Assembly (NCBI GenBank): GCA_013299055.1
Contig: JAAFKB010000004.1
Coordinates: forward strand, 1 to 64,000
Reading direction: 5' to 3'
Length of the DNA stretch: 64,000 nt
DNA from: Sphaerotilus sp.
GTDB taxonomy: Bacteria > Pseudomonadota > Gammaproteobacteria > Burkholderiales > Burkholderiaceae_C
Shown: piece by piece, positions 1-64,000 of the stretch
How the letters are laid out: every line of letters begins with the position of its first letter
Numbering within the stretch: the stretch's first letter is position 1
Program-made: the position numbers and the translations under genes
The notes under the pieces: generated by a model
What the model saw: the letters and a program-made list of their open reading frames with translations, nothing else
Database searches by the model: none
What the model was told of the DNA's origin: nothing

Positions 1-1629
1 GACGAGCTGAAGAACTTCGCGACCTACAAGGCCAAGGTCGATCCGGAAGGCCGCTTCAACAAGGGCAAGCTGCTGCGCCAGAAGGACCGCCTCACGGACC
101 TCGGCGCCGACACCCGGTTGGGCGACCTGAGCGACGCCTACACGCCGAGCTTCGGGCTGATGACGCACGAGTCGCTGATCATGCAGCAGAGCGACATCGG
201 CGACATCGCCGCGTCGATCAAGGACTGCCTGCGCTGCGGCAAGTGCAAGCCGGTGTGCGCCACGCATGTGCCGCGGGCAAATCTGCTCTATTCGCCGCGC
301 AACAAGATCCTGGCCACGTCGCTGCTGATCGAGGCGTTTCTCTATGAAGAGCAGACGCGCCGCGGCATCAGCCTGAAGCACTGGGAGGAGTTCGAAGACG
401 TGGCCGACCACTGCACGGTCTGCCACAAGTGCCTCTCGCCCTGCCCGGTGAAGATCGACTTCGGCGACGTGTCGATGAACATGCGCAACCTGCTGCGCAA
501 GATGGGCCAGAAGAGCTTCCGCCCGGGCAACGCCGCGGCGATGCTGATGCTCAACGCCACCAACCCCGAGACGATCAAGCTCGCCCGCGGTGCGCTGGTC
601 GGCGTGGGGATGAAGGCGCAGCGGTTCGCCCACGACCTGCTGAAGTCGGTGGCCAAGAAGCAGACGTCGGCGCCGCCGTCCTCGGTCGGTACTGCGCCGA
701 TCAAGGAACAGGTGATCCACTTCATCAACAAGAAGCTGCCGGGCGGCCTGCCGAAGAAGACGGCGCGCGCGCTGCTGGACATCGAGGACAAGGACTACGT
801 CCCGATCATCCGCAACCCGAAGGCGACGACGGCCGAGACCGAGGCGGTGTTCTATTTCCCGGGCTGCGGCTCGGAGCGGCTGTTCTCGCAGGTCGGCTTG
901 GCGACGCAGGCGATGCTCTGGCACGCGGGAGTGCAGACGGTGCTGCCGCCGGGTTACCTCTGCTGCGGCTATCCCCAGCGCGGCTCGGGCCAGTTCGACA
1001 AGGCCGAGAAGATCATCACCGACAACCGGGTGCTGTTCCACCGGGTCGCCAACACGCTGAACTACCTCGACATCAAGACGGTGGTGGTCTCGTGCGGCAC
1101 CTGCTACGACCAGCTCCAGGGCTACGAGTTCGACAAGATCTTCCCGGGCTGCCGGATCATCGACATCCACGAGTACCTGCTGGAAAAGGGCATCACGCTG
1201 CAAGGGCAGGGCGGTTTCCTCTACCACGACCCCTGCCACACGCCGATGAAGCTGCAGGAGCCGATGAAGACGGTCAAGGCGCTGCTGGGCGACAACGTCA
1301 TCGAGAGCAAGCGTTGCTGCGGCGAGTCCGGGACGCTGGGCGTGTCGCGGCCGGACATCTCGACCCAGATCCGCTTCCGCAAGGAAGAGGAGATCCTGAA
1401 GGGCGAGGCGCAGCTGCGGGCGGCTGGTCACCAGGGCGACGTGAAGATCCTGACTTCCTGCCCGAGCTGCCTGCAGGGCCTGTCGCGCTACGGCGATGAC
1501 CTGCAGAACGGTCTGCTGGAGGCGGACTACATCGTCGTGGAGATGGCCCGCCAGATCCTTGGCGAGCAGTGGATGCCCGACTACGTGCAGCGTGCCAACG
1601 CAGGGGGCATCGAGCGGGTGCTGGTCTGA
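1..1629 (+). CDS. FAD/Fe-S oxidoreductase, C-terminal part (5' end outside window)
   Basis: The frame is open from base 1, so this is the C-terminal ~542 residues of a longer protein. It carries two ferredoxin-like cysteine clusters (CLRCGKCKPVC and CTVCHKCLSPC), then two CCG-type repeats with FPGCGSER, LCCGYPQRG, SCGTCYDQL, HDPCHTP, RCCGESGTLG and TSCPSC. These are the features of GlpC/GlcF/heterodisulfide-reductase-like electron-transfer domains. In betaproteobacteria a protein of about 1300 residues with an N-terminal FAD-linked oxidase (GlcD-like, DUF3683) half sits just upstream of a DUF971 gene and ubiE, and the neighbours here match. The FAD half is not visible. The substrate is unknown; a 2-hydroxy-acid dehydrogenase-type role is inference. 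Confidence 0.85.
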   Translation, partial: DELKNFATYKAKVDPEGRFNKGKLLRQKDRLTDLGADTRLGDLSDAYTPSFGLMTHESLIMQQSDIGDIAASIKDCLRCGKCKPVCATHVPRANLLYSPRNKILATSLLIEAFLYEEQTRRGISLKHWEEFEDVADHCTVCHKCLSPCPVKIDFGDVSMNMRNLLRKMGQKSFRPGNAAAMLMLNATNPETIKLARGALVGVGMKAQRFAHDLLKSVAKKQTSAPPSSVGTAPIKEQVIHFINKKLPGGLPKKTARALLDIEDKDYVPIIRNPKATTAETEAVFYFPGCGSERLFSQVGLATQAMLWHAGVQTVLPPGYLCCGYPQRGSGQFDKAEKIITDNRVLFHRVANTLNYLDIKTVVVSCGTCYDQLQGYEFDKIFPGCRIIDIHEYLLEKGITLQGQGGFLYHDPCHTPMKLQEPMKTVKALLGDNVIESKRCCGESGTLGVSRPDISTQIRFRKEEEILKGEAQLRAAGHQGDVKILTSCPSCLQGLSRYGDDLQNGLLEADYIVVEMARQILGEQWMPDYVQRANAGGIERVLV

Positions 1630-1824
1630 TCGGCCGCTGCACGCAAGTTCCTGTCACCAGGTGTCGGCCGGTGTATCTGTTCATGAAAAAGAACGGGACG
1701 CAACGGTCGATACCGTCATAATTTCACACAAGTTTACGGACTCTTCACGGTTCACCACGGTATGGCGCCGCAATGCGCTGTCCTTGGCGATGCTGAGCGC
1801 CCGTTTCAGTCAAGGATCGTTCCT

Positions 1825-2232
1825 ATGTCGCGCCCTTCCATCCCTCAGCCGACTGCGCTGACCCTGCACCAGCAGTCCCGTGTGCTGGAAATCGGTTTCA
1901 GCGACGGCGCCGTGTTTCGGCTGCCCTATGAGCTGTTGCGTGTGTACTCGCCGTCGGCTGAAGTGCGCGGCCACGGCCCTGGTCAGGAAGTGCTGCAGAC
2001 GGGCAAGCGCCTGGTCGAGATCACCGACATCGAGCCGGTGGGCCACTACGCTGTGCAGCCTTCCTTCAGCGATGGGCACAACACTGGCCTGTACACCTGG
2101 GAAATGCTCTACGACCTGGGGGCCAACCAGGACGCCTGCTGGCAGGACTACCTCGCGCGCGTCAGCGCCGCCGGGGTGGACCGCGACGCGCCGATGCCGC
2201 AGGCTGCGGGTAGCGCCTGCGCCAGCCACTGA
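1825..2232 (+). CDS. DUF971 (gamma-butyrobetaine hydroxylase-like N-terminal) family protein
   Basis: A 135-residue protein. It opens with a short beta-rich segment ([17 protein letters not shown]), then [19 protein letters not shown], and later [19 protein letters not shown] and the [10 protein letters not shown] segment, the pattern of the DUF971 family. That fold is shared with the N-terminal domain of gamma-butyrobetaine hydroxylase, and standalone members are thought to act in Fe-S or electron-transfer biology. The ATG at 1825 was chosen because AAGGAT lies upstream and family members start close to this motif; the frame extends further upstream without a better start. It lies 13 bp before ubiE and is probably cotranscribed. 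Its exact role is unknown. Confidence 0.85.
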
Positions 2233-2245
2233 GTGCGGGCTGGCC

Positions 2246-2977
2246 ATGCGCGATACCCATTTCGGTTTCAAGACTGTCGAGGAAGGCCAGAAAGCCAGGC
2301 TGGTGCGTGGCGTGTTCGACTCGGTCGCGTCGCGCTACGACGTGATGAACGACCTCATGTCGATGGGGCTGCACCGCGTCTGGAAGGCGTACACGCTGGC
2401 GGTGTCCGGTGTCCGCGAAGGCCACCAGGTGCTCGACATCGCCGGTGGCACTGGCGACCTCAGCCGCGCCTTCGCCCGCAAGGTCGGCGCGACGGGCAAC
2501 GTGGTCCACACCGACATCAATGAGGCCATGCTCCACACCGGACGTGACCGGTTGGTGGACGAGGGGCTGGTGCTGCCGACGGTGATCTGCGACGCCGAGA
2601 AGCTGCCCTTCTCGTCCGAGCGTTTCGACATCGTCAGCGTCGCCTTCGGCCTGCGCAACATGACGCACAAGGACGTGGCGCTGGCGGAGATGTGCCGCGT
2701 GCTCAAGCCGGGTGGCAAGCTGCTGGTGCTGGAGTTCTCGCAGGTCGCCCAGCCGCTGCGCAAGCCCTACGACTGGTATTCCTTCCATGTGCTGCCTCGT
2801 CTGGGTCAACTCGTGACAGGAAATGCCGATAGCTACCGGTATCTGGCTGAGTCGATCCGCATGCACCCGCCGCAGGCCGAACTCAAGACGATGATGAAAA
2901 CTGCGGGTTTCGGCCATGTCGATGTCCATAACCTGACTGCCGGTGTCGTTGCCTTGCATGTTGGCCTGAAGTGCTAA
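2246..2977 (+). CDS. ubiE: Demethylmenaquinone/2-methoxy-6-polyprenyl-1,4-benzoquinol methyltransferase
   Basis: A 243-residue class I SAM methyltransferase for the C-methylation step of ubiquinone (and menaquinone) biosynthesis. The N-terminal [20 protein letters not shown] and [16 protein letters not shown] segments are signature UbiE sequence. The SAM-binding motif LDIAGGTGD is near residues 63-71, followed by the VAFGLRNM and [13 protein letters not shown] motifs. The length matches the family. The start ATG begins the conserved N terminus. The usual downstream ubiJ/ubiB neighbours are absent; an exopolysaccharide locus follows instead. Confidence 0.97.
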
Positions 2978-3079
2978 TTGTGATAGATCGACGACCAGGT
3001 CGAGGATATTTTTTTCATCTTTGTTTTCGGTATTGCTATATATCGCATCTTCGGCAGGAGCTGCCAGAATCCAGTGTCG

Positions 3080-3099
3080 TTGCCTGTGAGGCAATTTAT
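3080..3099 (+). terminator. Possible weak terminator after ubiE
   Basis: TTGCCT and AGGCAA form a perfect 6-bp stem around a GTG loop, followed by TTTATT. The stem is short and only half G/C, so this is tentative. It lies about 100 bp after ubiE. Confidence 0.3.
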
Positions 3100-3164
3100 T
3101 AAAGAGTTGGTGTCAGCCTTCACTTGACCGTTATTACGTCACACAACTGTGGTGAGATGGCCCC

Positions 3165-3200
3165 TGATCAAGGGATCGACGACTGTGCTGGTCTTGATCA
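3165..3200. promoter_or_regulatory. 8-bp inverted repeat, possible operator
   Basis: TGATCAAG at 3165-3172 is repeated as its exact complement CTTGATCA at 3193-3200, separated by 20 bp, with CCCC flanking both outer ends. It sits about 100 bp upstream of the first exopolysaccharide gene. Binding by a regulator is inference. Confidence 0.3.
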
Positions 3201-3300
3201 CCCCTTTCTTGGGGCGAGAATCGCGCAGTCGACCCAAGCGGTTCGTGACGCGAAAGACGTGTGAGGCGGTGTCTCGCCTGTTTGCCTAGGGGGCCAGAGG

Positions 3301-4710
3301 ATGTTCAGAGTTTTTCAGCACCGTACGTCGGGAACGCACTTCGTGGAGTTGTTCGCGGATGGAGTGCTTTGTTTTGTTGCGGCGCTGCTGTCGGCGGCCA
3401 CCTTGGCCCATCCAGTGCCGGGAGTGAGTCCATTGCTGCAGGTGATCAGCCCGGCGGTGCTGCTGTCGGCGCTGTCCTTCGCCTTGGTGATGGCGCTGCT
3501 GTACTCGTTTGTCGGATTGTACCGGCACCGCAATCTGGGCTTGTTCCCGATGTTCCTGCGCATCGGTTTTGCGTTCGTGGTGGGTGGCTATATTACCTAC
3601 CTGACGATCAAATATATCCGCTATGACGGCTATGCCAGTAGTTTGGTGGGCTATGCACTGGTGTACCTGATGGGGGGACTCATGATTTATCGAGGCTCCG
3701 CGTGGGGCATTCGGCATCTCGTGGGAATCCGCCGTGTGATGATTGTCGGCACAGGCCCGGATGCGCACCAGGTCTACACTGACTTGCGGGCTGGCGGGCA
3801 TTGGGCAGGGTATGACGTGGTGGGTTTCTTCCCGACGGCTGAACAAACTGACCCGGTGGCGTTGCGGGGTGCTGCGCACATTTTCGATGCCCGTTTGCGC
3901 ATGGTCGATCTGGTGCGAGAGCACAAGATCAGCGAAATCATTGTCGCGGTTCGCGAGCAGCGCGGCGGTGGCGTGCCGATGGAGCAATTGCTGGAATGCC
4001 GCATTGGTGGCGTGCCCATCATGGACCTGGCGTATTTCTACGAGCGCACCAAGGCCGAGGTACCGGTTGACAGCCTCAAGGCCAGCTGGCTCGTCTACGG
4101 CGACGGCTTCGTGCAGGGACGGGCGCGTGAGTTCACCAAGCGCGTGTTCGACATTGTCAGCTCCTCGCTGCTGCTGCTGCTGGGCGCGCCCATCATGGTG
4201 CTGACCGCACTCGCCATCCGGCTGGACAGTGCAGGCCCCATTCTCTACCGCCAGGAGCGTGTCGGGCTGGGCGGGCAGGGCTTCATGTGCATCAAGTTCC
4301 GCAGCATGCGCACCGATGCCGAGAAGGATGGTGTGGCGCGCTGGGCGTCCAAGAATGATTCGCGCATCACCCGTGTCGGTGCCTTCATCCGCAAGACCCG
4401 CATCGACGAGCTGCCCCAGCTCTTCAGTGTGCTCAAGGGCGAGATGAGCATGGTGGGGCCACGTCCGGAGCGCCCGTCGTTCGTCGCCCAGCTGCGCGAA
4501 CAGATTCCGTTCTACGACCTGCGCCACACCGTCAAGCCCGGTCTGACCGGCTGGGCACAGGTGCGCTACGCCTACGGGGCATCACTGGAAGATGCCCGCA
4601 AAAAACACCAGTTCGACCTGTATTACGTCAAGAACAACTCGCTGCTGCTGGATTTGCAGGTGCTGATCGAAACCGTCAGCGTGGTGCTGTTCCGGGAAGG
4701 CGCGCATTGA
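3301..4710 (+). CDS. Undecaprenyl-phosphate sugar phosphotransferase, PEP-CTERM/XrtA system type (EpsB-like)
   Basis: A 469-residue polyprenyl glycosylphosphotransferase that would place the first sugar-phosphate of an exopolysaccharide repeat on undecaprenyl phosphate at the inner membrane. The N-terminal half has several hydrophobic membrane segments, then a nucleotide-binding-like region (RRVMIVGTGPDAHQVYTDLR). The C-terminal catalytic domain starts near residue 280 with KRVFDIVSSS and contains KFRSMRTDAE, RIDELPQLFSVLKGEMSMVG, PRPERP and KPGLTGWAQV. The overall plan resembles the sugar transferases of XrtA/PEP-CTERM loci, which agrees with the genes that follow. G-rich sequence at 3289-3293 could serve as ribosome binding site. 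Confidence 0.93.
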   Translation: MFRVFQHRTSGTHFVELFADGVLCFVAALLSAATLAHPVPGVSPLLQVISPAVLLSALSFALVMALLYSFVGLYRHRNLGLFPMFLRIGFAFVVGGYITYLTIKYIRYDGYASSLVGYALVYLMGGLMIYRGSAWGIRHLVGIRRVMIVGTGPDAHQVYTDLRAGGHWAGYDVVGFFPTAEQTDPVALRGAAHIFDARLRMVDLVREHKISEIIVAVREQRGGGVPMEQLLECRIGGVPIMDLAYFYERTKAEVPVDSLKASWLVYGDGFVQGRAREFTKRVFDIVSSSLLLLLGAPIMVLTALAIRLDSAGPILYRQERVGLGGQGFMCIKFRSMRTDAEKDGVARWASKNDSRITRVGAFIRKTRIDELPQLFSVLKGEMSMVGPRPERPSFVAQLREQIPFYDLRHTVKPGLTGWAQVRYAYGASLEDARKKHQFDLYYVKNNSLLLDLQVLIETVSVVLFREGAH

Positions 4711-4829
4711 GCGTGCAGTGTGCTGTAATTTGTAAGGGTTGACCGCCGTCCCGCGGTACCATTCGGGACTATTGTTGTTGCGTGTCACGCTGGATGGCGT
4801 GCGCCGGCAGACCAAACAGAGGAATTCGC

Positions 4830-5471
4830 ATGAGGATCGAAATGAGCCGTTTCTCGCGGGCAGCGGCCCTGGCCTTGGCGTGTGTCACCGGTGCGGTGGC
4901 GCTGTCGGGGTGTGGTTTGATGCGCAGCACGGCCTACCCGCCGGCGCCACGGACCGCCCAGACGCTCGACCACCGCTACAAGATCGGCCCTCTCGATACC
5001 TTGAACGTCGTGGTGTGGCGCAATGCGGAGCTGTCCTCGGCCGTGACCGTGCGTCCGGACGGGCGCATCTCGACGCCGCTGGTCGATGACGTCCTCGCCG
5101 CAGGCAAGAACCCCGCGGACCTGGCGCGCGAGATCGAGACACTGCTGGCGCGCGTGATCCGCGATCCGGTGGTCACCGTGGTGGTGTCTTCCTTCCAGGG
5201 TGTCTACACGGAGCAGATCCGCATCGTCGGCGAAGCCACCAAGCCCCAGAGCGTGGCCTTCCGGCAGAACATGACGCTGCTGGACGTGATGATCCAGGCG
5301 GGCGGTCTCACCGACTTCGCTGATGGCAACGCGGCCGTGCTCGTGCGCGGTGCCGAAGCCGGCAAGCAGTACAGCGTGCGCCTGAAGGATCTGCTCAAGC
5401 GCGGTGACATCTCGGCCAACGTCGACGTCAAGCCTGGCGACATCATCATCGTCCCGCAAAGCTGGTTCTGA
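4830..5471 (+). CDS. Exopolysaccharide export lipoprotein (Wza/OPX family, XrtA-associated)
   Basis: A 213-residue polysaccharide export protein. A signal peptide ends in the lipobox LSGC (near residues 25-28), so the protein is a lipoprotein of the outer membrane or periplasm. It then has a Poly_export domain (YKIGPLDTLNVVVWRN, VRPDGRISTPLVDDVLAAG) followed by a SLBB-like segment (IRIVGEATKPQSV, MTLLDVMIQAGG) and ends in VKPGDIIIVPQSWF, typical of the short XrtA-locus type. The ATG at 4830 is preceded by AGAGGA. It is the second gene of the exopolysaccharide operon and probably forms the export channel with the chain-length protein downstream. Confidence 0.93.
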   Translation: MRIEMSRFSRAAALALACVTGAVALSGCGLMRSTAYPPAPRTAQTLDHRYKIGPLDTLNVVVWRNAELSSAVTVRPDGRISTPLVDDVLAAGKNPADLAREIETLLARVIRDPVVTVVVSSFQGVYTEQIRIVGEATKPQSVAFRQNMTLLDVMIQAGGLTDFADGNAAVLVRGAEAGKQYSVRLKDLLKRGDISANVDVKPGDIIIVPQSWF

Positions 5472-5552
5472 CTTTTTTCCTCTGATACGCCGCTGTCCGG
5501 TCGCTCAGAGCCGGCCAGCCTTGACACCAAGCATGACAGGTAGACGGCCGGT

Positions 5553-7100
5553 ATGAACGAATTCACCCGACAGGCTGCGATTTTGGCCGGCAGCGTCTGG
5601 CAGCATCGCTGGCTGGCAGTGGCAGTGGCCTGGATCATCGCCCTCGTGGGCGCGCTGGTCGTGTGGGTCGTTCCGGAACGGCACGAGGCGCGCGCACGCG
5701 TCTATGTCGACACCCAGACCGTGCTGCGTCCCATGATGGTCGGTCTGGCCTTCCAGCCGGACATCGACCAGCAGGTGCGCATGCTCGGGCGCACGCTGAT
5801 CTCCCGGCCCAACGTCGAGCGTCTGGTGAACAACCCAGCCATCGGGCTGGAAAAGATGGAGCCTGGCCAGGCCGACGCGCAGATCGAGTCGCTCATGAAG
5901 TCGATCAAGGTCGAGCTGACGGGAGGCAACAACCTCTACGCCATCAGCTACCGCGACCAGGATCCGATCCGTGCGCGCAAGCTGGTCGAGGTGCTGGTGG
6001 GCATGTTCATGGAGTCCGGGCTGGACACCAAGCGCAAGGACTCCGCCGAGGCCAGCCGCTTCATCGACGAGCAGATCCAGCAGTACGAAGGCAAGCTGAC
6101 CGAGGCCGAGAACCGCCTGAAGGACTTCAAGCTCAAGAACATGAGCGTGGCGGCCACGACCAACCAGGATTTCTTCGCCCGCATCCAGGTGCTGACGGAC
6201 GACGTCAACCGCCTGCGGGTGCAGCTCGGCGCCGCCGAGCAGTCGCGTGACGCCACGCGCCGCGAGCTGGCCAACGAGGAGCCCAACCTGCCGGTGGCCG
6301 CCGCGTCGGCCGTGTCGCTGACACCGGACCTCGACAGCCGCATCGAGACCCAGAAGCGCCAGCTCGACGAGATGCTGCGCCGCTTCACGGAAGAGCATCC
6401 GGACGTGCTCACGACGCGCCGCATCGTCAGCCAGCTGGAAGACCAGCGCCGCCGCGAACTCGACGCGCTCAAGAGCACCAACACCGCAGTGCGCCGCGCT
6501 GCTGCGGCCACCAATCCCGTGTTCCAGCGCCTGCGCCTGAACCTGGCCGAGGCCGAGGCGAACGTGGCGTCGCTGCGTTCGCAGCTGGGCACGCAGCAGA
6601 CTCGCCTGGAAGAGATCCGCGCCCAGTCGAACAAGGTGCCGCAGGCCGAAGCGGAGCTGGTCCAGCTCAACCGCGACTACGAGATCATGCGCCGCAACTA
6701 CGACCAGCTGGTGCAGCGCCGCGAGGCCGCTTCGCTGGGCGTGAAGATCGACCAGACCTCGTCGATGGCCGACTTCCGCCTGATCGAGCCGCCGCGGGTG
6801 CTGCCGGCGCCAGTGTTCCCCAGCCGCATCCAGCTGGCCCTTGGCGTGATGCTGCTGGCCGTGGCCTCCGGCATCGCCGCTGCCTATGCCCAGACGCTGC
6901 TGAACCCGGTGTTCTCCAGCGAGCGCGAGCTGCGCGAGTTCACCAAGCGTCCGGTGCTGGGCAGCCTGCTGAAGGTGGAAGATCCGCGGGACCGTGATCT
7001 GGATCGCCAGGACCGGCTCAAGCTCGCGGGCGTGATGGGTCTGTTCGTTCTCGCGAATGTGGGATGGGTGGCCTGGATCTCCTTGCGTTCTGCCGTTTAA
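5553..7100 (+). CDS. Polysaccharide chain-length determinant (Wzz/GumC-like, XrtA-associated)
   Basis: A 515-residue inner-membrane polysaccharide co-polymerase. A transmembrane segment lies near residues 20-40 (AVAVAWIIALVGALVVWVV). It is followed by the Wzz domain, a long periplasmic coiled-coil region rich in Q/E/R, and a second transmembrane segment near residues 425-445; a further hydrophobic stretch lies at the C-terminal end. It lacks the fused kinase domain of proteobacterial Wzc; a separate tyrosine kinase gene follows, as in XrtA loci. Expected role: controlling exopolysaccharide chain length and working with the kinase and the export lipoprotein. Confidence 0.93.
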   Translation: MNEFTRQAAILAGSVWQHRWLAVAVAWIIALVGALVVWVVPERHEARARVYVDTQTVLRPMMVGLAFQPDIDQQVRMLGRTLISRPNVERLVNNPAIGLEKMEPGQADAQIESLMKSIKVELTGGNNLYAISYRDQDPIRARKLVEVLVGMFMESGLDTKRKDSAEASRFIDEQIQQYEGKLTEAENRLKDFKLKNMSVAATTNQDFFARIQVLTDDVNRLRVQLGAAEQSRDATRRELANEEPNLPVAAASAVSLTPDLDSRIETQKRQLDEMLRRFTEEHPDVLTTRRIVSQLEDQRRRELDALKSTNTAVRRAAAATNPVFQRLRLNLAEAEANVASLRSQLGTQQTRLEEIRAQSNKVPQAEAELVQLNRDYEIMRRNYDQLVQRREAASLGVKIDQTSSMADFRLIEPPRVLPAPVFPSRIQLALGVMLLAVASGIAAAYAQTLLNPVFSSERELREFTKRPVLGSLLKVEDPRDRDLDRQDRLKLAGVMGLFVLANVGWVAWISLRSAV

Positions 7101-7137
7101 GCCACAGCCACAGCCAGATTAGGAAACAGGTGCCCTG

Positions 7138-8139
7138 ATGAACACCATCGAGCAGGCCGCCAAGCGGCTGGCAGAACTCAAACGTGCCGGTTTCGAGGTT
7201 CCGGCGCCCGATATGCCGGGGCATGCCGCGACACCAGTCCCGTCCCCGGCTCCTGCCCCGGCTGCGCCAGTGGTCGCTGCGGTGCCGGTGGCGGTCCCCG
7301 CCGAACCGGTGCCCGCGCCTGTCGCGGTCGAGCCGGTCGCCATTCGCCCGGTCACGTCGGCGGTGTCGGTCGCCCGCACGGCGGCGGTCGAGACGCTGCC
7401 CTCTTCGGGTCGGCGCTCGCGCGAGGTGGCGCTGGACCTGCCGCGGCTGGAGCGCGAGGGCTACCTCGTGCCAGCCCAGGCCCGCTCCCAGCTGGCCGAG
7501 CAGATGCGCATCATCAAGCGTCCGCTGCTGGCCAACGCCCGCGGCGAGTCCGCTCAGGCCATCAGCCGGCCCAACCTGATCCAGGTGGTCAGCGCCATGC
7601 CGGGTGAAGGCAAGACCTTCTTTGCCATCAACCTGGCGATGAGCCTGGCGATGGAGGTGGACCTCTCGGTGCTGCTGGTGGATGCCGATGTGCTGCGACC
7701 GTCGGTGCTGGCGCGCTGCGGCATCGAGCCGGCGCGCGGGCTGATGGACGTGCTGCAGTCGCCCACCATCGAGCTGCACGACGTGATGCTGCGCACCAAC
7801 GTGCCCAAGCTCAGCATCCTGCCGGCCGGCACTGCCAACGCGCAGTCCACCGAGCTGCTCGCCAGCGGTGCCATGGAATCGCTGCTGGATGAGCTGGCCT
7901 CCAAGTTCTCGGACCGCATCGTCGTCTTCGATGCCCCGCCACTGATCCCGACCACCGAGTCCCGTGTGCTGGCCACGCGGGTCGGGCAGGTGGTCATGGT
8001 GGTCGAGGCAGGCAAGACGACCCACGCCCAGGTGTCGCAAGCCTATGCCGCCGTGGAGCAGTGTCCGGTCGTGCTGTCCGTGCTCAACCGTGCGCGTGGC
8101 AAATCTGGCGAGGCTTATGGCTATTACTACGCCACGTGA
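7138..8139 (+). CDS. Tyrosine autokinase, BY-kinase family (XrtA-associated)
   Basis: A 333-residue cytoplasmic bacterial tyrosine kinase. The N-terminal third is Pro/Ala/Val-rich linker (residues ~20-80). The kinase core has Walker A SAMPGEGKT (near 152-160), Walker A' VLLVDADVLRPS, and Walker B VVFDAPPL. The C terminus ends in a tyrosine cluster (AYGYYYAT) that would be the autophosphorylation site. It matches the tyrosine autokinase normally encoded after the chain-length protein in PEP-CTERM loci and should regulate polymer assembly through phosphorylation cycles. Confidence 0.93.
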   Translation: MNTIEQAAKRLAELKRAGFEVPAPDMPGHAATPVPSPAPAPAAPVVAAVPVAVPAEPVPAPVAVEPVAIRPVTSAVSVARTAAVETLPSSGRRSREVALDLPRLEREGYLVPAQARSQLAEQMRIIKRPLLANARGESAQAISRPNLIQVVSAMPGEGKTFFAINLAMSLAMEVDLSVLLVDADVLRPSVLARCGIEPARGLMDVLQSPTIELHDVMLRTNVPKLSILPAGTANAQSTELLASGAMESLLDELASKFSDRIVVFDAPPLIPTTESRVLATRVGQVVMVVEAGKTTHAQVSQAYAAVEQCPVVLSVLNRARGKSGEAYGYYYAT

Positions 8140-9682
8140 CGTCCGCAGGCCCGGCCCGGCCCGGCTGGCGACTGCCACCGGGCTGGTGCTGACCAGCCTG
8201 CTCTGGAGCGCCTCGGTGCAGGCACAAGCCTGGCGGATCGCTCCTGCCCTGAAGGCCACCGCCACCGCGACCAGCAACGTCGGTCTGCAGTCCAGCAGCA
8301 ACACCAGCATGGACACGGTCGTCACCGTCACGCCACAGGTGCAGCTGCAGGGCACCGGCCCCGACTACCGCCTCACCGGCACGCTGGCGGCCGACATGGT
8401 GACGTACCTGGGCCGCTCCCGCGCCGACCGGATCCTGCCGCGTGGTCAGCTCGTGCTCAACGGACGGGTGGTGGACCGGCTGCTGTTCGTGGACGCGGAA
8501 CTCGGTGCCGACACCACGTCCTCCACCCCCTTCGACCTGCTGAGCGACGGCGCCACCGCCTACAACGTCGGCACCTCCACCCGTCAGCGGTTCAGCCCCT
8601 ACCTCGACCGGGAACTCTCGCCCTCGTCGCGACTGACTGCCCGCACTGACCATGTGCTGACCCAGGGCCGCGGCGTGGGCACGCTGCCCAACGTCGCCAA
8701 CAACGCCGACGCCTACGTGCAGACGCACACCGCCCGCTACGACCTGCGCCCCGAGCCGGCCGGCCTGCGTGCGGAGTTCAACCGCCAGCACACCCAGTAC
8801 AACGACAGCACCGCCGGGGGCCTGATGCTGCAGACGGCCCGCCTGTCTGCGCTGTATGCACCAGACCCGTCGCTGACCCTCGGCCTGACGGGTGGACGTG
8901 ACGCCGCCAGCTTCACCACCAACCAGTTCAACGAGACCCTGCGCGGCCTGTCGCTGCGCTGGGCGCCCACCGAGCGCACCACGCTGGACGCCCTGGTCGA
9001 AAAGCGGTTCTTCGGCAATGGCTGGACGGTCAACTTCGCCCACCGCTCGCCTTTTCTGGCGGTGTCGGCCGGGGTGGTGCGTCAGGCGACGACCTTCGCG
9101 TCCCGCCTGGGCGTGCTGCAGGCGGGTGGTGATGTCGCGACCCTGGTGGACTCGATCCTGCAGACCCGCATCCAGGATGCGGCGCTGCGCCAGGTGGCGG
9201 TGCAGGACTTGATCGCCAAGCGTGGTCTGCCCAACACGCTGACCGGGCCGGTCGACCTGTTTTCCCGCACCGTGCAGCTGCAGCAGGGCGGCAACGTGAC
9301 GCTGGCCCTGATCGGCGTGCGCCACACGGTCACGCTGCGCCTGTTCCAGACCCGCACCGAAGACCTGCGGGGTCCGACCGAGGACAGCGTCATCGGCCTG
9401 GCCAGCGACGCCACGCAGCGCGGTGCCACGCTGGGTCTGTCGCGTCGCCTGACGCCGGAGACGACGGCCGATCTGACCTTCACCCACACCAGGACCGAAG
9501 GTCTGGGTCCGAACCTGGGGCTGCAGTCGAACAACTCGGTCGTGCGCCTCGGGGCCACGCACAGCCTGTCGCCCCGCACCACCCTGAGCGGCGCCGTGCG
9601 CCACCAGACGGGATCTTCCTCGCTCATCGGTGTCAACGCGACGGAGTCTGCACTCTCGGTCGGCATGTTGCACCGGTTCTGA
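8117..9682 (+). CDS. PEP-CTERM system-associated outer membrane beta-barrel protein
   Basis: A 521-residue protein overlapping the end of the kinase gene by 23 bp. The ATG at 8117 was chosen because GGCGAGG lies just upstream and it yields a signal peptide (LVLTSLLWSASVQA). The mature part alternates polar and hydrophobic residues in many short strands and ends in an aromatic residue (SVGMLHRF), as expected of a beta-barrel. Order and length match the outer-membrane protein family found between the kinase and ATPase genes of XrtA/PEP-CTERM exopolysaccharide loci. Probably part of the secretion path; exact role unknown. Confidence 0.85.
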   Translation: MAITTPRDVRRPGPARLATATGLVLTSLLWSASVQAQAWRIAPALKATATATSNVGLQSSSNTSMDTVVTVTPQVQLQGTGPDYRLTGTLAADMVTYLGRSRADRILPRGQLVLNGRVVDRLLFVDAELGADTTSSTPFDLLSDGATAYNVGTSTRQRFSPYLDRELSPSSRLTARTDHVLTQGRGVGTLPNVANNADAYVQTHTARYDLRPEPAGLRAEFNRQHTQYNDSTAGGLMLQTARLSALYAPDPSLTLGLTGGRDAASFTTNQFNETLRGLSLRWAPTERTTLDALVEKRFFGNGWTVNFAHRSPFLAVSAGVVRQATTFASRLGVLQAGGDVATLVDSILQTRIQDAALRQVAVQDLIAKRGLPNTLTGPVDLFSRTVQLQQGGNVTLALIGVRHTVTLRLFQTRTEDLRGPTEDSVIGLASDATQRGATLGLSRRLTPETTADLTFTHTRTEGLGPNLGLQSNNSVVRLGATHSLSPRTTLSGAVRHQTGSSSLIGVNATESALSVGMLHRF

Positions 9683-9706
9683 CGCTCACACGGCCACACG
9701 CACACG

Positions 9707-12112
9707 ATGTACGAATCAGCCTTCGGTTTCAGCGGTCCCCCGTTCCAGCTCAATCCTGATCCGGCGTTCTACTTCAACAGCCGCGGTCACGGCCGGGCGC
9801 TGGCCTACCTGCAGTACGGGGTGGCGCAGGCCGAGGGCTTCATCGTCATCACCGGCGAGATCGGGGCCGGCAAGACCACGCTGGTGCGCATGCTGCTCGA
9901 CGGGCTGGACCGGCAGAAGGTGCTGCCTGCGCAGATCGTCAGCACGCAGCTGGAGTCGGGCGAGCTGCTGCAGTCGATCATCACGGCCTTCGGCATTCCC
10001 TCGCAGAGCAACAACTCCAAGGCGCACCTGATCGCCACGCTGGAAGCCTTCCTGACCGCGCTGGCCGCACAAGGTCGGCACGCGCTGCTGGTGGTGGACG
10101 AGGCGCAGAACCTGCCGCCCAAGGCGGTGGAAGAGCTGCGGATGCTGTCGAACTTCCAGCTCGGCAACCACTCGCTGCTGCAGAGTTTCCTGGTGGGCCA
10201 GCCGGAGCTGCGCCGCCTGCTGGAGTCGCCGTCGATGGAGCAGCTGCGCCAGCGGGTGACGGCGTCGTGTCACCTCGGGCCGCTGAGCCTGGAGGAGACC
10301 CAGGCGTATGTGGAGCACCGACTGCGGCGCGTCGGCTGGACTCTGCACCCCGCTTTCGGGCCTGGTGCCTTCGAAAGCCTGTTCCAGTGGTCGGGTGGCG
10401 TGCCGCGCCGGCTGAACCGGCTGGCGAATCGGGTATTGCTGGCGGCGTTCCTGGACGGCGCCGAGTCGGTGTCGGCCGAGCTGATCGAGCGCACGGCCGG
10501 CGAGCTGCGCGCGGAGATCGGCGAGGGCGGCATCGAGGCACCAGCGCCTGTCCCCGCGCCCTCCGCACCGCCGGTCTCCCCGGCACCAGCGCCTTCCCCT
10601 TCCCCTTCCCCCGTTGAGCCGCCAGTGCTCAGCTTCAGCGCACCCGCGCCCGCACCCGTTCCTGCGCCTGCGCCTGCGCCACCACCTGAGCCCGAGCCCG
10701 AGATCCACGACCTGCCGGACAGCGAGATTGCCGCTGCCACGCAGGACATCGAACTCGATGCCCAGTCCCAGGCCGCGCTGATGGCCCCCCGGCTGCGCTC
10801 CGTCTCGGACGAGGCCGTCAAGGCAGCACGGGTCCATGCCGCCGGCCGTCTGGCGCGCCGCGACAGCCGCGACAAGGTGTTCTGCCTGGCCGCGACGACC
10901 AGCGATGCCCTGAAGTTCGCTGCGCTGGCCCAGGCCATGGCCGAGCAGGGCCGCTTCCCCCGGATGATGCTGGTCAGCCTCGGGCCGTTGCCCAGGGTGT
11001 GGCCGTGGACGGGCATGGGCCGCATGCTGCCCGCGCTGGAAATCGGGCTCGATCTCGAATGGACGGACACCGATCTGCCCGCCTCCACCGCCAAGGTGGC
11101 GGAAGGCTTCGGCCACTTCGTGCAGGACTACCAGCCGCTGGCCGTGCTCAGCCTTGGGTCGAGCGACGCGGTCGTGGCCTGCTGCCTGGCGGCACGTGAG
11201 CGCGGGCTGCCCTTGGTGCGGCTGGAAGCGGGTGAACGCAGCCCGGCCGGTGCGTCCACGCAGGGCTGGAATGCCACCCTGATCGAGCAGATGTCCGACC
11301 TGCTGTGCGTGGCCAGCGCGCCGTCCCCGATGCGCCTGCTCGCCCGCCAGGGCACGCTGCCCGAGCGCATCGCCTGCGTGCCTGCGCACCTGCAGCAGGA
11401 CGCGGTGGCGGCGGTGTGGCCCGAGGTGATGACCCCGGACCGCGCCTTCCTGCGCAACGGCCTGCCGATGTACCTGGGCCCGACCTGGTCGGTCAATGGC
11501 GTCAAGGGCACGCCCTACGTGCTGGCGGCGTGTTCGCTGATCGGCCTGTCGGTCGAGCCGGCGCTGGCGGTCGTGCGGGCGCTGGCGCAGGTGCGTGGGG
11601 GCGGGCAGGTGGTCTGGGTGGTCGATGCGCCGACGCAGGCCATGCTGGTCGAGCTGCTCGCGGTGCAGCCCGCGTTGGCCGAGCAGGTGGTGGTGGTGCA
11701 GGGCGACGGTCTGCGCCGTGCCGACGTGCGGGCGCGGATGGATGCGGCGGCGGTGCTGTGCCGCGAAGTCGCTTCGCTGCCGGAGCAGATCAGCCTGTTG
11801 CACGGGGCGGATGGTGCGGTGCTGGATGCTGGCCACGCGCTGGTCGATGTCGCGGGCTTGCTGCAGGTGCCGTGCGTGGTGCTGGACGCTGCGCAAGGCC
11901 AGGTGGTGCGACGCAATGCGCACGGTGCGGTGCTCGCGCAGCAACCGCTGTCCGATGCGGTGCTGGAGGCCGAACTGGTGGTGGCGCGCGCGGCTGCCGC
12001 CGTGACGCCTGTGCTGGCTGCGCCGGCGCTGGTCACGGGTGCGGCGGCGGGTGTAGCCGAACACTTGCTGGCCTGGATCGACGCCCGCACCCAGGCGGCA
12101 ATGGTCAGCTGA
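9707..12112 (+). CDS. XrtA-associated ExeA-like AAA ATPase fused to a UDP-GlcNAc 2-epimerase-like region
   Basis: An 801-residue protein. Residues ~1-270 are an ExeA/GspA-like AAA ATPase: YESAFGFSGPPFQLNPDP, Walker A GEIGAGKTT (50-58), Walker B LLVVDEAQNLP (~127-137). A Pro/Ala-rich linker covers ~275-330. The remaining ~430 residues resemble UDP-N-acetylglucosamine 2-epimerase (WecB): a Rossmann-like start (VFCLAATTSDALKFAALAQA), PLAVLSLGSSDAVVACCLAA and LPLVRLEAGERSP align with the WecB segment that normally reads GDTTT...HVEAG. Key positions differ (GSS for GDT, no Glu-x-Asn-Arg), so catalysis is doubtful. In related loci ATPase and epimerase are usually separate genes. It is the last gene of the operon here and overlaps ftsY tail-to-tail by 8 bp. 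Confidence 0.85.
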   Translation: MYESAFGFSGPPFQLNPDPAFYFNSRGHGRALAYLQYGVAQAEGFIVITGEIGAGKTTLVRMLLDGLDRQKVLPAQIVSTQLESGELLQSIITAFGIPSQSNNSKAHLIATLEAFLTALAAQGRHALLVVDEAQNLPPKAVEELRMLSNFQLGNHSLLQSFLVGQPELRRLLESPSMEQLRQRVTASCHLGPLSLEETQAYVEHRLRRVGWTLHPAFGPGAFESLFQWSGGVPRRLNRLANRVLLAAFLDGAESVSAELIERTAGELRAEIGEGGIEAPAPVPAPSAPPVSPAPAPSPSPSPVEPPVLSFSAPAPAPVPAPAPAPPPEPEPEIHDLPDSEIAAATQDIELDAQSQAALMAPRLRSVSDEAVKAARVHAAGRLARRDSRDKVFCLAATTSDALKFAALAQAMAEQGRFPRMMLVSLGPLPRVWPWTGMGRMLPALEIGLDLEWTDTDLPASTAKVAEGFGHFVQDYQPLAVLSLGSSDAVVACCLAARERGLPLVRLEAGERSPAGASTQGWNATLIEQMSDLLCVASAPSPMRLLARQGTLPERIACVPAHLQQDAVAAVWPEVMTPDRAFLRNGLPMYLGPTWSVNGVKGTPYVLAACSLIGLSVEPALAVVRALAQVRGGGQVVWVVDAPTQAMLVELLAVQPALAEQVVVVQGDGLRRADVRARMDAAAVLCREVASLPEQISLLHGADGAVLDAGHALVDVAGLLQVPCVVLDAAQGQVVRRNAHGAVLAQQPLSDAVLEAELVVARAAAAVTPVLAAPALVTGAAAGVAEHLLAWIDARTQAAMVS

Positions 12113-13175
12113 GCAATGCCTGCGCGAACTCGCGGGCGCTGAAGGTCTGCAGGTCTTCGAGCTTCTCGCCCACGCCGATGAAGTAGACCGGCACCACCGG
12201 CTTGCCCTTGGCGACCCGCTCGCGGCCCCATAGCGCGATCGCGGCCAGCACGCCACCCTTGGCCGTCCCGTCCAGCTTCGTGACCACCAGCCCGGTGAGC
12301 TGGATCGCCTCGTCGAAGGCCTTGACCTGGGTGAGCGCGTTCTGGCCGGTGTTGCCATCGACGACCAGGATCACCTCGTGTGGCGCCCCGTCCATGGCCC
12401 GTCCGAGTGCGCGGCGGATCTTGCGCAGTTCTTCCATCAGGTGCAGCTGCGTGGCCAGACGCCCGGCGGTGTCGGCGATCACCACGTCACAGCCGCGCGC
12501 CTTGCCCGCGGTCACGGCGTCGAAGCACACCGCCGCGGGATCGCCCCCTTCCTGGCTGACGATCTCGACCCGGTTGCGGTCAGCCCAGACCGAGAGCTGC
12601 TCGCGCGCGGCGGCGCGGAAGGTGTCGGCCGCTGCCAGCAGCACCTTGCACTGCTGTTCGGCGAGGTGGCGGGTGAGCTTGCCGATGCTGGTGGTCTTGC
12701 CCGCGCCGTTGACGCCCGCGACCATCATCACCGTCGGCTGCGTGGCGCCGATCTGCAGCGGGGCTTCCAGCGGCAGCAGCAGCTCGGTCAGCGCCTCCAT
12801 CAGCAGTGCCTTGACGCCGGCCGGGTCGGTGCAGCGGGTATCCTTGACGCGGCGCTTGAGGTCGTCCAGCAGGTGCTGCGTGGCGCTCACGCCGGCATCG
12901 GCCATCAGCAGGGCGGCTTCCAGCTCCTCGTAGAGGGCGTCGTCGATCTTCGTGCCGGTGAAGACCTGCGCGATGCTGGAGCCGGTGCGGGCGAGGCCCG
13001 ACTTGAGCTTGTGCAGCCATGACGTGCGCGTGGGGGCCGGCGTGGCGACGACAGCCACGGCGGGCACGGGTACCGGCGGCGCAGCGGTGGCCACCGGGGT
13101 CGGGGTGTCGGTCGGCGCAGGCGCGGGGGCAGGAGCGGGCGATGAAAAAAGCTTGCGGCGAAGGAAACTGAACAT
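12105..13175 (-). CDS. ftsY: Signal recognition particle receptor FtsY
   Basis: A 356-residue SRP receptor GTPase for cotranslational membrane targeting. The N terminus is a basic/hydrophobic start (MFSFLRRKLFS), then a Pro/Ala/Val-rich segment (~15-50) replacing the acidic A domain of enterobacterial FtsY. The NG domain holds GVNGAGKTTSIGKL (~153), AAADTFRAAAREQL, VIADTAGRL, TKLDGTAKGG and VYFIGVGEKLEDLQTFS. The frame stays open far upstream, but the ATG at 13175 begins the recognisable protein. Divergent from rsmD, as is common. Confidence 0.97.
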   Translation of the reverse strand: MFSFLRRKLFSSPAPAPAPAPTDTPTPVATAAPPVPVPAVAVVATPAPTRTSWLHKLKSGLARTGSSIAQVFTGTKIDDALYEELEAALLMADAGVSATQHLLDDLKRRVKDTRCTDPAGVKALLMEALTELLLPLEAPLQIGATQPTVMMVAGVNGAGKTTSIGKLTRHLAEQQCKVLLAAADTFRAAAREQLSVWADRNRVEIVSQEGGDPAAVCFDAVTAGKARGCDVVIADTAGRLATQLHLMEELRKIRRALGRAMDGAPHEVILVVDGNTGQNALTQVKAFDEAIQLTGLVVTKLDGTAKGGVLAAIALWGRERVAKGKPVVPVYFIGVGEKLEDLQTFSAREFAQALLS

Positions 13176-13301
13176 GCGGCGCGTGGAGGAGGGCTTGAAC
13201 GACCGGCTGGTCGGCCTTCGATTGTAGGCAGCGGGCCTGACGCTGCCGGGCCCCTGGTACTGTGCTGTCTGCATCGCGCCACTGAATGGCAGAATCCCGC
13301 T

Positions 13302-15428
<2,127 letters not shown>

Positions 15429-15445
15429 GTGCGACTCCTGAAACG

Positions 15446-15470
15446 AGAAAACCCCGCCGGGGCGGGGTTT
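15446..15470 (-). terminator. Rho-independent terminator between rplY and pth
   Basis: AAACCCCGCC at 15449-15458 pairs with GGCGGGGTTT at 15461-15470. Read on the minus strand the G/C-rich stem is followed by a short T run (GTTTTC). It lies in the rplY-pth spacer and could terminate or attenuate readthrough into pth. Confidence 0.75.
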
Positions 15471-15491
15471 GCGGGACGAAGCAGCGCGCGC

Positions 15492-16112
15492 TTACTTCTT
15501 GCCCTTCTTGCCCTTGACCGGAGCCGGAGCGGCCGCGACCACGATGACTTCTTCCACGATCGGCACGGCGGTGGCGATCAGCGGGTTCTTGAAGCCGCGG
15601 GTCAGCACCTTGACGCCATTCGGCAGCGTCAGGTCATTGACATGCAGCGTCTTGCCCGTGCTCAGGCCGCCCAGATCGACGGTCAGGAACTCTGGCACTT
15701 GCTCGGCCAGGCACTCGACCTGCAGCTCGGTGACGGCGCGCTCGATGGTGCACTTTTCCAGCTTGACGGCAGGCGACTCGGCTTCGTTGATGAACTTCAG
15801 CGCGACCTTCTTGCGCAGGCGGGTGGTGGCGTCCACGCGCTGGAAGTCCGCGTGCAGCACCAGCGGCTTGAACGGGTGCAGCTGCAGGGCACGCAGCACG
15901 ACCTTGGAGGTCTCGCCAGCCAGTTCCATCTCCAGCACGGAGGTGTGGAACGCTTCCTTCTTCAGGGCGTGGAACATGGCGTTGTGGTCCAGCTCGATCT
16001 GGACCGGGGCAGCCGAGGCACCGTAGACGATGGCGGGAACCTTGCCGGCGATGCGCAGGCGGCGGCTCGCTCCGGTCCCCTGCAGCTCGCGCGTGAATGC
16101 GACGAATTTCAT
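15492..16112 (-). CDS. rplY: 50S ribosomal protein L25/general stress protein Ctc
   Basis: A 206-residue long-form L25 (CTC type) that binds 5S rRNA. The N-terminal L25 domain has [25 protein letters not shown], and the C-terminal beta domain ends in a Lys-rich tail (KGKKGKK). The ATG at 16112 begins the conserved MKFVAFTR; an ATG five codons upstream is in frame but lacks support. Part of the [18 protein letters not shown] block conserved in betaproteobacteria. Confidence 0.95.
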
Positions 16113-16132
16113 GTGTTTCTCCAACAAGAGGA

Positions 16133-16154
16133 AGGTGCCCGCGACCAGGCACCT
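16133..16154 (-). promoter_or_regulatory. Hairpin in the prs-rplY spacer
   Basis: AGGTGCC at 16133-16139 and GGCACCT at 16148-16154 form a perfect 7-bp stem with an 8-base loop between the two genes. No T run follows on the minus strand, so it may be an RNA-stability or attenuation element rather than a terminator. Confidence 0.35.
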
Positions 16155-16167
16155 GGGGTGGTGCAGC

Positions 16168-17166
16168 TCAGAAGTTGTTGTTCTGTTCTGCGAAAAGCGA
16201 TGTGACCGACTCGCCGTCCGAGATGCGGCGGATGGTCTCGGCGAACAGGAAGGCCACCGACAGCTGGCGGATCTTCTTGGTGGCCTTGGCGGGGCCGCTC
16301 AGCGGGATCGTGTTGGTGATCACCACCTCGTCCAGCTGGGAGTTGGCGATGCGCTCGACGGCCGGGCCGGACAGGATGGGGTGGGTGCAGTAGGCGAACA
16401 CGCTCTTGGCGCCGCGCTCCTTGAGCACCTCGGCGGCCTTCACCAGCGTGCCGGCGGTGTCGATCATGTCGTCCATGATCACGCAGTTGCGCTTGTCGAT
16501 CTCGCCGATGACGTGCATCACTTCCGAGACGTTCGCTTTCGGGCGGCGCTTGTCGATGATGGCCAGATCGCAGCCAAGCTGCTTGGCCAGCGCACGCGCA
16601 CGCACCACACCGCCCACGTCCGGCGACACGACCACCAGATCGTCGTAACGCTTGCTCTTGAGGTCGGTCAGCAGCACGGGCGACGCGTAGATGTTGTCCA
16701 CCGGGATGTCGAAGAAGCCCTGGATCTGGTCGGCGTGCAGATCCATCGTGAGCACGCGGTTGACACCGGCGGCTTCGAGCATGTTGGCCACGACCTTGGC
16801 GCTGATCGGCACCCGGGTCGAGCGCGGGCGGCGGTCCTGGCGGGCATAGCCGTAGTAAGGGATGACGGCGGTGATGCGGCGCGCGGACGCACGCTTGAGC
16901 GCATCGACCATCAGCAGCAGCTCCATCAGGTGCTCGTTGGTCGGGGCGCAGGTCGGCTGCACCACGAACACGTCACGCGCACGCACGTTCTGCTGGATCT
17001 CGACGGTCACTTCGCCGTCGGAGAAGTGGCCTACGGACGCCCGGCCCATCTCGATGCCCAGATCGGTGGCGATCTCGCGGGCGAGAAGGGGGTTGGCGTT
17101 GCCGGTGAAAATGACTGTGTTGGAGAGCATGCTCGGTGCCCGCTGGGGACTTTGACGTGCCATCAA
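16168..17166 (-). CDS. prs: Ribose-phosphate pyrophosphokinase
   Basis: Makes PRPP from ribose 5-phosphate and ATP for nucleotide, His and Trp synthesis. Family motifs include [74 protein letters not shown] and the PRPP-binding [14 protein letters not shown]. The longest start gives 332 residues; internal ATGs at 17163 and 17130 would give 331 and 320. The last is closer to the usual family length, but none has a clear ribosome binding site. tRNA-Gln lies just upstream. Confidence 0.96.
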
Positions 17167-17212
17167 GAAACAAGCGCCTCACCGGAGGCCGGCGGGCGCT
17201 TGATGGATGGTT

Positions 17213-17289
17213 TGGCAGGGGAGGAAGGACTCGAACCCTCGCATGTCGGAATCAAAATCCGATGCCTTGACCAACTTGGCGACTCCCCT
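17213..17289 (-). tRNA. tRNA-Gln (anticodon TTG)
   Basis: On the minus strand the acceptor stem AGGGGAG/CTCCCCT closes a cloverleaf. It has D arm GCCAAGTTGGTCAAGGC, anticodon stem TCGGA/TCCGA with loop TTTTGAT (anticodon TTG), T arm GAGGG-TTCGAGT-CCTTC and an encoded CCA end. Its position between ispE and prs is conserved in related bacteria. Confidence 0.96.
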
Positions 17290-17339
17290 ACACAGGACGT
17301 TCCGCAGATTGAACTGAGGAACCCCCGAAATCTGTTGCT

Positions 17340-18203
17340 TCAATCGGCACACCACGCGAGTAGCGGATGGAACGCCAGACTGTTGCAGTGCCTCGCAACC
17401 CAACTTGCATCCGGCGTCACCAAACTCCGGACCAGATCGACGTGTTGCCTTGCATTACAGGCTGCAAATACTGCACTGCCTGATCCGCTCATTCTGCTGA
17501 GCCCGAAATTCTGCCTGAGAATTTCAAGTCCGTCAACAATTTGTGGGCTGTACGCTTCTGCGCTGGCTTGCAAATCGTTTTTGCCGAAGGACTTTGGCTG
17601 TGCAAGAAAGACCGCCATTGTGGTGCGCGGTGTGTCGCGTGTCAACAGAGGACTCGAAAATATTGCAGCTGTCGGCACCGCGACCGGGGGTTTGAGGACC
17701 ACATAGCCAGTTGGTGGTAGCGCGATCGGGGTGAGTTGCTCTCCGATGCCTTCGACCCAGGCGTTGCGGCCAGCGATGAAAAAGGGGACGTCCGCCCCCA
17801 GTTGCAAGCCCAGTTCTAGCAGTCGACTGCGTGACCAGTGCAGCCCCCACAGCCGGTTCAGCGCGAGCAGCGTCGTGGCCGCGTCCGAGCTGCCACCCCC
17901 CAGGCCCGCACCCCACGGCACCTGCTTGTCGATGGCAATGTGGGCGCCTTGTGCAGTGCCGCTGGCCGACTGCAGCAGACGGGCTGCACGGGTGCAGAGG
18001 TCGTCCGCCGGCAGCATGGGTCCGAGGTCTTCGCGGCTGATCTGGCCGTCGGCGCGGCGCTCGATGTGCAGCGTGTCGCACCAGTCGATCAGCGTGAAGA
18101 CCGACTGCAGCAGGTGGTAGCCATCCGGTCGGCGACCGACGACGTGCAGGAACAGGTTGAGCTTGGCCGGGGCGGGCAGGTCGTACAAGGCGGACAGCGA
18201 CAT
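17340..18203 (-). CDS. ispE: 4-diphosphocytidyl-2-C-methyl-D-erythritol kinase
   Basis: A 287-residue GHMP kinase of the non-mevalonate isoprenoid pathway. It shows PAPAKLNLFLHVVGRRPDGYH, the ATP-binding VPWGAGLGGGSSDAATTL, GADVPFF and the C-terminal SRMSGSGSAVFA motif. It follows lolB by 24 bp on the same strand, an arrangement conserved in many proteobacteria. Its 3' part, roughly 17340-17700, looks less G/C-rich than the rest of the gene, although the frame is intact. Confidence 0.96.
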   Translation of the reverse strand: MSLSALYDLPAPAKLNLFLHVVGRRPDGYHLLQSVFTLIDWCDTLHIERRADGQISREDLGPMLPADDLCTRAARLLQSASGTAQGAHIAIDKQVPWGAGLGGGSSDAATTLLALNRLWGLHWSRSRLLELGLQLGADVPFFIAGRNAWVEGIGEQLTPIALPPTGYVVLKPPVAVPTAAIFSSPLLTRDTPRTTMAVFLAQPKSFGKNDLQASAEAYSPQIVDGLEILRQNFGLSRMSGSGSAVFAACNARQHVDLVRSLVTPDASWVARHCNSLAFHPLLAWCAD

Positions 18204-18227
18204 GGAAACAGCCGGTGGGGCAGGGGT

Positions 18228-18794
18228 TCAGGGGGGATCGAGCTTGATGCGTACCGTCAGCGTCGGGGCGGGCAGGCGGCGCTGCGCCACGATCACGCCG
18301 TCGGCGACACGGCCGGTCTGCACGTCCCAGCCGAGCTGGCGGAAACCGGTCTCGGTCTGCGCCGAATCGCCTTCTGCGGTGGACAGCGGCCGGCTCGGCA
18401 GCCCAGCCCACGGGCGCCCGGCCATCCAGTCGAACAGAGCGGCCAGCGGCACAGCCTCTCCCAGCAGTTCCTCGGCGAGCGCATCGAGGTTGTCGAACTG
18501 ACGGTCGCCGTCCGCGCTCTGCCACCGGACACTGCCCGGCTGCCAGACGGCGCGGCCTACCTGCGTGCCGATCGGGCTGAGGAGCGCGAGCTGGCCACGG
18601 GTGTCGGTGCCCTGCAGGTCGAAGCCGGCGGTGAACGAGCGCGCGTCGTCGCCCTCGACCCGCACGGCCAGCCGACCGGCGTAGCTGCGCGCCAAGGGAT
18701 CAGGGGCTGCGGAGGGCGGGGCAACGGCGGCGCAGCCTGCGAGCGCCACCACCGCTGCCAGTCCCATGCACAACCCCCGCAGACGCCGTCTCAT
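18228..18794 (-). CDS. lolB: Outer-membrane lipoprotein receptor LolB
   Basis: A 188-residue lipoprotein with signal peptide and lipobox LAGC (near residues 19-22). It accepts lipoproteins from LolA and inserts them in the outer membrane. The mature part has YAGRLAVRVEG and GFDLQGTDTRGQLALLSPIGTQ, typical of LolB. Its ATG overlaps the stop of the TPR gene (ATGA), implying coupling. The adjacent ispE supports the call. Confidence 0.9.
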   Translation of the reverse strand: MRRRLRGLCMGLAAVVALAGCAAVAPPSAAPDPLARSYAGRLAVRVEGDDARSFTAGFDLQGTDTRGQLALLSPIGTQVGRAVWQPGSVRWQSADGDRQFDNLDALAEELLGEAVPLAALFDWMAGRPWAGLPSRPLSTAEGDSAQTETGFRQLGWDVQTGRVADGVIVAQRRLPAPTLTVRIKLDPP

Positions 18795-20635
18795 GGCGCG
18801 ACCTTCAGCCGCTGCAGCGTCTCGACCAGCACGTCGTTGCTGGCATCGCGTGTCTGGGCTTCGCGCCAGACCTTGCGTGCCTCGTCCTGCCGTCCCATCG
18901 ACCACAGCACCTCGCCGAGGTGGGCGCCGATCTCCACGTCCGGCCGCTGCCGGTAGGCGTCGCCCAGCAGGCGCACTGCGTCGGGCAGGCGGCCCAGACG
19001 GAATTCCACCCAGCCCAGGCTGTCGGTGATGAACGGGTCACCCGGGGTAAAGGACAGTGCCTTCTCGATGAGAGTGCGCGCCTCGGGCAGGCGGACGTTG
19101 CGATCGGCCAGGCTGTAGCCGAGGGCGTTGTAGGCATGCTGGTGGTCGGGCTTGAGCTGGATGATGCGGCGCAGCAGCGTCTCCATTTCGTCGAAGCGCA
19201 GCAGCCTTTCCGCCAGCAGTGCCTGCTCGTACAGCAGATCGGTGTCGTCGGGCAGCTGTGCGCTGGCCTGTCCGAGCAGGGCGTGGGCGGCGGTCCAGTC
19301 CTTGGCGTCGCGCAGGAGCTGGGCCTCGGCCATGTAGCGGGTGCGCTGTTCGTCGGGGGTGGTGGCCGGCATCTGCTGGAGCAGGGCACGCGCCTGCGGC
19401 AACTGCCCCTGGCGCATCAGCAGCGAAGCCCTGCGCTGCAGCAGCACGCTGGTGCTGTCGGTCCGATCGGACACGCGGCCCACCTCCGCCAGCTTCTCCA
19501 GCCAGACCACGGCACCGGCGTAGTCCTTGCGCTGTTCGGCGGCCTGCGACAGCATCAGATAGGCCTGCGCCCGCTCTTGCTGGCCGTCGCCCGGTGCTGC
19601 GTCGTGGAGTGCCAGGAACCGTTCCAGCGACCCCTGCGCCGCGGCGGGCTGGCCCAGCTCGATCTGCAGCGCCCCCTGCATCAGCCAGCCCGAGGCCAGC
19701 TCTGGTGCGAGGGTGGTGAGCTGGCGGACCTGCGCCAGGGCTTCGCTGTAGCGTTGCGCGGTGGTCAGCCGGCGCACGTAGGCGGCGCGCACGGCCGCGG
19801 TGGGATTCGGCGTGGCAAGGTAGTCGGTGACGAGGGCTTCGGCCTGCGGCGTGTCCTTCATCAGCTCCAGGGCCAGCAGTGCGGTGGGCACGTGGCTGCT
19901 GTCTGCGTCGCGTGCGTCGCGCAGCAAGACCAGCGTGCGCTCGCGGCTGCCCGCTGTCAGCCAGGCCGCTGCCGAGGCGGTCAGCGCCGCAAGCCGGGTC
20001 GCGGGCTTGGCGCGCCAGGGCTTGAGCACCTCGTCGAGGGTCTGTGCGGCGGCTTCGGGCTTGTCGCCGCTGAGCACCAGGCGAGGCAGGCTGCTGATCG
20101 CTTCGGCGCGCTCCGCCGCGGGTGTCAGGTCGAGGAAGGTGGTGAGCGGCTCGCGGGCATCCTGGTGGCGGCCGAGCGCCATGAGCATCTGCGTGTCCAG
20201 CTCGGCCGCGCTGCGCGATTTCGGCAGGGCCTGGCGCCACGCCTTCAGCGCCACGAGCGCCTGCTCGCCCGCCCGCCCCTCGATGGCGATGTCCACGGCA
20301 CGCCGGAACAGGTCTTCTTCGCGGCTGCGCCTGGCGGCTTCGAGCATCACCTGGAAGGCCAGCCCCGCGTCGCCCTGGCGCAGCTCCAGCTCGCTGATGA
20401 GCAGCTGGTAGAACAGCACGCCGTCCATCGCCGAACGGGTGATGGAGGCCGCTGGCGGTGCGGGCGTGGCGGGCGTGGCCGGCTGCGCGGCGCCCAGCGC
20501 AGGCAGCAGTCCCAGTGCGAGCAGCCATGCGCTCCACCGTCTGGCGGGGGGGCGGTCTGTCCGGCTGCGGAGTGCTCGGGAAGGGCGTGCGGCAGGGGGC
20601 AATGGCATCGAGTTGGACTCCGTGGAGCAGCCCAT
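18791..20635 (-). CDS. Tetratricopeptide-repeat protein, probably exported
   Basis: Up to 614 residues. The N terminus has a hydrophobic stretch (WSAWLLALGLLPALGAAQP) after a basic region, consistent with a signal peptide; a start nine codons downstream (20608) would shorten the preceding basic segment. The mature protein is helical TPR-type repeat throughout, e.g. LLYEQALLAERLLRFDEME, HAYNALGYSLADRNVRLPEA and FRLGRLPDAVRLLGDAYRQR. Such TPR proteins precede lolB in many betaproteobacteria. Likely a periplasmic scaffold; partners unknown. Confidence 0.85.
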   Translation of the reverse strand: MGCSTESNSMPLPPAARPSRALRSRTDRPPARRWSAWLLALGLLPALGAAQPATPATPAPPAASITRSAMDGVLFYQLLISELELRQGDAGLAFQVMLEAARRSREEDLFRRAVDIAIEGRAGEQALVALKAWRQALPKSRSAAELDTQMLMALGRHQDAREPLTTFLDLTPAAERAEAISSLPRLVLSGDKPEAAAQTLDEVLKPWRAKPATRLAALTASAAAWLTAGSRERTLVLLRDARDADSSHVPTALLALELMKDTPQAEALVTDYLATPNPTAAVRAAYVRRLTTAQRYSEALAQVRQLTTLAPELASGWLMQGALQIELGQPAAAQGSLERFLALHDAAPGDGQQERAQAYLMLSQAAEQRKDYAGAVVWLEKLAEVGRVSDRTDSTSVLLQRRASLLMRQGQLPQARALLQQMPATTPDEQRTRYMAEAQLLRDAKDWTAAHALLGQASAQLPDDTDLLYEQALLAERLLRFDEMETLLRRIIQLKPDHQHAYNALGYSLADRNVRLPEARTLIEKALSFTPGDPFITDSLGWVEFRLGRLPDAVRLLGDAYRQRPDVEIGAHLGEVLWSMGRQDEARKVWREAQTRDASNDVLVETLQRLKVAP

Positions 20636-20682
20636 TCTAGGCGGGTGACGTGCGGGCGATGCACCGCTCCGATAATGCCGAC

Positions 20683-21510
20683 ATGCCTGAATTGCCTGAA
20701 GTCGAAGTCACCCGCCTGAGCCTGATGCACCGCATCGAGGGCGCCCGCGTGCAGGCCGCCCGTCTGGGCAAGCCGCTGCGCTGGCCACTGGGCGTGGCAC
20801 CGGAGCACCTGGTCGGCGGCGTGGTCGGGCCGCTGCGCCGCCGTGGCAAGTACCTGTGGATGCCCCTGCGGTCGGGGGACCGGGACGGTGGGTTGCTGCT
20901 GCACCTGGGCATGTCCGGCTCGCTGCGCTTCGAGGCCACCTTGCCGCCGCCCGGCCCGCACGACCACTTCGAGCTGGAGACCGACCAGGGCACGCTGCGG
21001 CTGAACGACCCGCGCCGCTTCGGTGCCGTGGTCTGGTCGGACGGGCTGGACTGCGCACCGGCGGCCACGCGGCTGGCGCGGCTGGGTGTCGAGCCGCTGG
21101 AGCGGGGGTTCTCGGCCTCGGTGCTGCACGAGGGCCTGCGCGGGCGGCGCGTGGCGATCAAGCAGGCGCTGCTGGCGGGCGATGTGGTTGTGGGTGTGGG
21201 CAACATCTACTGCTCGGAAGCCCTGTTCGAGGCCGGCATCGACCCCGAGACGCCCGCCCAGCAGCTCGACCCCGCCCAATGCGCGCGATTGGTCACGTCG
21301 GTGCAGGACGTGCTGCGTCGCGCCTTGAACGCGGGTGGGTCGACGTTGCGCAATTTCCGCGATGCGCATGGCATGGGCGGCGCCTTCCAGTCCATGGCCC
21401 GCGTGTACGACCGCGCCGGCCAGCCCTGCCTGCGCTGCACCACACCGATCCGTCGCACCGTGCAAGGACAACGGGCGACCTACTTCTGTCCGTTCTGCCA
21501 GCGCCGCTGA
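20683..21510 (+). CDS. mutM: Formamidopyrimidine-DNA glycosylase
   Basis: A 275-residue bifunctional glycosylase/AP lyase that removes 8-oxoguanine. The start is fixed by the invariant MPELPEVE, whose Pro2 and Glu3 are catalytic. The core has [38 protein letters not shown] and the H2TH region; the C-terminal zinc finger is CLRC...CPFC. It opens a repair cluster with mutY, separated by a dynamin-like gene. Confidence 0.97.
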
Positions 21511-21580
21511 GTGCCGCAGACAAGGGGGCTGCGCTACCATGCCCGCTGACCTTTCAGCGGACGCATGCACCGGCACAGCG

Positions 21581-23674
21581 ATGAGCGAGCAATCCCACGA
21601 TCCCCACGATCTGACCAGCCCCCCGCCGATCCTGGTCGACTGCGTTCTCGCGGAAGCGAGCGGCGCGTCGGTCCAGGAGCCGTTTGTCCGCAGCCTTGAC
21701 GCGCTGGGCGTCTGGCGTGTCACGCTGGAAGAGCGGGTGCGCGACCTGGTGCGCTTCCTGCGCGAGCAGAGTCTGCTGGACGAAGGGGCGGGCGACCTGC
21801 TCGACTCGCTGCGCCAGCGGCTGGCCGGTGAAAAACTGGTCGTGGCCTTCGTCGCCGAGTTCTCGCGTGGCAAGTCCGAGCTGATCAACGCCATCTTCTT
21901 CGCCGATGCGGGTCGCCGCATCATGCCCGCCTCGCCGGGGCGCACGACGATGTGTCCGGTCGAGCTGGGCTGGGATCCCGAAGACCCGCCGGGCCTGTCG
22001 CTGCTGCCCATCGAGACGCGGCTGGACGGCGCCTCGCTGGCCGAGCTGCGCGCCCAGCCCCGCCTGTGGCAGCGCCAGCCCATCGACGTGTCCGATCCGG
22101 CGTCGTTTGCCCACGCGCTCAACGCCGTCAAGGGCGTGCGTGCCGCCACGGTCGAGGAGGCCCGCCAGCTCGGTTTCTGGGACGACGAGCAGCCCGCCGA
22201 CAACCCGCCCATGCTCGACGACGGGCAGGTCGAGATCCCGCTGTGGCGCCACGCGGTCATCAACGTGCCGCACCCGCTGCTCAAGCGCGGGCTGGTCGTG
22301 CTGGACACTCCCGGCCTGAACGCGATCGGCGCCGAGCCGGAGCTGACCGTCGGGCTGCTGCCGAGCGCGCACGTCGTCGTCTTCGTGCTGGGTGCGGACA
22401 CGGGCGTGACCAAGTCGGACCTGGAGATCTGGCGCGACCACCTCGCTTCGCAGGCGCTGACGCGCTACGTGGTGCTGAACAAGATCGACGCGCTGGTCGA
22501 TCCGCTGTCGTCCACCGAGGAGAACGAGGCACAGATCGCCCAGCAATGTGTGCAGGTGGCGCGCACGCTGGAGATGCCGGCCGGCCGGGTGTTTCCGCTG
22601 TCCGCGCGGCAGGCGCTGGAGGCCCGGGTCGAGGGCAACGCGCAACTGCTCGCCGACAGCCGCCTGCTGGCGCTGGAGCAGGCCCTTGCCCAGCAACTGC
22701 TGCCGCAGCGCCGCGCCGTGTTCGAGCAGCTCACGCTGGAGGCGCTGGCGGTGGTCCAGCAGCAGACCTCGCGCAACCTCACCGACCTGCGCCGCCACCT
22801 CTCCGAGCAGCTGCACGAGCTGCGTGGCCTGCGCGGGCGCAGCAGCGGCAAGGTGGCGCTGATGCTGCAGCGCGTGGGTGCCGAGACGACCGAATTCGAG
22901 CAATGCACCACCCAGATCCAGGCGCTGCGCACGGTGCATTCGCGCACGCTGCGCAATGTGCTGAACAGCCTGTCGGGCGAGCCGCTGCGCACGCTGGTGG
23001 ATGGGATGATCCGCTCGATCCGCGAATCCTTCCTCAAGCTCGGGGCGCGGCGTTCGTTCGTGCAGCTCTTCGCCGACCTGCGGTTGGCGCTGGACACGGC
23101 GCAGAAGGAGGCGCAGGACTTGCGCGACCTGCTCGCCGGCTCGTTCGGCAAGCTCAATTCCGAATACGGCTTCAGCCTGTCCACGCCGTCGGCGCCAGAG
23201 CTGTCGCGCTTTCGCGATGACCTGGCGCTGATCGAGCGCAACTACGTGCAGTACCTGGGCCTCAGCCAGGCCATGCGGCTGGCGCAACCGCGGTTTCTGG
23301 AGCAGTTCCGTCGCATGCTGATGTCACGGCTGCGCGTGGTGTTCGAGAGTGCCGCCAGCGAGATCGAGCTGTGGAGCCGCACGACCTCCGCGCAGGTCGA
23401 TGCGCAGCTGCGCGAACGGCGCAAGGGCTTCAAGCGTCGGCGCGAGTCGCTGGAGCGCATCCGCACGGCGGCCAGCGATCTGGAGGCCCGCGTGCTGGAG
23501 ATCGAGGCGCAGGACCAGCGGCTGGCGTCGATGGAGGTGCGGCTGCACGCGCTGTTCGAGCGTTGCCGCCGCGCCGCCACCCGCCACGAGATGGGCCTGT
23601 CGAGCGACTTCAGTCCCTTCCAGGCGGCGGCGTCCAGCACGCTGCCTGGCGCCGTGCTGTCCTCGGCCGCATGA
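21581..23674 (+). CDS. Dynamin-like large GTPase
   Basis: About 697 residues. The GTPase domain has an unusual P-loop region VAFVAEFSRGKSELINAIF (~residues 86-104), G3 VLDTPGLNAIG (~241) and G4 VLNKIDALVD (~300). The following region is long and helical with heptad-like patterns (NLTDLRRHLSEQLHELRG; RRKGFKRRRESLERIRTAAS), as expected of a bacterial dynamin stalk. No clear membrane segment is seen. ATG 21581 is preferred; an ATG at 21539 is in frame. Its stop overlaps the mutY ATG (ATGA), so the two are translationally coupled. Bacterial dynamins remodel membranes; the link to mutM/mutY is unexplained. Confidence 0.85.
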   Translation: MSEQSHDPHDLTSPPPILVDCVLAEASGASVQEPFVRSLDALGVWRVTLEERVRDLVRFLREQSLLDEGAGDLLDSLRQRLAGEKLVVAFVAEFSRGKSELINAIFFADAGRRIMPASPGRTTMCPVELGWDPEDPPGLSLLPIETRLDGASLAELRAQPRLWQRQPIDVSDPASFAHALNAVKGVRAATVEEARQLGFWDDEQPADNPPMLDDGQVEIPLWRHAVINVPHPLLKRGLVVLDTPGLNAIGAEPELTVGLLPSAHVVVFVLGADTGVTKSDLEIWRDHLASQALTRYVVLNKIDALVDPLSSTEENEAQIAQQCVQVARTLEMPAGRVFPLSARQALEARVEGNAQLLADSRLLALEQALAQQLLPQRRAVFEQLTLEALAVVQQQTSRNLTDLRRHLSEQLHELRGLRGRSSGKVALMLQRVGAETTEFEQCTTQIQALRTVHSRTLRNVLNSLSGEPLRTLVDGMIRSIRESFLKLGARRSFVQLFADLRLALDTAQKEAQDLRDLLAGSFGKLNSEYGFSLSTPSAPELSRFRDDLALIERNYVQYLGLSQAMRLAQPRFLEQFRRMLMSRLRVVFESAASEIELWSRTTSAQVDAQLRERRKGFKRRRESLERIRTAASDLEARVLEIEAQDQRLASMEVRLHALFERCRRAATRHEMGLSSDFSPFQAAASSTLPGAVLSSAA

Positions 23675-24708
23675 GCCAGCTCGCCGATGCGCTGGTGGCG
23701 TGGCAGCGCACCCACGGCCGCCACGCCTTGCCCTGGCAGAACACCCGCGACCCGTACCGCGTCTGGCTGTCGGAGATCATGCTGCAGCAGACACAGGTGG
23801 CGGCGGTGCTGCGCTACTACGACCGCTTCCTGGCGCGTTTCCCCGATGTCGCCTCGCTGGCCGCTGCACCGCTGGATGACGTGCTGGCGCTGTGGAGCGG
23901 GCTGGGCTACTACAGCCGCGCCCGCAACCTGCACCGCTGCGCGCAGACCGTGGTGGCCCAGCACGGTGGCGTGTTTCCCGCGAGTGCGGCGGTGCTGGCG
24001 GAACTGCCCGGCATCGGGCGCTCGACCGCGGCAGCGATCGCATCGTTCTGCCACGACGAGCGTGTGTCCATCCTCGACGGCAACGTCAAGCGGGTGCTGG
24101 GCCGTGCGCTGGCATTCGACGGCGATCTGGCCCTGCCGGCGCAGGAACGTGCGCTGTGGCAACGCGCCACGGAACTCCTGCCCACCGACCGCACCGACAT
24201 GCCCGCCTACACGCAGGGGCTGATGGACCTGGGCGCCACGGTCTGCAGCCGCAGCAAGCCAGACTGCCTGCTCTGCCCGTTGTCGGGGCTGTGCGCGGCG
24301 CGTGCGTCGGGCCGGACGGCCGACTACCCGGTGCGCACGCGCAAGCTCAAGCGTACGCGCCGCGAGAACTGGTGCCTGTGGCTGCAGACCCCTGAGGCGG
24401 TGTGGCTGCAGCAGCGGCCGGACAGCGGCATCTGGGCGGGCTTGTGGTCGCTGCCGCTGTTCGACAGCGAAGCCGACTTGCAGGTGGTGGTCGCGGGCGC
24501 CGATGCGGCCCGCGTGGTGGCGCTGCCCGGCTTTGTCCATGTGCTGACCCACCTCGACTGGACGCTGCACCCGCGCCGCCTGGGGCTGGACCCGTCCGAC
24601 GCGGACCCACTGGCCGCGCGGCTGGGCAAGGGGCGCTGGTGGCCACTGGACCAGCTCGACCGCATCGGCCTGCCTGCGCCGTTCAGCCGGCTGCTCCTCG
24701 GTCGCTGA
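23671..24708 (+). CDS. mutY: Adenine DNA glycosylase
   Basis: A 345-residue enzyme that removes A mispaired with 8-oxoG. Signature segments are LPWQNTRDPYRVWLSEIMLQ, the helix-hairpin-helix LPGIGRSTAAAI, the catalytic-Asp segment ILDGNVKRVLGR, the Fe-S ligands C-x6-C-x2-C-x5-C (CSRSKPDCLLCPLSGLC), and a C-terminal NUDIX-like 8-oxoG recognition domain (GLWSLPLF). The ATG overlaps the preceding GTPase stop. Confidence 0.97.
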   Translation: MSQLADALVAWQRTHGRHALPWQNTRDPYRVWLSEIMLQQTQVAAVLRYYDRFLARFPDVASLAAAPLDDVLALWSGLGYYSRARNLHRCAQTVVAQHGGVFPASAAVLAELPGIGRSTAAAIASFCHDERVSILDGNVKRVLGRALAFDGDLALPAQERALWQRATELLPTDRTDMPAYTQGLMDLGATVCSRSKPDCLLCPLSGLCAARASGRTADYPVRTRKLKRTRRENWCLWLQTPEAVWLQQRPDSGIWAGLWSLPLFDSEADLQVVVAGADAARVVALPGFVHVLTHLDWTLHPRRLGLDPSDADPLAARLGKGRWWPLDQLDRIGLPAPFSRLLLGR

Positions 24709-24720
24709 CCGGGCTGCGGG

Positions 24721-25389
24721 TCAATCGCTGACGATGCCGTGGCGGCGCAGGAAGCCGTCCACCAGCTGGAGCCGTGCATGCGGGTCCGGCAGCAACATCA
24801 GCTTGTGGCGTGTAGGCAAGGGAATCGGCAGGATCTCGCACCAGCGGTTGGCCACCCAGCCGGCGTCCTCCAGCGCGTAGGGCGCGAGAAACGGCGCCTG
24901 GTCGCGCGCCTGCAGCGTGTCGATGGCCCGCTGCAGCGCCACCACGCTGGCCTGGAACTCCGGGCGTGGTGGCTCGACCAGATCCGCCGCCTGCAGCACG
25001 GCGTCGGCGCGCCACAGCCCATCGGGTGCCTGGTGGACCTGTGACACGGTGAACCGTTGCACGCCACGGCAGCGGATCTGCAGGATGCCAGCCTGCGGGC
25101 TGTCACAGTCGATCAGCTCGGCCAGGCAGCCGGCATGCTCGAAGCGCACCGACTCGCCGCCTGCCGCCGCCCGCACCTCCGCCCCTTGCTGCAGGGCCAC
25201 GACGCCGAAGGGCTGGCCGGTGCGCAGGCAGTGGGTCATCAGGTCGAGGTAACGCGCCTCGAAGATCTTCAGCGGCAGCAGTCCGCCAGGGAACAGCACT
25301 GTGCCCAGCGGAAACAGCGGCAGGTGGGGCAGCAAGTCGCCGAAGGCACCCCGCACCGCGGGGGCAGGAGCGGGGTGGGGATGGGTCAT
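24721..25389 (-). CDS. LON substrate-binding domain protein
   Basis: A 222-residue protein consisting of the N-terminal domain of Lon only (LPLFPLGTVLFPGGLLPLKIFEARYLDLM split over residues ~24-52); there is no ATPase or protease part. It is similar to standalone YcgA/LON-domain proteins of unknown function. Its ATG overlaps the rapZ stop by 4 bp, so it is the last gene of the nadK-recN-rapZ transcript. A role in protein quality control is only inference. Confidence 0.85.
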   Translation of the reverse strand: MTHPHPAPAPAVRGAFGDLLPHLPLFPLGTVLFPGGLLPLKIFEARYLDLMTHCLRTGQPFGVVALQQGAEVRAAAGGESVRFEHAGCLAELIDCDSPQAGILQIRCRGVQRFTVSQVHQAPDGLWRADAVLQAADLVEPPRPEFQASVVALQRAIDTLQARDQAPFLAPYALEDAGWVANRWCEILPIPLPTRHKLMLLPDPHARLQLVDGFLRRHGIVSD

Positions 25390-26318
25390 GGGTGGGCGGC
25401 TGCGGCGGCTTCGCGGGCTTCGATCTCGCGGTGGCGGATCAGGGTGGGGATGCGGTCGCGGAAGCGGGCGGCGAGCTGCTCGGCCGAGTACACCGAGCGG
25501 TGCTGGCCTCCCGTGCAGCCGATCGCCACCGTCAGGTAGCTGCGCTGGTCCTGCTCGTAGGCGGGCAGCCAGCGGGCGAGGAAGCCCTCGATCTGCGCCA
25601 GCATCTCGGCCACCTCGGGTTGGGCGCGCAGGAAGTCGATCACCCCGGCATCGCGGCCGTTGAGCGCCCGCAGCTCCCGCACGTAATGCGGATTCGGCAG
25701 CACGCGCAGGTCGAACACCAGATCGGCGTCGCGTGGCACGCCATGCTTGAACGCGAACGACTCGAACACCAGCGTCAGCGACGACTGCGCTGCGCCGACG
25801 AGCTGGCGCACCCACGAGCGCAGCTGGGTGGGGCGCAGGTCGCTGGTGTCGATCACGGTGCTGATCTCGCGCAGCAGGCTGAGCATGTCGCGCTCGCGCT
25901 CGATCGCCTCGCCCAGCGCCGAGCGGGAATGGCCCTGGTCGTCGTCTTCGGCGGACAGCGGATGGCGCCGGCGCGTCTCGGAGAAGCGCCGCACCAGTGT
26001 CTCGGTGCGCGAGTCCAGGAAGATCGGCAGCACGGGCGTGCCTTCGCGGCGCAGGACGTCGATCACCGGCAGCAGCTTGGGCAGCGACGAGGCGGTGCGC
26101 ACATCCGCCGCGATGGCCAGCCGGCGCGTGGGGAACTTGCGCTCCAGGCGGATGAAGTCGTGCAGCAGCTCGGGGGGCAGGTTGTCGACACAGAAGTAGC
26201 CTGCATCCTCCAGCGCGTTGAGCGCCACGGACTTGCCCGAGCCGGAAATGCCCGAGATCAGGACCACGGGCTGGATCTTCTCGGGCGGTGGTGCGGAGTG
26301 GCTGTGGTCGGGGTGCAT
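25386..26318 (-). CDS. rapZ: RNase adapter protein RapZ
   Basis: A 310-residue P-loop protein with Walker A ISGISGSGKSVALNALED, CVDNLPPELL, FLDSRTETLVRRFSETRRRHPL and the conserved C-terminal IGCTGGQHRSVY. In E. coli RapZ guides RNase E to GlmZ and so controls amino-sugar synthesis. In this organism it is in the recN-LON context rather than with ptsN/hprK, so its partner RNAs are unknown. Two bp separate it from recN. Confidence 0.95.
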   Translation of the reverse strand: MHPDHSHSAPPPEKIQPVVLISGISGSGKSVALNALEDAGYFCVDNLPPELLHDFIRLERKFPTRRLAIAADVRTASSLPKLLPVIDVLRREGTPVLPIFLDSRTETLVRRFSETRRRHPLSAEDDDQGHSRSALGEAIERERDMLSLLREISTVIDTSDLRPTQLRSWVRQLVGAAQSSLTLVFESFAFKHGVPRDADLVFDLRVLPNPHYVRELRALNGRDAGVIDFLRAQPEVAEMLAQIEGFLARWLPAYEQDQRSYLTVAIGCTGGQHRSVYSAEQLAARFRDRIPTLIRHREIEAREAAAAAHP

Positions 26319-26320
26319 GT

Positions 26321-28042
26321 TCAGGGAACGCTGTGGGTCTTGGACATCAGGGACGGCGGCGGTGGGGAGTCCACAGCCGCAAGCATGGCACGGGCGTGTG
26401 CCAGGCCGGCCTCGGCGTGGGCTTGTCCACCCAGCATGCGGGCAATTTCGCCGATGCGCTCGGGGGCGTCGAGGGTGCGGATGTCACTGCGGGTGCGGCC
26501 GTCCTCGCTGGCCTTGCTGACCAGCAGGTGCGCATCGGCACAGGCGGCCACCTGCGGCAGGTGGGTCACGGCCAGCACCTGCCGCTCGCGGCCCAGCCTG
26601 CGCATCAGCTGGCCTACCGTGTCCGCCACCGCGCCGCCCACACCCGAATCGACCTCATCGAAGATCAGCGTGGCCGCCCCCGCTCCCCGCGCCTGGCGCT
26701 GCTGGCTGGTGGTGACGGCGATCGCCAGCGCGATGCGCGAGAGTTCACCGCCCGACGCGACCTTGCCCAGCGGCCGGGGCGTGCTGCCCGCGTGGCCGGC
26801 GACGAGGAACTCGGCCGATTCCAGCCCGTGTGACTGCGGCTCGGCCAGCGGCTCCAGCGCGATCTCGAATCGGCCGCCGCCCATGCCCAGCGCCTGCATC
26901 GCCCCGGTCACGGCGGTGGCCAGGGTCGGCGCGGCCTGGTGGCGGGCGGCCGAGACGCGGCTGGCGGCGGCCAGGTAACGCTGCCAGTCGGCCTCGACCT
27001 GCTGCTGCAACGCCTCCAGATCGGCCGTGGCGTCGATCTCCTGCAACTGTGCGCGCCACTGCGCCAGTACCCCGGGCAGCTCCTCGGGGGTGCGCCGGTA
27101 GCGCCGCGCCAACCCGACCCAGGAGGACAGCCGGGCGTCGAGTTCGCCGAGGCGGTCGGGGTCGAGTTCGGTGCGGCGCAGCAGGGCGTTGAGGCTGTGG
27201 GCCGCGTCGGTGAGCTGGGCGTGGGCGCTCTGCAGCACCTCGGCGATGTCCCGCAGCTCGGGCGCGTAGCCGCTGACCGCATGCAGGGTGTCGAGGGTGC
27301 GGCCGGTGAGCGATTCGGCGTTGGTCTCGCCCTCGCTGGTCATCTCGATCGCTGACCGCAGTGCATCGAGGATGGCCTGGGCGTGGGCCAGCCGCTGGTG
27401 CTCGGTGTTCAGCTCGGCCCATTCGTGTTCGCCGGGCGCGAGCTTGTCCACCTCGCCGATCTGCCACGCCAGCCGCTCGCGCTCCAGCGCCCGCTCCGCT
27501 CCCTGCTGGCGGGCGGTGTCGAGCCGGGCCTGCTGGGCGCGCCACTGCTGCCAGGCGTCGGCGAGGTGGCGGGTGTCGATGGCGGCGTAGTCGTCGAGCA
27601 GTGCGCGCACCGAGGCCGGGCGGGTCAGGCTCTGCCAGGCGTGCTGGCCGTGGATGTCCACCAGGTGCTCGCCGACCTCCTTGAGCTGGCCAACCGTCGC
27701 CGGGCTGCCGTTGATCCAGGCGCGGCTCTTGCCCTGCGCGTCCACGGTGCGGCGCAGCAGCAGGGTGGTCGGCGCATCGTCCTGCGCCTCGAAGCCCGCC
27801 TCGTCCAGCCAGCGGGTCAGGGCGACGGGGACCGGCTCGAACTCGGCGCCGATCTCCGCCCGCGTCTCGCCCTCGCGGACCACGCCGGCGTCGCCACGGC
27901 CACCGAGGGCCAGCTGCAGTGCGTCAATGAGGATGGACTTGCCGGCACCCGTCTCGCCGGTCAGCACTGCAAAGCCCGGCTGGAACTCCACCTCCAGCCG
28001 GGTCACGATCACGAAATGGCGCAGGGACAATCGCCGCAGCAT
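26321..28042 (-). CDS. recN: DNA repair protein RecN
   Basis: A 573-residue SMC-like ATPase for double-strand break repair. It has N-terminal LRHFVIVTRLEVEF, Walker A GETGAGKSILIDALQLALGG, a central coiled coil, the ABC signature VASGGELSRIALAIAV and Walker B LIFDEVDSGVGGAVAD. Its start overlaps the nadK stop by one base, consistent with one transcript. Confidence 0.97.
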   Translation of the reverse strand: MLRRLSLRHFVIVTRLEVEFQPGFAVLTGETGAGKSILIDALQLALGGRGDAGVVREGETRAEIGAEFEPVPVALTRWLDEAGFEAQDDAPTTLLLRRTVDAQGKSRAWINGSPATVGQLKEVGEHLVDIHGQHAWQSLTRPASVRALLDDYAAIDTRHLADAWQQWRAQQARLDTARQQGAERALERERLAWQIGEVDKLAPGEHEWAELNTEHQRLAHAQAILDALRSAIEMTSEGETNAESLTGRTLDTLHAVSGYAPELRDIAEVLQSAHAQLTDAAHSLNALLRRTELDPDRLGELDARLSSWVGLARRYRRTPEELPGVLAQWRAQLQEIDATADLEALQQQVEADWQRYLAAASRVSAARHQAAPTLATAVTGAMQALGMGGGRFEIALEPLAEPQSHGLESAEFLVAGHAGSTPRPLGKVASGGELSRIALAIAVTTSQQRQARGAGAATLIFDEVDSGVGGAVADTVGQLMRRLGRERQVLAVTHLPQVAACADAHLLVSKASEDGRTRSDIRTLDAPERIGEIARMLGGQAHAEAGLAHARAMLAAVDSPPPPSLMSKTHSVP

Positions 28043-28932
28043 CAGGCGCCCCCGTCCCCGGACACGACCCCTTCGTTCCAGTGCAGCTTGTGGCGCAGCG
28101 TGCCGTAGTAGTTCCAGCCACGCGGGTGGAGGAAGCGCACACGGTGTTCCGAGCGTTTGACGACGATGCAGTCCCCGCGCAGCAGGCTGGCCAGGGATTG
28201 CATGTCGAAGTTCACCGACGGTTCGCGGGCCGAGACGATCTCGATGCGGATCTCGGCCGCATCCGGCAGCACGATCGGCCGGTTCGAGAGCATGTGCGGC
28301 GCGATCGGCACCATCAGGCAGCCGGCCACGCCGGGGTGCAGGATCGGCCCGCCTGCCGACAGGGCATACGCGGTCGAGCCCGTGGGGGAGGCCACGATCA
28401 GGCCGTCGGCGCGGAAGTTGGCGACGAACTGGCCGTCCACCTCGACACGCAGCTCCAGCATCGAGCTGGTGCCGCTGCGCAGGACCACGTCGTTCATCGC
28501 CACGGCGCTGTAGATCGCTTCACCTTCACGCACGACATGGCCGTCGAGCATGGCACGGTGTTCTTCTTCGTAGTCACCCGCCAGCATCGCCCGCAGGGCC
28601 TGCGCCACGCGGGCCACGGGGATGTCGGTGATGAAGCCGAGCCGGCCCTGGTTGACCCCCACCATCGGCACGCCGTAGCGGGCGAGCGTCCGGGCGATGC
28701 CGAGCATGGTGCCGTCGCCGCCCACGACGATGGCGAGGTCGCAGTGCTGCCCCAGCTCGTCGGGGCTGAGCATGGGGTAGCCGGTCAGGCCGGTGTTCCG
28801 GGCGGTGTCGGCCTCGATCGACACCTCCAGCCCACGCCGGGTGAGCAGGTGGGCGATCTCTTCCAGCAGCGGGCGCATCCCCTGGGCCTGGTACTTGCCG
28901 ATGAGCGCGGCGTGTCGGAATCGGCTGGTCAT
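28042..28932 (-). CDS. nadK: NAD kinase
   Basis: A 296-residue enzyme phosphorylating NAD to NADP. It shows the family motifs [21 protein letters not shown] and [20 protein letters not shown], and ends [16 protein letters not shown]. First gene of the minus-strand nadK-recN-rapZ-LON operon and divergent from hrcA, an arrangement conserved in betaproteobacteria. Confidence 0.97.
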
Positions 28933-29015
28933 GCAGAAATTACACCACAGGCGTTTGGCGACTCCCCGTGGGCCAAACCCGCCGGGGTACGCCTGCGAAC
29001 TCTACAATCGTTTGC

Positions 29016-30041
29016 ATGATGGATGACCGCGCGAAGATGCTGTTGAAGACGCTTGTCGAGCGGTATATCGCCGACGGGCAACCCGTGGGGTCTCGCACCT
29101 TGTCGAAGACTTCGGGGCTGGAGCTGTCGCCCGCCACGATCCGCAACGTGATGGCCGATCTGGAGGAGCTGGGCCTGATCGCCAGCCCGCACACTTCTGC
29201 CGGCCGCATTCCCACGGCGCGGGGCTACCGTGTCTTCGTGGACACGATGCTCACGGCGCGTCCGGTGCCGCGTTTCGAGGACTCGTCGATGGCCCCGCTG
29301 ATCGAGCCGCTGCAGCCCGACCAGCCCAAGCGCGTCATCGCCAGCGCGGCGCACCTGCTGTCGAACCTGTCGAGCTTCGTCGGCGTGGTGACGGCGCCGC
29401 GCAAGGTCAGCGTGTTCCGGCACATGGAGTTCCTGCGGCTGGGCGAGCGCCGGGTGCTGCTGATCCTGGTGGCACCGGATGGAGACGTGCAGAACCGCGT
29501 GCTCTTCACCGCGCAGGACTACACCCAGGGCCAGTTGATCGAGGCCACCAACTACCTGAACGCCCACTACGCCGGCCTGTCGATCGAGGCGGTGCGCGAG
29601 CGGCTCAAGGGCGAGGTGGATGCGCTGCGCAGCGAGATTGCCGTGCTGATGCAGGCGGCGGTGCAGGCGGGCAGCGACGCAGCCAACGACGACGAGGCGC
29701 AGGTCGTCATCTCCGGCGAGCGCAAGATGCTGGCGGTCAGCGACTTCGGCGGCGATCTGGGGTCGCTGCGCAAGATGTTCGACCTGTTCGAGCACAAGAC
29801 GCAGCTCATGCGGCTGCTGGACGGATCGAGCCGCGCCGAGGGCGTGCGCATCTACATCGGCGGCGAGAGCGGGATGGTGCCGATCAGCGAGCTGTCGGTG
29901 GTGTCGGCGCCTTATGAGGTCGATGGACAGGTGGTCGGCACGCTCGGCGTCATCGGCCCGACGCGGATGGCCTACGAGCGGATGATCCAGATCGTGGACA
30001 TCACGTCGCGGCTGGTCGGCAATGCGCTGAGCCAGAAGTGA
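29016..30041 (+). CDS. hrcA: Heat-inducible transcription repressor HrcA
   Basis: A 341-residue repressor of chaperone operons that binds CIRCE operators. The N-terminal winged helix contains [40 protein letters not shown] and [14 protein letters not shown]; the C-terminal ends with [20 protein letters not shown]. Two consecutive ATGs (29016, 29019) are possible; the first aligns with the family start M-L-D-x-R. No CIRCE element is visible upstream and no dnaK/grpE genes are in the window. Confidence 0.96.
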
Positions 30042-30090
30042 AGAGCTGAACTGGGCGGCAAAAGCCCTACAATCGCAGTCCTTCCCCAGG

Positions 30091-30168
30091 GGGCCGCTAG
30101 CTCATGTTGGTTAGAGCAGCAGACTCATAATCTGTTGGTGCCGTGTTCGACTCACGGGCGGCCTACCA
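30091..30168 (+). tRNA. tRNA-Met (anticodon CAT, elongator type)
   Basis: Acceptor stem GGGCCGC/GCGGCCT, D arm GCTC-ATGTTGGTTA-GAGC, anticodon stem GCAGA/TCTGT with loop CTCATAA (CAT), T arm CCGTG-TTCGACT-CACGG, encoded CCA. The TAGCTCA...GGTTAGAGCA layout matches the elongator rather than initiator type. A TACAAT box at 30068-30073 is a plausible -10 element. Confidence 0.95.
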
Positions 30169-30281
30169 ATCAAATCAAGGACTTAGGCGCGGAACTGCGC
30201 TGCCCCACCAGCCGCTCCACGGTCTTCACGCGATCCACGGCCACGCACGCGGCGCGGGCGTGGACTTCTCTGGGGGCGGAG

Positions 30282-30824
30282 TCAGAACGGAATATCGTCG
30301 TCCATGTCATCAAATCCCGTCGAGGACTTCGGCGCTGGTGCAGGGGCCGGACGCGGGGCTGGGGCGCGGGGGGCCGGTGCCGGACGCGGTGCTGCAGCAC
30401 GCGCAGCCGGTGCCGGCGCGTAACCACCGCCACCCACGTCGTCACCATACTCGGCACCACCGCTGCTGCGGCCACCACCGCCACCATCCTCGCGCCCGCC
30501 GAGCATCTTCATCTCCTCGGCCACGATTTCGGTGGTGTAGCGGTCAGCGCCTTCCTTGTCCTGCCACTTGCGGGTCTTCAGGCGGCCTTCGATGTAGACC
30601 GGGCGGCCCTTGCGCAGGTATTCGCCTGCCACTTCGGCCAGGCGGTCGTACATGACCACCGAGTGCCATTCGGTTTCTTCGACGCGCTCGCCGCTGTCCT
30701 TGTTCTTCCAGCTGCGGGCCGTGGCGATGCGCAGGCTGCAGATGGCCGAACCGCTGGGGGTGTAGCGCATTTCCGGGTCGCGCCCGAGATTGCCGATGAG
30801 GATGACTTTGTTGACGGAGGCCAT
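30282..30824 (-). CDS. ssb: Single-stranded DNA-binding protein
   Basis: A 180-residue SSB. The OB fold starts [20 protein letters not shown] and includes [20 protein letters not shown] and [18 protein letters not shown] Gly-rich then Pro/Ala-rich linker leads to the acidic tip DDMDDDIPF that recruits partner proteins. AAAGGAG precedes the ATG. Divergently placed from recQ. Confidence 0.97.
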
Positions 30825-30937
30825 GGCCGCTCGCTCCTTTGAAAACGTGTGAGATTGTGCCAGTGCTGCAGACGCCGGCAGATCCCCCCGGAGAGGGATC
30901 GAAGCCCACCTCCCACCCGGCTACCATCGCGCCCCGT

Positions 30938-32896
30938 ATGCACACTGCCAACGCCACTCCTGCCGCCATCTCCGCCACCGCCGCCCGCGAGGTGCTGGCC
31001 GAGGTCTTCGGCTATCCCGCCTTCCGCGGCCAGCAGCAGGCCATCGTCGAGCGGCTCATCGATGGCGGCGACGCGCTGGTGCTGATGCCGACCGGCGGGG
31101 GCAAGAGCCTGTGCTACCAGATCCCCGCCATCGTCCGCCACCGCGCGGGGCGTGGTGTGGCCGTCGTGGTCAGCCCGCTGATCGCGCTGATGCAGGACCA
31201 GGTCGGCGCGCTGGACGAGGTCGGGGTCGAGGCCGCGTTCCTCAACTCGACGCTCACGCCGCAGCAGGCCGCCTCGGTCGAGCAGGGTCTGCTGTCCGGC
31301 CGGCTGACCATGCTCTACGCGGCGCCTGAGCGGCTGCTGACCCCACGTTTCCTGGCGATGCTGGAGTCGCTGCACGCGCGCGGCCAGCTCTCGCTCTTCG
31401 CCATCGACGAGGCGCATTGCGTCAGCCAATGGGGCCACGACTTCCGCGAGGAGTACCTCGGGCTGTCGGCGCTGCACGAGCGTTTCCCCGACGTGCCGCG
31501 CATCGCCCTGACCGCGACCGCCGACGACCACACCCGTGCCGACATCGTCGAGCGGCTGCAGCTGCAGGACGCCCGGCTCTTCATCAGCAGCTTCGACCGC
31601 CCCAACATCCGCTACACCATCGTCGAGCGCGACAACGCCCGCACGCAGCTGCTGCGCTTCCTGCGCGACGAGCACGAGGGCGATGCCGGCGTCGTCTACT
31701 GCGGCAGCCGCAAGAAGGTGGAAGAAACCGCCGCGTGGCTGCAGGACGAGGGCATCCCGGCGCTCCCCTACCACGCCGGACTCGACGCGGGCGTGCGCAA
31801 GCGCCACCAGGACCGCTTCCTGCGCGAGGAGGGGCTGGTGATGGTGGCGACCATTGCCTTCGGCATGGGCATCGACAAGCCGGACGTGCGCTTCGTTGCC
31901 CACCTTGACTTGCCCAAGAACATCGAAGGCTATTACCAGGAAACGGGTCGTGGCGGGCGTGACGGAGCGCCGGCCGATGCCTGGATGACCTACGGGCTGG
32001 CCGACGTGGTGAACCAGCGCCGCATGATCGACGAAAGCCCGGCGACCGAGGACTTCAAGCGGGTGCAGCGCGGCAAGCTCGACGCGCTGCTGGCGCTGGC
32101 CGAGGCGCATGACTGCCGGCGCGTGCGCTTGCTGGCCTACTTCGGCGAAGACAGCCAGCCCTGCGGCAACTGCGACAACTGCCTGCACCCGCCCGTCACC
32201 TGGGACAGCACCGACGCAGCGCGCAAGGCCCTGTCGTGCATCTACCGCTTCGCCCAGCATGGCCGCGAGCACCACGGCGCCCGCAGCTTCGGTGTGGCCT
32301 ACCTCATCGACGTGCTGCGCGGCAAGTCGACCGACAAGGTCACGCAGCATGGCCACGCCAGCCTGAGCACCTTCGGCATCGGTGCCGATCTGAGCGAGCC
32401 GCAGTGGCGTGCCGTGCTGCGGCAGCTGGTGGCGCTGGGGCACGTCGTGGCGCAAGGGGAGTACGGCACGCTGGCGCTGACCGACACGGCGCGCACCGTC
32501 CTGCGTGGCGATGTGACGCTGCACATGCGCACGCCGTCTGAATCGCCCCGCCGCAGCCGTGTCCGCAGTCGGGGAGCGGCTGCGGGGGCAGGGGATGCAC
32601 CGGCGCCGCGGGGTTCCCGCACTGCACCCGCCGACCTGGACGTTTCTCAGACCGCCAGCTTCGAGGCGCTGCGCCTGTGGCGGGCGGCGGTGGCGCGGGA
32701 GCACAACCTGCCGGCCTACGTCGTCTTCCACGACGCGACGCTGGCCGAGATGGCGCGCCGCCGACCGAAGTCGCTGGCCGAACTGGGGCAGATCACAGGC
32801 GTGGGCAGCAAGAAGCTGGATGCGTATGGGTCGGCGCTGCTGGACGTGCTGGCAAAGGCTGCCGACCCTGGTGGAGTGGTGCGGCAGGACGTGTGA
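30938..32896 (+). CDS. recQ: ATP-dependent DNA helicase RecQ
   Basis: A 652-residue superfamily 2 helicase: Walker [31 protein letters not shown], helicase C domain ending ETGRGGRDG, the RecQ zinc site CGNCDNC with an upstream Cys, an RQC winged helix and a C-terminal HRDC domain ([20 protein letters not shown]). A low-complexity Arg/Ala linker near 560-590 joins RQC and HRDC. The ATG at 30938 gives the compact N terminus; the frame stays open upstream. Confidence 0.95.
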
Positions 32897-33010
32897 TTTC
32901 CTGCCGCAGGGCGATCCCGCGAACGAGGGGGGTGCAGCCGTTTCAATTGTTTCATCTGAGGGGAATTCCGGTAGCTTGAGGCGGTCGTTGTCTGACCCCG
33001 AGGCTGTTCC

Positions 33011-34303
33011 GTGCCCCTGTTCTGCCGTCCCGCTGCGCTTGCTGATGCGCTCTTGCCCGCTGTGGTGCTGTCCTGTCTGGGGGCACCTGAGGCCGATCTG
33101 AGCCTCGTGCGTGCGCTGGGCGAGCAGGGTGTGCCGGTGATCGTCATCGCCGAAGATCCGCAGCCGCCCTCGCGCCATTCGCGCCACTGCAGCCGCTTCC
33201 ACCACCTGCCCGGCTTCACCCGCGAGCCCGCCCGCCTGCTGGATCTGCTGACCCTGCTGCAGCGGTTGCACCAGGGTGCGCTGCTGCCGGTCTTTCCGTC
33301 GGCCGATCCGGACCTGGGGGCCTTGCTGGCGCTGGAGTCGGCGCTGGTGGGGATCTGCCGACCCATCGTGTCGCCGCCCGCGGTGGCACGGCTGTTGATG
33401 GACAAGCGGGCGTTCGGGACCGAGGCGGAGCGGCTCGGGCTGCCGGTGCCGCGCAGCTTCAGTCCGCGCACGCTGGTGGCCGCCGAGGCCCTGAGCCGGA
33501 TCGTCGACTACCCCGTGATCGTCAAGCCTGCCCATCCCCTGGCGTGGAAACACCCCGGACTGGATCCCGCCGTGGCGCGGGCCAAGGCGCTGCTGGTGGA
33601 GGATCCGTGGGCGCTGGTGCGGCTGTGCGGCCAGCTGGCACCACACGGGCTGGACGTGCTGGTGCAGGAGTACATCCCCGGTCGCGATGAGGCGCACTAC
33701 AGCGTGCATGTCTATGTCGACCCCGACGGCCGCGCCCTGGCCAGCTATGCCGCCCGCAAGTGGCGCACCTACCCCATCCACGCGGGCAGCGGCTGCCACG
33801 TCGAGAGCGTCCACGAGCCGGCCCTGGAAGCCGAGGCCATCGCGATCCTGCGCACGCTGGAGTTCCGGGGGCTGGCCAACATGAACTTCAAGCGCCATGC
33901 CCGCACCGGCCGCCACCTGCTCATCGAGATCAACCCGCGCAGCAGCCAGACCAGCCTGCTGGCGGTGCGGGCCGGGGTCAATCTGGCGTGGCTGGCCTAT
34001 TGCACCGCCTGCGGACTGCCGCTGCCGCCAACTCCGCGTCGGCGCTTCGGTGTGCGCTACCTGAACGCAGGGCTCGACTTCCACGCCTTCCGCGCCTACC
34101 AGCGGCGAGGGGAATGGCACTGGGGCGAGTACCTGGCGAGCGTGCTGCGGCCGCGGCTGGTGTTCCAGTACGCCAGCCTGCGCGATCCCGGGCCGCTGCT
34201 GCACCTGTTGCGCAGCCGGTGGGCGCGGCGGCGGGGCGTGGCGCCGACCGAGCCGATCGGGTCCGTCGCGCCTGATCTGGTCAAAACCCGGCATCGGGCA
34301 TGA
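33011..34303 (+). CDS. ATP-grasp superfamily protein (carboxylate-amine ligase-like)
   Basis: A 430-residue protein starting with GTG at 33011, with GAGG 7 bp upstream. The N-terminal domain resembles a Rossmann-like pre-ATP-grasp fold (ALGEQGVPVIVIAEDP); the central ATP-grasp has DKRAFGTEAERLGLPVPRSF, YPVIVKPAHPLAWK, VLVQEYIPGRDEAHYSVHVY and the metal-binding LLIEINPRSSQTSLL. The C terminus (~330-430) is basic. Related standalone ATP-grasp proteins occur with capsule, exopolysaccharide or peptide-modification genes, but none lie adjacent. Substrate unknown. Confidence 0.75.
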   Translation: MPLFCRPAALADALLPAVVLSCLGAPEADLSLVRALGEQGVPVIVIAEDPQPPSRHSRHCSRFHHLPGFTREPARLLDLLTLLQRLHQGALLPVFPSADPDLGALLALESALVGICRPIVSPPAVARLLMDKRAFGTEAERLGLPVPRSFSPRTLVAAEALSRIVDYPVIVKPAHPLAWKHPGLDPAVARAKALLVEDPWALVRLCGQLAPHGLDVLVQEYIPGRDEAHYSVHVYVDPDGRALASYAARKWRTYPIHAGSGCHVESVHEPALEAEAIAILRTLEFRGLANMNFKRHARTGRHLLIEINPRSSQTSLLAVRAGVNLAWLAYCTACGLPLPPTPRRRFGVRYLNAGLDFHAFRAYQRRGEWHWGEYLASVLRPRLVFQYASLRDPGPLLHLLRSRWARRRGVAPTEPIGSVAPDLVKTRHRA

Positions 34304-34357
34304 GAGGTCCAGCCTGCCACGGCGACCGCTGCGCCAACCCCGAGCCGGCGGCGCTGC

Positions 34358-34801
34358 TCAGCGCACGCTGATCCCGATCCAGCGGCTCACGCCCGACTGC
34401 CCCGCGTCGTCCCAGGCGCGGGCGCGCAGGTTCAGCACGTGGCCGCCGGTACCCGCGGGCAGCACCACGTCGAGCTGCCACGGCGCCGCCCGCACGCCAC
34501 CCAGCGCCACGACGCGGCCGTCCGGGTACGCCAGGTCGAAATCCACCTGCGTGACGGCGTAGTCGTCGTAGGGCTGCGCGGTCAGGCGCACCGTCGTGCC
34601 TGCGCCGGCCGACAGCGTGCTCAAGCCCAGTGACACCGTCGGCGCGCTGTCGCCGTAGCCGCCATCGGCGTAGCCGCCGTAGCCGATCCCCACGCCCACC
34701 GAAATTCCGCCCCCGCAGCCGCTCAGCACGAGCGTGGCCGCCACGAGCAGGGCGACGAGGGCACGGGGCAACGGTCGGACGGTGGCGTGGTAGGCGGGCA
34801 T
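34358..34801 (-). CDS. Small lipoprotein with Ig-like segment
   Basis: A 147-residue predicted lipoprotein. The signal peptide (LPRALVALLVAATLVLSGC) carries the lipobox LSGC, followed by a Gly/Tyr-rich stretch (GGYADGGYGD). The remainder looks like one beta-sandwich of Ig/Big_7-like type (TVSLGLSTLSAGAGTTVRLT, VTQVDFDLAYPDGRVVALG). Such an Ig-like fold would suit a surface-exposed or periplasmic protein, but no specific function is recognised. Confidence 0.65.
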   Translation of the reverse strand: MPAYHATVRPLPRALVALLVAATLVLSGCGGGISVGVGIGYGGYADGGYGDSAPTVSLGLSTLSAGAGTTVRLTAQPYDDYAVTQVDFDLAYPDGRVVALGGVRAAPWQLDVVLPAGTGGHVLNLRARAWDDAGQSGVSRWIGISVR

Positions 34802-34968
34802 GGCGGCATCCTGCGGGACTGGGGGGGTGCTGTGCTGAACGCCCCGGACTGGGTGGGGGTTTACGGCGCCTGCGCGCTGCCACACCGCCCCGAACACCAA
34901 TCCTCACCGATTCGCTCGGCATTCCTTCGTAACATCCCGCATCACCACCGTACCGTGAGACTCTGCCC

Positions 34969-35520
34969 ATGTCCGTGTTCCCGTCCCTGACCGATCCGAT
35001 CCGCCTGGTCGTTCCCGCGATCGCCCTGCTGGTGGCTGGCTGGATCGGCCATGGAGTCGGCTCGGCCCGGCTGGACGAGACCCGAATGGCGCTGACCCGG
35101 CTGCAGCAGGAAGGCGAATCGACCCGCCGGGCGCAGGACGCCGCCCGCGCCGAGCTGACCGAGCAACTGCAGCGCCTGCAGACCGAGCACGAGGCTCGTC
35201 TGGTCGCCCAGCGCAAGACCTTCGACGAGCAGAAGGTGGAGATGGCCGAAGCCTTCGACGAGGTGCAGGAACGGCTGACGGTGCTCAGCGGCCAGCGCCA
35301 GTCCAACGAGGCGGAGCTGCGCCGGGTGCGCCTGCAGCTTGCCTCGGCCAGCATCGGCCCGGCGCGTGAGGAACTCAACCGCCGCGAGGCCCAGCTCGTG
35401 ACGCTGCAGCAGCAGATCCGGCGCCTGCAGGCGGGGCTGAACTGCCTGCAGGCGCCGGTGCCGGACGATGCGCTCAAGACGCTCAACCGGGTCAGCGCCA
35501 GCCGTGCGGTGTCCCGCTGA
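34969..35520 (+). CDS. Membrane-anchored coiled-coil protein, Rz-like architecture
   Basis: A 183-residue protein with a single N-terminal membrane segment (IRLVVPAIALLVAGWIGHGV) followed by about 120 residues of Q/E/R-rich coiled coil (LTEQLQRLQTEHEARLVAQR). The topology (N-in, coiled coil in the periplasm) and the downstream small lipoprotein recall phage inner-membrane spanins (Rz). No endolysin or holin gene is nearby. It could equally be an unrelated envelope scaffold. Confidence 0.65.
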   Translation: MSVFPSLTDPIRLVVPAIALLVAGWIGHGVGSARLDETRMALTRLQQEGESTRRAQDAARAELTEQLQRLQTEHEARLVAQRKTFDEQKVEMAEAFDEVQERLTVLSGQRQSNEAELRRVRLQLASASIGPAREELNRREAQLVTLQQQIRRLQAGLNCLQAPVPDDALKTLNRVSASRAVSR

Positions 35521-35546
35521 TCGCTGATCCGAACAAGACCACCACG

Positions 35547-35870
35547 ATGAACACGACGAACACACGCATGGGCCTGCTGCTGGGTGCGGCGGCTCTGCTG
35601 GCGGGCTGTGCCACCTCGCACACGGCGCAGGTGCCGGCCTCGCTCAAGTGCGAGCCGGCTGCGGCGCTGATGGCTCCCTGTCCCGCCCCGGCGGCGCTGA
35701 AGAGCGGGCTGACCTACCGCGAACTCCTGGAGGCGCACCTGGCCGACCGGCAGCAGCTCCAGCGTTGCGCCGCGCAGCAGGACGACCTGCGCCGGGCGAT
35801 CAACACCTGCAACGCGCGCATCGAGGCGCACAACGCGGAGCTGGCGCGGATGCCGGTCAGGAAACCCTGA
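35547..35870 (+). CDS. Small Cys-containing lipoprotein, Rz1-like architecture
   Basis: A 107-residue predicted lipoprotein with lipobox LAGC (near residues 18-21), then a Pro/Ala-rich segment (LMAPCPAPAALKSGLTYREL) and a C-terminal helix with paired cysteines (LQRCAAQQDDLRRAINTCNA). It begins 26 bp after the membrane coiled-coil gene. Outer-membrane spanin subunits (Rz1) are small Pro-rich lipoproteins with this plan, often overlapping or following Rz. Similarity is architectural only; rnpB follows. Confidence 0.65.
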   Translation: MNTTNTRMGLLLGAAALLAGCATSHTAQVPASLKCEPAAALMAPCPAPAALKSGLTYRELLEAHLADRQQLQRCAAQQDDLRRAINTCNARIEAHNAELARMPVRKP

Positions 35871-35904
35871 GCTGCTGTGCATGCTGTGGGACAATCTGCC
35901 CCGT

Positions 35905-36220
35905 GGAGCCAGCCAGACCGCCGCTGGTGCAACCGCCGAAAGGCCGCACTGGAGGAAGGTCCGGACTGCACAGAGCAGCGTAGGAGGTAACGCCTCTCCG
36001 CCGTGAGGCGAGGATCAGAGCAACAGAGACGAGCCGGTTCAGTCCGGGTGAAACGGGCAATCTCTACGCGCAGCAACACCAAATAGGCCAGCATTGAGGC
36101 GGCTCGCTGAGCTGGCGGGTAGGTGGCACCGAGCCGGGTGGGCGACCCCCGGCCCAGATGAATGGCGGTCACGACAGGGCAACCTGCCGCACAGAATCCG
36201 GCCTATCGGCTGACTCCACA
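35905..36220 (+). ncRNA. rnpB: RNase P RNA (bacterial type A)
   Basis: The catalytic RNA of RNase P, which matures tRNA 5' ends. The terminal helix P1 is GGAGCCAGCC/GGCTGACTCC. Universally conserved blocks are present: GGAGGAAGGTCCGGACT near 35952, ACAGAGCAG, GGTAACGCC, and the 3' AGATGAATGG and ACAGAATCCGG near 36191. A short T-rich run (CTTTTC) follows the 3' end. Exact ends are approximate to a few bases. Confidence 0.95.
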
Positions 36221-36244
36221 CTTTTCACCTCTCCCCCTTTGACG

Positions 36245-37156
36245 ATGACCACGACGGCCCCGGCACGCCACGACCACCTCGACACCACCGCCGTGCTCAG
36301 CCTGCTGCTGTGCTGCTTCCTGTGGGGCCTGAACCAGGTCTCGATCAAGGCGGCGATGCCGGACGTGCATGTGCTGGTGCAGCTCGCCATCCGCAGCGTC
36401 GTGGCGTTCGCGTTGCTGCTCGGCTGGATGCGCTGGCGCGGCATCCGCTGGTCGTTCACCGACGGGACGCTGTGGCCGGGCCTGCTGTGCGGGCTGCTGT
36501 TCGCAGTCGAGTTCGGGCTGGCGTTTGTCGGGCTGCAGTACACGACGGCCGCGCGCGGCGTCGTCTTCATCAACACCTCGCCCTTCATCGTCGCCCTCGT
36601 GCTGGCGGCGGCGCACCAGGGCGAGCGGCTCGCACCACTGCAGTTCGGCGGCCTGCTGGTGGCCTTCGGCTCGATCGCGCTGGCCTTTGGTGACAGCACG
36701 GGCGGCGGCTCCTGGCAAGGCGATCTGATGATCCTGGGCGCGGCCGTGCTGTGGGGGCTGACGACGGTGGTGATCCGGCTGTCGGTGCTGCGCAGCGCGG
36801 CGTCGGAGGTGACGCTGGCCTACCAGCTGGGGGTGGCGGCGGTGCTGTCGCCGGTCGCGGCCGTGGTCGGCGGGGCGGCGTGGCCGACGCAGTGGAGCAC
36901 GCTCGCCGTGGGTGCGCTGTTCTACCAGTCCGTCATCGTCACCTTCGCCAGCTACCTGCTGTGGTTCTGGCTGCTCACGCGCTATCCGGCGACCAAGGTG
37001 CAGGCGTTTGTCTTCCTCTCGCCAGTGTTCGGCACGCTGTGTGCCGGCTGGCTGCTGGGCGAGCCGGTCACGCCGGCGCTGCTCGGGGCCTTGGGGGGCG
37101 TGGGCGTGGGGCTGGCAATGCTCAACCGCCGACGCCCCCGCTGTCCGAGAGCTTGA
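36245..37156 (+). CDS. EamA/DMT-superfamily transporter
   Basis: A 303-residue membrane protein with about ten hydrophobic segments in two EamA repeats ([20 protein letters not shown] near 18-37 and [20 protein letters not shown] near 163-182). EamA family members export amino acids or other metabolites; the substrate is not readable from sequence. The ATG at 36245 lies 25 bp after rnpB. Its last 35 bp overlap the 3' end of rppH tail-to-tail. Confidence 0.88.
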
Positions 37157-37751
37157 AGGCCACGGGGGCCGTCTCGGACTGCAGCGACAGTTCAGTGCCG
37201 CTGTCCGCCGTGTCCAGCCCTTCGCGCCGCTGCGCCCGCATGCCGCCGCGCAGGAAGCGGTTCATGTGGCCGCTCGGACGTGGCGGCAGGAAGCGGGCGA
37301 GTTCCGTGAGCGCCATCTGGTACACGTCCCGCTTGAACTCGATCACCACATCCAGCGGCACCCAGTAGTCGTGCCAGCGCCAGGCGTCGAACTCCGGGTG
37401 CGTGGAGGCGCGCAGGTTCATGTCGCTGTCGCGGCCGGTGAGCTGCAGCAGGAACCAGATCTGTTTCTGCCCGCGGTAGTGGCCGCGGGCGTCGCGGCGG
37501 ATGAAATGCTCGGGTACCTCGTAGCGCAGCCAGTCGCGCGTGCGGGCCAGGATGCGCACATGTTCAGGATGCAACCCCACCTCTTCGTGGAGTTCTCGGA
37601 ACATCGCCTGCTCGGGCGATTCACCATACTTGATGCCGCCCTGCGGAAACTGCCAGGAGTGGGTGCGGATGCGTTTGCCCCAGAACACCTGGTTCCGCTG
37701 GTTGAGCAGGACGATGCCGACGTTGGGCCGGAAGCCTTCACGGTCAAGCAT
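37122..37751 (-). CDS. rppH: RNA pyrophosphohydrolase
   Basis: A 209-residue Nudix hydrolase that converts 5'-triphosphate mRNA ends to monophosphate and so triggers RNase E decay. N-terminal [17 protein letters not shown] and the Nudix box [22 protein letters not shown] (~38-60) are diagnostic. A C-terminal extension of about 40 residues is disordered-looking. Divergent from proS, a conserved pairing in betaproteobacteria. Confidence 0.96.
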
Positions 37752-37780
37752 AATCAGACCCCAATTTTCACGTTGGATTC

Positions 37781-37808
37781 ATTATTGCACTGGGCTTGGT
37801 GATCGCAA
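37781..37808 (-). promoter_or_regulatory. Candidate sigma-70 promoter of rppH
   Basis: On the minus strand TTGCGA (37803-37808 complement) and AATAAT (37781-37786 complement) are separated by 16 bp and lie about 30 bp upstream of the rppH ATG. This part of the rppH-proS spacer is A/T-rich relative to its surroundings. Confidence 0.35.
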
Positions 37809-37852
37809 CCCCGCGTATCACCCGACAAGAACAGTGATTTCCTCCGAGCCCC

Positions 37853-39598
37853 ATGAAAGCCTCCCAGTTCTTCATCGCCACCCAGAAGGAAGCCCCCGCC
37901 GACGCCGAGGTGGTCAGCCACCAGCTCATGATGCGCGCCGGCATGATCAAGCGGCTCGGGGCCGGCATCTACAACTACATGCCGATGGGCCTGCGTGTCA
38001 TCCGCAAGGTCGAGGCGATCATCCGCGAGGAGATGGACCGGGCCGGCGCCGTCGAGATGCTGATGCCAGTCGTGCAGCCGGCCGAGCTGTGGCAGGAGAC
38101 GGGCCGCTTCGACAAGATGGGGCCGGAGCTGATGCGCGTGAAGGACCGGCACGGCCGCGACTTCATCATCCAGCCGACCAGCGAAGAGGTCGTCACCGAC
38201 GTGGCGCGCCAGGAGCTGCGCAGCTACAAGCAGTTGCCGAAGAATTTCTACCACATCCAGACCAAGTTCCGCGACGAGCGCCGGCCGCGTTTCGGGATCA
38301 TGCGCGGGCGCGAGTTCACGATGAAGGATGCGTATTCGTTCGACCGGAACCCGGCCGCTGCGGCCAAGAGCTACGAGACGATGTTCGCGGCCTACAAGCG
38401 CATCTTCGACCGCTTCGGCCTGACCTACCGCGCCGTGGCGGCCGACACCGGCGCGATCGGCGGCGACCTCAGCCACGAGTTCCAGGTCATCGCCCAGACC
38501 GGCGAGGACGCGATCATCTACTGCCCGACCAGCGACTACGCCGCCAACATCGAGCTGGCCGAAGCTGTGGCGCCCGCCACGCCGCGTGCCGCTGCCACCG
38601 AAGCCCTGGTCAAGGCGCCGACCCCCGGCCGCAGCACCTGCGCCGACGTGGCCGCCTTGCTCGGCATGCCGCTGTCGCGCACGCTCAAGAGCCTGGTGCT
38701 GGCCACCGACGAACTCGACGAGCAGGGCGTCGTGAAGAAGAGCACCGTCTGGCTGCTGCTGCTGCGCGGCGACCACGACATGAACGAGGTCAAGGTCGGC
38801 AAGCTCGATGGCCTGAAGAACGGCTTCCGCTTCGCCACGCTGGCCGAGATCGAGGCGCATTTCGACTGCCGGCCTGGCTACCTCGGGCCGATCGGCCTGA
38901 AGCAGCCGGTGAAGGTCATCGCCGACCGGACGGTGGCGCAGATGAGCGACTTCTGCTGTGGCGCCAACGAGGTCGATTTCCACTACACGGGCGCCAACTG
39001 GGGCCGCGACCTGCCCGAGCCGGACCTCGTGGCCGACCTGCGCAACGTCGTCGAGGGCGATCCGTCGCCGGATGGCCAGGGCGTGCTGGCGATCGAGCGC
39101 GGCATCGAGGTCGGCCATGTCTTCTACCTCGGCACCAAGTACTCCAAGGCCATGAACGCCACCTTTCTCGACGAGACCGGCAAGCCGGCGCACTTCGAGA
39201 TGGGCTGCTACGGCATCGGCGTGACGCGCATCCTCGGCGCCGCGATCGAGCAGGGCCACGACGCACGCGGCATCGTCTGGCCGGACGCGATCGCCCCGTT
39301 CACGGTCGCGCTCTGCCCGATCGGCTATGACCGTTCTGCGGAGGTGAAGGCTGCCGCTGACGCACTGCATGACGAGCTGCAGGCGGCGGGGATCGACGTG
39401 ATGCTCGACGACCGTGGCGAGCGGCCGGGGGCGATGTTCGCGGACTGGGAGCTGATCGGCGTGCCGCACCGCGTGGTGCTGTCCGATCGCGGGCTCAAGG
39501 AAGGCCAGCTCGAATACCAGGGCCGCCGTGACGAGGCCGCCACCAAGGTGCCCGCCGCCGACGTGGCCACCTTCGTGAAGGCCCGCCTGCAGGCATGA
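37853..39598 (+). CDS. proS: Prolyl-tRNA synthetase (bacterial type with editing domain)
   Basis: A 581-residue class II synthetase. It starts [19 protein letters not shown] and carries motif 1 ([15 protein letters not shown]), motif 2 ([20 protein letters not shown]), a central YbaK-like editing insertion (~230-400, containing [13 protein letters not shown]) and motif 3 ([17 protein letters not shown]), then the anticodon-binding domain. The stop overlaps the next ATG (ATGA). Confidence 0.97.
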
Positions 39599-40254
39599 GG
39601 TCGACCCGCCGCACGCTGCTCGCCTGGGCGGGGAGTGTCGGCCTGACGGGCTGGACGCCACTGGCGCACGCGGGGGGGCAGGCGGAAGAGCCGCTGGCCG
39701 ACTCGGTGCGCACGGCACTGGCGTCGGCGGTGGCGGGCGAGGGTGCACCGCCGAAGCTCGATTTCCCGACGGTGGACGCCCGGCTCGTGTACCTGCGCTG
39801 GCTCGGCGCGATGAGCCAGCGGCTGGCCAGGCGCAAGCCGGACTTCGACGTGCGACGCGAGTTCCTGGAGACCGTCTGGTACGAGAGCCGCCGCGCCGGG
39901 CTGGACACCGCGCTGGTGCTCGGGCTGATCGAGGTGGAAAGCGGCTTCCGCAAGTACGCGATCTCGGTGGTCGGCGCGCGCAGCTACATGCAGGTGATGC
40001 CGTTCTGGGCGCGGCTGATCGGTGATGGCGACGCGAGCCGGCTGTTCCACATGCAGACGAACCTGCGCTTCGGGTGCGTGATCCTGCGGCACTACCTGGA
40101 CCGCGAGAAGGGCGATCTGTTCATGGCGCTCGGCCGCTACAACGGCAGCCGGGGCAAGGCACCGTATCCGACCATGGTGATGGCGGTGCGGCGGCGTTGG
40201 GAATTCACCGATCCTGCGTCGCTTGCCCCGATTGTTTCCCCGACTTCACGGTGA
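39595..40254 (+). CDS. Lytic transglycosylase (SLT domain)
   Basis: A 219-residue peptidoglycan lytic transglycosylase. The signal peptide ([19 protein letters not shown]...HA) has a twin-arginine-like RR, so Tat export is possible. The catalytic domain has [20 protein letters not shown] with the catalytic Glu in VESGF, then [25 protein letters not shown] and ALGRYNGS. The usual GxxGLMQ appears as GARSYMQ, a mild departure. Coupled to proS by an ATGA overlap. Confidence 0.9.
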
Positions 40255-40280
40255 TCGGCAACCCGCTACACTCAAGCGTC

Positions 40281-40619
40281 ATGTTGCGCCGCGGTCTGTC
40301 CCTGTTGCTCGCCTTGCTGCTGCTGTATGTCGGGTGGTCCGGCGCAGCCCGCGCCAGCGTGTTCGTCCAGGAAGCCGCGGATACCGTGGTGGTGCTGTCC
40401 GAAGACCGTCGCTGCTGTCCGGAACTGCCTGCGACGGCGGTGGAAACGGTGGAGCCAGCGGGGCTGGTCGAGCTGGCGGAATTGCTGTTCCTGCCTGTGG
40501 ACCTGAACACGACCGGTTTCGGGATCGGTGTCCACCTGCGTCCCCATCCCGTGCTGGAGACCGGGCATCCCACCCCCTGCCTGGCGGGCCTGCTGCGGCC
40601 TCCATCGCACGCGGCTTGA
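40281..40619 (+). CDS. Small secreted protein of unknown function
   Basis: A 112-residue protein with a clear signal peptide (GLSLLLALLLLYVGWSGAARA). The mature part is about 80 residues with a CC pair (EDRRCCPELPA), a hydrophobic acidic helix (LVELAELLFLPVDLN) and a C-terminal Pro/His-rich tail. No family is recognised. The ATG at 40281 follows the transglycosylase gene by 26 bp; a GCCAC/GTGGC hairpin at 40631-40644 follows the stop. Confidence 0.55.
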   Translation: MLRRGLSLLLALLLLYVGWSGAARASVFVQEAADTVVVLSEDRRCCPELPATAVETVEPAGLVELAELLFLPVDLNTTGFGIGVHLRPHPVLETGHPTPCLAGLLRPPSHAA

Positions 40620-40702
40620 GCCCGTTGCAGGCCACGTCCGTGGCTTGATGTCCGCCTGTTCGTCCCCATCTCGTTTCCATTGCACTCTCAGGAGTACCTG
40701 CC

Positions 40703-41398
40703 ATGTCCGACCTTTTCCAGACCCACGGCTTCGGCGCTGTGGCCATGCCCAGCGCCGCCGAGCGCAACCGTGTCCTGCGCAACACCTACTGGCTGCTCGC
40801 GCTGTCGATGATTCCCACCGTGCTGGGCGCGTGGATCGGCGTCAGCACCGGCCTGACCCGCCTGATGTCGCCGATGGTCGGCCTGATCGTGTTCATGGCC
40901 GGCGCGTTCGGTTTCATGTACGCGATCGAGAAGACCAAGAACTCGGCCGCTGGCGTGCCGATCCTGCTGGCCTTCACCTTCTTCATGGGCCTGATGCTGT
41001 CGCGGCTGGTCGGCTCGGTGCTGGGCATGGCCAACGGTGCCAGCCTGATCATGCTGGCGTTTGCCGGCACGGGTGCGATCTTCCTGGGCATGGCCACGCT
41101 GTCGTCCGTCATCAAGCGCGACCTCGGCTCGATGGGCAAGTTCCTGTTCATCGGGATGGTCATGCTGCTGGTGGCCAGCATCGCCAACATCTTCCTGCAG
41201 TCGAGCGCGCTGATGATCACGCTGTCGGTGCTGGCGATCGGCATCTTCTCGGCCTTCATCCTGTACGACCTCAAGCGCGTGCAGAACGGCGAGGAGACCA
41301 ACTACATCACCGCCACGCTGGGCATCTACCTGAGCCTCTACAACGTGTTCCAGTCGCTGCTGTCGCTGCTGGGCATCTTTGGTGGCAACGACGACTGA
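40703..41398 (+). CDS. Bax inhibitor-1/YccA family membrane protein
   Basis: A 231-residue protein with about seven hydrophobic segments and the family signatures RNTYWLLALSMIPTVLGAW and the C-terminal ILYDLKRVQNGEETNYI...LYLSLYNVFQSLLSLLG-type end with conserved acidic residues. In E. coli YccA modulates FtsH; related proteins leak calcium. AGGAG lies 8 bp upstream of the ATG. It precedes an ECF sigma gene by 15 bp. Confidence 0.92.
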   Translation: MSDLFQTHGFGAVAMPSAAERNRVLRNTYWLLALSMIPTVLGAWIGVSTGLTRLMSPMVGLIVFMAGAFGFMYAIEKTKNSAAGVPILLAFTFFMGLMLSRLVGSVLGMANGASLIMLAFAGTGAIFLGMATLSSVIKRDLGSMGKFLFIGMVMLLVASIANIFLQSSALMITLSVLAIGIFSAFILYDLKRVQNGEETNYITATLGIYLSLYNVFQSLLSLLGIFGGNDD

Positions 41399-41413
41399 TT
41401 CCTGTCGTCCCGC

Positions 41414-42046
41414 ATGGTCACTCCCCGCGACGCCTGGACCGACCGCGGCGAAGCGTTGGCCCAGGTGCTCGCACGGGTGGCCCTCGGCGACCGTGCGGCG
41501 TTTGCCACGCTGTACCAGGCCAGCAGCGCGCATCTCTTTGGCGTCATCCTGCGTATCAATCCCGACCGAGCACAGGCCGAGGACATCTTGCAGGACATCT
41601 TTGTCAACATCTGGCGCGCTGCCCCCGACTTCGACGCCACCCGCAGCCAGCCGCTGACCTGGCTGACCAGCATCGCCCGCCACCGGGCGATCGACAGCCT
41701 GCGCCGCCGCAAGACCGAGGTCTCGACCGTCAGCACCCACGCGCTGGTGGCTGGTGCGGATGGCGAGGATGAAGTCGATCTGCTGGCGGGTCAGGCCAGT
41801 CCCGACGCCGGGCCGCTGGAGTTGCTGCAGCAGGCGGCGCAGGCCCGCGAGGTCACGCACTGCCTGGGCCAGTTGTCGGCCGAGCAGCAGCAGTGCGTGG
41901 CGCTGACCTACTACCAGGGCTTGTCGCACAGCGAGGTCGCCGAGCACCTGGCGCAGCCGCTGGGCACCGTGAAAAGCTGGGTGCGGCGGGCGCTGCTGGC
42001 GCTGAAGGACTGCCTCGGTCGTCCTGCAACTGCTGCGAAGGGCTGA
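41414..42046 (+). CDS. ECF sigma factor (SigK-like)
   Basis: A 210-residue RNA polymerase sigma factor with region 2 (FATLYQASSAHLFGVILRI, DILQDIFVNIWRAAPDF, PLTWLTSIARHRAIDSLRRR) and region 4 (CLGQLSAEQQQCVALTYYQG, SHSEVAEHLAQPLGTVKSWV). A flexible ~45-residue linker separates them. An anti-sigma gene starts 6 bp downstream, so activity is likely controlled by sequestration. The target promoters are not identified here. Confidence 0.94.
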   Translation: MVTPRDAWTDRGEALAQVLARVALGDRAAFATLYQASSAHLFGVILRINPDRAQAEDILQDIFVNIWRAAPDFDATRSQPLTWLTSIARHRAIDSLRRRKTEVSTVSTHALVAGADGEDEVDLLAGQASPDAGPLELLQQAAQAREVTHCLGQLSAEQQQCVALTYYQGLSHSEVAEHLAQPLGTVKSWVRRALLALKDCLGRPATAAKG

Positions 42047-42052
42047 GCCACC

Positions 42053-42751
42053 ATGGACTACAGCCGCCGCGAACTCGCCGACCGACTCGCCGCCGAATAC
42101 GTGCTCGGCACGCTGCAGGGGCCGGCGCGTCGGCGCTTCGAGAATTTGCTGAGCGCCCACCCGGCCTTGCGTCAGGCGGTGGCGCAGTGGCAGGAACGGC
42201 TCTCGCCACTGTCGAGCAGCGTGACCGCCGTCGCGCCGCCCGCGCAGGTGTGGCAGCGCATCGAGGGGCGTCTGTTCGCCGACCGTGCGGTTCCGGCCGC
42301 GCCGACCGTGCGCTGGTGGGAGCGGCTGGCGCTGTGGCGGGCCGCGAGCGGGCTGGCCACGGCGGCGGCCGTGGCGCTGTTCGTGGTGGCCGCGCAGGTG
42401 CCGCCGCCGCAGGCCCCCATCATCGTCGTGCTCGGCGCCCAGTCCGAAGTGGCCCAGGCGCTCAACGCCAGCTTCGTCGCCAGCGTCAGCGGGGACGGGC
42501 GGGCGCTGGTGCTGCGACCACTGAACGCGCCGTCGCTGTCGCCGCAACAGGCGCTGGAGCTGTGGGCGGTGCCGGCCCAGGGGGCACCGCGCTCGCTCGG
42601 GCTGGTGCAGGCGGCGGGCGCGACGACGCTGCTGCGGGCCCGGCTGCTGAGCGACACGGCCGCCTTCGCGGTCAGCGTCGAGCCGGCGGGTGGCTCCACC
42701 ACGGGCGCGCCCACCGGCCCGATCGTCTCGGTCGGCAAGCTGCAGATCTGA
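42053..42751 (+). CDS. Anti-sigma factor (RskA-type)
   Basis: A 232-residue membrane protein. The N terminus (SRRELADRLAAEYVLGTLQG, RRRFENLLSAHPALRQAV) is an anti-sigma zinc-finger-like helical domain lacking the Zn ligands, as in RskA proteins. A transmembrane segment lies near residues 97-113, and the periplasmic RskA C-terminal domain includes SLSPQQALELWAVPAQGAPR. It should hold the adjacent ECF sigma inactive until an envelope signal releases it. Confidence 0.92.
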   Translation: MDYSRRELADRLAAEYVLGTLQGPARRRFENLLSAHPALRQAVAQWQERLSPLSSSVTAVAPPAQVWQRIEGRLFADRAVPAAPTVRWWERLALWRAASGLATAAAVALFVVAAQVPPPQAPIIVVLGAQSEVAQALNASFVASVSGDGRALVLRPLNAPSLSPQQALELWAVPAQGAPRSLGLVQAAGATTLLRARLLSDTAAFAVSVEPAGGSTTGAPTGPIVSVGKLQI

Positions 42752-42889
42752 CGGGCTGATTTTTTCGCGTTCCCTGCATCCGATCGGGAACGGCCTGCGT
42801 ACAGAGGTTCATGGCGGTGCAAACCAGCCCCGCCACCAGCGCACCACCCCCGCGTGCGCTGCCCTCATCCGGTACGAAGGAGCCTTCGC

Positions 42890-44416
42890 GTGAACACTCT
42901 CAACCGCTTCGCCATCCCGCTCGCCCTGTGTGCCCTGGCCGGGGGCGCCGACGCCTCCAGCCACCGCGAGGCACCGTTCATCACCACCGCGCCCAAGGTG
43001 GACGCGAGCGACTTCTACCTCTTCCGCAGCTACGAGACTGGCCGCAGCGACTACGTGACGCTGATCGCCAACTACCAGCCGCTGCAGGACGCCTACGGCG
43101 GGCCGAACTACTTCTCGATGGACCCGAACGCGCTCTACGAGATCCATCTGGACCACAACGGCGACGCCAAGGAAGACCTGACCTTCCAGTTCCGCTTCAA
43201 GAACACGCTGGCGGGCAACGGCGCGGGCGTGAGCCTGAACATCGGCGGCAAGGCGGTCGGCATCCCGCTGATCCAGGCGGGCACGGTGGCGAACGTGAAG
43301 GACGCGAACCTGCAGCTTGGCGAGAGCTACACCGTGACCGTGATGCGCGGTGGCCGCCGTGGTGCGCAGGCCCACGCCGTGACCAACGCGGCCAACGGCA
43401 GCAGCACCTTCGACAAGCCCGTGGACAACATCGGCGTCAAGACGATCCCCGACTACGCCGGCTACGCCGCCAAGCACCTCTACAACGTCAACATCCCCGG
43501 CTGCAACCAGCCCGGCCGCATCTTCGTCGGCCAGCGGCAAGACCCGTTTGCCGTCAACCTGGGCACCATCTTCGACCTGGTGAACGCGCCCGTGTCCGTC
43601 ATCACCGATCCGGCCCTGATCGGCGCGGTGCCCAACACCATCGGCGACAAGAACGTGACGACGCTGGCGATGGAGGTCCACAAGAGCTGCCTGACCAACG
43701 GGGATGACGTGATCGGCGGCTGGACCACCGCCAGCCTGCGCCAGGCCCGCCTGCTCAACGGCCAGCCCGCGTCCGGCCACCACGCCAGCGAGAAGGCCGG
43801 TGGCGCGTGGACCCAGGTGTCGCGCCTGGGCATGCCGCTGGTCAACGAGGTCGTGATCGGGCTGAAGGACAAGGACAAGTTCAACGCCTCGAAGCCCTCG
43901 GGCGACGGGCAGTTCGCCGACTACGTGACGAACCCGACCCTGCCGGCGCTGCTGGAGATCGCGCTGGCGCTGCCGGGCACCGCGCCGACCAACTTCCCGC
44001 GCACCGACCTCGTGACCACCTTCCTCACTGGCATCAAGGGCGTGAACCAGCCGAAGAACGTCGTGGCCTCGGAGATGCTGCGCCTGAACACGGCCATCGC
44101 GCCGGTGCCGTTCGCGCAGCAGAACCGGCTCGGCATCGTCGGCAACCTCCTCGCGGGGGGCAGCGACAACGCCGGTTTTCCGAACGGGCGCCGGCCGAAG
44201 GACGACGTGGTGGACATCTCGCTGGTGGCGGTGATGGGCGGGCTGTGCATGGCGAACGGCAACAGCGATGCGCTGGGCTTCGGCGCGGCGTGCAAGCCGT
44301 CGGCGGTGCCGCTGGGGGCGACGGCGTTCAAGCTGCACGACGCGGTGGACCAGGCCAAGGTGCCGCTGCTGGCCGGGTTCCCTTACCTCAACACGCCGAT
44401 TGCCGGCAGCAAGTGA
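42890..44416 (+). CDS. DUF4331 family secreted protein
   Basis: A 508-residue protein with a GTG start chosen because GAAGGAG lies 7 bp upstream and it gives a compact signal peptide (RFAIPLALCALAGGADA). The mature protein begins with the DUF4331 signature SSHREAPFI and has VDASDFYLFRSYE, the MDPNALYEIHLDHNGDA segment and VSRLGMPLVNEVVIGLKDKDK. The function of DUF4331 is unknown; the Asp-rich segments suggest metal binding. It sits directly after the ECF sigma/anti-sigma pair. Confidence 0.9.
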   Translation: MNTLNRFAIPLALCALAGGADASSHREAPFITTAPKVDASDFYLFRSYETGRSDYVTLIANYQPLQDAYGGPNYFSMDPNALYEIHLDHNGDAKEDLTFQFRFKNTLAGNGAGVSLNIGGKAVGIPLIQAGTVANVKDANLQLGESYTVTVMRGGRRGAQAHAVTNAANGSSTFDKPVDNIGVKTIPDYAGYAAKHLYNVNIPGCNQPGRIFVGQRQDPFAVNLGTIFDLVNAPVSVITDPALIGAVPNTIGDKNVTTLAMEVHKSCLTNGDDVIGGWTTASLRQARLLNGQPASGHHASEKAGGAWTQVSRLGMPLVNEVVIGLKDKDKFNASKPSGDGQFADYVTNPTLPALLEIALALPGTAPTNFPRTDLVTTFLTGIKGVNQPKNVVASEMLRLNTAIAPVPFAQQNRLGIVGNLLAGGSDNAGFPNGRRPKDDVVDISLVAVMGGLCMANGNSDALGFGAACKPSAVPLGATAFKLHDAVDQAKVPLLAGFPYLNTPIAGSK

Positions 44417-44445
44417 GCACCACCACCACCAGACAGGAGCACGCC

Positions 44446-44700
44446 ATGAACACGAAACCACTTTTCCTTGTCCTGCTGCTGTGTGCCGGGGTGACGGGCC
44501 TGACTGGCTGCGGCGGGGGCGGCGACGAGGCCACCACGCCAATGGCCGACACCGCCGTGCCGGCCAGCGCCACCGTGTCGTCCGAGGCGTTCACCGCCTA
44601 TGCCGGGGCGACGGTCTCGGACGACACCGCCGAGCCGCTGAGTCTCGCCGGTGTGGAGCCGCCCGTGTCGGAGACGGCGGAACCGGCCGACGTGAGCTGA
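44446..44700 (+). CDS. Small predicted lipoprotein
   Basis: An 84-residue protein: signal peptide (LFLVLLLCAGVTGLTGC) with lipobox LTGC, then a short Gly run and an acidic/Thr/Ala-rich low-complexity tail with no recognised domain. CAGGAG lies upstream of the ATG. It lies between the DUF4331 gene and the repeat-protein gene, so it is probably part of the same transcript. Confidence 0.65.
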   Translation: MNTKPLFLVLLLCAGVTGLTGCGGGGDEATTPMADTAVPASATVSSEAFTAYAGATVSDDTAEPLSLAGVEPPVSETAEPADVS

Positions 44701-44711
44701 GTCGCCGCCCC

Positions 44712-45920
44712 ATGCGCACCGCCACCACCACCACCGCCCCCTGGACGCTGGCTGCCGCGCTGCTGCTGACCGGGTGGACGACGCTGCCGCAGGCCGCACC
44801 GTTCACCCCGGCCCGCGACGACGAGGTGGTGCAGCGGCTGCCGACCCGGCTGGACGCTGCGGTCCGCCAGCAGCGCACCCGGCTGGCCCGTGATCCGCAG
44901 CAGTTGCCCCTGGCGCTGGCGACAGCCCAGACCGCGATCGAGCGGGCGCGGCGTTTCGGCGATCCGCGTGAGCTGGGGCAGGCACAGGGGGCGCTGGCGC
45001 CATGGTGGGGTCTGGCCGATCCGCCGCCCGCGGTGCGGCTGCTGCGGGCGACGGTGCGGCAGAGCCAGCATGACTTTGCGGCCGCGCTGACCGACCTGGA
45101 GGCCCTCTCTGCAAACGGCACGGTGCCGCTGGTGGTGCGGGCGCAGGCCGGGTTGACGCGGGCGTCGGTGCTGCAGGTGACGGGGCGCTGGGCGGAGGCG
45201 CGTCGGGTGTGCGAGTCCTTGCAGGCGTTGCGGTTCGAGTCACTCGGGGCCGTGTTGTCGCGACTGGCGCGGGCCTGTGTCGCCGAACTGCGCAGCCTGC
45301 AAGGCCAGCCCCGGCAGGCGGCAGCAGACCTGACCGCGCTGGCCCGCGAGGCGCCGGATGATCGCTGGCTGGCGCTGCTGCGGGCCGAACTGGCACAGCG
45401 CATGGGCGACGATGCGGCGGCGCGGACCCACTTTCGGGCCGCGGTGTCGGCGGGCGCCGAGGTCTACGCCATCGCCGCGCAGGCCGACTGGCTGCTCGAC
45501 CGTGGACAGCTCCGCGAGGCGCTGGCACTGGTGGACACGGGCGACACCGAGGCCGACGCGCTGCTGCTGCGCCGGGCCATCGCGCTGCATCGGCTGGGGG
45601 ATGCGCGGGCATCGGCCGCGGTCGCGGCGATGAAAGCCCGGCTGGACGCCGCACGCCTGCGGGGCGAGGTCCACGCCCGCGAGGAGGCCCGGCTGGCGCT
45701 GGAGGCGTTGAACGAGCCGGCGCGCGCCCTGACGCTGGCTGTGGAGAACTGGGCGCAGCAGAAGGAGCCGGCGGACGCCGTGCTGCTGGCGCGGGCGGCG
45801 GTGGCGGCGGGTCGGCCCGAGACGGCAGCGCCGGTGTGGGCGCTGGTGCGAGAGGCTGGATGGTCCGATGTCCGGCTGGCGTCCCTGGTGGAAGCGAACA
45901 CGACGAAGGCCCGGCCATGA
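44712..45920 (+). CDS. Exported helical-repeat (TPR-like) protein
   Basis: A 402-residue protein with an N-terminal signal peptide (TLAAALLLTGWTTLPQAAP) followed by Ala/Leu/Arg-rich helical repeats of TPR type (VRAQAGLTRASVLQVTGRWA, LLALRAELAQ-like segments, ALHRLGDARASAAVAAMKAR). No catalytic motif is seen. It starts 11 bp after the small lipoprotein gene and its stop overlaps the HupE-like start (ATGA). It probably scaffolds the module's envelope proteins. Confidence 0.8.
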   Translation: MRTATTTTAPWTLAAALLLTGWTTLPQAAPFTPARDDEVVQRLPTRLDAAVRQQRTRLARDPQQLPLALATAQTAIERARRFGDPRELGQAQGALAPWWGLADPPPAVRLLRATVRQSQHDFAAALTDLEALSANGTVPLVVRAQAGLTRASVLQVTGRWAEARRVCESLQALRFESLGAVLSRLARACVAELRSLQGQPRQAAADLTALAREAPDDRWLALLRAELAQRMGDDAAARTHFRAAVSAGAEVYAIAAQADWLLDRGQLREALALVDTGDTEADALLLRRAIALHRLGDARASAAVAAMKARLDAARLRGEVHAREEARLALEALNEPARALTLAVENWAQQKEPADAVLLARAAVAAGRPETAAPVWALVREAGWSDVRLASLVEANTTKARP

Positions 45921-47086
45921 CCTCCTTCCCGACACGGACAAGGCGCCTGCCGGTCTTTCTCGCCGGTCTGCTGTGTGCCGGCGCAGCCCACGCCCACAAG
46001 TCCAGCGATGCCTACCTGACCTGGCGCGTCGAGGGCCACCGCATCGAGCAGCGCCTCGACATCGCGCTGCGCGACCTCGACCGCGATCTGGCGCTGGACG
46101 CGGACGAGGACGGCCAGCTGACCTGGGGCGAGGTGCGCGGGCGCTGGGCCGAGATCGCCCGAGTGGGGGCTGAAGGCGTGCGCGTGACGGCGGATGGACA
46201 GCCCTGCATTGCCGCCAGTGCGGACGTGCCGCCACAGCTCGACGAGCACACCGACGGTCGCTACGCCGTGCTGCAACAGACCTTTGAGTGTTTGGCACTG
46301 GTGCGCCGGATCGGCGTGGATTACCGGCTCTTCGCGGCCAGCGACCCCACGCACCGTGGCATTGCCCGGCTCACCACGTCGGGTGACAGTGGCGCCACCG
46401 AGCACAGCGCCGTGCTGGTGCCGGGCGCTGCTCCGCAATCCGTCGCCCTCGAACCGGCCGCCGGCACCGCAGCCCGGTCGTTCGCCGGCTTCGTGTCCGA
46501 GGGGCTGCACCACATCGCCATCGGGTTGGACCACGTCCTGTTCCTGGTGACGCTGCTGATGGTGGCGGTCTGGCGGCGCGATGACGTGGGTAACGGCTGG
46601 GTGCCGCGTCAGATGGCGTCCTCGGCGTGGAAGGAGGCGCTGCGGCTGGTGAGCGCCTTCACGGTGGCGCACTCGCTCACCCTCGGGCTGGCGGCGAGCG
46701 GGGTGCTGGCGCCGCCGTCGCGCTGGGTCGAATCGCTGATCGCGGCGAGCGTGCTGGTGGCGGCGATCGACAACGTGCGGCCTTTCCTGCGCGGGCCGCG
46801 CTGGGTCATGGTGTCGGTGTTCGGGCTGGTGCATGGCTTCGGGTTTGCCGGGCCGCTGCAGGATCTGGGGCTGCGCCAAGGCGAACTGGCGTGGCCGCTG
46901 CTGGGCTTCAACCTCGGGGTCGAGCTGGGGCAGTTGGGGCTGGTGGCGCTGCTGCTGCCGCTGGCCTGCCTGTGGCGGGACCGGGCGGTCTACCGCGGGG
47001 TGGTGCGCAGCGGCTCGGGGGTGATTGCCGCGCTGGCCAGCGTCTGGCTGCTGGAGCGCAGCCTGCAGCTCAGCCTGCTGCCGTGA
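45917..47086 (+). CDS. HupE/UreJ-family membrane protein with exported N-terminal domain
   Basis: A 389-residue protein: signal peptide ending AAHA, then a ~190-residue periplasmic part starting HKSSDAYLTWRV, then a HupE/UreJ_2-like membrane domain (FVSEGLHHIAIGLDHVLFLV, AFTVAHSLTLGLAA, FGLVHGFGFAG). The His/Asp-containing membrane motifs are typical of nickel/metal-related HupE proteins. It is the last gene of the ECF-sigma/DUF4331 module and overlaps ubiX tail-to-tail by 17 bp. Confidence 0.88.
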   Translation: MTSFPTRTRRLPVFLAGLLCAGAAHAHKSSDAYLTWRVEGHRIEQRLDIALRDLDRDLALDADEDGQLTWGEVRGRWAEIARVGAEGVRVTADGQPCIAASADVPPQLDEHTDGRYAVLQQTFECLALVRRIGVDYRLFAASDPTHRGIARLTTSGDSGATEHSAVLVPGAAPQSVALEPAAGTAARSFAGFVSEGLHHIAIGLDHVLFLVTLLMVAVWRRDDVGNGWVPRQMASSAWKEALRLVSAFTVAHSLTLGLAASGVLAPPSRWVESLIAASVLVAAIDNVRPFLRGPRWVMVSVFGLVHGFGFAGPLQDLGLRQGELAWPLLGFNLGVELGQLGLVALLLPLACLWRDRAVYRGVVRSGSGVIAALASVWLLERSLQLSLLP

Positions 47087-47663
47087 CCTTGGCCTTGAGA
47101 CCGCCCCAGCTTGTCGGGCGGGCCTCGGCCACACCACTGAGCTGCAGCACCCGCTCCACCGTCTCGTCGATCAGCTCGGCGATGGTCTGCGGCCGGTGGT
47201 AGAAGGCGGGCAGCGGGGGAAAGACGATGCCGCCCATCTCCGTCACCGCCGTCATGTTGCGCAGGTGGGCGAGGTTGAACGGCGTCTCGCGCACCATGAG
47301 GATCAGCCGCCGCCGCTCCTTCAGCGTCACGTCGGCGGCGCGGGTCAGCAGGTTGTCGCCGAAGCCATGCGCGATGGCGGCCAGCGTCTTCATCGTGCAG
47401 GGGGCGACCACCATCGCCGCCGTGTCGAAGCTGCCGCTGGCGATGCAGGCGCCGATCTCGCCGGGGGCGTGGGCATGGCTGGCCAGGGCTTCGAGCTGGC
47501 GGCGGTCGAGGCCACATTCATGGTGGACGTTGAGCACGCCCGAGGGCGTCACCACCAGATGCGTCTCGACGCCGAGGTCACGGGCACGTTCCAGGAGCCG
47601 GACGCCATAGGCGGCACCAGAGGCTCCCGTGATGCCGACGACGAGGCGGGCGGGCGCCGTCAA
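47070..47663 (-). CDS. ubiX: Flavin prenyltransferase UbiX
   Basis: A 197-residue enzyme that prenylates FMN to make the cofactor of the UbiD decarboxylase in ubiquinone synthesis. It shows VVGITGASGAAYGVRLLERA, the GSFDTAAMVVAPCTMKTLAA phosphate-site region, RRRLILMVRETPFNLAHLRN and PPLPAFYHRP. It follows grxD by 4 bp on the minus strand. Confidence 0.96.
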   Translation of the reverse strand: MTAPARLVVGITGASGAAYGVRLLERARDLGVETHLVVTPSGVLNVHHECGLDRRQLEALASHAHAPGEIGACIASGSFDTAAMVVAPCTMKTLAAIAHGFGDNLLTRAADVTLKERRRLILMVRETPFNLAHLRNMTAVTEMGGIVFPPLPAFYHRPQTIAELIDETVERVLQLSGVAEARPTSWGGLKAKVTAAG

Positions 47664-47667
47664 GGGC

Positions 47668-47991
47668 TCAGGCCGCCGGCTTGAGCTGACCGATCAGCTC
47701 CTGCAGCTCACCCGCCTGGTACATCTCCATCATGATGTCCGAGCCACCGACGAACTGGCCGCCGATGTAGAGCTGCGGGATGGTCGGCCAGTTGGCGTAG
47801 TCCTTGATGCCCTGGCGGATCTCCGGGTCTTCGAGCACGTTGACCGTGGTGAGCGGGCCGACGCCGCACGCCTTGAGGATCTGGATGGCGCGGCCGGAGA
47901 AGCCGCACTGCGGGAACTGGGCGGTGCCCTTCATGAACAGGACGACGGGGTTGCCCTTGACGAGTTGGTCGATGCGTTGCTGTGTGGACAT
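47668..47991 (-). CDS. grxD: Monothiol glutaredoxin (Grx4 type)
   Basis: A 107-residue monothiol glutaredoxin that carries Fe-S clusters. It has KGTAQFPQCGFSGRAIQIL with the CGFS active site and WPTIPQLYIGGQFVGGSDI. The ATG at 47991 starts the conserved STQQRIDQLVKGNPVVLFMK; an upstream in-frame ATG lacks support. Lies between ubiX and the prmC-prfA-hemA block. Confidence 0.96.
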   Translation of the reverse strand: MSTQQRIDQLVKGNPVVLFMKGTAQFPQCGFSGRAIQILKACGVGPLTTVNVLEDPEIRQGIKDYANWPTIPQLYIGGQFVGGSDIMMEMYQAGELQELIGQLKPAA

Positions 47992-48072
47992 GGTGCGCGG
48001 GTGGGGAGGGGGTTGGATGCGGGACAACCCCGATTTATACGGCAAAGCCGTTGCCCGCGCCGCTGTCCGGTG

Positions 48073-48504
48073 TCAGAAGGCGTAGGAAACGCCGAGCTGC
48101 AGGTCGCTGCTGCCCGAGGCCTGCACGCCGATGTCCGCCGACACCCCCCAGCCGCCCCAGCGGTTGGCGTTGACCCCGCCCGTGCTGTAGCCGAGGCCCA
48201 CATAGGGCATGGTGCGGCGCTGCGTGTTGCCCAGGCGCACCTGGGTGTCGTTGCCGAGCGGTCCTTGCAATCCGCCCGTGGCACGCAGGCCCAGGCTGGG
48301 GGCAAAGTAATGGTCGGCCGCCACACGCCAGCGCAGCGGACTGCCCTCCGTGCGCACGGACTGGCCCAGCACCAGCCGCAGGCCAGGCTGTTCGGCCAGG
48401 CTGCGCTCGCTGCTGCCGCCGGTGATCGCGGCGCCCTGTGCGGCCAGGCAGCACAGGCTCAGTGTCCAGGCAAGACAGTGGTGGGGGCGGACAGCGTGTT
48501 CCAT
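48073..48504 (-). CDS. Small outer-membrane-like protein of unknown function
   Basis: A 143-residue protein with GGAGG upstream of the ATG at 48504 and a signal peptide (LAWTLSLCCLAAQGAA). The mature part shows alternating strands with Gly turns (LRLVLGQSVRTEGSPLRWRV, PYVGLGYSTGGVNANRWGGW) and ends LQLGVSYAF with a terminal Phe, as in small eight-stranded barrels. No specific function recognised. Confidence 0.65.
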   Translation of the reverse strand: MEHAVRPHHCLAWTLSLCCLAAQGAAITGGSSERSLAEQPGLRLVLGQSVRTEGSPLRWRVAADHYFAPSLGLRATGGLQGPLGNDTQVRLGNTQRRTMPYVGLGYSTGGVNANRWGGWGVSADIGVQASGSSDLQLGVSYAF

Positions 48505-48630
48505 GGTGGCCTCCGGTGCGGTGCAGACCATGCTACGCCTGTAACTGCTTGTGTGCATGGAAGCACAGGCGCAGCCGATGAGCCACCGCTGCAAACCGGC
48601 CTGCAGCGGCAGGATTTGGGCATCCGGGGG

Positions 48631-49452
48631 TCAGCGGTGTGGCGCCTGTGCGCCAGTGCAACGCCAGTGGCCGGCGAGATCGGCCCGCTGACCGGTGTGG
48701 CGCCAGCCCGCCTGCAGCAGCAGCGCCGACACGGCCGCACCCTGGTCATGGCCGTGTTCCAGCAGCAGCCAGCCGTCGGGCTGCAGGTGCGCAGGGGCCT
48801 CGCCCACGATCTGCCGGATCGCATCCAGCCCGTCGGCGCCGGAGGTCAGCGCCAGCGTCGGCTCGTGGCGCAGCGCGGGCAGGTGCAGGTCGCCTTCCGC
48901 GATATAGGGTGGGTTGCTCACCACCAGATCGAAGCGTTCACCCGCGAGCGGCGCGAACCAGCCGCCCTGCCGCCAGCGCACCGGCAACCCGAGCCGCTCG
49001 CCATTGCCCTGCGCGACTGCCAGCGCGGCGGGGCTGAGGTCGACCGCGCTGACCGCCGCGTCGGGCCGGCGGTGCTGGATTGCCAGAGCCACCGCGCCGC
49101 TGCCCGTGCCCAGATCGACCACGGCAGCGCCAGGCGGACGGACGGCGAGCACCTCCAGCGCCCAGTCCACCAGCGTCTCCGTGTCCGGCCGCGGGTCGAG
49201 CACGTCGGCGGTGACGTGCAGCAGCAGACCATGGAACTCGTGTCGCCCGGTGAGATACGCCACTGGCACGCCCTCCGCACGGCGTGTGAGCCAGTCCTGC
49301 CAGCGCGTCTGCTGTGCGGTGTCGAGCGGTGCGTCGTCGTGGGTCAGCAGCCAGGTGCGCGAGCGGTCGAGCAGAGCGCCGAGCAGCGCGTTCGCGTCAC
49401 TGCGCGGCAAGCCGAGCGAGCGGGCCAGTGCGAGCGCGTCGGCGACGTTCAT
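48631..49452 (-). CDS. prmC: Peptide chain release factor N5-glutamine methyltransferase
   Basis: A 273-residue enzyme that methylates the GGQ glutamine of RF1/RF2. Motifs are the SAM-binding [15 protein letters not shown] and the catalytic [28 protein letters not shown] is characteristic. The ATG overlaps the prfA stop (ATGA). The frame is open into prfA but the start is clear from the conserved N terminus. Confidence 0.96.
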
Positions 49453-50531
49453 CCCTGCGCTTCCATCTCCGCCAGCAGCTCCGCGGCGCGGGCAGCCTTG
49501 AGCGCCGCGGTCACTTCGTCCAGCTCGCCCTCCATCACCGCGCCGAGCTTGTAGAGCGTCAGGTTGATGCGGTGATCGGTCAGGCGGCCCTGCGGGAAAT
49601 TGTAGGTGCGGATGCGGTCGCTGCGGTCGCCCGAGCCGACCAGGCTTTTGCGGGTGGCGGCGTCCTTGGCCTGGCGCTCGATGCGGTCCTTGTCGCGCAG
49701 CCGCGCCGCGAGCACCGCCAGCGCCTTGGCCTTGTTGCGGTGCTGGCTGCGGTCGTCCTGGCACTCGGCCACCAGCCCGGTCGGCACATGGGTCACGCGC
49801 ACGGCCGAATCCGTCTTGTTGATGTGCTGCCCGCCCGCGCCGCTGGCGCGGTAGGTGTCGATGCGCAGATCCGCCGGGTTCAGCGTCACCTCCTCGGCCT
49901 CGTCCGGCTCGGGCAGTACCGCCACCGTGCAGGCGCTGGTGTGGATGCGGCCCTGCGTCTCGGTGGCCGGCACGCGCTGCACGCGGTGGCCGCCGGACTC
50001 GAACTTCAGCGCCTCGTACACCGCCTCGCCCTCGATGCGCACGACGACTTCCTTGTAGCCGCCGAGGTCCGAATCGCTGGCGGACATGATTTCGGTCTTC
50101 CACCCCTGCCGTTCGGCGTGGCGCAGGTACAGGCGCAGCAGGTCGCCCGCGAACAGCGCCGATTCGTCCCCGCCCGTGCCGGCGCGGATTTCGAGGAAGG
50201 CGTTGCGGTCGTCGTCGGCGTCGCGGGGCAGCAGGGCGGTCTGCAGTTCGGCGTCGATCGTGGTGATGTCGGCTTCGGCGCTGGCGATCTCGTCGCGGGC
50301 CATGTCCATCATCTCCGGGTCGTCGAGCATCGCCTGGGCGTCGGCCAGATCCCGCTCGCGCTGCTGCAGCCGCGTCCAGCGGTCGGTCAGCGCCGAGACG
50401 CGGGCGTGTTCGCGGTTCAGGGCGCGCAGGCGGCCGATGTCGCTGACCACGTTCGGATCGGCCAGCGCGGCGTCAATTTCGGTTCGGCGGACGAGCTGGC
50501 GGTCGAGTTGCTGGCGCAGGAAGGGGGTCAT
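49449..50531 (-). CDS. prfA: Peptide chain release factor 1
   Basis: A 360-residue RF1 that reads UAA and UAG. It has the catalytic GGQ loop ([20 protein letters not shown]) and the RF1-type anticodon region ([20 protein letters not shown]). Overlaps hemA by 4 bp upstream and prmC by 4 bp downstream, so hemA-prfA-prmC form one translation-coupled operon. Confidence 0.97.
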
Positions 50532-51811
50532 CGGCTCGGGGTGTCGCCGCGCAGGAAGAGCCGCGTCACCGCCTCGATCATCTGCGCGCGCTGCTGGGGG
50601 TCGGCGTTGTGCAGCTCGGCCAGGGCGCCGTGCAGCATCTTCTGGGTCAGGCTGCGCGCCAGGGCGTCGAGGGCGTCGTCGGTCGAGCTGCCCTTGGCGA
50701 TGAGCTTGCGGGCGCGGGCGACCTCGGTCTGGCGCCAGTGTTCGGCCTGGGCGTTGACGGCCTGGATCAGTGGCACTGTCGCCCGCTGGTCGAGCCAGTG
50801 GACGAAGTTCTGCACGCCGGACTCGATGATCGCCTCGGCCTGCGCGACGGCGGCCTGGCGCTTCTCCCCGGCGGTCTGCACGACGGCAGCGAGGTCATCG
50901 ACGGTGTAGAGGTACACGTCGTCGAGCTGCGCCACTTCGGGTTCGATGTCGCGGGGCACGGCCAGATCGACCATGAAGATCGGGCGACGGCGACGCAGCT
51001 TCAGTGCCCGCTCGACCGCACCGAGTCCGATCAGCGGCAGCGTGCTGGCGGTGCAGGAGATGACCGCGTCGAACTCGTGCAGCCGCGCCGGCAGGTCCGA
51101 CAGCCGCATCACCTCGGCGCCGAACTGGTTCGCCAGCTTTTCACCCCGCTCCAGCGTGCGGTTGGCGATGGTGATGTGCTTGGGTGCCCTGGCGGCGAAG
51201 TGGGTCGCGGCGAGTTCGATCATCTCGCCCGCGCCGACGAAGAGGATGCGGATCTTGCTCAGGTCTTCGAAGAGCTGCCCGGCCAGCCGCACCGCCGCCG
51301 CCGCCATGCTGATCGAGTGCGCGCCGATCTCGGTGGCGGTGCGCACTTCCTTGGCGACCGAGAACGACCGCTGGAAGAGCTGGTGCAGCGTGGTGCCGAG
51401 CGTGCCTGCGGTGTCGGCCTCGCGCACGGCCTGCTTCATCTGGCCGAGGATCTGCGCCTCGCCGAGCACCATCGAGTCCAGCCCCGACGCGACCCGGAAG
51501 GCGTGGCGGGCGGCTTCCTGGCGCTCCAGCACATGGGTGTGGCGCAGCAGCTCGTCGGCGCTGACCTGCCCGTGCGAGGCCAGCCATTCGAGCGTCGGGC
51601 GGACCAGCGCACGGCCGTCACCGGGGCCTGCGGCGATGTACAGCTCGGTGCGGTTGCAGGTGGACAGCAGTGCCGCTTCCGGGGCTGACCGCTGCAGGCC
51701 TGCCCGCAAGCCGTGCAGCGCAGCGGGGATCTGCTCCAGCGTGAACGCAAAACGACCGCGCAGATCGACCGGCGCGGTGTGGTGGTTCAGACTCAGGGCG
51801 AAGACGCTCAT
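50528..51811 (-). CDS. hemA: Glutamyl-tRNA reductase
   Basis: A 427-residue enzyme making glutamate-1-semialdehyde, first committed step of C5 tetrapyrrole synthesis. N-terminal [19 protein letters not shown], the catalytic Cys in [31 protein letters not shown], the NADPH domain and the C-terminal dimerisation helix are all present. ATG 51811 is the conserved start. Confidence 0.97.
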
Positions 51812-51885
51812 GGCGTGATTGTAAGATTCCGCGCCTTCTTCCATCACCGCATCCACTGGCGCTTCGCCACCTTCCACGGGAACGC

Positions 51886-52176
51886 ATGGGTCCGCTCGAC
51901 GCCCTTTGGCATTTGTTCAACTTTCTGCTCCTGCCTGCGGGCCTCGGGCTGGTCGCGGCGTCGCTGTGCAAGCTGCTGTGGTGGCGCGGGCTGCGCACGC
52001 TGCGCTGGAGCCGTCTGGCGTGGCCGGCGGCGGGTGTCGCCGTCTTGATCCAGATCCTCTTGCTGGTGTGGCTCGGACGCGACGGCCGCATGACCACCTA
52101 CGCGGCGCAGGTCGTCGGTGTGGCGCTGGCGCTGTGGTGGGTGGCGTTCGGGCCACGGCGTCCGCGCACGCCCTGA
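51886..52176 (+). CDS. Small integral membrane protein, function unknown
   Basis: A 96-residue protein with three predicted membrane segments ([57 protein letters not shown]) and a basic C terminus. Divergent from hemA with a 74-bp spacer. Similar small proteins occur next to hemA in related genomes to my knowledge, but no function is known. Confidence 0.7.
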
Positions 52177-52185
52177 GCCGTGCCG

Positions 52186-53139
52186 TCAGCGGGCGTCGTG
52201 TGTGCCGCTGCAGCGCGGGTGGGCCTGCCACGGGTCGCGGTCCTCGCCGCCGAAGGTGCGCAGCAGGAAGTCCCAGAACACGCGGGTGCGTGCTGGCACA
52301 TGCTTGCGGGTGGGCATCGTCAGCCACAGTCCGAAGCTCATCATGTGCCAGCCGGGCAGCACGCGCTCCAGGACGCCTTCCTGCAGCGCATCCTCCACCA
52401 CCAGCGACATCAGCCCCGTGATGCCCAGCCCGGCCAGCGCCGAAGCGTAGAGCGTGTCCGTGTGGGCTGTCGTGAGAAGCGGTCGGCGTGGCGGGCTCAC
52501 GCGGACGGCGGTGTGGCCATCCTCGTGCACGAAGGTGACATCACGCTGCATCATCGACATGGGCGGCAGCAGCATCTGGTGCTGCTCCAGGGCCTGCGGG
52601 GTGTCCGGGCGACCGGCACGGTCGAGGTAGTCGGGGGATGCACACAGGATGACCTCGCTGCGCGCCAGTCTGCGGGCAATGTAGTCGCCGTCCGGGGTGT
52701 CGCGCAGGGCCATCACGGTGATGTCGTGGTGGTCGTCCGGGCCGTTGAACTCGATGGTGGAGGTCAGCGACAACGTGACCTGCGGGTACTCGGCATGGAA
52801 AGCGGGCAGGTGCTTGGCCAACTGATGCACGGCGAAAGACGCGGGCACCATCACCCGCAACTGGCCCTGAGGGGACTCCGACACGGACTGCACCTGCGAT
52901 TCCGATTCGGCGACATCGGCCAGGATCTGGCGCACCCGCTCCAGGTAGCGTTCGCCCAGGGCCGTCAGCGCCAGGCTGCGGGTGGTGCGCTGGATGAGCC
53001 GGGCACCGAGGTGCTCTTCCAGTTCGGCGATCAGCCGGGTGACGACCGCCGGGGCCAGGTCGAGGGCACGGGCGGCACCCGCGAAACTCCCCTCGTCGAT
53101 GACGCGGGCAAACACCCGCATCGCGCGCAATTGATCCAT
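52186..53139 (-). CDS. LysR-family transcriptional regulator
   Basis: A 317-residue regulator. The N-terminal winged HTH is AMRVFARVIDEGSFAGAARA, LDLAPAVVTRLIAELEEHLG, ARLIQRTTRSLALTALG; residues ~90-300 are the effector-binding domain. The C-terminal ~20 residues are hydrophilic. It lies 9 bp after the MBL-hydrolase gene on the same strand, which may be its target. It resembles the CrgA/AaeR-type subfamily; effector unknown. Confidence 0.92.
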   Translation of the reverse strand: MDQLRAMRVFARVIDEGSFAGAARALDLAPAVVTRLIAELEEHLGARLIQRTTRSLALTALGERYLERVRQILADVAESESQVQSVSESPQGQLRVMVPASFAVHQLAKHLPAFHAEYPQVTLSLTSTIEFNGPDDHHDITVMALRDTPDGDYIARRLARSEVILCASPDYLDRAGRPDTPQALEQHQMLLPPMSMMQRDVTFVHEDGHTAVRVSPPRRPLLTTAHTDTLYASALAGLGITGLMSLVVEDALQEGVLERVLPGWHMMSFGLWLTMPTRKHVPARTRVFWDFLLRTFGGEDRDPWQAHPRCSGTHDAR

Positions 53140-53148
53140 CGGAACTCC

Positions 53149-54057
53149 CTAGACATCGCAGACCACCTGCCCCTGGCACCGCAGCGCGCCCGCGGCCAGC
53201 AGCTCGTCGAGCAGGGTCTGGCAATGCGTGCGGGGTGCGCCGTGGAGTCCGGCCCTTCCCAGGGTGCCGACCACCAGCGGGGTGCTTTCGGCCCAGATCA
53301 GCAGGTCTTCGAGAGCTTGTGAACGCTCTTCCATGACGTGGTATTTCAACAGAACCTTGGCGGCGTGTCGGGCATGTTGGGCCGGATTGGCAACAAATTT
53401 CGACAAACGTAGCCGGGCGCGCTGCAGGGCCGGGCCGACATCGGTGAAGGCGGGGCCGTGGCCAGGCAGGACGGTGCGTGCGTCCAGCCGCTCGATCAGG
53501 TCCAGCACCTCGGCCACCTGGTCGAAGGCGTCGTGGCCGTCCAGCTCCGGGAAGACCACGCCGAAGCCGTTGCCCCAGAGTGCATCGGCCGACACCAGCA
53601 CGCCGTCCTGCGCGTCGAACAGCATCAGCGAGTCGGGATCGTGCCCCGGTGCAGCCAGCACGTCCCACGCCCGCTGGCCCACGCGCAGCACCTCGCCCGG
53701 CCGCAGCACCGCGTCGTGTCGGAAGCGGTCGCAGCGTTGGCCGGTGACGCGGTAGCTCAGCACGTCCAGATCCCAGTCCGCCACCGCCGCCGCCTGGCCG
53801 TGGGCGATCCAGACCTCGGCGCCGGGGTGGGCGGCCTGGAGTGCCGCGTTGCCGCCGCAGTGGTCGGAGTGGAGGTGGGTGTTGACGATGCGGGCGAGCG
53901 GCGCGCCGTCCAGCGCCTGCGCGACCAGGGCCACGGTCTGCGCGGCGTGGACGCTGTGGCCGGTGTCGAGGAGGGTGGCGCCTTCGCCTGGCGCGCCGTG
54001 CAGCACGACGTTGTTGGACGACAGCCAGCCGCGTTCCAGCAGCGTCAGGCCGTCCAT
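53149..54057 (-). CDS. MBL-fold metallohydrolase
   Basis: A 302-residue metallo-beta-lactamase-fold enzyme with the metal motif VNTHLHSDHCGGN (HxHxDH, ~62-73), a further His in APGHDPDSLMLFD and in VLPGHGPAFTD. The C-terminal ~80 residues form a helical domain as in the LACTB2/RNase Z-like hydrolase group. The single base between it and miaB suggests cotranscription. Substrate unknown (thioesterase, nuclease or lactonase are all possible). Confidence 0.9.
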   Translation of the reverse strand: MDGLTLLERGWLSSNNVVLHGAPGEGATLLDTGHSVHAAQTVALVAQALDGAPLARIVNTHLHSDHCGGNAALQAAHPGAEVWIAHGQAAAVADWDLDVLSYRVTGQRCDRFRHDAVLRPGEVLRVGQRAWDVLAAPGHDPDSLMLFDAQDGVLVSADALWGNGFGVVFPELDGHDAFDQVAEVLDLIERLDARTVLPGHGPAFTDVGPALQRARLRLSKFVANPAQHARHAAKVLLKYHVMEERSQALEDLLIWAESTPLVVGTLGRAGLHGAPRTHCQTLLDELLAAGALRCQGQVVCDV

Positions 54058-54058
54058 G

Positions 54059-55462
54059 TCAGCGCACCACGACTTCGCCGCGCAGCGAGTGCGGCAGCGC
54101 GCTCAGGATGCTCACGTCCAGCATCTGCCCGACCAGCCGCGCCGGGTTCGGGCCACCAGGGAAGTTGACGATGCGGTTGCACTCGGTCCGGCCCATCAGC
54201 TCGGTCGGATCCTTGCGGCTCGGGCCTTCGACGAGGATGCGCTGCACGGTGCCGACGCGGCTCTGGCTGATGCGGCGCGCGTTCTCTTCGATGGTGGCTT
54301 GCAGGTGCTGCAGACGCTTGAGCTTCACGTCGGCCGGCGTGTCGTCGTGCAGCGCGGCAGCGGGCGTGCCCGGGCGCGGGCTGAAGACGAAGCTGAAGCT
54401 GGAATCGAAGCCGATGTCCTCGATCAGCTTCATCGTGCGGGCATGGTCGTCCTCGGTCTCGCCGGGGAAGCCCACGATGAAGTCGGTCGACAGGCTGATG
54501 TCCGGCCGCACTGCGCGGATCTTGCGGATCGTGCTCTTGTACTCCAGCACCGTGTAGCCACGCTTCATGCCCGAGAGGATGCGGTCGCTGCCGTGCTGCA
54601 CGGGCAGGTGCAGGTGGTTCACGAGCTGCGGCACCTTGGCGTAGACATCGACCAGGCGCTGCGTGAACTCGTTCGGGTGGCTGGTGGTGTAGCGGATGCG
54701 CTGGAGGCCAGGGATTTCGGCGACGTACTCGATGAGCATCGCGAAGTCGGCGATCTCGCTGGTGCCACCCATCTTGCCGCGGTAGGCGTTGACGTTCTGG
54801 CCGAGCAGCGTGACCTCCTTGACGCCTTGGTCAGCCAAGCCGGCCACTTCGGTCAGCACTTCCTCGAACGGGCGGCTGAATTCCTCGCCGCGGGTGTAGG
54901 GCACGACGCAGTACGAGCAGTACTTCGAGCAGCCTTCCATGATCGAGACGAAGGCGGACGCGCCCTCCACCCGCGCCGGGGGCAGGTGGTCGAACTTCTC
55001 GATCTCGGGGAAGCTGATGTCCACCTGCTGGCGGCCGAGGCGTCTGCGCTGCTCCAGCAGCTGGGGCAAGCGGTGCAGCGTCTGCGGCCCGAAGACCACA
55101 TCCACATACGGCGCGCGCTCGATGATGGCCGCACCTTCCTGGCTCGCGACGCAGCCGCCCACGCCGATCATCACGCCCTTGGCCTTGAGGTGGCGCACGC
55201 GGCCGAGGTCGCTGAAGACCTTCTCCTGCGCCTTCTCGCGCACCGAGCAGGTGTTGAAGAGGATCAGGTCGGCCTCTTCCGGGTCATTGGTCGGCGTGTA
55301 GCCCTCGGCGGCGTGCATGACGTCCGACATCTTGTCCGAGTCGTACTCGTTCATCTGGCAGCCGAAGGTGCGGATGTAGACCTTCTTGCCCGCCGTGTCG
55401 GGCGTGGCAGGGGCCAGGTCGGGGGAAGCGGAAGACAGGGTCAGGGTGTTGTCGGTGGTCAT
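54059..55462 (-). CDS. miaB: tRNA-2-methylthio-N6-dimethylallyladenosine synthase
   Basis: A 467-residue radical-SAM methylthiotransferase that modifies A37 of tRNAs reading UNN codons. The N-terminal UPF0004 domain has [29 protein letters not shown] and [11 protein letters not shown]; the radical-SAM motif is [17 protein letters not shown], followed by a C-terminal TRAM domain ([20 protein letters not shown]). An N-terminal extension of about 25 residues precedes the core. Confidence 0.96.
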
Positions 55463-55579
55463 GGTGTAGATCCAGCGCCGAAAGGGGATGCAATCTTACC
55501 GGCTGGGGTCTGCCGCCGAGCGGGACGCGGTGGGTCTGCTGGGTACTGCCACAAGTACCGCAGCGTTCCCTGAAGGGGT

Positions 55580-55604
55580 CTTGATGGTACCAATTGGTGT
55601 CAAG
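55580..55604. promoter_or_regulatory. Overlapping palindromes, possible operator
   Basis: TGGTACCA (55585-55592) and ACCAATTGGT (55589-55598) are perfect palindromes that overlap by four bases, bracketed by CTTGA and TCAAG. This dense symmetry is unusual for the region and could be a binding site for a dimeric regulator. Confidence 0.35.
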
Positions 55605-55673
55605 GCGTAGCAAAAGTGACGATCAGGCTCAATATGTGAGCCAGTCAGCGGTAGATTCGCGGCCGGCGCATGT

Positions 55674-55701
55674 TCAAATCGGATCCATATGTGGGATTTG
55701 A
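55674..55701. promoter_or_regulatory. Inverted repeat TCAAATC-N14-GATTTGA upstream of the bactofilin operon
   Basis: TCAAATC at 55674-55680 and its complement GATTTGA at 55695-55701 are exact, with half-site starts 21 bp apart, about two DNA helical turns. A third related element ATTTGAA follows at 55707-55713. Operator function is inferred from geometry and position only. Confidence 0.35.
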
Positions 55702-55993
55702 TGCATATTTGAAAAAATCGACACTGCAGGTCTGGTGGCTTGTTCAACCGCCTGTGGTAGGGGTGGTCGCAGTTTTTCGCCCTGTGGCGTCCCTGGTTCA
55801 TGGGGACCGAGCGGGTGTTCGGTCTGGCGGTGGAGGGGGTCATGGCTACCATGGTCCACCGGCAAGCGCACCAGGAACCGTCCGTTCCCGCCTGGAAGTC
55901 CCAGCCTCTGCAGTCCTGGATGAAGTTGCCGATATGAACTGGTCACACTGGTCACACAACGCTCAGCAGCAGCCACGATGGGGGCACACCACC

Positions 55994-56389
55994 ATGCGAT
56001 TCGGCCGTACGAGTAGCAAGCAGCGGGGCGACCCCGTGCAGGAACGCATCGACTGTCTCGTGGGCGCAGGCACCACCGTGACGGGCGATCTGACCTTCGC
56101 GGGCGGCCTGCGCATCGACGGCCGCGTCGAGGGCGACGTGGTCGTCTCGTCCGTGGTGCCGGGCACGCTGGTGATCGGTGACGAGGGCAGTGTGGCGGGC
56201 GACGTGCGCGTCTCGCACCTGATCGTGTTCGGCCGCGTGCTGGGCACGGTCTACGCGAGCGGACTCGTGGACCTGCGCGCAGGGGCCCAGGTGGATGGCG
56301 ACGTGCATTACGGCGCGATCGAGATCGACAAGGGCGCGGTGGTCGAAGGCCACCTGGTCAAACACAAGACGGCGGGTGCCATCCAATGA
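55994..56389 (+). CDS. Bactofilin
   Basis: A 131-residue bactofilin, a cytoskeletal protein that forms filaments by beta-helix stacking. After a short N-terminal tail, IDCLVGAGTTVTGDLTFAGG, LRIDGRVEGDVV, LVIGDEGSVAGDVRVSHLIV and AQVDGDVHYGAIEIDKGAVV give the short repeated turns of the fold. ATG 55994 gives a standard N terminus; an ATG at 55934 is in frame but adds an unusual His/Trp/Gln stretch. First gene of a nine-gene run whose junctions mostly overlap; the stop overlaps the next ATG. Confidence 0.9.
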   Translation: MRFGRTSSKQRGDPVQERIDCLVGAGTTVTGDLTFAGGLRIDGRVEGDVVVSSVVPGTLVIGDEGSVAGDVRVSHLIVFGRVLGTVYASGLVDLRAGAQVDGDVHYGAIEIDKGAVVEGHLVKHKTAGAIQ

Positions 56390-57048
56390 GCGGAGTTCAG
56401 TCGTTGATCGGGGGATCGGACCCCCTGTTCGTGTTCACCCCGGCCGGCCGTCTGGACTGTCCGGCCGACACGGAGGTGCAGGAGGCGTGGCGCCACTTCA
56501 CGGTGCAGGTCGCGCGCGATCCGCTCGACCTCGAAGCCCACACCCGGCGCGTGCTGCTGGCCAGCCGTCCGCCGCTGACGGACCGCGCCTTCGGGGCGCT
56601 GATCGATCTGTTCCTGGCCCTTGGCGGCCGGGGACGCGGGCTGCGCCGGCAGCTGCTGGAGCAGGCCATGCCGTGGCTTGACCCGGACGACGCACATTTC
56701 CTGCGTCTGCACCTCGACACCGAGCTGCCCCGCGGCGCGCAACTGCCCTCGCAACGCTGGTCCGTGCTCGACACGGCCGTGCTCGGCTCGCTGCGCATGG
56801 TCGACCTGCAGCGCCGGGAGGTCGCCCAGGAGACGCCGTTCCAGCAGGCCATGTCGTTACTGGAATATGGAGATCTGGCGGGCGCGCGTGGCATGCTTGA
56901 GGCCGCGCTGCTGGAAGAGCCGGACCATGAGGAGGTCAACCGCGAGCTGCTGGCGATCTACCAGCACAGCCGGGACGACGCCGGCAAGGCCGCGATGGCC
57001 GAACAGCTCGTGGCACGCCACGGCGCGCTGCCTGCGGGTTGGGCTTGA
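56386..57048 (+). CDS. Helical repeat (TPR-like) protein of the GTPase/roadblock operon
   Basis: A 220-residue cytoplasmic protein without signal peptide. The C-terminal third contains a TPR-like pair resembling the end of FimV proteins (AMSLLEYGDLAGARGMLEAA, LLEEPDHEEVNRELLAIYQH). The middle (FGALIDLFLALGGRGRGLRR) is also helical. No catalytic motif. It is coupled to the bactofilin gene by ATGA and to the next gene by an overlapping TTGA, suggesting a scaffold in the same complex. Confidence 0.75.
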   Translation: MSGVQSLIGGSDPLFVFTPAGRLDCPADTEVQEAWRHFTVQVARDPLDLEAHTRRVLLASRPPLTDRAFGALIDLFLALGGRGRGLRRQLLEQAMPWLDPDDAHFLRLHLDTELPRGAQLPSQRWSVLDTAVLGSLRMVDLQRREVAQETPFQQAMSLLEYGDLAGARGMLEAALLEEPDHEEVNRELLAIYQHSRDDAGKAAMAEQLVARHGALPAGWA

Positions 57049-58742
57049 GACGTTTCGAGACGCCTCAAGCAGACAGCCCAGCCGATCGAACTTTGACCTT
57101 GAGCCTGTCGTCAGTGGAAGCCACCAAGCTGCAAACCCGATTGAAGGTAGTCCTTCTGTCCATGCCTCCGCGCACCCAGGCGGTGCTGGATTTCTTTTTC
57201 TCGAGCACAGGGCGCAGCAGCTTCGCGCCCTCGACCGAAGACCAGGCCGACGTGGCCATCTTCGATTTCGACACGCTCGAATCGCGCCAGCACTGGGAAG
57301 CCTGGCACGGCCGCCGTGGCGGGCCCGGCATCGCGCTGTCCACCCAGTCGCAGGAGGTGGTCTCGGCGATCTGGGTGCAGAAGCCGGTGACGCCGGCCGC
57401 CCTGCTGGCGGCGGCGGCCGAGCTGCGCACCCGCCGCTGGAGCACCGCTCCCGTCGCCGCCCCTGCCGCCGTGGAGGCCGTGTCTGCGCCCATCCCCGCA
57501 GCGCCAGCCCCGGTCCCGGCACAAGTGCCAGCGCCTGCGCCTGCGCCTGCTGCGCCCCCAGTCGCTGCGTCCACCTGGGTCGAGACACCGGTGCCTGCAC
57601 CGGCTCGGCCGGCAGCGGCCCCGCGTCCGGTGGCGACACCCCTTCCTGCGCCAGCTCCCAGTGGTGGCCTCGGTGGGCTGTTCCGGCGCTTGTTCGGCAA
57701 GGGCGATCCCGCCCCGGTGCCGGCTCCTGCCCCTGCACGGGTGGCCGCTCCAGCGCCAGCGCCAGCGCCTGCTCCCGTGGTGGCCGCCCCTGTTCCTGTC
57801 CCCGCACTGGCCCCCGTCCCAGTGCCGGTGCCCGCTCCCACGCCGGCCCCTGTCCCGGTGCCAGCCCCCGCCCCTGCTGCCAAGGCCCCCGCTCCCGCCC
57901 CTGCGCCGGCCCGCCCGGCGCCTCGGCCGGCTCCCGCGCCAGCACCTGTTCCCGTGGTGGCCAAGGCGCCGCCGCCCGCCCCGAGTCCCGAGCCCCTGGC
58001 CGCTCTCGTCTTCGATGCCCACGGCCACCGCCGCTCCCGTCCGGAAGAGCTGCTCGACGAGGCCCGCTACTGCGGACTGCGCGCCGATGTCGCCGACGTG
58101 TCCCAGCTTGCCGATACCAGCCTGCGCTATGACCCCGCCCAGCACCTGGTCGGCGTGCTCAAGGACGCTTACCTGGTGAGCTGCAAGTGGCAGGTACCGA
58201 CCCACCTGGACGGCCCGGTCGGCCGCATCACCGTCGACGGCACGACCAACCTGATCTACTGCGAGTTCTCCGCCGAGCAGCTCGCCAGTCTGGTTGGCAA
58301 GCCGCTGGACAAGCGCCCCAAGACCCGCGCCTTCAGCCGCCAGGAGTTCGCCGATCTGCAAGGTACGCTGGAGCAGAAGGCGCTGGTGCAGCGGCTCGAC
58401 CATGTGCTGTGGCAGACCGCGCTGGAGACCTCGGCGGGCAGGCTGCCCGTGGGCGTCGATCCGGCCACGACGGTCTACCTCAAGCACTGGCCCAACCTGA
58501 CCCGTCTGCACCGCACGCCGCACGCTTTGCGCATTGCAGCGCTGTGGACCACCAAGGGCGCAGGGTTGCTGGAGACGGCCCAGACCCTCAAGATCGCCCA
58601 GCGGCATGTGTTCGCGTTCTACAACGCTGCGCTGGCGCTGGACCTGATCACCGAAGACGGCGCGCAAGTCCGCAGGGCACAGCGCAAGACCAAGAACAAT
58701 CGGGGTCTGCTGACCCGCCTGTTCGGCTGGCTGAACAAATAA
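57045..58742 (+). CDS. Pseudo-receiver protein with long Pro/Ala linker
   Basis: About 565 residues; the start is uncertain (TTG 57045 overlaps the preceding stop; TTG 57093 and GTG 57114 are alternatives). The N-terminal ~110 residues look like a response-regulator receiver fold (LKVVLLSMPPRTQAVLDFFF, VAIFDFDTLESRQHWEAW, WVQKPVTPAALLAAAAELRT). It keeps the Lys-Pro, but the acidic pocket is poorly matched. Residues ~125-325 are almost pure Pro/Ala/Val repeats. The C-terminal ~240 residues are globular: HRRSRPEELLDEARYCGLRA, HLVGVLKDAYLVSCKWQVPT, and a helical end finishing TRLFGWLNK. No family is recognised for that part. Confidence 0.75.
   Translation: MRRFETPQADSPADRTLTLSLSSVEATKLQTRLKVVLLSMPPRTQAVLDFFFSSTGRSSFAPSTEDQADVAIFDFDTLESRQHWEAWHGRRGGPGIALSTQSQEVVSAIWVQKPVTPAALLAAAAELRTRRWSTAPVAAPAAVEAVSAPIPAAPAPVPAQVPAPAPAPAAPPVAASTWVETPVPAPARPAAAPRPVATPLPAPAPSGGLGGLFRRLFGKGDPAPVPAPAPARVAAPAPAPAPAPVVAAPVPVPALAPVPVPVPAPTPAPVPVPAPAPAAKAPAPAPAPARPAPRPAPAPAPVPVVAKAPPPAPSPEPLAALVFDAHGHRRSRPEELLDEARYCGLRADVADVSQLADTSLRYDPAQHLVGVLKDAYLVSCKWQVPTHLDGPVGRITVDGTTNLIYCEFSAEQLASLVGKPLDKRPKTRAFSRQEFADLQGTLEQKALVQRLDHVLWQTALETSAGRLPVGVDPATTVYLKHWPNLTRLHRTPHALRIAALWTTKGAGLLETAQTLKIAQRHVFAFYNAALALDLITEDGAQVRRAQRKTKNNRGLLTRLFGWLNK
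57480..57970 (+). repeat. Pro/Ala/Val low-complexity coding repeat
   Basis: Imperfect GCNCCN-type coding repeats giving alternating Pro-Ala/Pro-Val dipeptides for roughly 160 residues, with only short interruptions. Such segments form stiff extended linkers. The nucleotide repeats are degenerate, so this is not a perfect tandem array. Confidence 0.8.
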
Positions 58743-58765
58743 GCCAAACACGCCAAAGAAGCAAC

Positions 58766-59302
58766 ATGGCCCAAACCGACCACAAAATCATCTTCACCGG
58801 ACCCGTCGGTGCAGGCAAGACCACGGCCATCGCCTCGATCAGCGACATCGAGCCGATCCGCACCGACGAACACGCGTCGGACATGACCCAGAAGCGCAAG
58901 AACGCCACCACCGTGGCGATGGACTACGGAATGATCCGTCTGGGGCCGAAGGAGAAGGTCCACCTGTACGGCACGCCCGGCCAGGAACGCTTCGACTTCA
59001 TGTGGGATATCCTCACCAAGGGCGGCATCGGGCTGGTGCTGCTGCTGGACAACACGCGCCCGACGCCGTTCGAGGACATGCGCTTCTACATCAAGGCGTT
59101 CAAGGAATTCATCGACGGCACCCGGCTCGTGATCGGCGTGACCCAGATGGACGCCCGCGCGACGCCGACGATCGACGAGTACGTGCGCCAGCTGGCCGAA
59201 CTCGATGTCACCGCGCCCGTCTTCGAGGTGGATGCCCGTCAGCGCACCGATGTCTCGGCGCTGATCGAGGCGTTGCTGCTCCAGATCGACCCGACCCTCT
59301 GA
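58766..59302 (+). CDS. Small Ras-like GTPase (MglA/CvnD-like)
   Basis: A 178-residue GTPase of the COG2229-like group. G1 is GPVGAGKTT (12-20), G3 is YGTPGQERFDF (~69-79), G4 is the variant TQMD (~126-129) in place of NKxD, and EVDARQ may be G5. The switch region carries TVAMDYGMIRLG. Related proteins act as molecular switches: MglA in Myxococcus polarity, and CvnD in Streptomyces conservons. The Roadblock/LC7 gene two positions downstream would be the expected regulator. Confidence 0.9.
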   Translation: MAQTDHKIIFTGPVGAGKTTAIASISDIEPIRTDEHASDMTQKRKNATTVAMDYGMIRLGPKEKVHLYGTPGQERFDFMWDILTKGGIGLVLLLDNTRPTPFEDMRFYIKAFKEFIDGTRLVIGVTQMDARATPTIDEYVRQLAELDVTAPVFEVDARQRTDVSALIEALLLQIDPTL

Positions 59303-59325
59303 CCCGGTAACTTCCCGCGCCACCC

Positions 59326-59967
59326 ATGGACCATTACACCCTCACTGGCGAGTTCTACCTCCACCCGACGCCGGCGGGTGCCTACTACGCGGCCAGCCGT
59401 CCGACCCGCGATCCGGCCCGCCTGTTCCTGCAGCGCCTGCTGCGCGAGTCCGAGACCCCGCGCCTGACCGCCGACCTGGTGCAGGACTGGATGTCCATGG
59501 GCCAGCAGGATGCGCTGGAGTTCATCTACCGCCTGCAGTCCTCCGGCTTCGTGCAGGGCCTGCCGATGCACGTCGAGGTGCCACCCGACTCGATCGAGGC
59601 CATGCTGCCGCCGCTGCTGGCGCAGCTGTCCGATGAAGGCAAGGCGATCCTGGCCGACAAGCGGGGTCTGTACCTGGGTACGTCGGGCTTCGCGCACGAG
59701 ACGGCGGAAGAGCTTGCTGCGCTGGGCGGCGACCTGGCCAGCGTCCATGAGCGCCACTCGAAGCTGCTCCACGGCAACATGCGCCTGCGCAGCGACGGCT
59801 GGGGCATGGTCAACGCCGCCGGCTACTGCGAGGTGGGGTTCTGGCCGCTCTACTTCGGCGACGACTACTTCATCCTCATCGTCGGTGGCATGCCGCGTTT
59901 CAACCAGGAAGCCTTCACCACGCTGGTGTGGACCCTGGGCGTGCGCTACGGCAACACCGCGATCTGA
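59326..59967 (+). CDS. Unknown protein, possible winged-helix plus roadblock-like fold
   Basis: A 213-residue cytoplasmic protein. The N-terminal part (LFLQRLLRESETPRLTADLV, DALEFIYRLQSSGFVQGL) reads as a winged-helix-like unit. The C-terminal ~100 residues (GKAILADKRGLYLGTSGFAH, LRSDGWGMVNAAGYCEVGFW, YFILIVGGMPRFNQEAFTTL) have the alternating strand pattern and hydrophobic core expected of a Roadblock/profilin-like fold. Assignment is tentative. It starts 24 bp after the GTPase gene, so it is a good candidate binding partner. Confidence 0.6.
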   Translation: MDHYTLTGEFYLHPTPAGAYYAASRPTRDPARLFLQRLLRESETPRLTADLVQDWMSMGQQDALEFIYRLQSSGFVQGLPMHVEVPPDSIEAMLPPLLAQLSDEGKAILADKRGLYLGTSGFAHETAEELAALGGDLASVHERHSKLLHGNMRLRSDGWGMVNAAGYCEVGFWPLYFGDDYFILIVGGMPRFNQEAFTTLVWTLGVRYGNTAI

Positions 59968-60030
59968 TCCGCACCCATCCGATCCGACCCCGTCCCCCGA
60001 TCTCCCCATTTCTCTCGAAGGAATTGCCCC

Positions 60031-60393
60031 ATGCGTGAAGAGCTGCTGAACTCGATCCTGAGCGAACTCAACGGATCCACCGCCGACATCGAAGCTTCGG
60101 CCGTCCTGTCCACCGATGGCCTGATGATGGCCTCCATGCTGCCCGCTGGCATGGACGAGGACCGCGTGGGCGCGATGAGTGCCGCCATGCTGTCGCTGGG
60201 TGACCGCACTTCACGTGAACTGGCCCGTGGCGAGCTGGAGCAGGTGCTGGTCAAGGGCGCCAAGGGCTATGTCCTGATGACCTACGCCGGCAAGGACTCG
60301 GTGCTGACGGCGCTGTGCAAGCCGAACTCGCGTCTGGGTCTCATCTTCCTGGACGTCAAGCGCGCCGCCGACGCCATCAGCAAGGTCATCTGA
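60031..60393 (+). CDS. Roadblock/LC7 domain protein
   Basis: A 120-residue single-domain Roadblock/LC7 protein: VLSTDGLMMASMLPAGMDED, VGAMSAAMLSLGDRTSRELA, LEQVLVKGAKGYVLMTYAGK and SRLGLIFLDVKRAADAISKV. Members dimerise and regulate small GTPases (MglB, CvnB). AAGGAA lies upstream of the ATG. Its position near the GTPase gene strongly suggests they work together. Confidence 0.92.
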   Translation: MREELLNSILSELNGSTADIEASAVLSTDGLMMASMLPAGMDEDRVGAMSAAMLSLGDRTSRELARGELEQVLVKGAKGYVLMTYAGKDSVLTALCKPNSRLGLIFLDVKRAADAISKVI

Positions 60394-60424
60394 TCGGCCT
60401 GTCGAGATCGAGGGCAAGCATTCG

Positions 60425-60922
60425 ATGATGACCGATATGAGCGTGGCGGATCTGGTGCCGGCGGACTCCCGCCGTGACCTGGTACTCCGCTTCCATGATG
60501 GGCGCAGCCGGCGTGTGCTGGTGGTCGACCAGGAGGTGCCGTATCCGGACGGCAAGCTGATCGTCTCGCGCACGGACCCGGCCGGCATCATCACGCACGC
60601 CAACCAGGCGTTCGTGGACATGTCCGGCTACGAACGCGACGAGCTGATCGGCGAGAGCCACTGCATCCTGCGCCACCCGGACATGCCGGCGTCGGCGTTC
60701 CGCGACCTGTGGGACACGGTCGGGCGCGGCGGCAAGTGGCAGGGCTATGTGAAGAACCTGCGCAAGGACGGCACCCACTACTGGGTCTTCGCCACGGCCA
60801 TCCCCAACGTCCGCGAAGGGCGTGTCGTCGGGTACACCTCGGTGCGCCGCAAGGCCTCGCGCACCAAGGTCAACGAATGTGCGGCGCTGTACGCCCGACT
60901 GCGCGCCGAGGAGCTGAAGTGA
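60425..60922 (+). CDS. Aer-type PAS domain protein
   Basis: A 165-residue protein; a second ATG at 60428 is equally possible. The single PAS domain reads LIVSRTDPAGIITHANQAFV, DMSGYERDELIGESHCILRH, PDMPASAFRDLWDTVGRGGK, WQGYVKNLRKDGTHYWVFAT, very close in pattern to the FAD-binding PAS of the Aer aerotaxis receptor. It lacks the HAMP and signalling domains, so it must pass its signal to other proteins. The stop overlaps the next GTG start. Confidence 0.9.
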   Translation: MMTDMSVADLVPADSRRDLVLRFHDGRSRRVLVVDQEVPYPDGKLIVSRTDPAGIITHANQAFVDMSGYERDELIGESHCILRHPDMPASAFRDLWDTVGRGGKWQGYVKNLRKDGTHYWVFATAIPNVREGRVVGYTSVRRKASRTKVNECAALYARLRAEELK

Positions 60923-61668
60923 CCCTGGAACTGACCGTCAGCCCCGACTTCTCGCCCGAGCACATCGCCGGCTGGTACGTCTTCAACACCTGGCTGCAGC
61001 GCAAGCTGGGCGTGCGCATCCACCTGGAGCTGTACGAGGACTTCACCGCCCAGCGCCAGGCGATCGCCACCGACCGGGTGGACCTGATCTACGCCAACCC
61101 CTACGACGCTGCCATGCTGGTGCGCGAGAAGGGCTTCGTGGCCATCGCCGCACCGCAGGGCAAGACCGACGAGGTGGTGATCGCCGTGCCGGCAGCATCG
61201 CCGGTGCAGTCGGTCGAGGAACTCCAGCCCGGCCTGCGTCTGGCCGTGACCCGCGACCCGGACGTGAACCTGATCGGCATGATCCTGCTGGAGTCGGCGG
61301 ATCTGGACCGTGACAACATCCTGACGCAGCAGGTGTCCACCTACGTGGTGCTGGCGCGCACGCTGCTGCAGGGCAAGGCCGACTGCGGCTTCTTCCTGAA
61401 GGAGGCGTTCGACGACCTGAGCGCACCCATCCGCCGCCAGCTGCGCCCGCTGATGACCAGCCAGATCAGCCTGGTGCGCCATGTGCTGCTGGTCGGGCCG
61501 CGCTGCGCCGCGCTGCGCGAGCCGCTGCAGACGCTGCTGCTGGGCATGGCGATGCCAGGCTCGGACGGCCGCGCCACGCTGCAGGCGCTGGGCCTGAGCG
61601 GCTGGGACAAGCAGGACCAGGAGGACACCGAATTCATGATCGACCTGATGGACACCTTGATGGTGTGA
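60919..61668 (+). CDS. PhnD-like periplasmic-binding-protein fold, no signal peptide
   Basis: A 249-residue protein with a GTG start overlapping the PAS gene stop (GTGA). It resembles the phosphate/phosphonate-binding PhnD/SsuA type: FNTWLQRKLGVRIHLELYED, TDRVDLIYANPYDAAMLVRE, VQSVEELQPGLRLAV, ADCGFFLKEAFDDL. There is no N-terminal signal peptide or lipobox, and no ABC transporter genes are adjacent, so it is probably cytoplasmic and used for sensing. Ligand unknown. Confidence 0.8.
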   Translation: MTLELTVSPDFSPEHIAGWYVFNTWLQRKLGVRIHLELYEDFTAQRQAIATDRVDLIYANPYDAAMLVREKGFVAIAAPQGKTDEVVIAVPAASPVQSVEELQPGLRLAVTRDPDVNLIGMILLESADLDRDNILTQQVSTYVVLARTLLQGKADCGFFLKEAFDDLSAPIRRQLRPLMTSQISLVRHVLLVGPRCAALREPLQTLLLGMAMPGSDGRATLQALGLSGWDKQDQEDTEFMIDLMDTLMV

Positions 61669-62819
61669 ACACGCACATGCTGCCACCTCCCCTGAAGCGT
61701 TCCCTCCTGACCCTTGCGCTGGCCGTGTCGGCCGGCCCGGTCCTGGCCCAGGCGGCGCCGTCTAGCGCCGGTGCGCCCGCATCGGCTTCTGCGCCAGCGA
61801 CGACCCAGCGCACCACGGTGGAGCAGGACAACCTCTGGGACATCGCCGGCCAGCTCGCCCCCACGCTCGGGGCCACGCGCCAGCAGGTGATGGTGGCGGT
61901 GCTGCGCCGCAATCCGGACGCCTTCGTCAAGGGCAACATCCACCGGCTGCGCCGTGGCGTGCCGCTGGTGCTGCCGGGACGGGCGCAGGTACTGGCCGAG
62001 GACCGTGCGCTGTCGGTGGCGCTGGTGGCGGACCATCTCAAGGCGATGCGCGGTGGACAGGTGCTGGCGCCGCTGCCACCGGTCTCCGCTGCCTTGACCG
62101 GGACTGTGCCGGCGACCCCGGTGGTCCCCCCGGCCGTGCCTGCACCGGCATCGGCCCCGCCGCCGGCCGCACCCTCTGCCACGCTGCCGGCCAAGGTTCC
62201 AGCCCCGGCGTCGGCTGCGTCGGTGGTCGCACCGGCTCCGGCATCCGCTCCAGCGTCTGCTCCGGTCGCTGCTCCTGCGTCTGCGGTCGAGCAGCCTGTG
62301 GCGCCGGCTTCCGCCAACCCGCCCGACACCCGCCCGAGCGACGCCGCTGCCGATGTCCCGGATGCGGCGTCGGCGGCGGGCGGCAGCGGGGCGGTGCCTG
62401 CGGTGCTGCCCTGGCTGCTGGGGCTGGGGGCGGTGGCGGGCGGGCTGATCCTGTGGCGCCGTCGGCGTGCCGGGTTCCAGCCCGATGCACCGGCCCAGCC
62501 CGATTTCAGCCCCACGCTGAGCGCCACCCGCTCGGGTGGCCCGCGCGTGTTCGACATCTCGAATGCCGCGGCTGAAGTGGCCCGTTCGGTGGAAACGTCG
62601 CGGGCGGCCACCCAGCTCGTGCGCAGCGAGCAGTCGCCTGTGGACGAAGTGGATGTCGCCCGGATCGTGGAGCAGGCGGCCATCAAGCTGGAGATTGCCC
62701 GCGCCAGTCTGGACGTGGGGCGCACGGACGCTGCGCGTGCGCTGCTGCAGGCGGTGGTGCGCGAAGGCTCAGGCCGCCACGCTGCCGAAGCGGCCGAAAT
62801 CCTCGCCCGCCTCGGCTGA
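61665..62819 (+). CDS. Short FimV/HubP-like polar landmark protein
   Basis: A 384-residue protein starting with GTG 61665 (GTGA overlap); ATG 61677 is an alternative. Order: signal peptide (LLTLALAVSAGPVLAQAA); a FimV-type N-terminal/LysM-like region (DNLWDIAGQLAP, VMVAVLRRNPDAFVKGNIHR, LRRGVPLVLPGR); a Pro/Ala-rich periplasmic stretch; one membrane segment (VLPWLLGLGAVAGGLILW, ~247-264); and a cytoplasmic end with the FimV C-terminal motif KLEIARASLDVGRTDAARAL. Full-length FimV/HubP proteins organise cell poles and type IV pili; this is a compact version. Confidence 0.85.
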   Translation: MNTHMLPPPLKRSLLTLALAVSAGPVLAQAAPSSAGAPASASAPATTQRTTVEQDNLWDIAGQLAPTLGATRQQVMVAVLRRNPDAFVKGNIHRLRRGVPLVLPGRAQVLAEDRALSVALVADHLKAMRGGQVLAPLPPVSAALTGTVPATPVVPPAVPAPASAPPPAAPSATLPAKVPAPASAASVVAPAPASAPASAPVAAPASAVEQPVAPASANPPDTRPSDAAADVPDAASAAGGSGAVPAVLPWLLGLGAVAGGLILWRRRRAGFQPDAPAQPDFSPTLSATRSGGPRVFDISNAAAEVARSVETSRAATQLVRSEQSPVDEVDVARIVEQAAIKLEIARASLDVGRTDAARALLQAVVREGSGRHAAEAAEILARLG

Positions 62820-62836
62820 TCCCGCCTGCACCCCGC

Positions 62837-63616
62837 TCAGATCAGCTTGCGGGGCGAAAACTGGCGCGCCGCCGGGGTCTGCTCCGCGACCCGCACGGCC
62901 CGCGTCAGCACCTGGTCGGCATCGATCGGCCCCAGCGCCTCGCACAGCGCCACGTAGAACTGGTGGACCAGCTGCGACAGCTCGGCCGCCGTCCCGTCCA
63001 TCACCCAGGCGGCCTGCATCGGCTGGCCCCAGGCATCGCGCACCTGCTTGCGCAGGCCTGGTGACAGGCGGCTCTGGTCGAGCTGCTCCAGCGCGCTGCT
63101 GCGCAGGTCGGACACCGTGCCGGCATGGAAGCGCTGTACCTCGGTGAGCGCGCTGCGCAGCAGCTCGGCGCAGACAGCCCGCTCCGGTGGCAGTGCCGAC
63201 ACCGGCGGTGGCGCGGGGACTGCCGGTGCCGCCGCCGGAGCGGCCTGCATGGCGGTGGCCACGGGCTGCAGCGCCGCCGCGGAGGCTGCGACGGGCGGCG
63301 GTGGTGCGGGCACCGGCGGTGGTGCGGGGGCCGGTGCGGTGCCGATCTGCATCAGCGGCCACGGGTCCATCGGCAGCTCGCTTTCGGGCTGCTTGAGCGC
63401 CTTGTAGTAGGCCTCGTAGAGTTTCTTGCGGCTGGCAGCGTCGATGTTGTGGCGCGCCGCTACCTGGTCGATGTAGCCGATGATGTCCGAGACCGCGTCG
63501 CCGCGCATCGACTGGTGCTGCAGGCGCAGCGCGTCCAGCAGCGCGTCCTCCTCCAGCAACGGCGACAGCACGGCATAGGCGGCGCGGCGCCGCTGGGACA
63601 GGGCTTGGGTGGCCAT
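62837..63616 (-). CDS. Protein of unknown function with Pro/Ala linker
   Basis: A 259-residue protein without signal peptide. An N-terminal helical domain (residues ~1-90: AYAVLSPLLEEDALLDALRL, DIIGYIDQVAARHNIDAASR) is joined by a Pro/Ala-rich linker (~100-160) to a second helical domain (CAELLRSALTEVQRFHAGTV, LSQLVHQFYVALCEALGPID). No family recognised. It starts 4 bp after the ammonium transporter gene on the same strand and converges on the FimV-like gene with a 17-bp spacer. Confidence 0.7.
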   Translation of the reverse strand: MATQALSQRRRAAYAVLSPLLEEDALLDALRLQHQSMRGDAVSDIIGYIDQVAARHNIDAASRKKLYEAYYKALKQPESELPMDPWPLMQIGTAPAPAPPPVPAPPPPVAASAAALQPVATAMQAAPAAAPAVPAPPPVSALPPERAVCAELLRSALTEVQRFHAGTVSDLRSSALEQLDQSRLSPGLRKQVRDAWGQPMQAAWVMDGTAAELSQLVHQFYVALCEALGPIDADQVLTRAVRVAEQTPAARQFSPRKLI

Positions 63617-63620
63617 GCGC

Positions 63621-64000
63621 TCAGCCTTCCTTGTGCAGCTGGCCCGGCGAGTTCTGGAACTCGGGGTAACCGATCTCGTGGTGCTCGGTGTAGTCGAGAC
63701 CACGCTGCTCGTTCAGGGTCGGCGCGCGCAGGCCGATGAGCTTGTCCACCAGCTTGAAGCAGACATAGGCCATCGGGAAGGCCCACGCAAAGGCGGCCAC
63801 CGCACCCAGCGCCTGCACCATCACGCGGCTGCCGTTGAACATGTCACCTTCGAAGAACAGACCAGCGGCCAGCAGTCCCCAGGTGCCGCCCAGACCGTGG
63901 ACCGCGATGGCGTCCACAGTGTCGTCGATGCGGCGCTTGCGCAGGGCTTCCGCACCCCAGGTACACAGCACACCGGCGATGAGACCAGTCAGGATGGCAG
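63621..64000 (-). CDS. amtB: Ammonium transporter, C-terminal part (5' end outside window)
   Basis: The frame runs to the window edge, so only the last ~126 residues are seen. ILTGLIAGVLCTWG, DDTVDAIAVHGLGGTWGLLA (including the pore-region VHGLGG) and FAWAFPMAYVCFKLVDKLIG match the final membrane helices of AmtB. A cytoplasmic tail follows (EQRGLDYTEHHEIGYPEFQN). Family members conduct ammonia at the inner membrane and are gated by GlnK; no glnK is in the visible part. Confidence 0.9.
   Translation of the reverse strand, partial: AILTGLIAGVLCTWGAEALRKRRIDDTVDAIAVHGLGGTWGLLAAGLFFEGDMFNGSRVMVQALGAVAAFAWAFPMAYVCFKLVDKLIGLRAPTLNEQRGLDYTEHHEIGYPEFQNSPGQLHKEG

Follow-up and report, generated by a model that had tools for sequence, protein, structure and literature searches.

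A nine-gene locus of Sphaerotilus sp. with a Group 3 MglA/Roadblock core and candidate sensor and positioning genes

Except in a few models, little is understood, as far as we know, of what times bacterial Ras-like switches. The question is raised here by a locus of Sphaerotilus sp. (contig JAAFKB010000004.1), in which one putative operon holds a likely input (an Aer-type sensor), a switch, candidate effectors and positioning parts. The window, i.e. the whole stretch of DNA that was analysed, comprises 64,000 nucleotides. An original prediction had described the locus as a candidate nine-gene polarity module forming one system. The points considered are which of the genes belong together, which are known from other systems, and what they may do.

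Gene content and layout

Nine open frames, all on the + strand as predicted, fill positions 55994-62819 (Table 1). Three junctions are certain 4-bp overlaps, instead of the predicted four: ATGA at 56386 (genes 1/2), GTGA at 60919 (genes 7/8) and GTGA at 61665 (genes 8/9). The one further overlap predicted as possible stands as such, namely TTGA at 57045 (genes 2/3), with TTG at 57045 as a possible alternative start of gene 3. Gaps of 23 bp (stop at 58742, ATG at 58766), 23 bp, 63 bp and 31 bp separate genes 3/4, 4/5, 5/6 and 6/7, respectively. Both flanking frames lie on the - strand, and for the right one Pfam gave no match over 62837-63616. A consensus promoter scan of the operon region yielded 0 sites. 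Terminator-like sites inside the operon region number 8 on both strands, against 2.5 expected; one transcript for all nine genes is therefore only putative, and these sites count against the explanation preferred below.

Table 1. Features of the locus and its flanks (positions in the window)
Feature	Positions	Strand	Length	Basis
miaB, left flank	54059-55462	-		UPF0004, Radical_SAM, TRAM
Gene 1, bactofilin	55994..56389	+	131 aa	PF04519
Gene 2, TPR-like C-terminus	56386..57048	+	220 aa	sub-threshold TPR
Gene 3, receiver-like N-part, Pro/Ala-rich linker, conserved C-part	57039..58742	+		model of ortholog
Gene 4, MglA-type small GTPase	58766..59302	+	178 aa	PF00071
Gene 5 (RobL), helical N-part, predicted second Roadblock domain	59326..59967	+	213 aa	AlphaFold2
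Gene 6 (Rob), Roadblock/LC7 protein, MglB-like	60031..60393	+	120 aa	PF03259
Gene 7, stand-alone Aer-type PAS	60425..60922	+	165 aa	PAS_3, Aer PDB match
Gene 8, PhnD-like binding-protein fold (SBP) without signal peptide	60919..61668	+	249 aa	PF12974
Gene 9, FimV/HubP-type protein	61665..62819	+	384 aa	FimV_core, FimV_Cterm
Right-flank frame	62837-63703	-		open frame

A conserved core of the Group 3 MglA type

Relatives were surveyed with gene 6 as the anchor, giving 80 named loci, the best 80 of the matches listed and mostly from gammaproteobacteria. All nine genes occur in the same order in 11/11 Sphaerotilus/Leptothrix relatives with a complete stretch, which rules out a strain-specific oddity, and a 12th Sphaerotilus/Leptothrix contig spans genes 3-9. 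Gene order is largely kept in other classes too, and the arrangement is therefore not one of chance. In some relatives from the same taxonomic order the blocks are rearranged yet stay together (L187, L040).

Gene counts were drawn from loci L083-L162 alone, since some of these recur among L027-L038 (L029 and others), and each count is restricted to eligible loci, i.e. those with enough flank; the search profiles had been refined by iteration on the very loci that were counted. Among the best 80 matches listed, gene 2 is found in 61/63 eligible loci, the C-part of gene 3 in 73/76 and its N-part in 65/67, the gene 4 GTPase in 68/79 and RobL in 76/79. Genes 2-6 thus form a near-constant core around gene 6 in the 80 named loci. 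In all eight Amphritea loci among the matches listed the GTPase gene is missing; of the seven Amphritea genomes searched, five have one elsewhere and in two none was found. In the same best 80 matches the PAS gene occurs in 44/69 eligible loci (absent from 25), the SBP gene in 40/64 (absent from 24), bactofilin near gene 6 in 34/63 (absent from 29) and FimV in 27/56 (absent from 29). Since each of the four is absent from many eligible loci, the core is kept without them. The families named in the original prediction (GTPase, Roadblock, bactofilin, PAS, binding-protein fold, FimV) are all present and linked far beyond one strain, so that the refuting condition it had set, synteny in a single strain, does not apply. 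One nine-gene module is an overstatement: there is a core, genes 2-6, to which PAS/SBP and bactofilin/FimV are added as separable parts. Its labels were correct at family level and missed the second Roadblock domain of gene 5, the receiver-like part of gene 3, the Aer-like type of the PAS and the probable cytosolic location of gene 8.

Gene 4 matches Ras (PF00071; 31.9 bits, cut-off 21.6, E 1.2e-7) and small_GTP (E 5.7e-9), with MglA among its best PDB matches (E 3.1e-9). Two MglB homologs lie beside it. Gene 6 matches Robl_LC7 (PF03259; 60.4 bits, cut-off 23, E 1.4e-16) and has an Asp-Gly pair that is present in 81/81 sequences among the matches listed. Gene 5 falls below the Pfam threshold for Robl_LC7 (E 0.083); residues 87-210 of its AlphaFold2 model (pLDDT 91.5) match Roadblock/MglB structures with Z of 12.2 and 11.0, and on this predicted structure the protein carries a second Roadblock domain. 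Its N-part is not covered by any fold-search match.

Motif definitions of the MglA groups were taken from PMC4316618. In the available text of that paper, Group 1 has an Arg finger in G2 and TVPGQ in G3; Groups 2-5 have GTPGQ in G3 and Thr, no Arg, beside the G2 threonine; and Groups 2 and 3 usually lack the G4 Lys and have DAR in G5. Among the matches listed (window plus 68 loci), gene 4 reads TTV in G2 in 69/69 sequences, GTPGQ in G3 in 68/69 (one GTSGQ) and DAR in G5 in 66/69; the G4 Lys is absent in at least 64 of the 69 and present in 2. TTV and GTPGQ in place of the Arg finger and TVPGQ rule out Group 1 MglA (M. xanthus type). By motifs and neighbourhood, genes 3-6 are assigned to the published ‘Group 3 MglA’ arrangement.

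As far as the available parts of PMC4316618 and PMC11112851 (Snodgrassella mgl locus) describe them, Group 3 systems share GTPGQ, the missing G2 Arg, the mostly missing G4 Lys and the DAR of G5, and also combine MglA with one or two Roadblock proteins, one of them distant, and with an uncharacterised protein that has a receiver-like N-part and a linker that varies. The present locus differs in adding gene 2 upstream, the Aer-type PAS and probably cytosolic SBP downstream, and bactofilin and FimV, none of which is named for Group 3 in those parts of the two papers. The original claim that no described system has this gene set hence fails for genes 3-6 and holds for the expanded set within the open-access literature searched, where no description was found. 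New with respect to published Group 3 systems are the Aer-type PAS, the probably cytosolic gene 8, the joint bactofilin and second FimV, and the grouping with Thiotrichales: in a FastTree tree made up solely of relatives of this locus, it is placed with Thiotrichales and not with most relatives from its own taxonomic order.

Two other systems bear comparison. MglA/MglB with SgmX of Myxococcus xanthus likewise has a small GTPase with a Roadblock partner, and a TPR effector where the present locus has TPR-like gene 2; it differs in its Group 1 catalytic motifs, in genes that do not lie in one such operon, and in the lack of PAS and SBP. The actinobacterial conservon (CvnA-D) is also an operon with a Roadblock protein and an MglA-family GTPase as signalling unit, but its input is a histidine kinase (CvnA-type), whereas the domain searches gave no kinase domain for any of the nine proteins. 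A conservon is ruled out on this ground; gene 7 matches kinase models only via its PAS.

Gene 2 yielded sub-threshold TPR matches only (TPR_19, 15.5 bits; TIGR02521, 15.9 bits). Gene 3, the length of which ranges from 352 to 989 aa across 51 loci among the matches listed, had no match in the domain-model search. Its N-part is predicted to be receiver-like from the model of an ortholog (L108:6519-7676), in which residues 11-128 resemble 3crn (Z 13.3). The C-part bears on the main rival to a polarity or pilus output, which is transcriptional control: gene 3, possibly together with the gene 5 N-part, would bind DNA, and the switch, fed by PAS and SBP, would control a regulon, with FimV and bactofilin merely co-expressed. 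Such an output was proposed for Group 3 by Wuichet & Sogaard-Andersen, who in the available text predicted a winged helix (Phyre2) for the C-part of the Group 3 neighbour protein (PMC4316618). Helices that the L108 model shows close to its end, and others in the gene 5 N-part, would fit, and genes 3 and 5 may contain DNA-binding domains. The fold matches on the L108 model do not extend over the C-part. Against a transcriptional output, the fold searches, filled by receiver and Roadblock domains, demonstrated no winged helix, and FimV and bactofilin recur within the locus itself. Transcriptional control is rated unlikely.

Sensor and positioning additions

Gene 7 matches PAS_3 (59 bits, cut-off 25.6) and, in the PDB, Aer (E 1.3e-43). 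Its 165 aa gave PAS matches only, with no HAMP or chemoreceptor signalling domain. The five FAD contacts H53, R57, W70, N85 and R115 are all conserved in 50/50 operon copies examined among the matches listed (47 counted by the position rule, plus L084, L091 and L128 added by hand); in the distant copy of L040 one contact differs, H53 being replaced by Gln. None of five other PAS matches listed retains all five contacts. One of these five lies just upstream of a lone Rob in L148. By sequence gene 7 is thus a stand-alone Aer-type PAS, new to this arrangement, that would bind FAD. It resembles Aer and CetB of Campylobacter (the stand-alone PAS of a bipartite Aer) in its Aer-type PAS with FAD contacts, and CetB also in lacking HAMP and a signalling domain; it differs in that the nine genes include no chemoreceptor to pair with it, its neighbour being the Roadblock/GTPase switch.

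Gene 8 matches PF12974 (145.4 bits, cut-off 27, E 2.5e-42); its best solved relative is PtxB, and a PtxB-like ‘Aio...’ match is weaker. PhnD/PtxB-type binding proteins and AioX-like sensors share the fold; by contrast, gene 8 has no signal peptide and no ABC transporter genes accompany it among the nine. Its N-terminus is not hydrophobic, and 52/53 SBP-model matches are without any 10-residue stretch above 1.35, while the FimV controls are at 1.88 or more in 41/41; the exception (L148) is a weak match (E 6e-4) away from Rob. Since it lacks a signal peptide, gene 8 is probably cytosolic, and an ordinary exported binding protein is ruled out.

On another reading, genes 7 and 8 form a sensor pair of their own, placed in the operon just to be co-expressed and without action on the GTPase; the absence of PAS and SBP from many loci and a transposase-like gene that breaks gene 8 in one relative would allow this. 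The reading is improbable: PAS and SBP adjoin gene 6 in distant relatives despite rearranged blocks (L040, L187), and L124 and L139 have extra SBP copies between RobL and Rob. The spacing between PAS and SBP domains has a median of 11 bp in 50 loci among the matches listed.

Gene 1 is a bactofilin (PF04519; 89.4 bits, cut-off 27.9, E 1.9e-25). The bactofilin gene is co-directional in the Sphaerotilus/Leptothrix loci and in L090, L091, L112 and L128, and divergent in the remaining loci that have it. Gene 9 matches FimV_core (61.8 bits, cut-off 43.45) and FimV_Cterm (32.6 bits, cut-off 30.65), with a hydrophobic N-terminus (signal peptide) and a TM segment at residue 246. It is not taken as the sole FimV, as two are present in 12/12 congeners; the incomplete assembly of the window shows one. 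In 51 loci among the matches listed, both genes occur in 27, bactofilin only in 1, FimV only in 0 and neither in 23, a count confounded by kinship of the loci. Bactofilin and the second FimV are joint additions to the core.

Their joint presence in Sphaerotilus/Leptothrix and Thiotrichales loci also suits control of adhesion, sheath or cell-envelope form in place of pilus polarity, with bactofilin and FimV (through its peptidoglycan-binding LysM-like part) organising the wall and the GTPase setting the time; bactofilins shape cells in other bacteria, according to the available text of PMC10945521. Among the matches listed, however, the core is present without either gene in roughly half of the loci, so that its function must be something other than work on the wall, and this output has a low probability.

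Proposed mechanism

The preferred reading, tentative and slightly short of probable, takes the locus for a Group 3 MglA/MglB system with added parts, fed by redox state and a ligand, that sets where or when surface machinery works, most likely type IV pili. The gene 4 GTPase would be switched through contact with the two Roadblock proteins. Gene 7 would use FAD to sense the redox or energy state, and the probably cytosolic gene 8 protein would sense a small ligand that may be an anion. Neither would need a chemoreceptor or kinase to act on the switch. In its active form the GTPase may work via the TPR-like gene 2 protein and, as an adaptor, the receiver-like gene 3 protein, at a site fixed by the dedicated FimV and a bactofilin scaffold.

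This reading draws on the Group 3 motifs and neighbourhood, the kept order and the rearranged blocks that stay together, the closeness of PAS and SBP, the Aer match with its FAD contacts, and the co-occurrence of FimV and bactofilin. Precedents are added by the available text of two papers: MglA-GTP acts on type IV pili via the TPR protein SgmX (PMC7519303), and in Snodgrassella, the mglA of which is of Group 3, an evolved mutation of an orphan mglB altered colony-edge spreading and colonisation (PMC11112851). The genome of the window also holds PilT-family ATPases, three of them over cut-off. Against the preferred reading stand the frequent absence of the additions, the Amphritea loci without GTPase, the one broken gene 8, the kinship that confounds the bactofilin/FimV count and the possible DNA-binding domains of genes 3 and 5. 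A stronger version is rather doubtful: the FAD redox sensor and the cytosolic PhnD-like sensor would directly control the GTPase/Roadblock switch without chemoreceptor or kinase, in a cassette with its own bactofilin and FimV passed between gamma- and betaproteobacteria.

If the preferred reading is true, redox sensing is joined to a GTPase switch without a chemotaxis pathway, and the cluster may represent an undescribed means by which some bacteria choose the place and time of movement or attachment. A chain from energy sensing to surface behaviour becomes testable through this operon. Sphaerotilus, Leptothrix, Thiothrix and Leucothrix are filament formers, and S. natans and L. discophora are culturable. 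Among the matches listed, the operon recurs in S. natans ATCC 13338, L. discophora, S. hippei and several Thiothrix.

Gene order and conservation in Sphaerotilus and Leptothrix

The nine genes encode, in order, a bactofilin, a TPR-like protein, a protein with a receiver-like N-part and a C-part, an MglA-type GTPase, a second Roadblock protein (RobL), an MglB-like Roadblock/LC7 protein (Rob), an Aer-type PAS protein, a binding protein of PhnD-like fold (SBP) and a FimV protein. Three 4-bp overlaps are certain in the sequence (ATGA at 56386, GTGA at 60919 and 61665), not the four of the original prediction; the one possible overlap that it added stands (TTGA at 57045). The host assembly comprises 4.09 Mb, with a completeness of 83.8%.

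Location of the nine-gene group and its flanking features
Feature	Position	Strand	Remark
Nine-gene group	55994-62819	+	Nine genes fill the span
miaB		-	Flanks the group
Frame	62837-63703	-	On the other flank

Named genomes were scanned with gene 6. Among the matches listed, the nearest named relatives were Sphaerotilus and Leptothrix, with identities of 99% (a Sphaerotilus MAG), 98% (S. natans ATCC 13338, Leptothrix sp. C29 and a Pseudomonadota MAG), 94% (a Burkholderiaceae MAG) and 93% (L. discophora, S. hippei). A GTPase match was present in 12/12 Sphaerotilus/Leptothrix relatives (congeners), in 19/60 searched genomes (host included) and in 7 of 48 genera. The synteny check proposed with the prediction showed an arrangement shared beyond one strain: genes 1-9 keep the same order in all 11 congeners having the complete stretch, and the contig of the 12th spans genes 3-9. 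One of the 11, G008, carries a natural disruption of the SBP gene (L028, 6265-7221), split by an insert of about 1 kb with a 318-aa frame that, judged by eye, looks like an IS1595-type transposase gene.

A Group 3 MglA core with additions

The operon is a known core, that of Group 3 MglA, in conserved and expanded form. Gene 4 carries GTPGQ in 68/69 sequences and lacks the G2 Arg in 69/69, which in the available text of PMC4316618 marks Groups 2-5; G4 mostly without Lys, together with DAR (66/69), marks Groups 2/3. The surroundings described there for Group 3 are matched here: MglA, one or two MglB, and an uncharacterised protein whose N-part is receiver-like and whose linker is variable. A predicted winged-helix C-part is a further Group 3 feature of that text; for gene 3, the fold match covers residues 11-128 of an ortholog model (locus L108, pLDDT 80.3), a stretch with receiver-like fold (3crn, Z 13.3, rmsd 2.1 over 107). 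Lys-Pro is kept in 71/71 gene 3 sequences and Asp 76 in 62/71. The C-end of gene 2 is weakly TPR-like, and in gene 6 an Asp-Gly pair is conserved in 81/81. The Pfam match of gene 5 is sub-threshold; its predicted structure (pLDDT 91.5) runs from about residue 90 as helix, two strands, helix, three strands, helix. Residues 87-210 of this model match Roadblock 3kye (Z 12.2, rmsd 3.0 over 107) and MglB 6h5b (Z 11.0, rmsd 3.0 over 110), and gene 5 is consistent with the distant mglB-1 reported from Snodgrassella (PMC11112851, in part).

The scan yielded at least 543 confirmed relatives of gene 6, of which the best 80 were used. After Sphaerotilus/Leptothrix these come from Thiothrix, Thiolinea, Thiofilum, Leucothrix, Cocleimonas, Thiocystis, Methylomonas, Methylobacter, Amphritea and many MAGs. 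The surroundings of gene 6 were tallied at loci with sufficient flank, using profiles derived from the window genes and iterated on these loci: RobL 76/79, GTPase 68/79, gene 3 C-part 73/76 and N-part 65/67, gene 2 61/63, PAS 44/69, SBP 40/64, bactofilin 34/63 and FimV 27/56. By these counts genes 2-6 are the core and the remaining genes are additions. At the 51 loci with sufficient sequence on both sides, bactofilin, FimV and PAS occur together in 19, bactofilin and FimV without PAS in 8, bactofilin only in 1, PAS without the other two in 18, and none in 5; the loci are related, not independent, so the counts carry no probability. The bactofilin gene is co-directional in Sphaerotilus/Leptothrix, L090, L091, L112 and L128, and divergent in all other loci having one. 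Twenty further regions, from relatives in the same taxonomic order, were scanned with the same profiles: GTPase, RobL and Rob occur together in 17, and SBP in 8 (L187-L194), adjoined by PAS in 3 (L187-L189). L206 has one distant PAS match on the opposite strand, and the gene blocks of L187 are permuted yet contiguous. Of 398 genomes drawn from across the phylum, 6 (host included) have the gene 6 subfamily (E <=1e-30), which makes it rare and patchy.

A midpoint-rooted FastTree tree was built from concatenated GTPase, RobL and Rob of 88 loci (510 columns). In it the window, the Sphaerotilus/Leptothrix loci, L090 and L091 form 10 tips (support 1.0), nested in a 47-tip clade (0.997) whose other members are 35 Thiotrichales-type loci and two gamma MAGs. 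A separate clade (0.945) comprises sixteen other loci from the window's taxonomic order; L040, L187 and L190, of the same order, branch outside both. Support for the deep nodes is mixed (0.095 to 0.66), and operon transfer between gamma- and betaproteobacteria is likely, in one direction or the other.

Sensor, binding protein and proposed working

The best PDB matches of gene 7 are Aer (E 1.3e-43, 1.6e-43), then sensor PAS 3ewk (2.1e-36); the following one comes far behind (4.9e-15). The FAD contacts H53, R57, W70, N85 and R115 given for the Aer structure in the available part of PMC9668731 align to H79, R83, W96, N111 and R141. All five are kept in 50/50 operon PAS copies (47 + 3) and in 0/5 other PAS matches; the distant L040 copy has Gln at the H53 position. 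The Aer M69 position is mostly Leu.

Gene 8 encodes a PF12974 protein, with PtxB as best solved relative (E 6.5e-9). Export signals were gauged by the peak hydrophobicity over 10 residues at any possible N-terminus. This peak was <=1.35 in 52/53 SBP-model matches versus >=1.88 in 41/41 FimV controls, so the protein is probably cytosolic. A second SBP gene lies between RobL and Rob in L124 (3460-4173) and L139 (2071-2784), and after the first in L039 (5899-6621), L188 and L191; these extra copies suggest that the SBP fold works with Roadblock proteins. Gene 9 is over both FimV cut-offs; its N-terminus is hydrophobic and a TM-like segment lies at residue 246. It is a second FimV in 12/12 congeners, where the other copy lies in a frame of 894-950 codons except in one congener, whose frame has 489.

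Judging from the families, gene 7 would sense redox state and gene 8 a ligand, and both inputs would bias the Roadblock proteins and thereby the GTPase. In its GTP-bound form the GTPase would recruit the products of genes 2 and 3 to a site that FimV marks and bactofilin scaffolds. By analogy, the likeliest target is type IV pili, since in M. xanthus MglA-GTP acts on pili via a TPR protein (PMC7519303, in part) and a Snodgrassella orphan-mglB mutant shows altered spreading (PMC11112851, in part). The novelty lies in the link to a redox sensor and in the pairing of bactofilin with FimV. That no system with this gene set had been described does not hold for the core; for the expanded form no description was found in the open-access literature searched.

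Exceptions and locus variants

The GTPase is absent between genes 3 and 5 in 8/8 Amphritea loci (L141, L145, L149, L151, L153, L157, L159, L160), where the rest of the operon is retained; of seven Amphritea genomes searched, five have a GTPase elsewhere and in two none was found. These loci count against a simple picture of the operon, as do L137, L148 and L154, with Rob present without RobL, GTPase or gene 3. Leucothrix-type loci L104, L116, L120 and L125 have a tandem pair of FimV genes directly after Rob, at the PAS/SBP place of others. A second, more distant GTPase of the family (35-49% identical) occurs in L043, L044, L045 and L047 (congeners G001, G005, G010 and G006, respectively), L046 (G009) and L042 (G055), where the other operon genes are absent. 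A small protein of one kind is encoded in L043 and adjoins the sole such GTPase of genome G027 (L041); it is perhaps another Roadblock-like partner, and the L041 copy matches LAMTOR5 below threshold (E 0.04).
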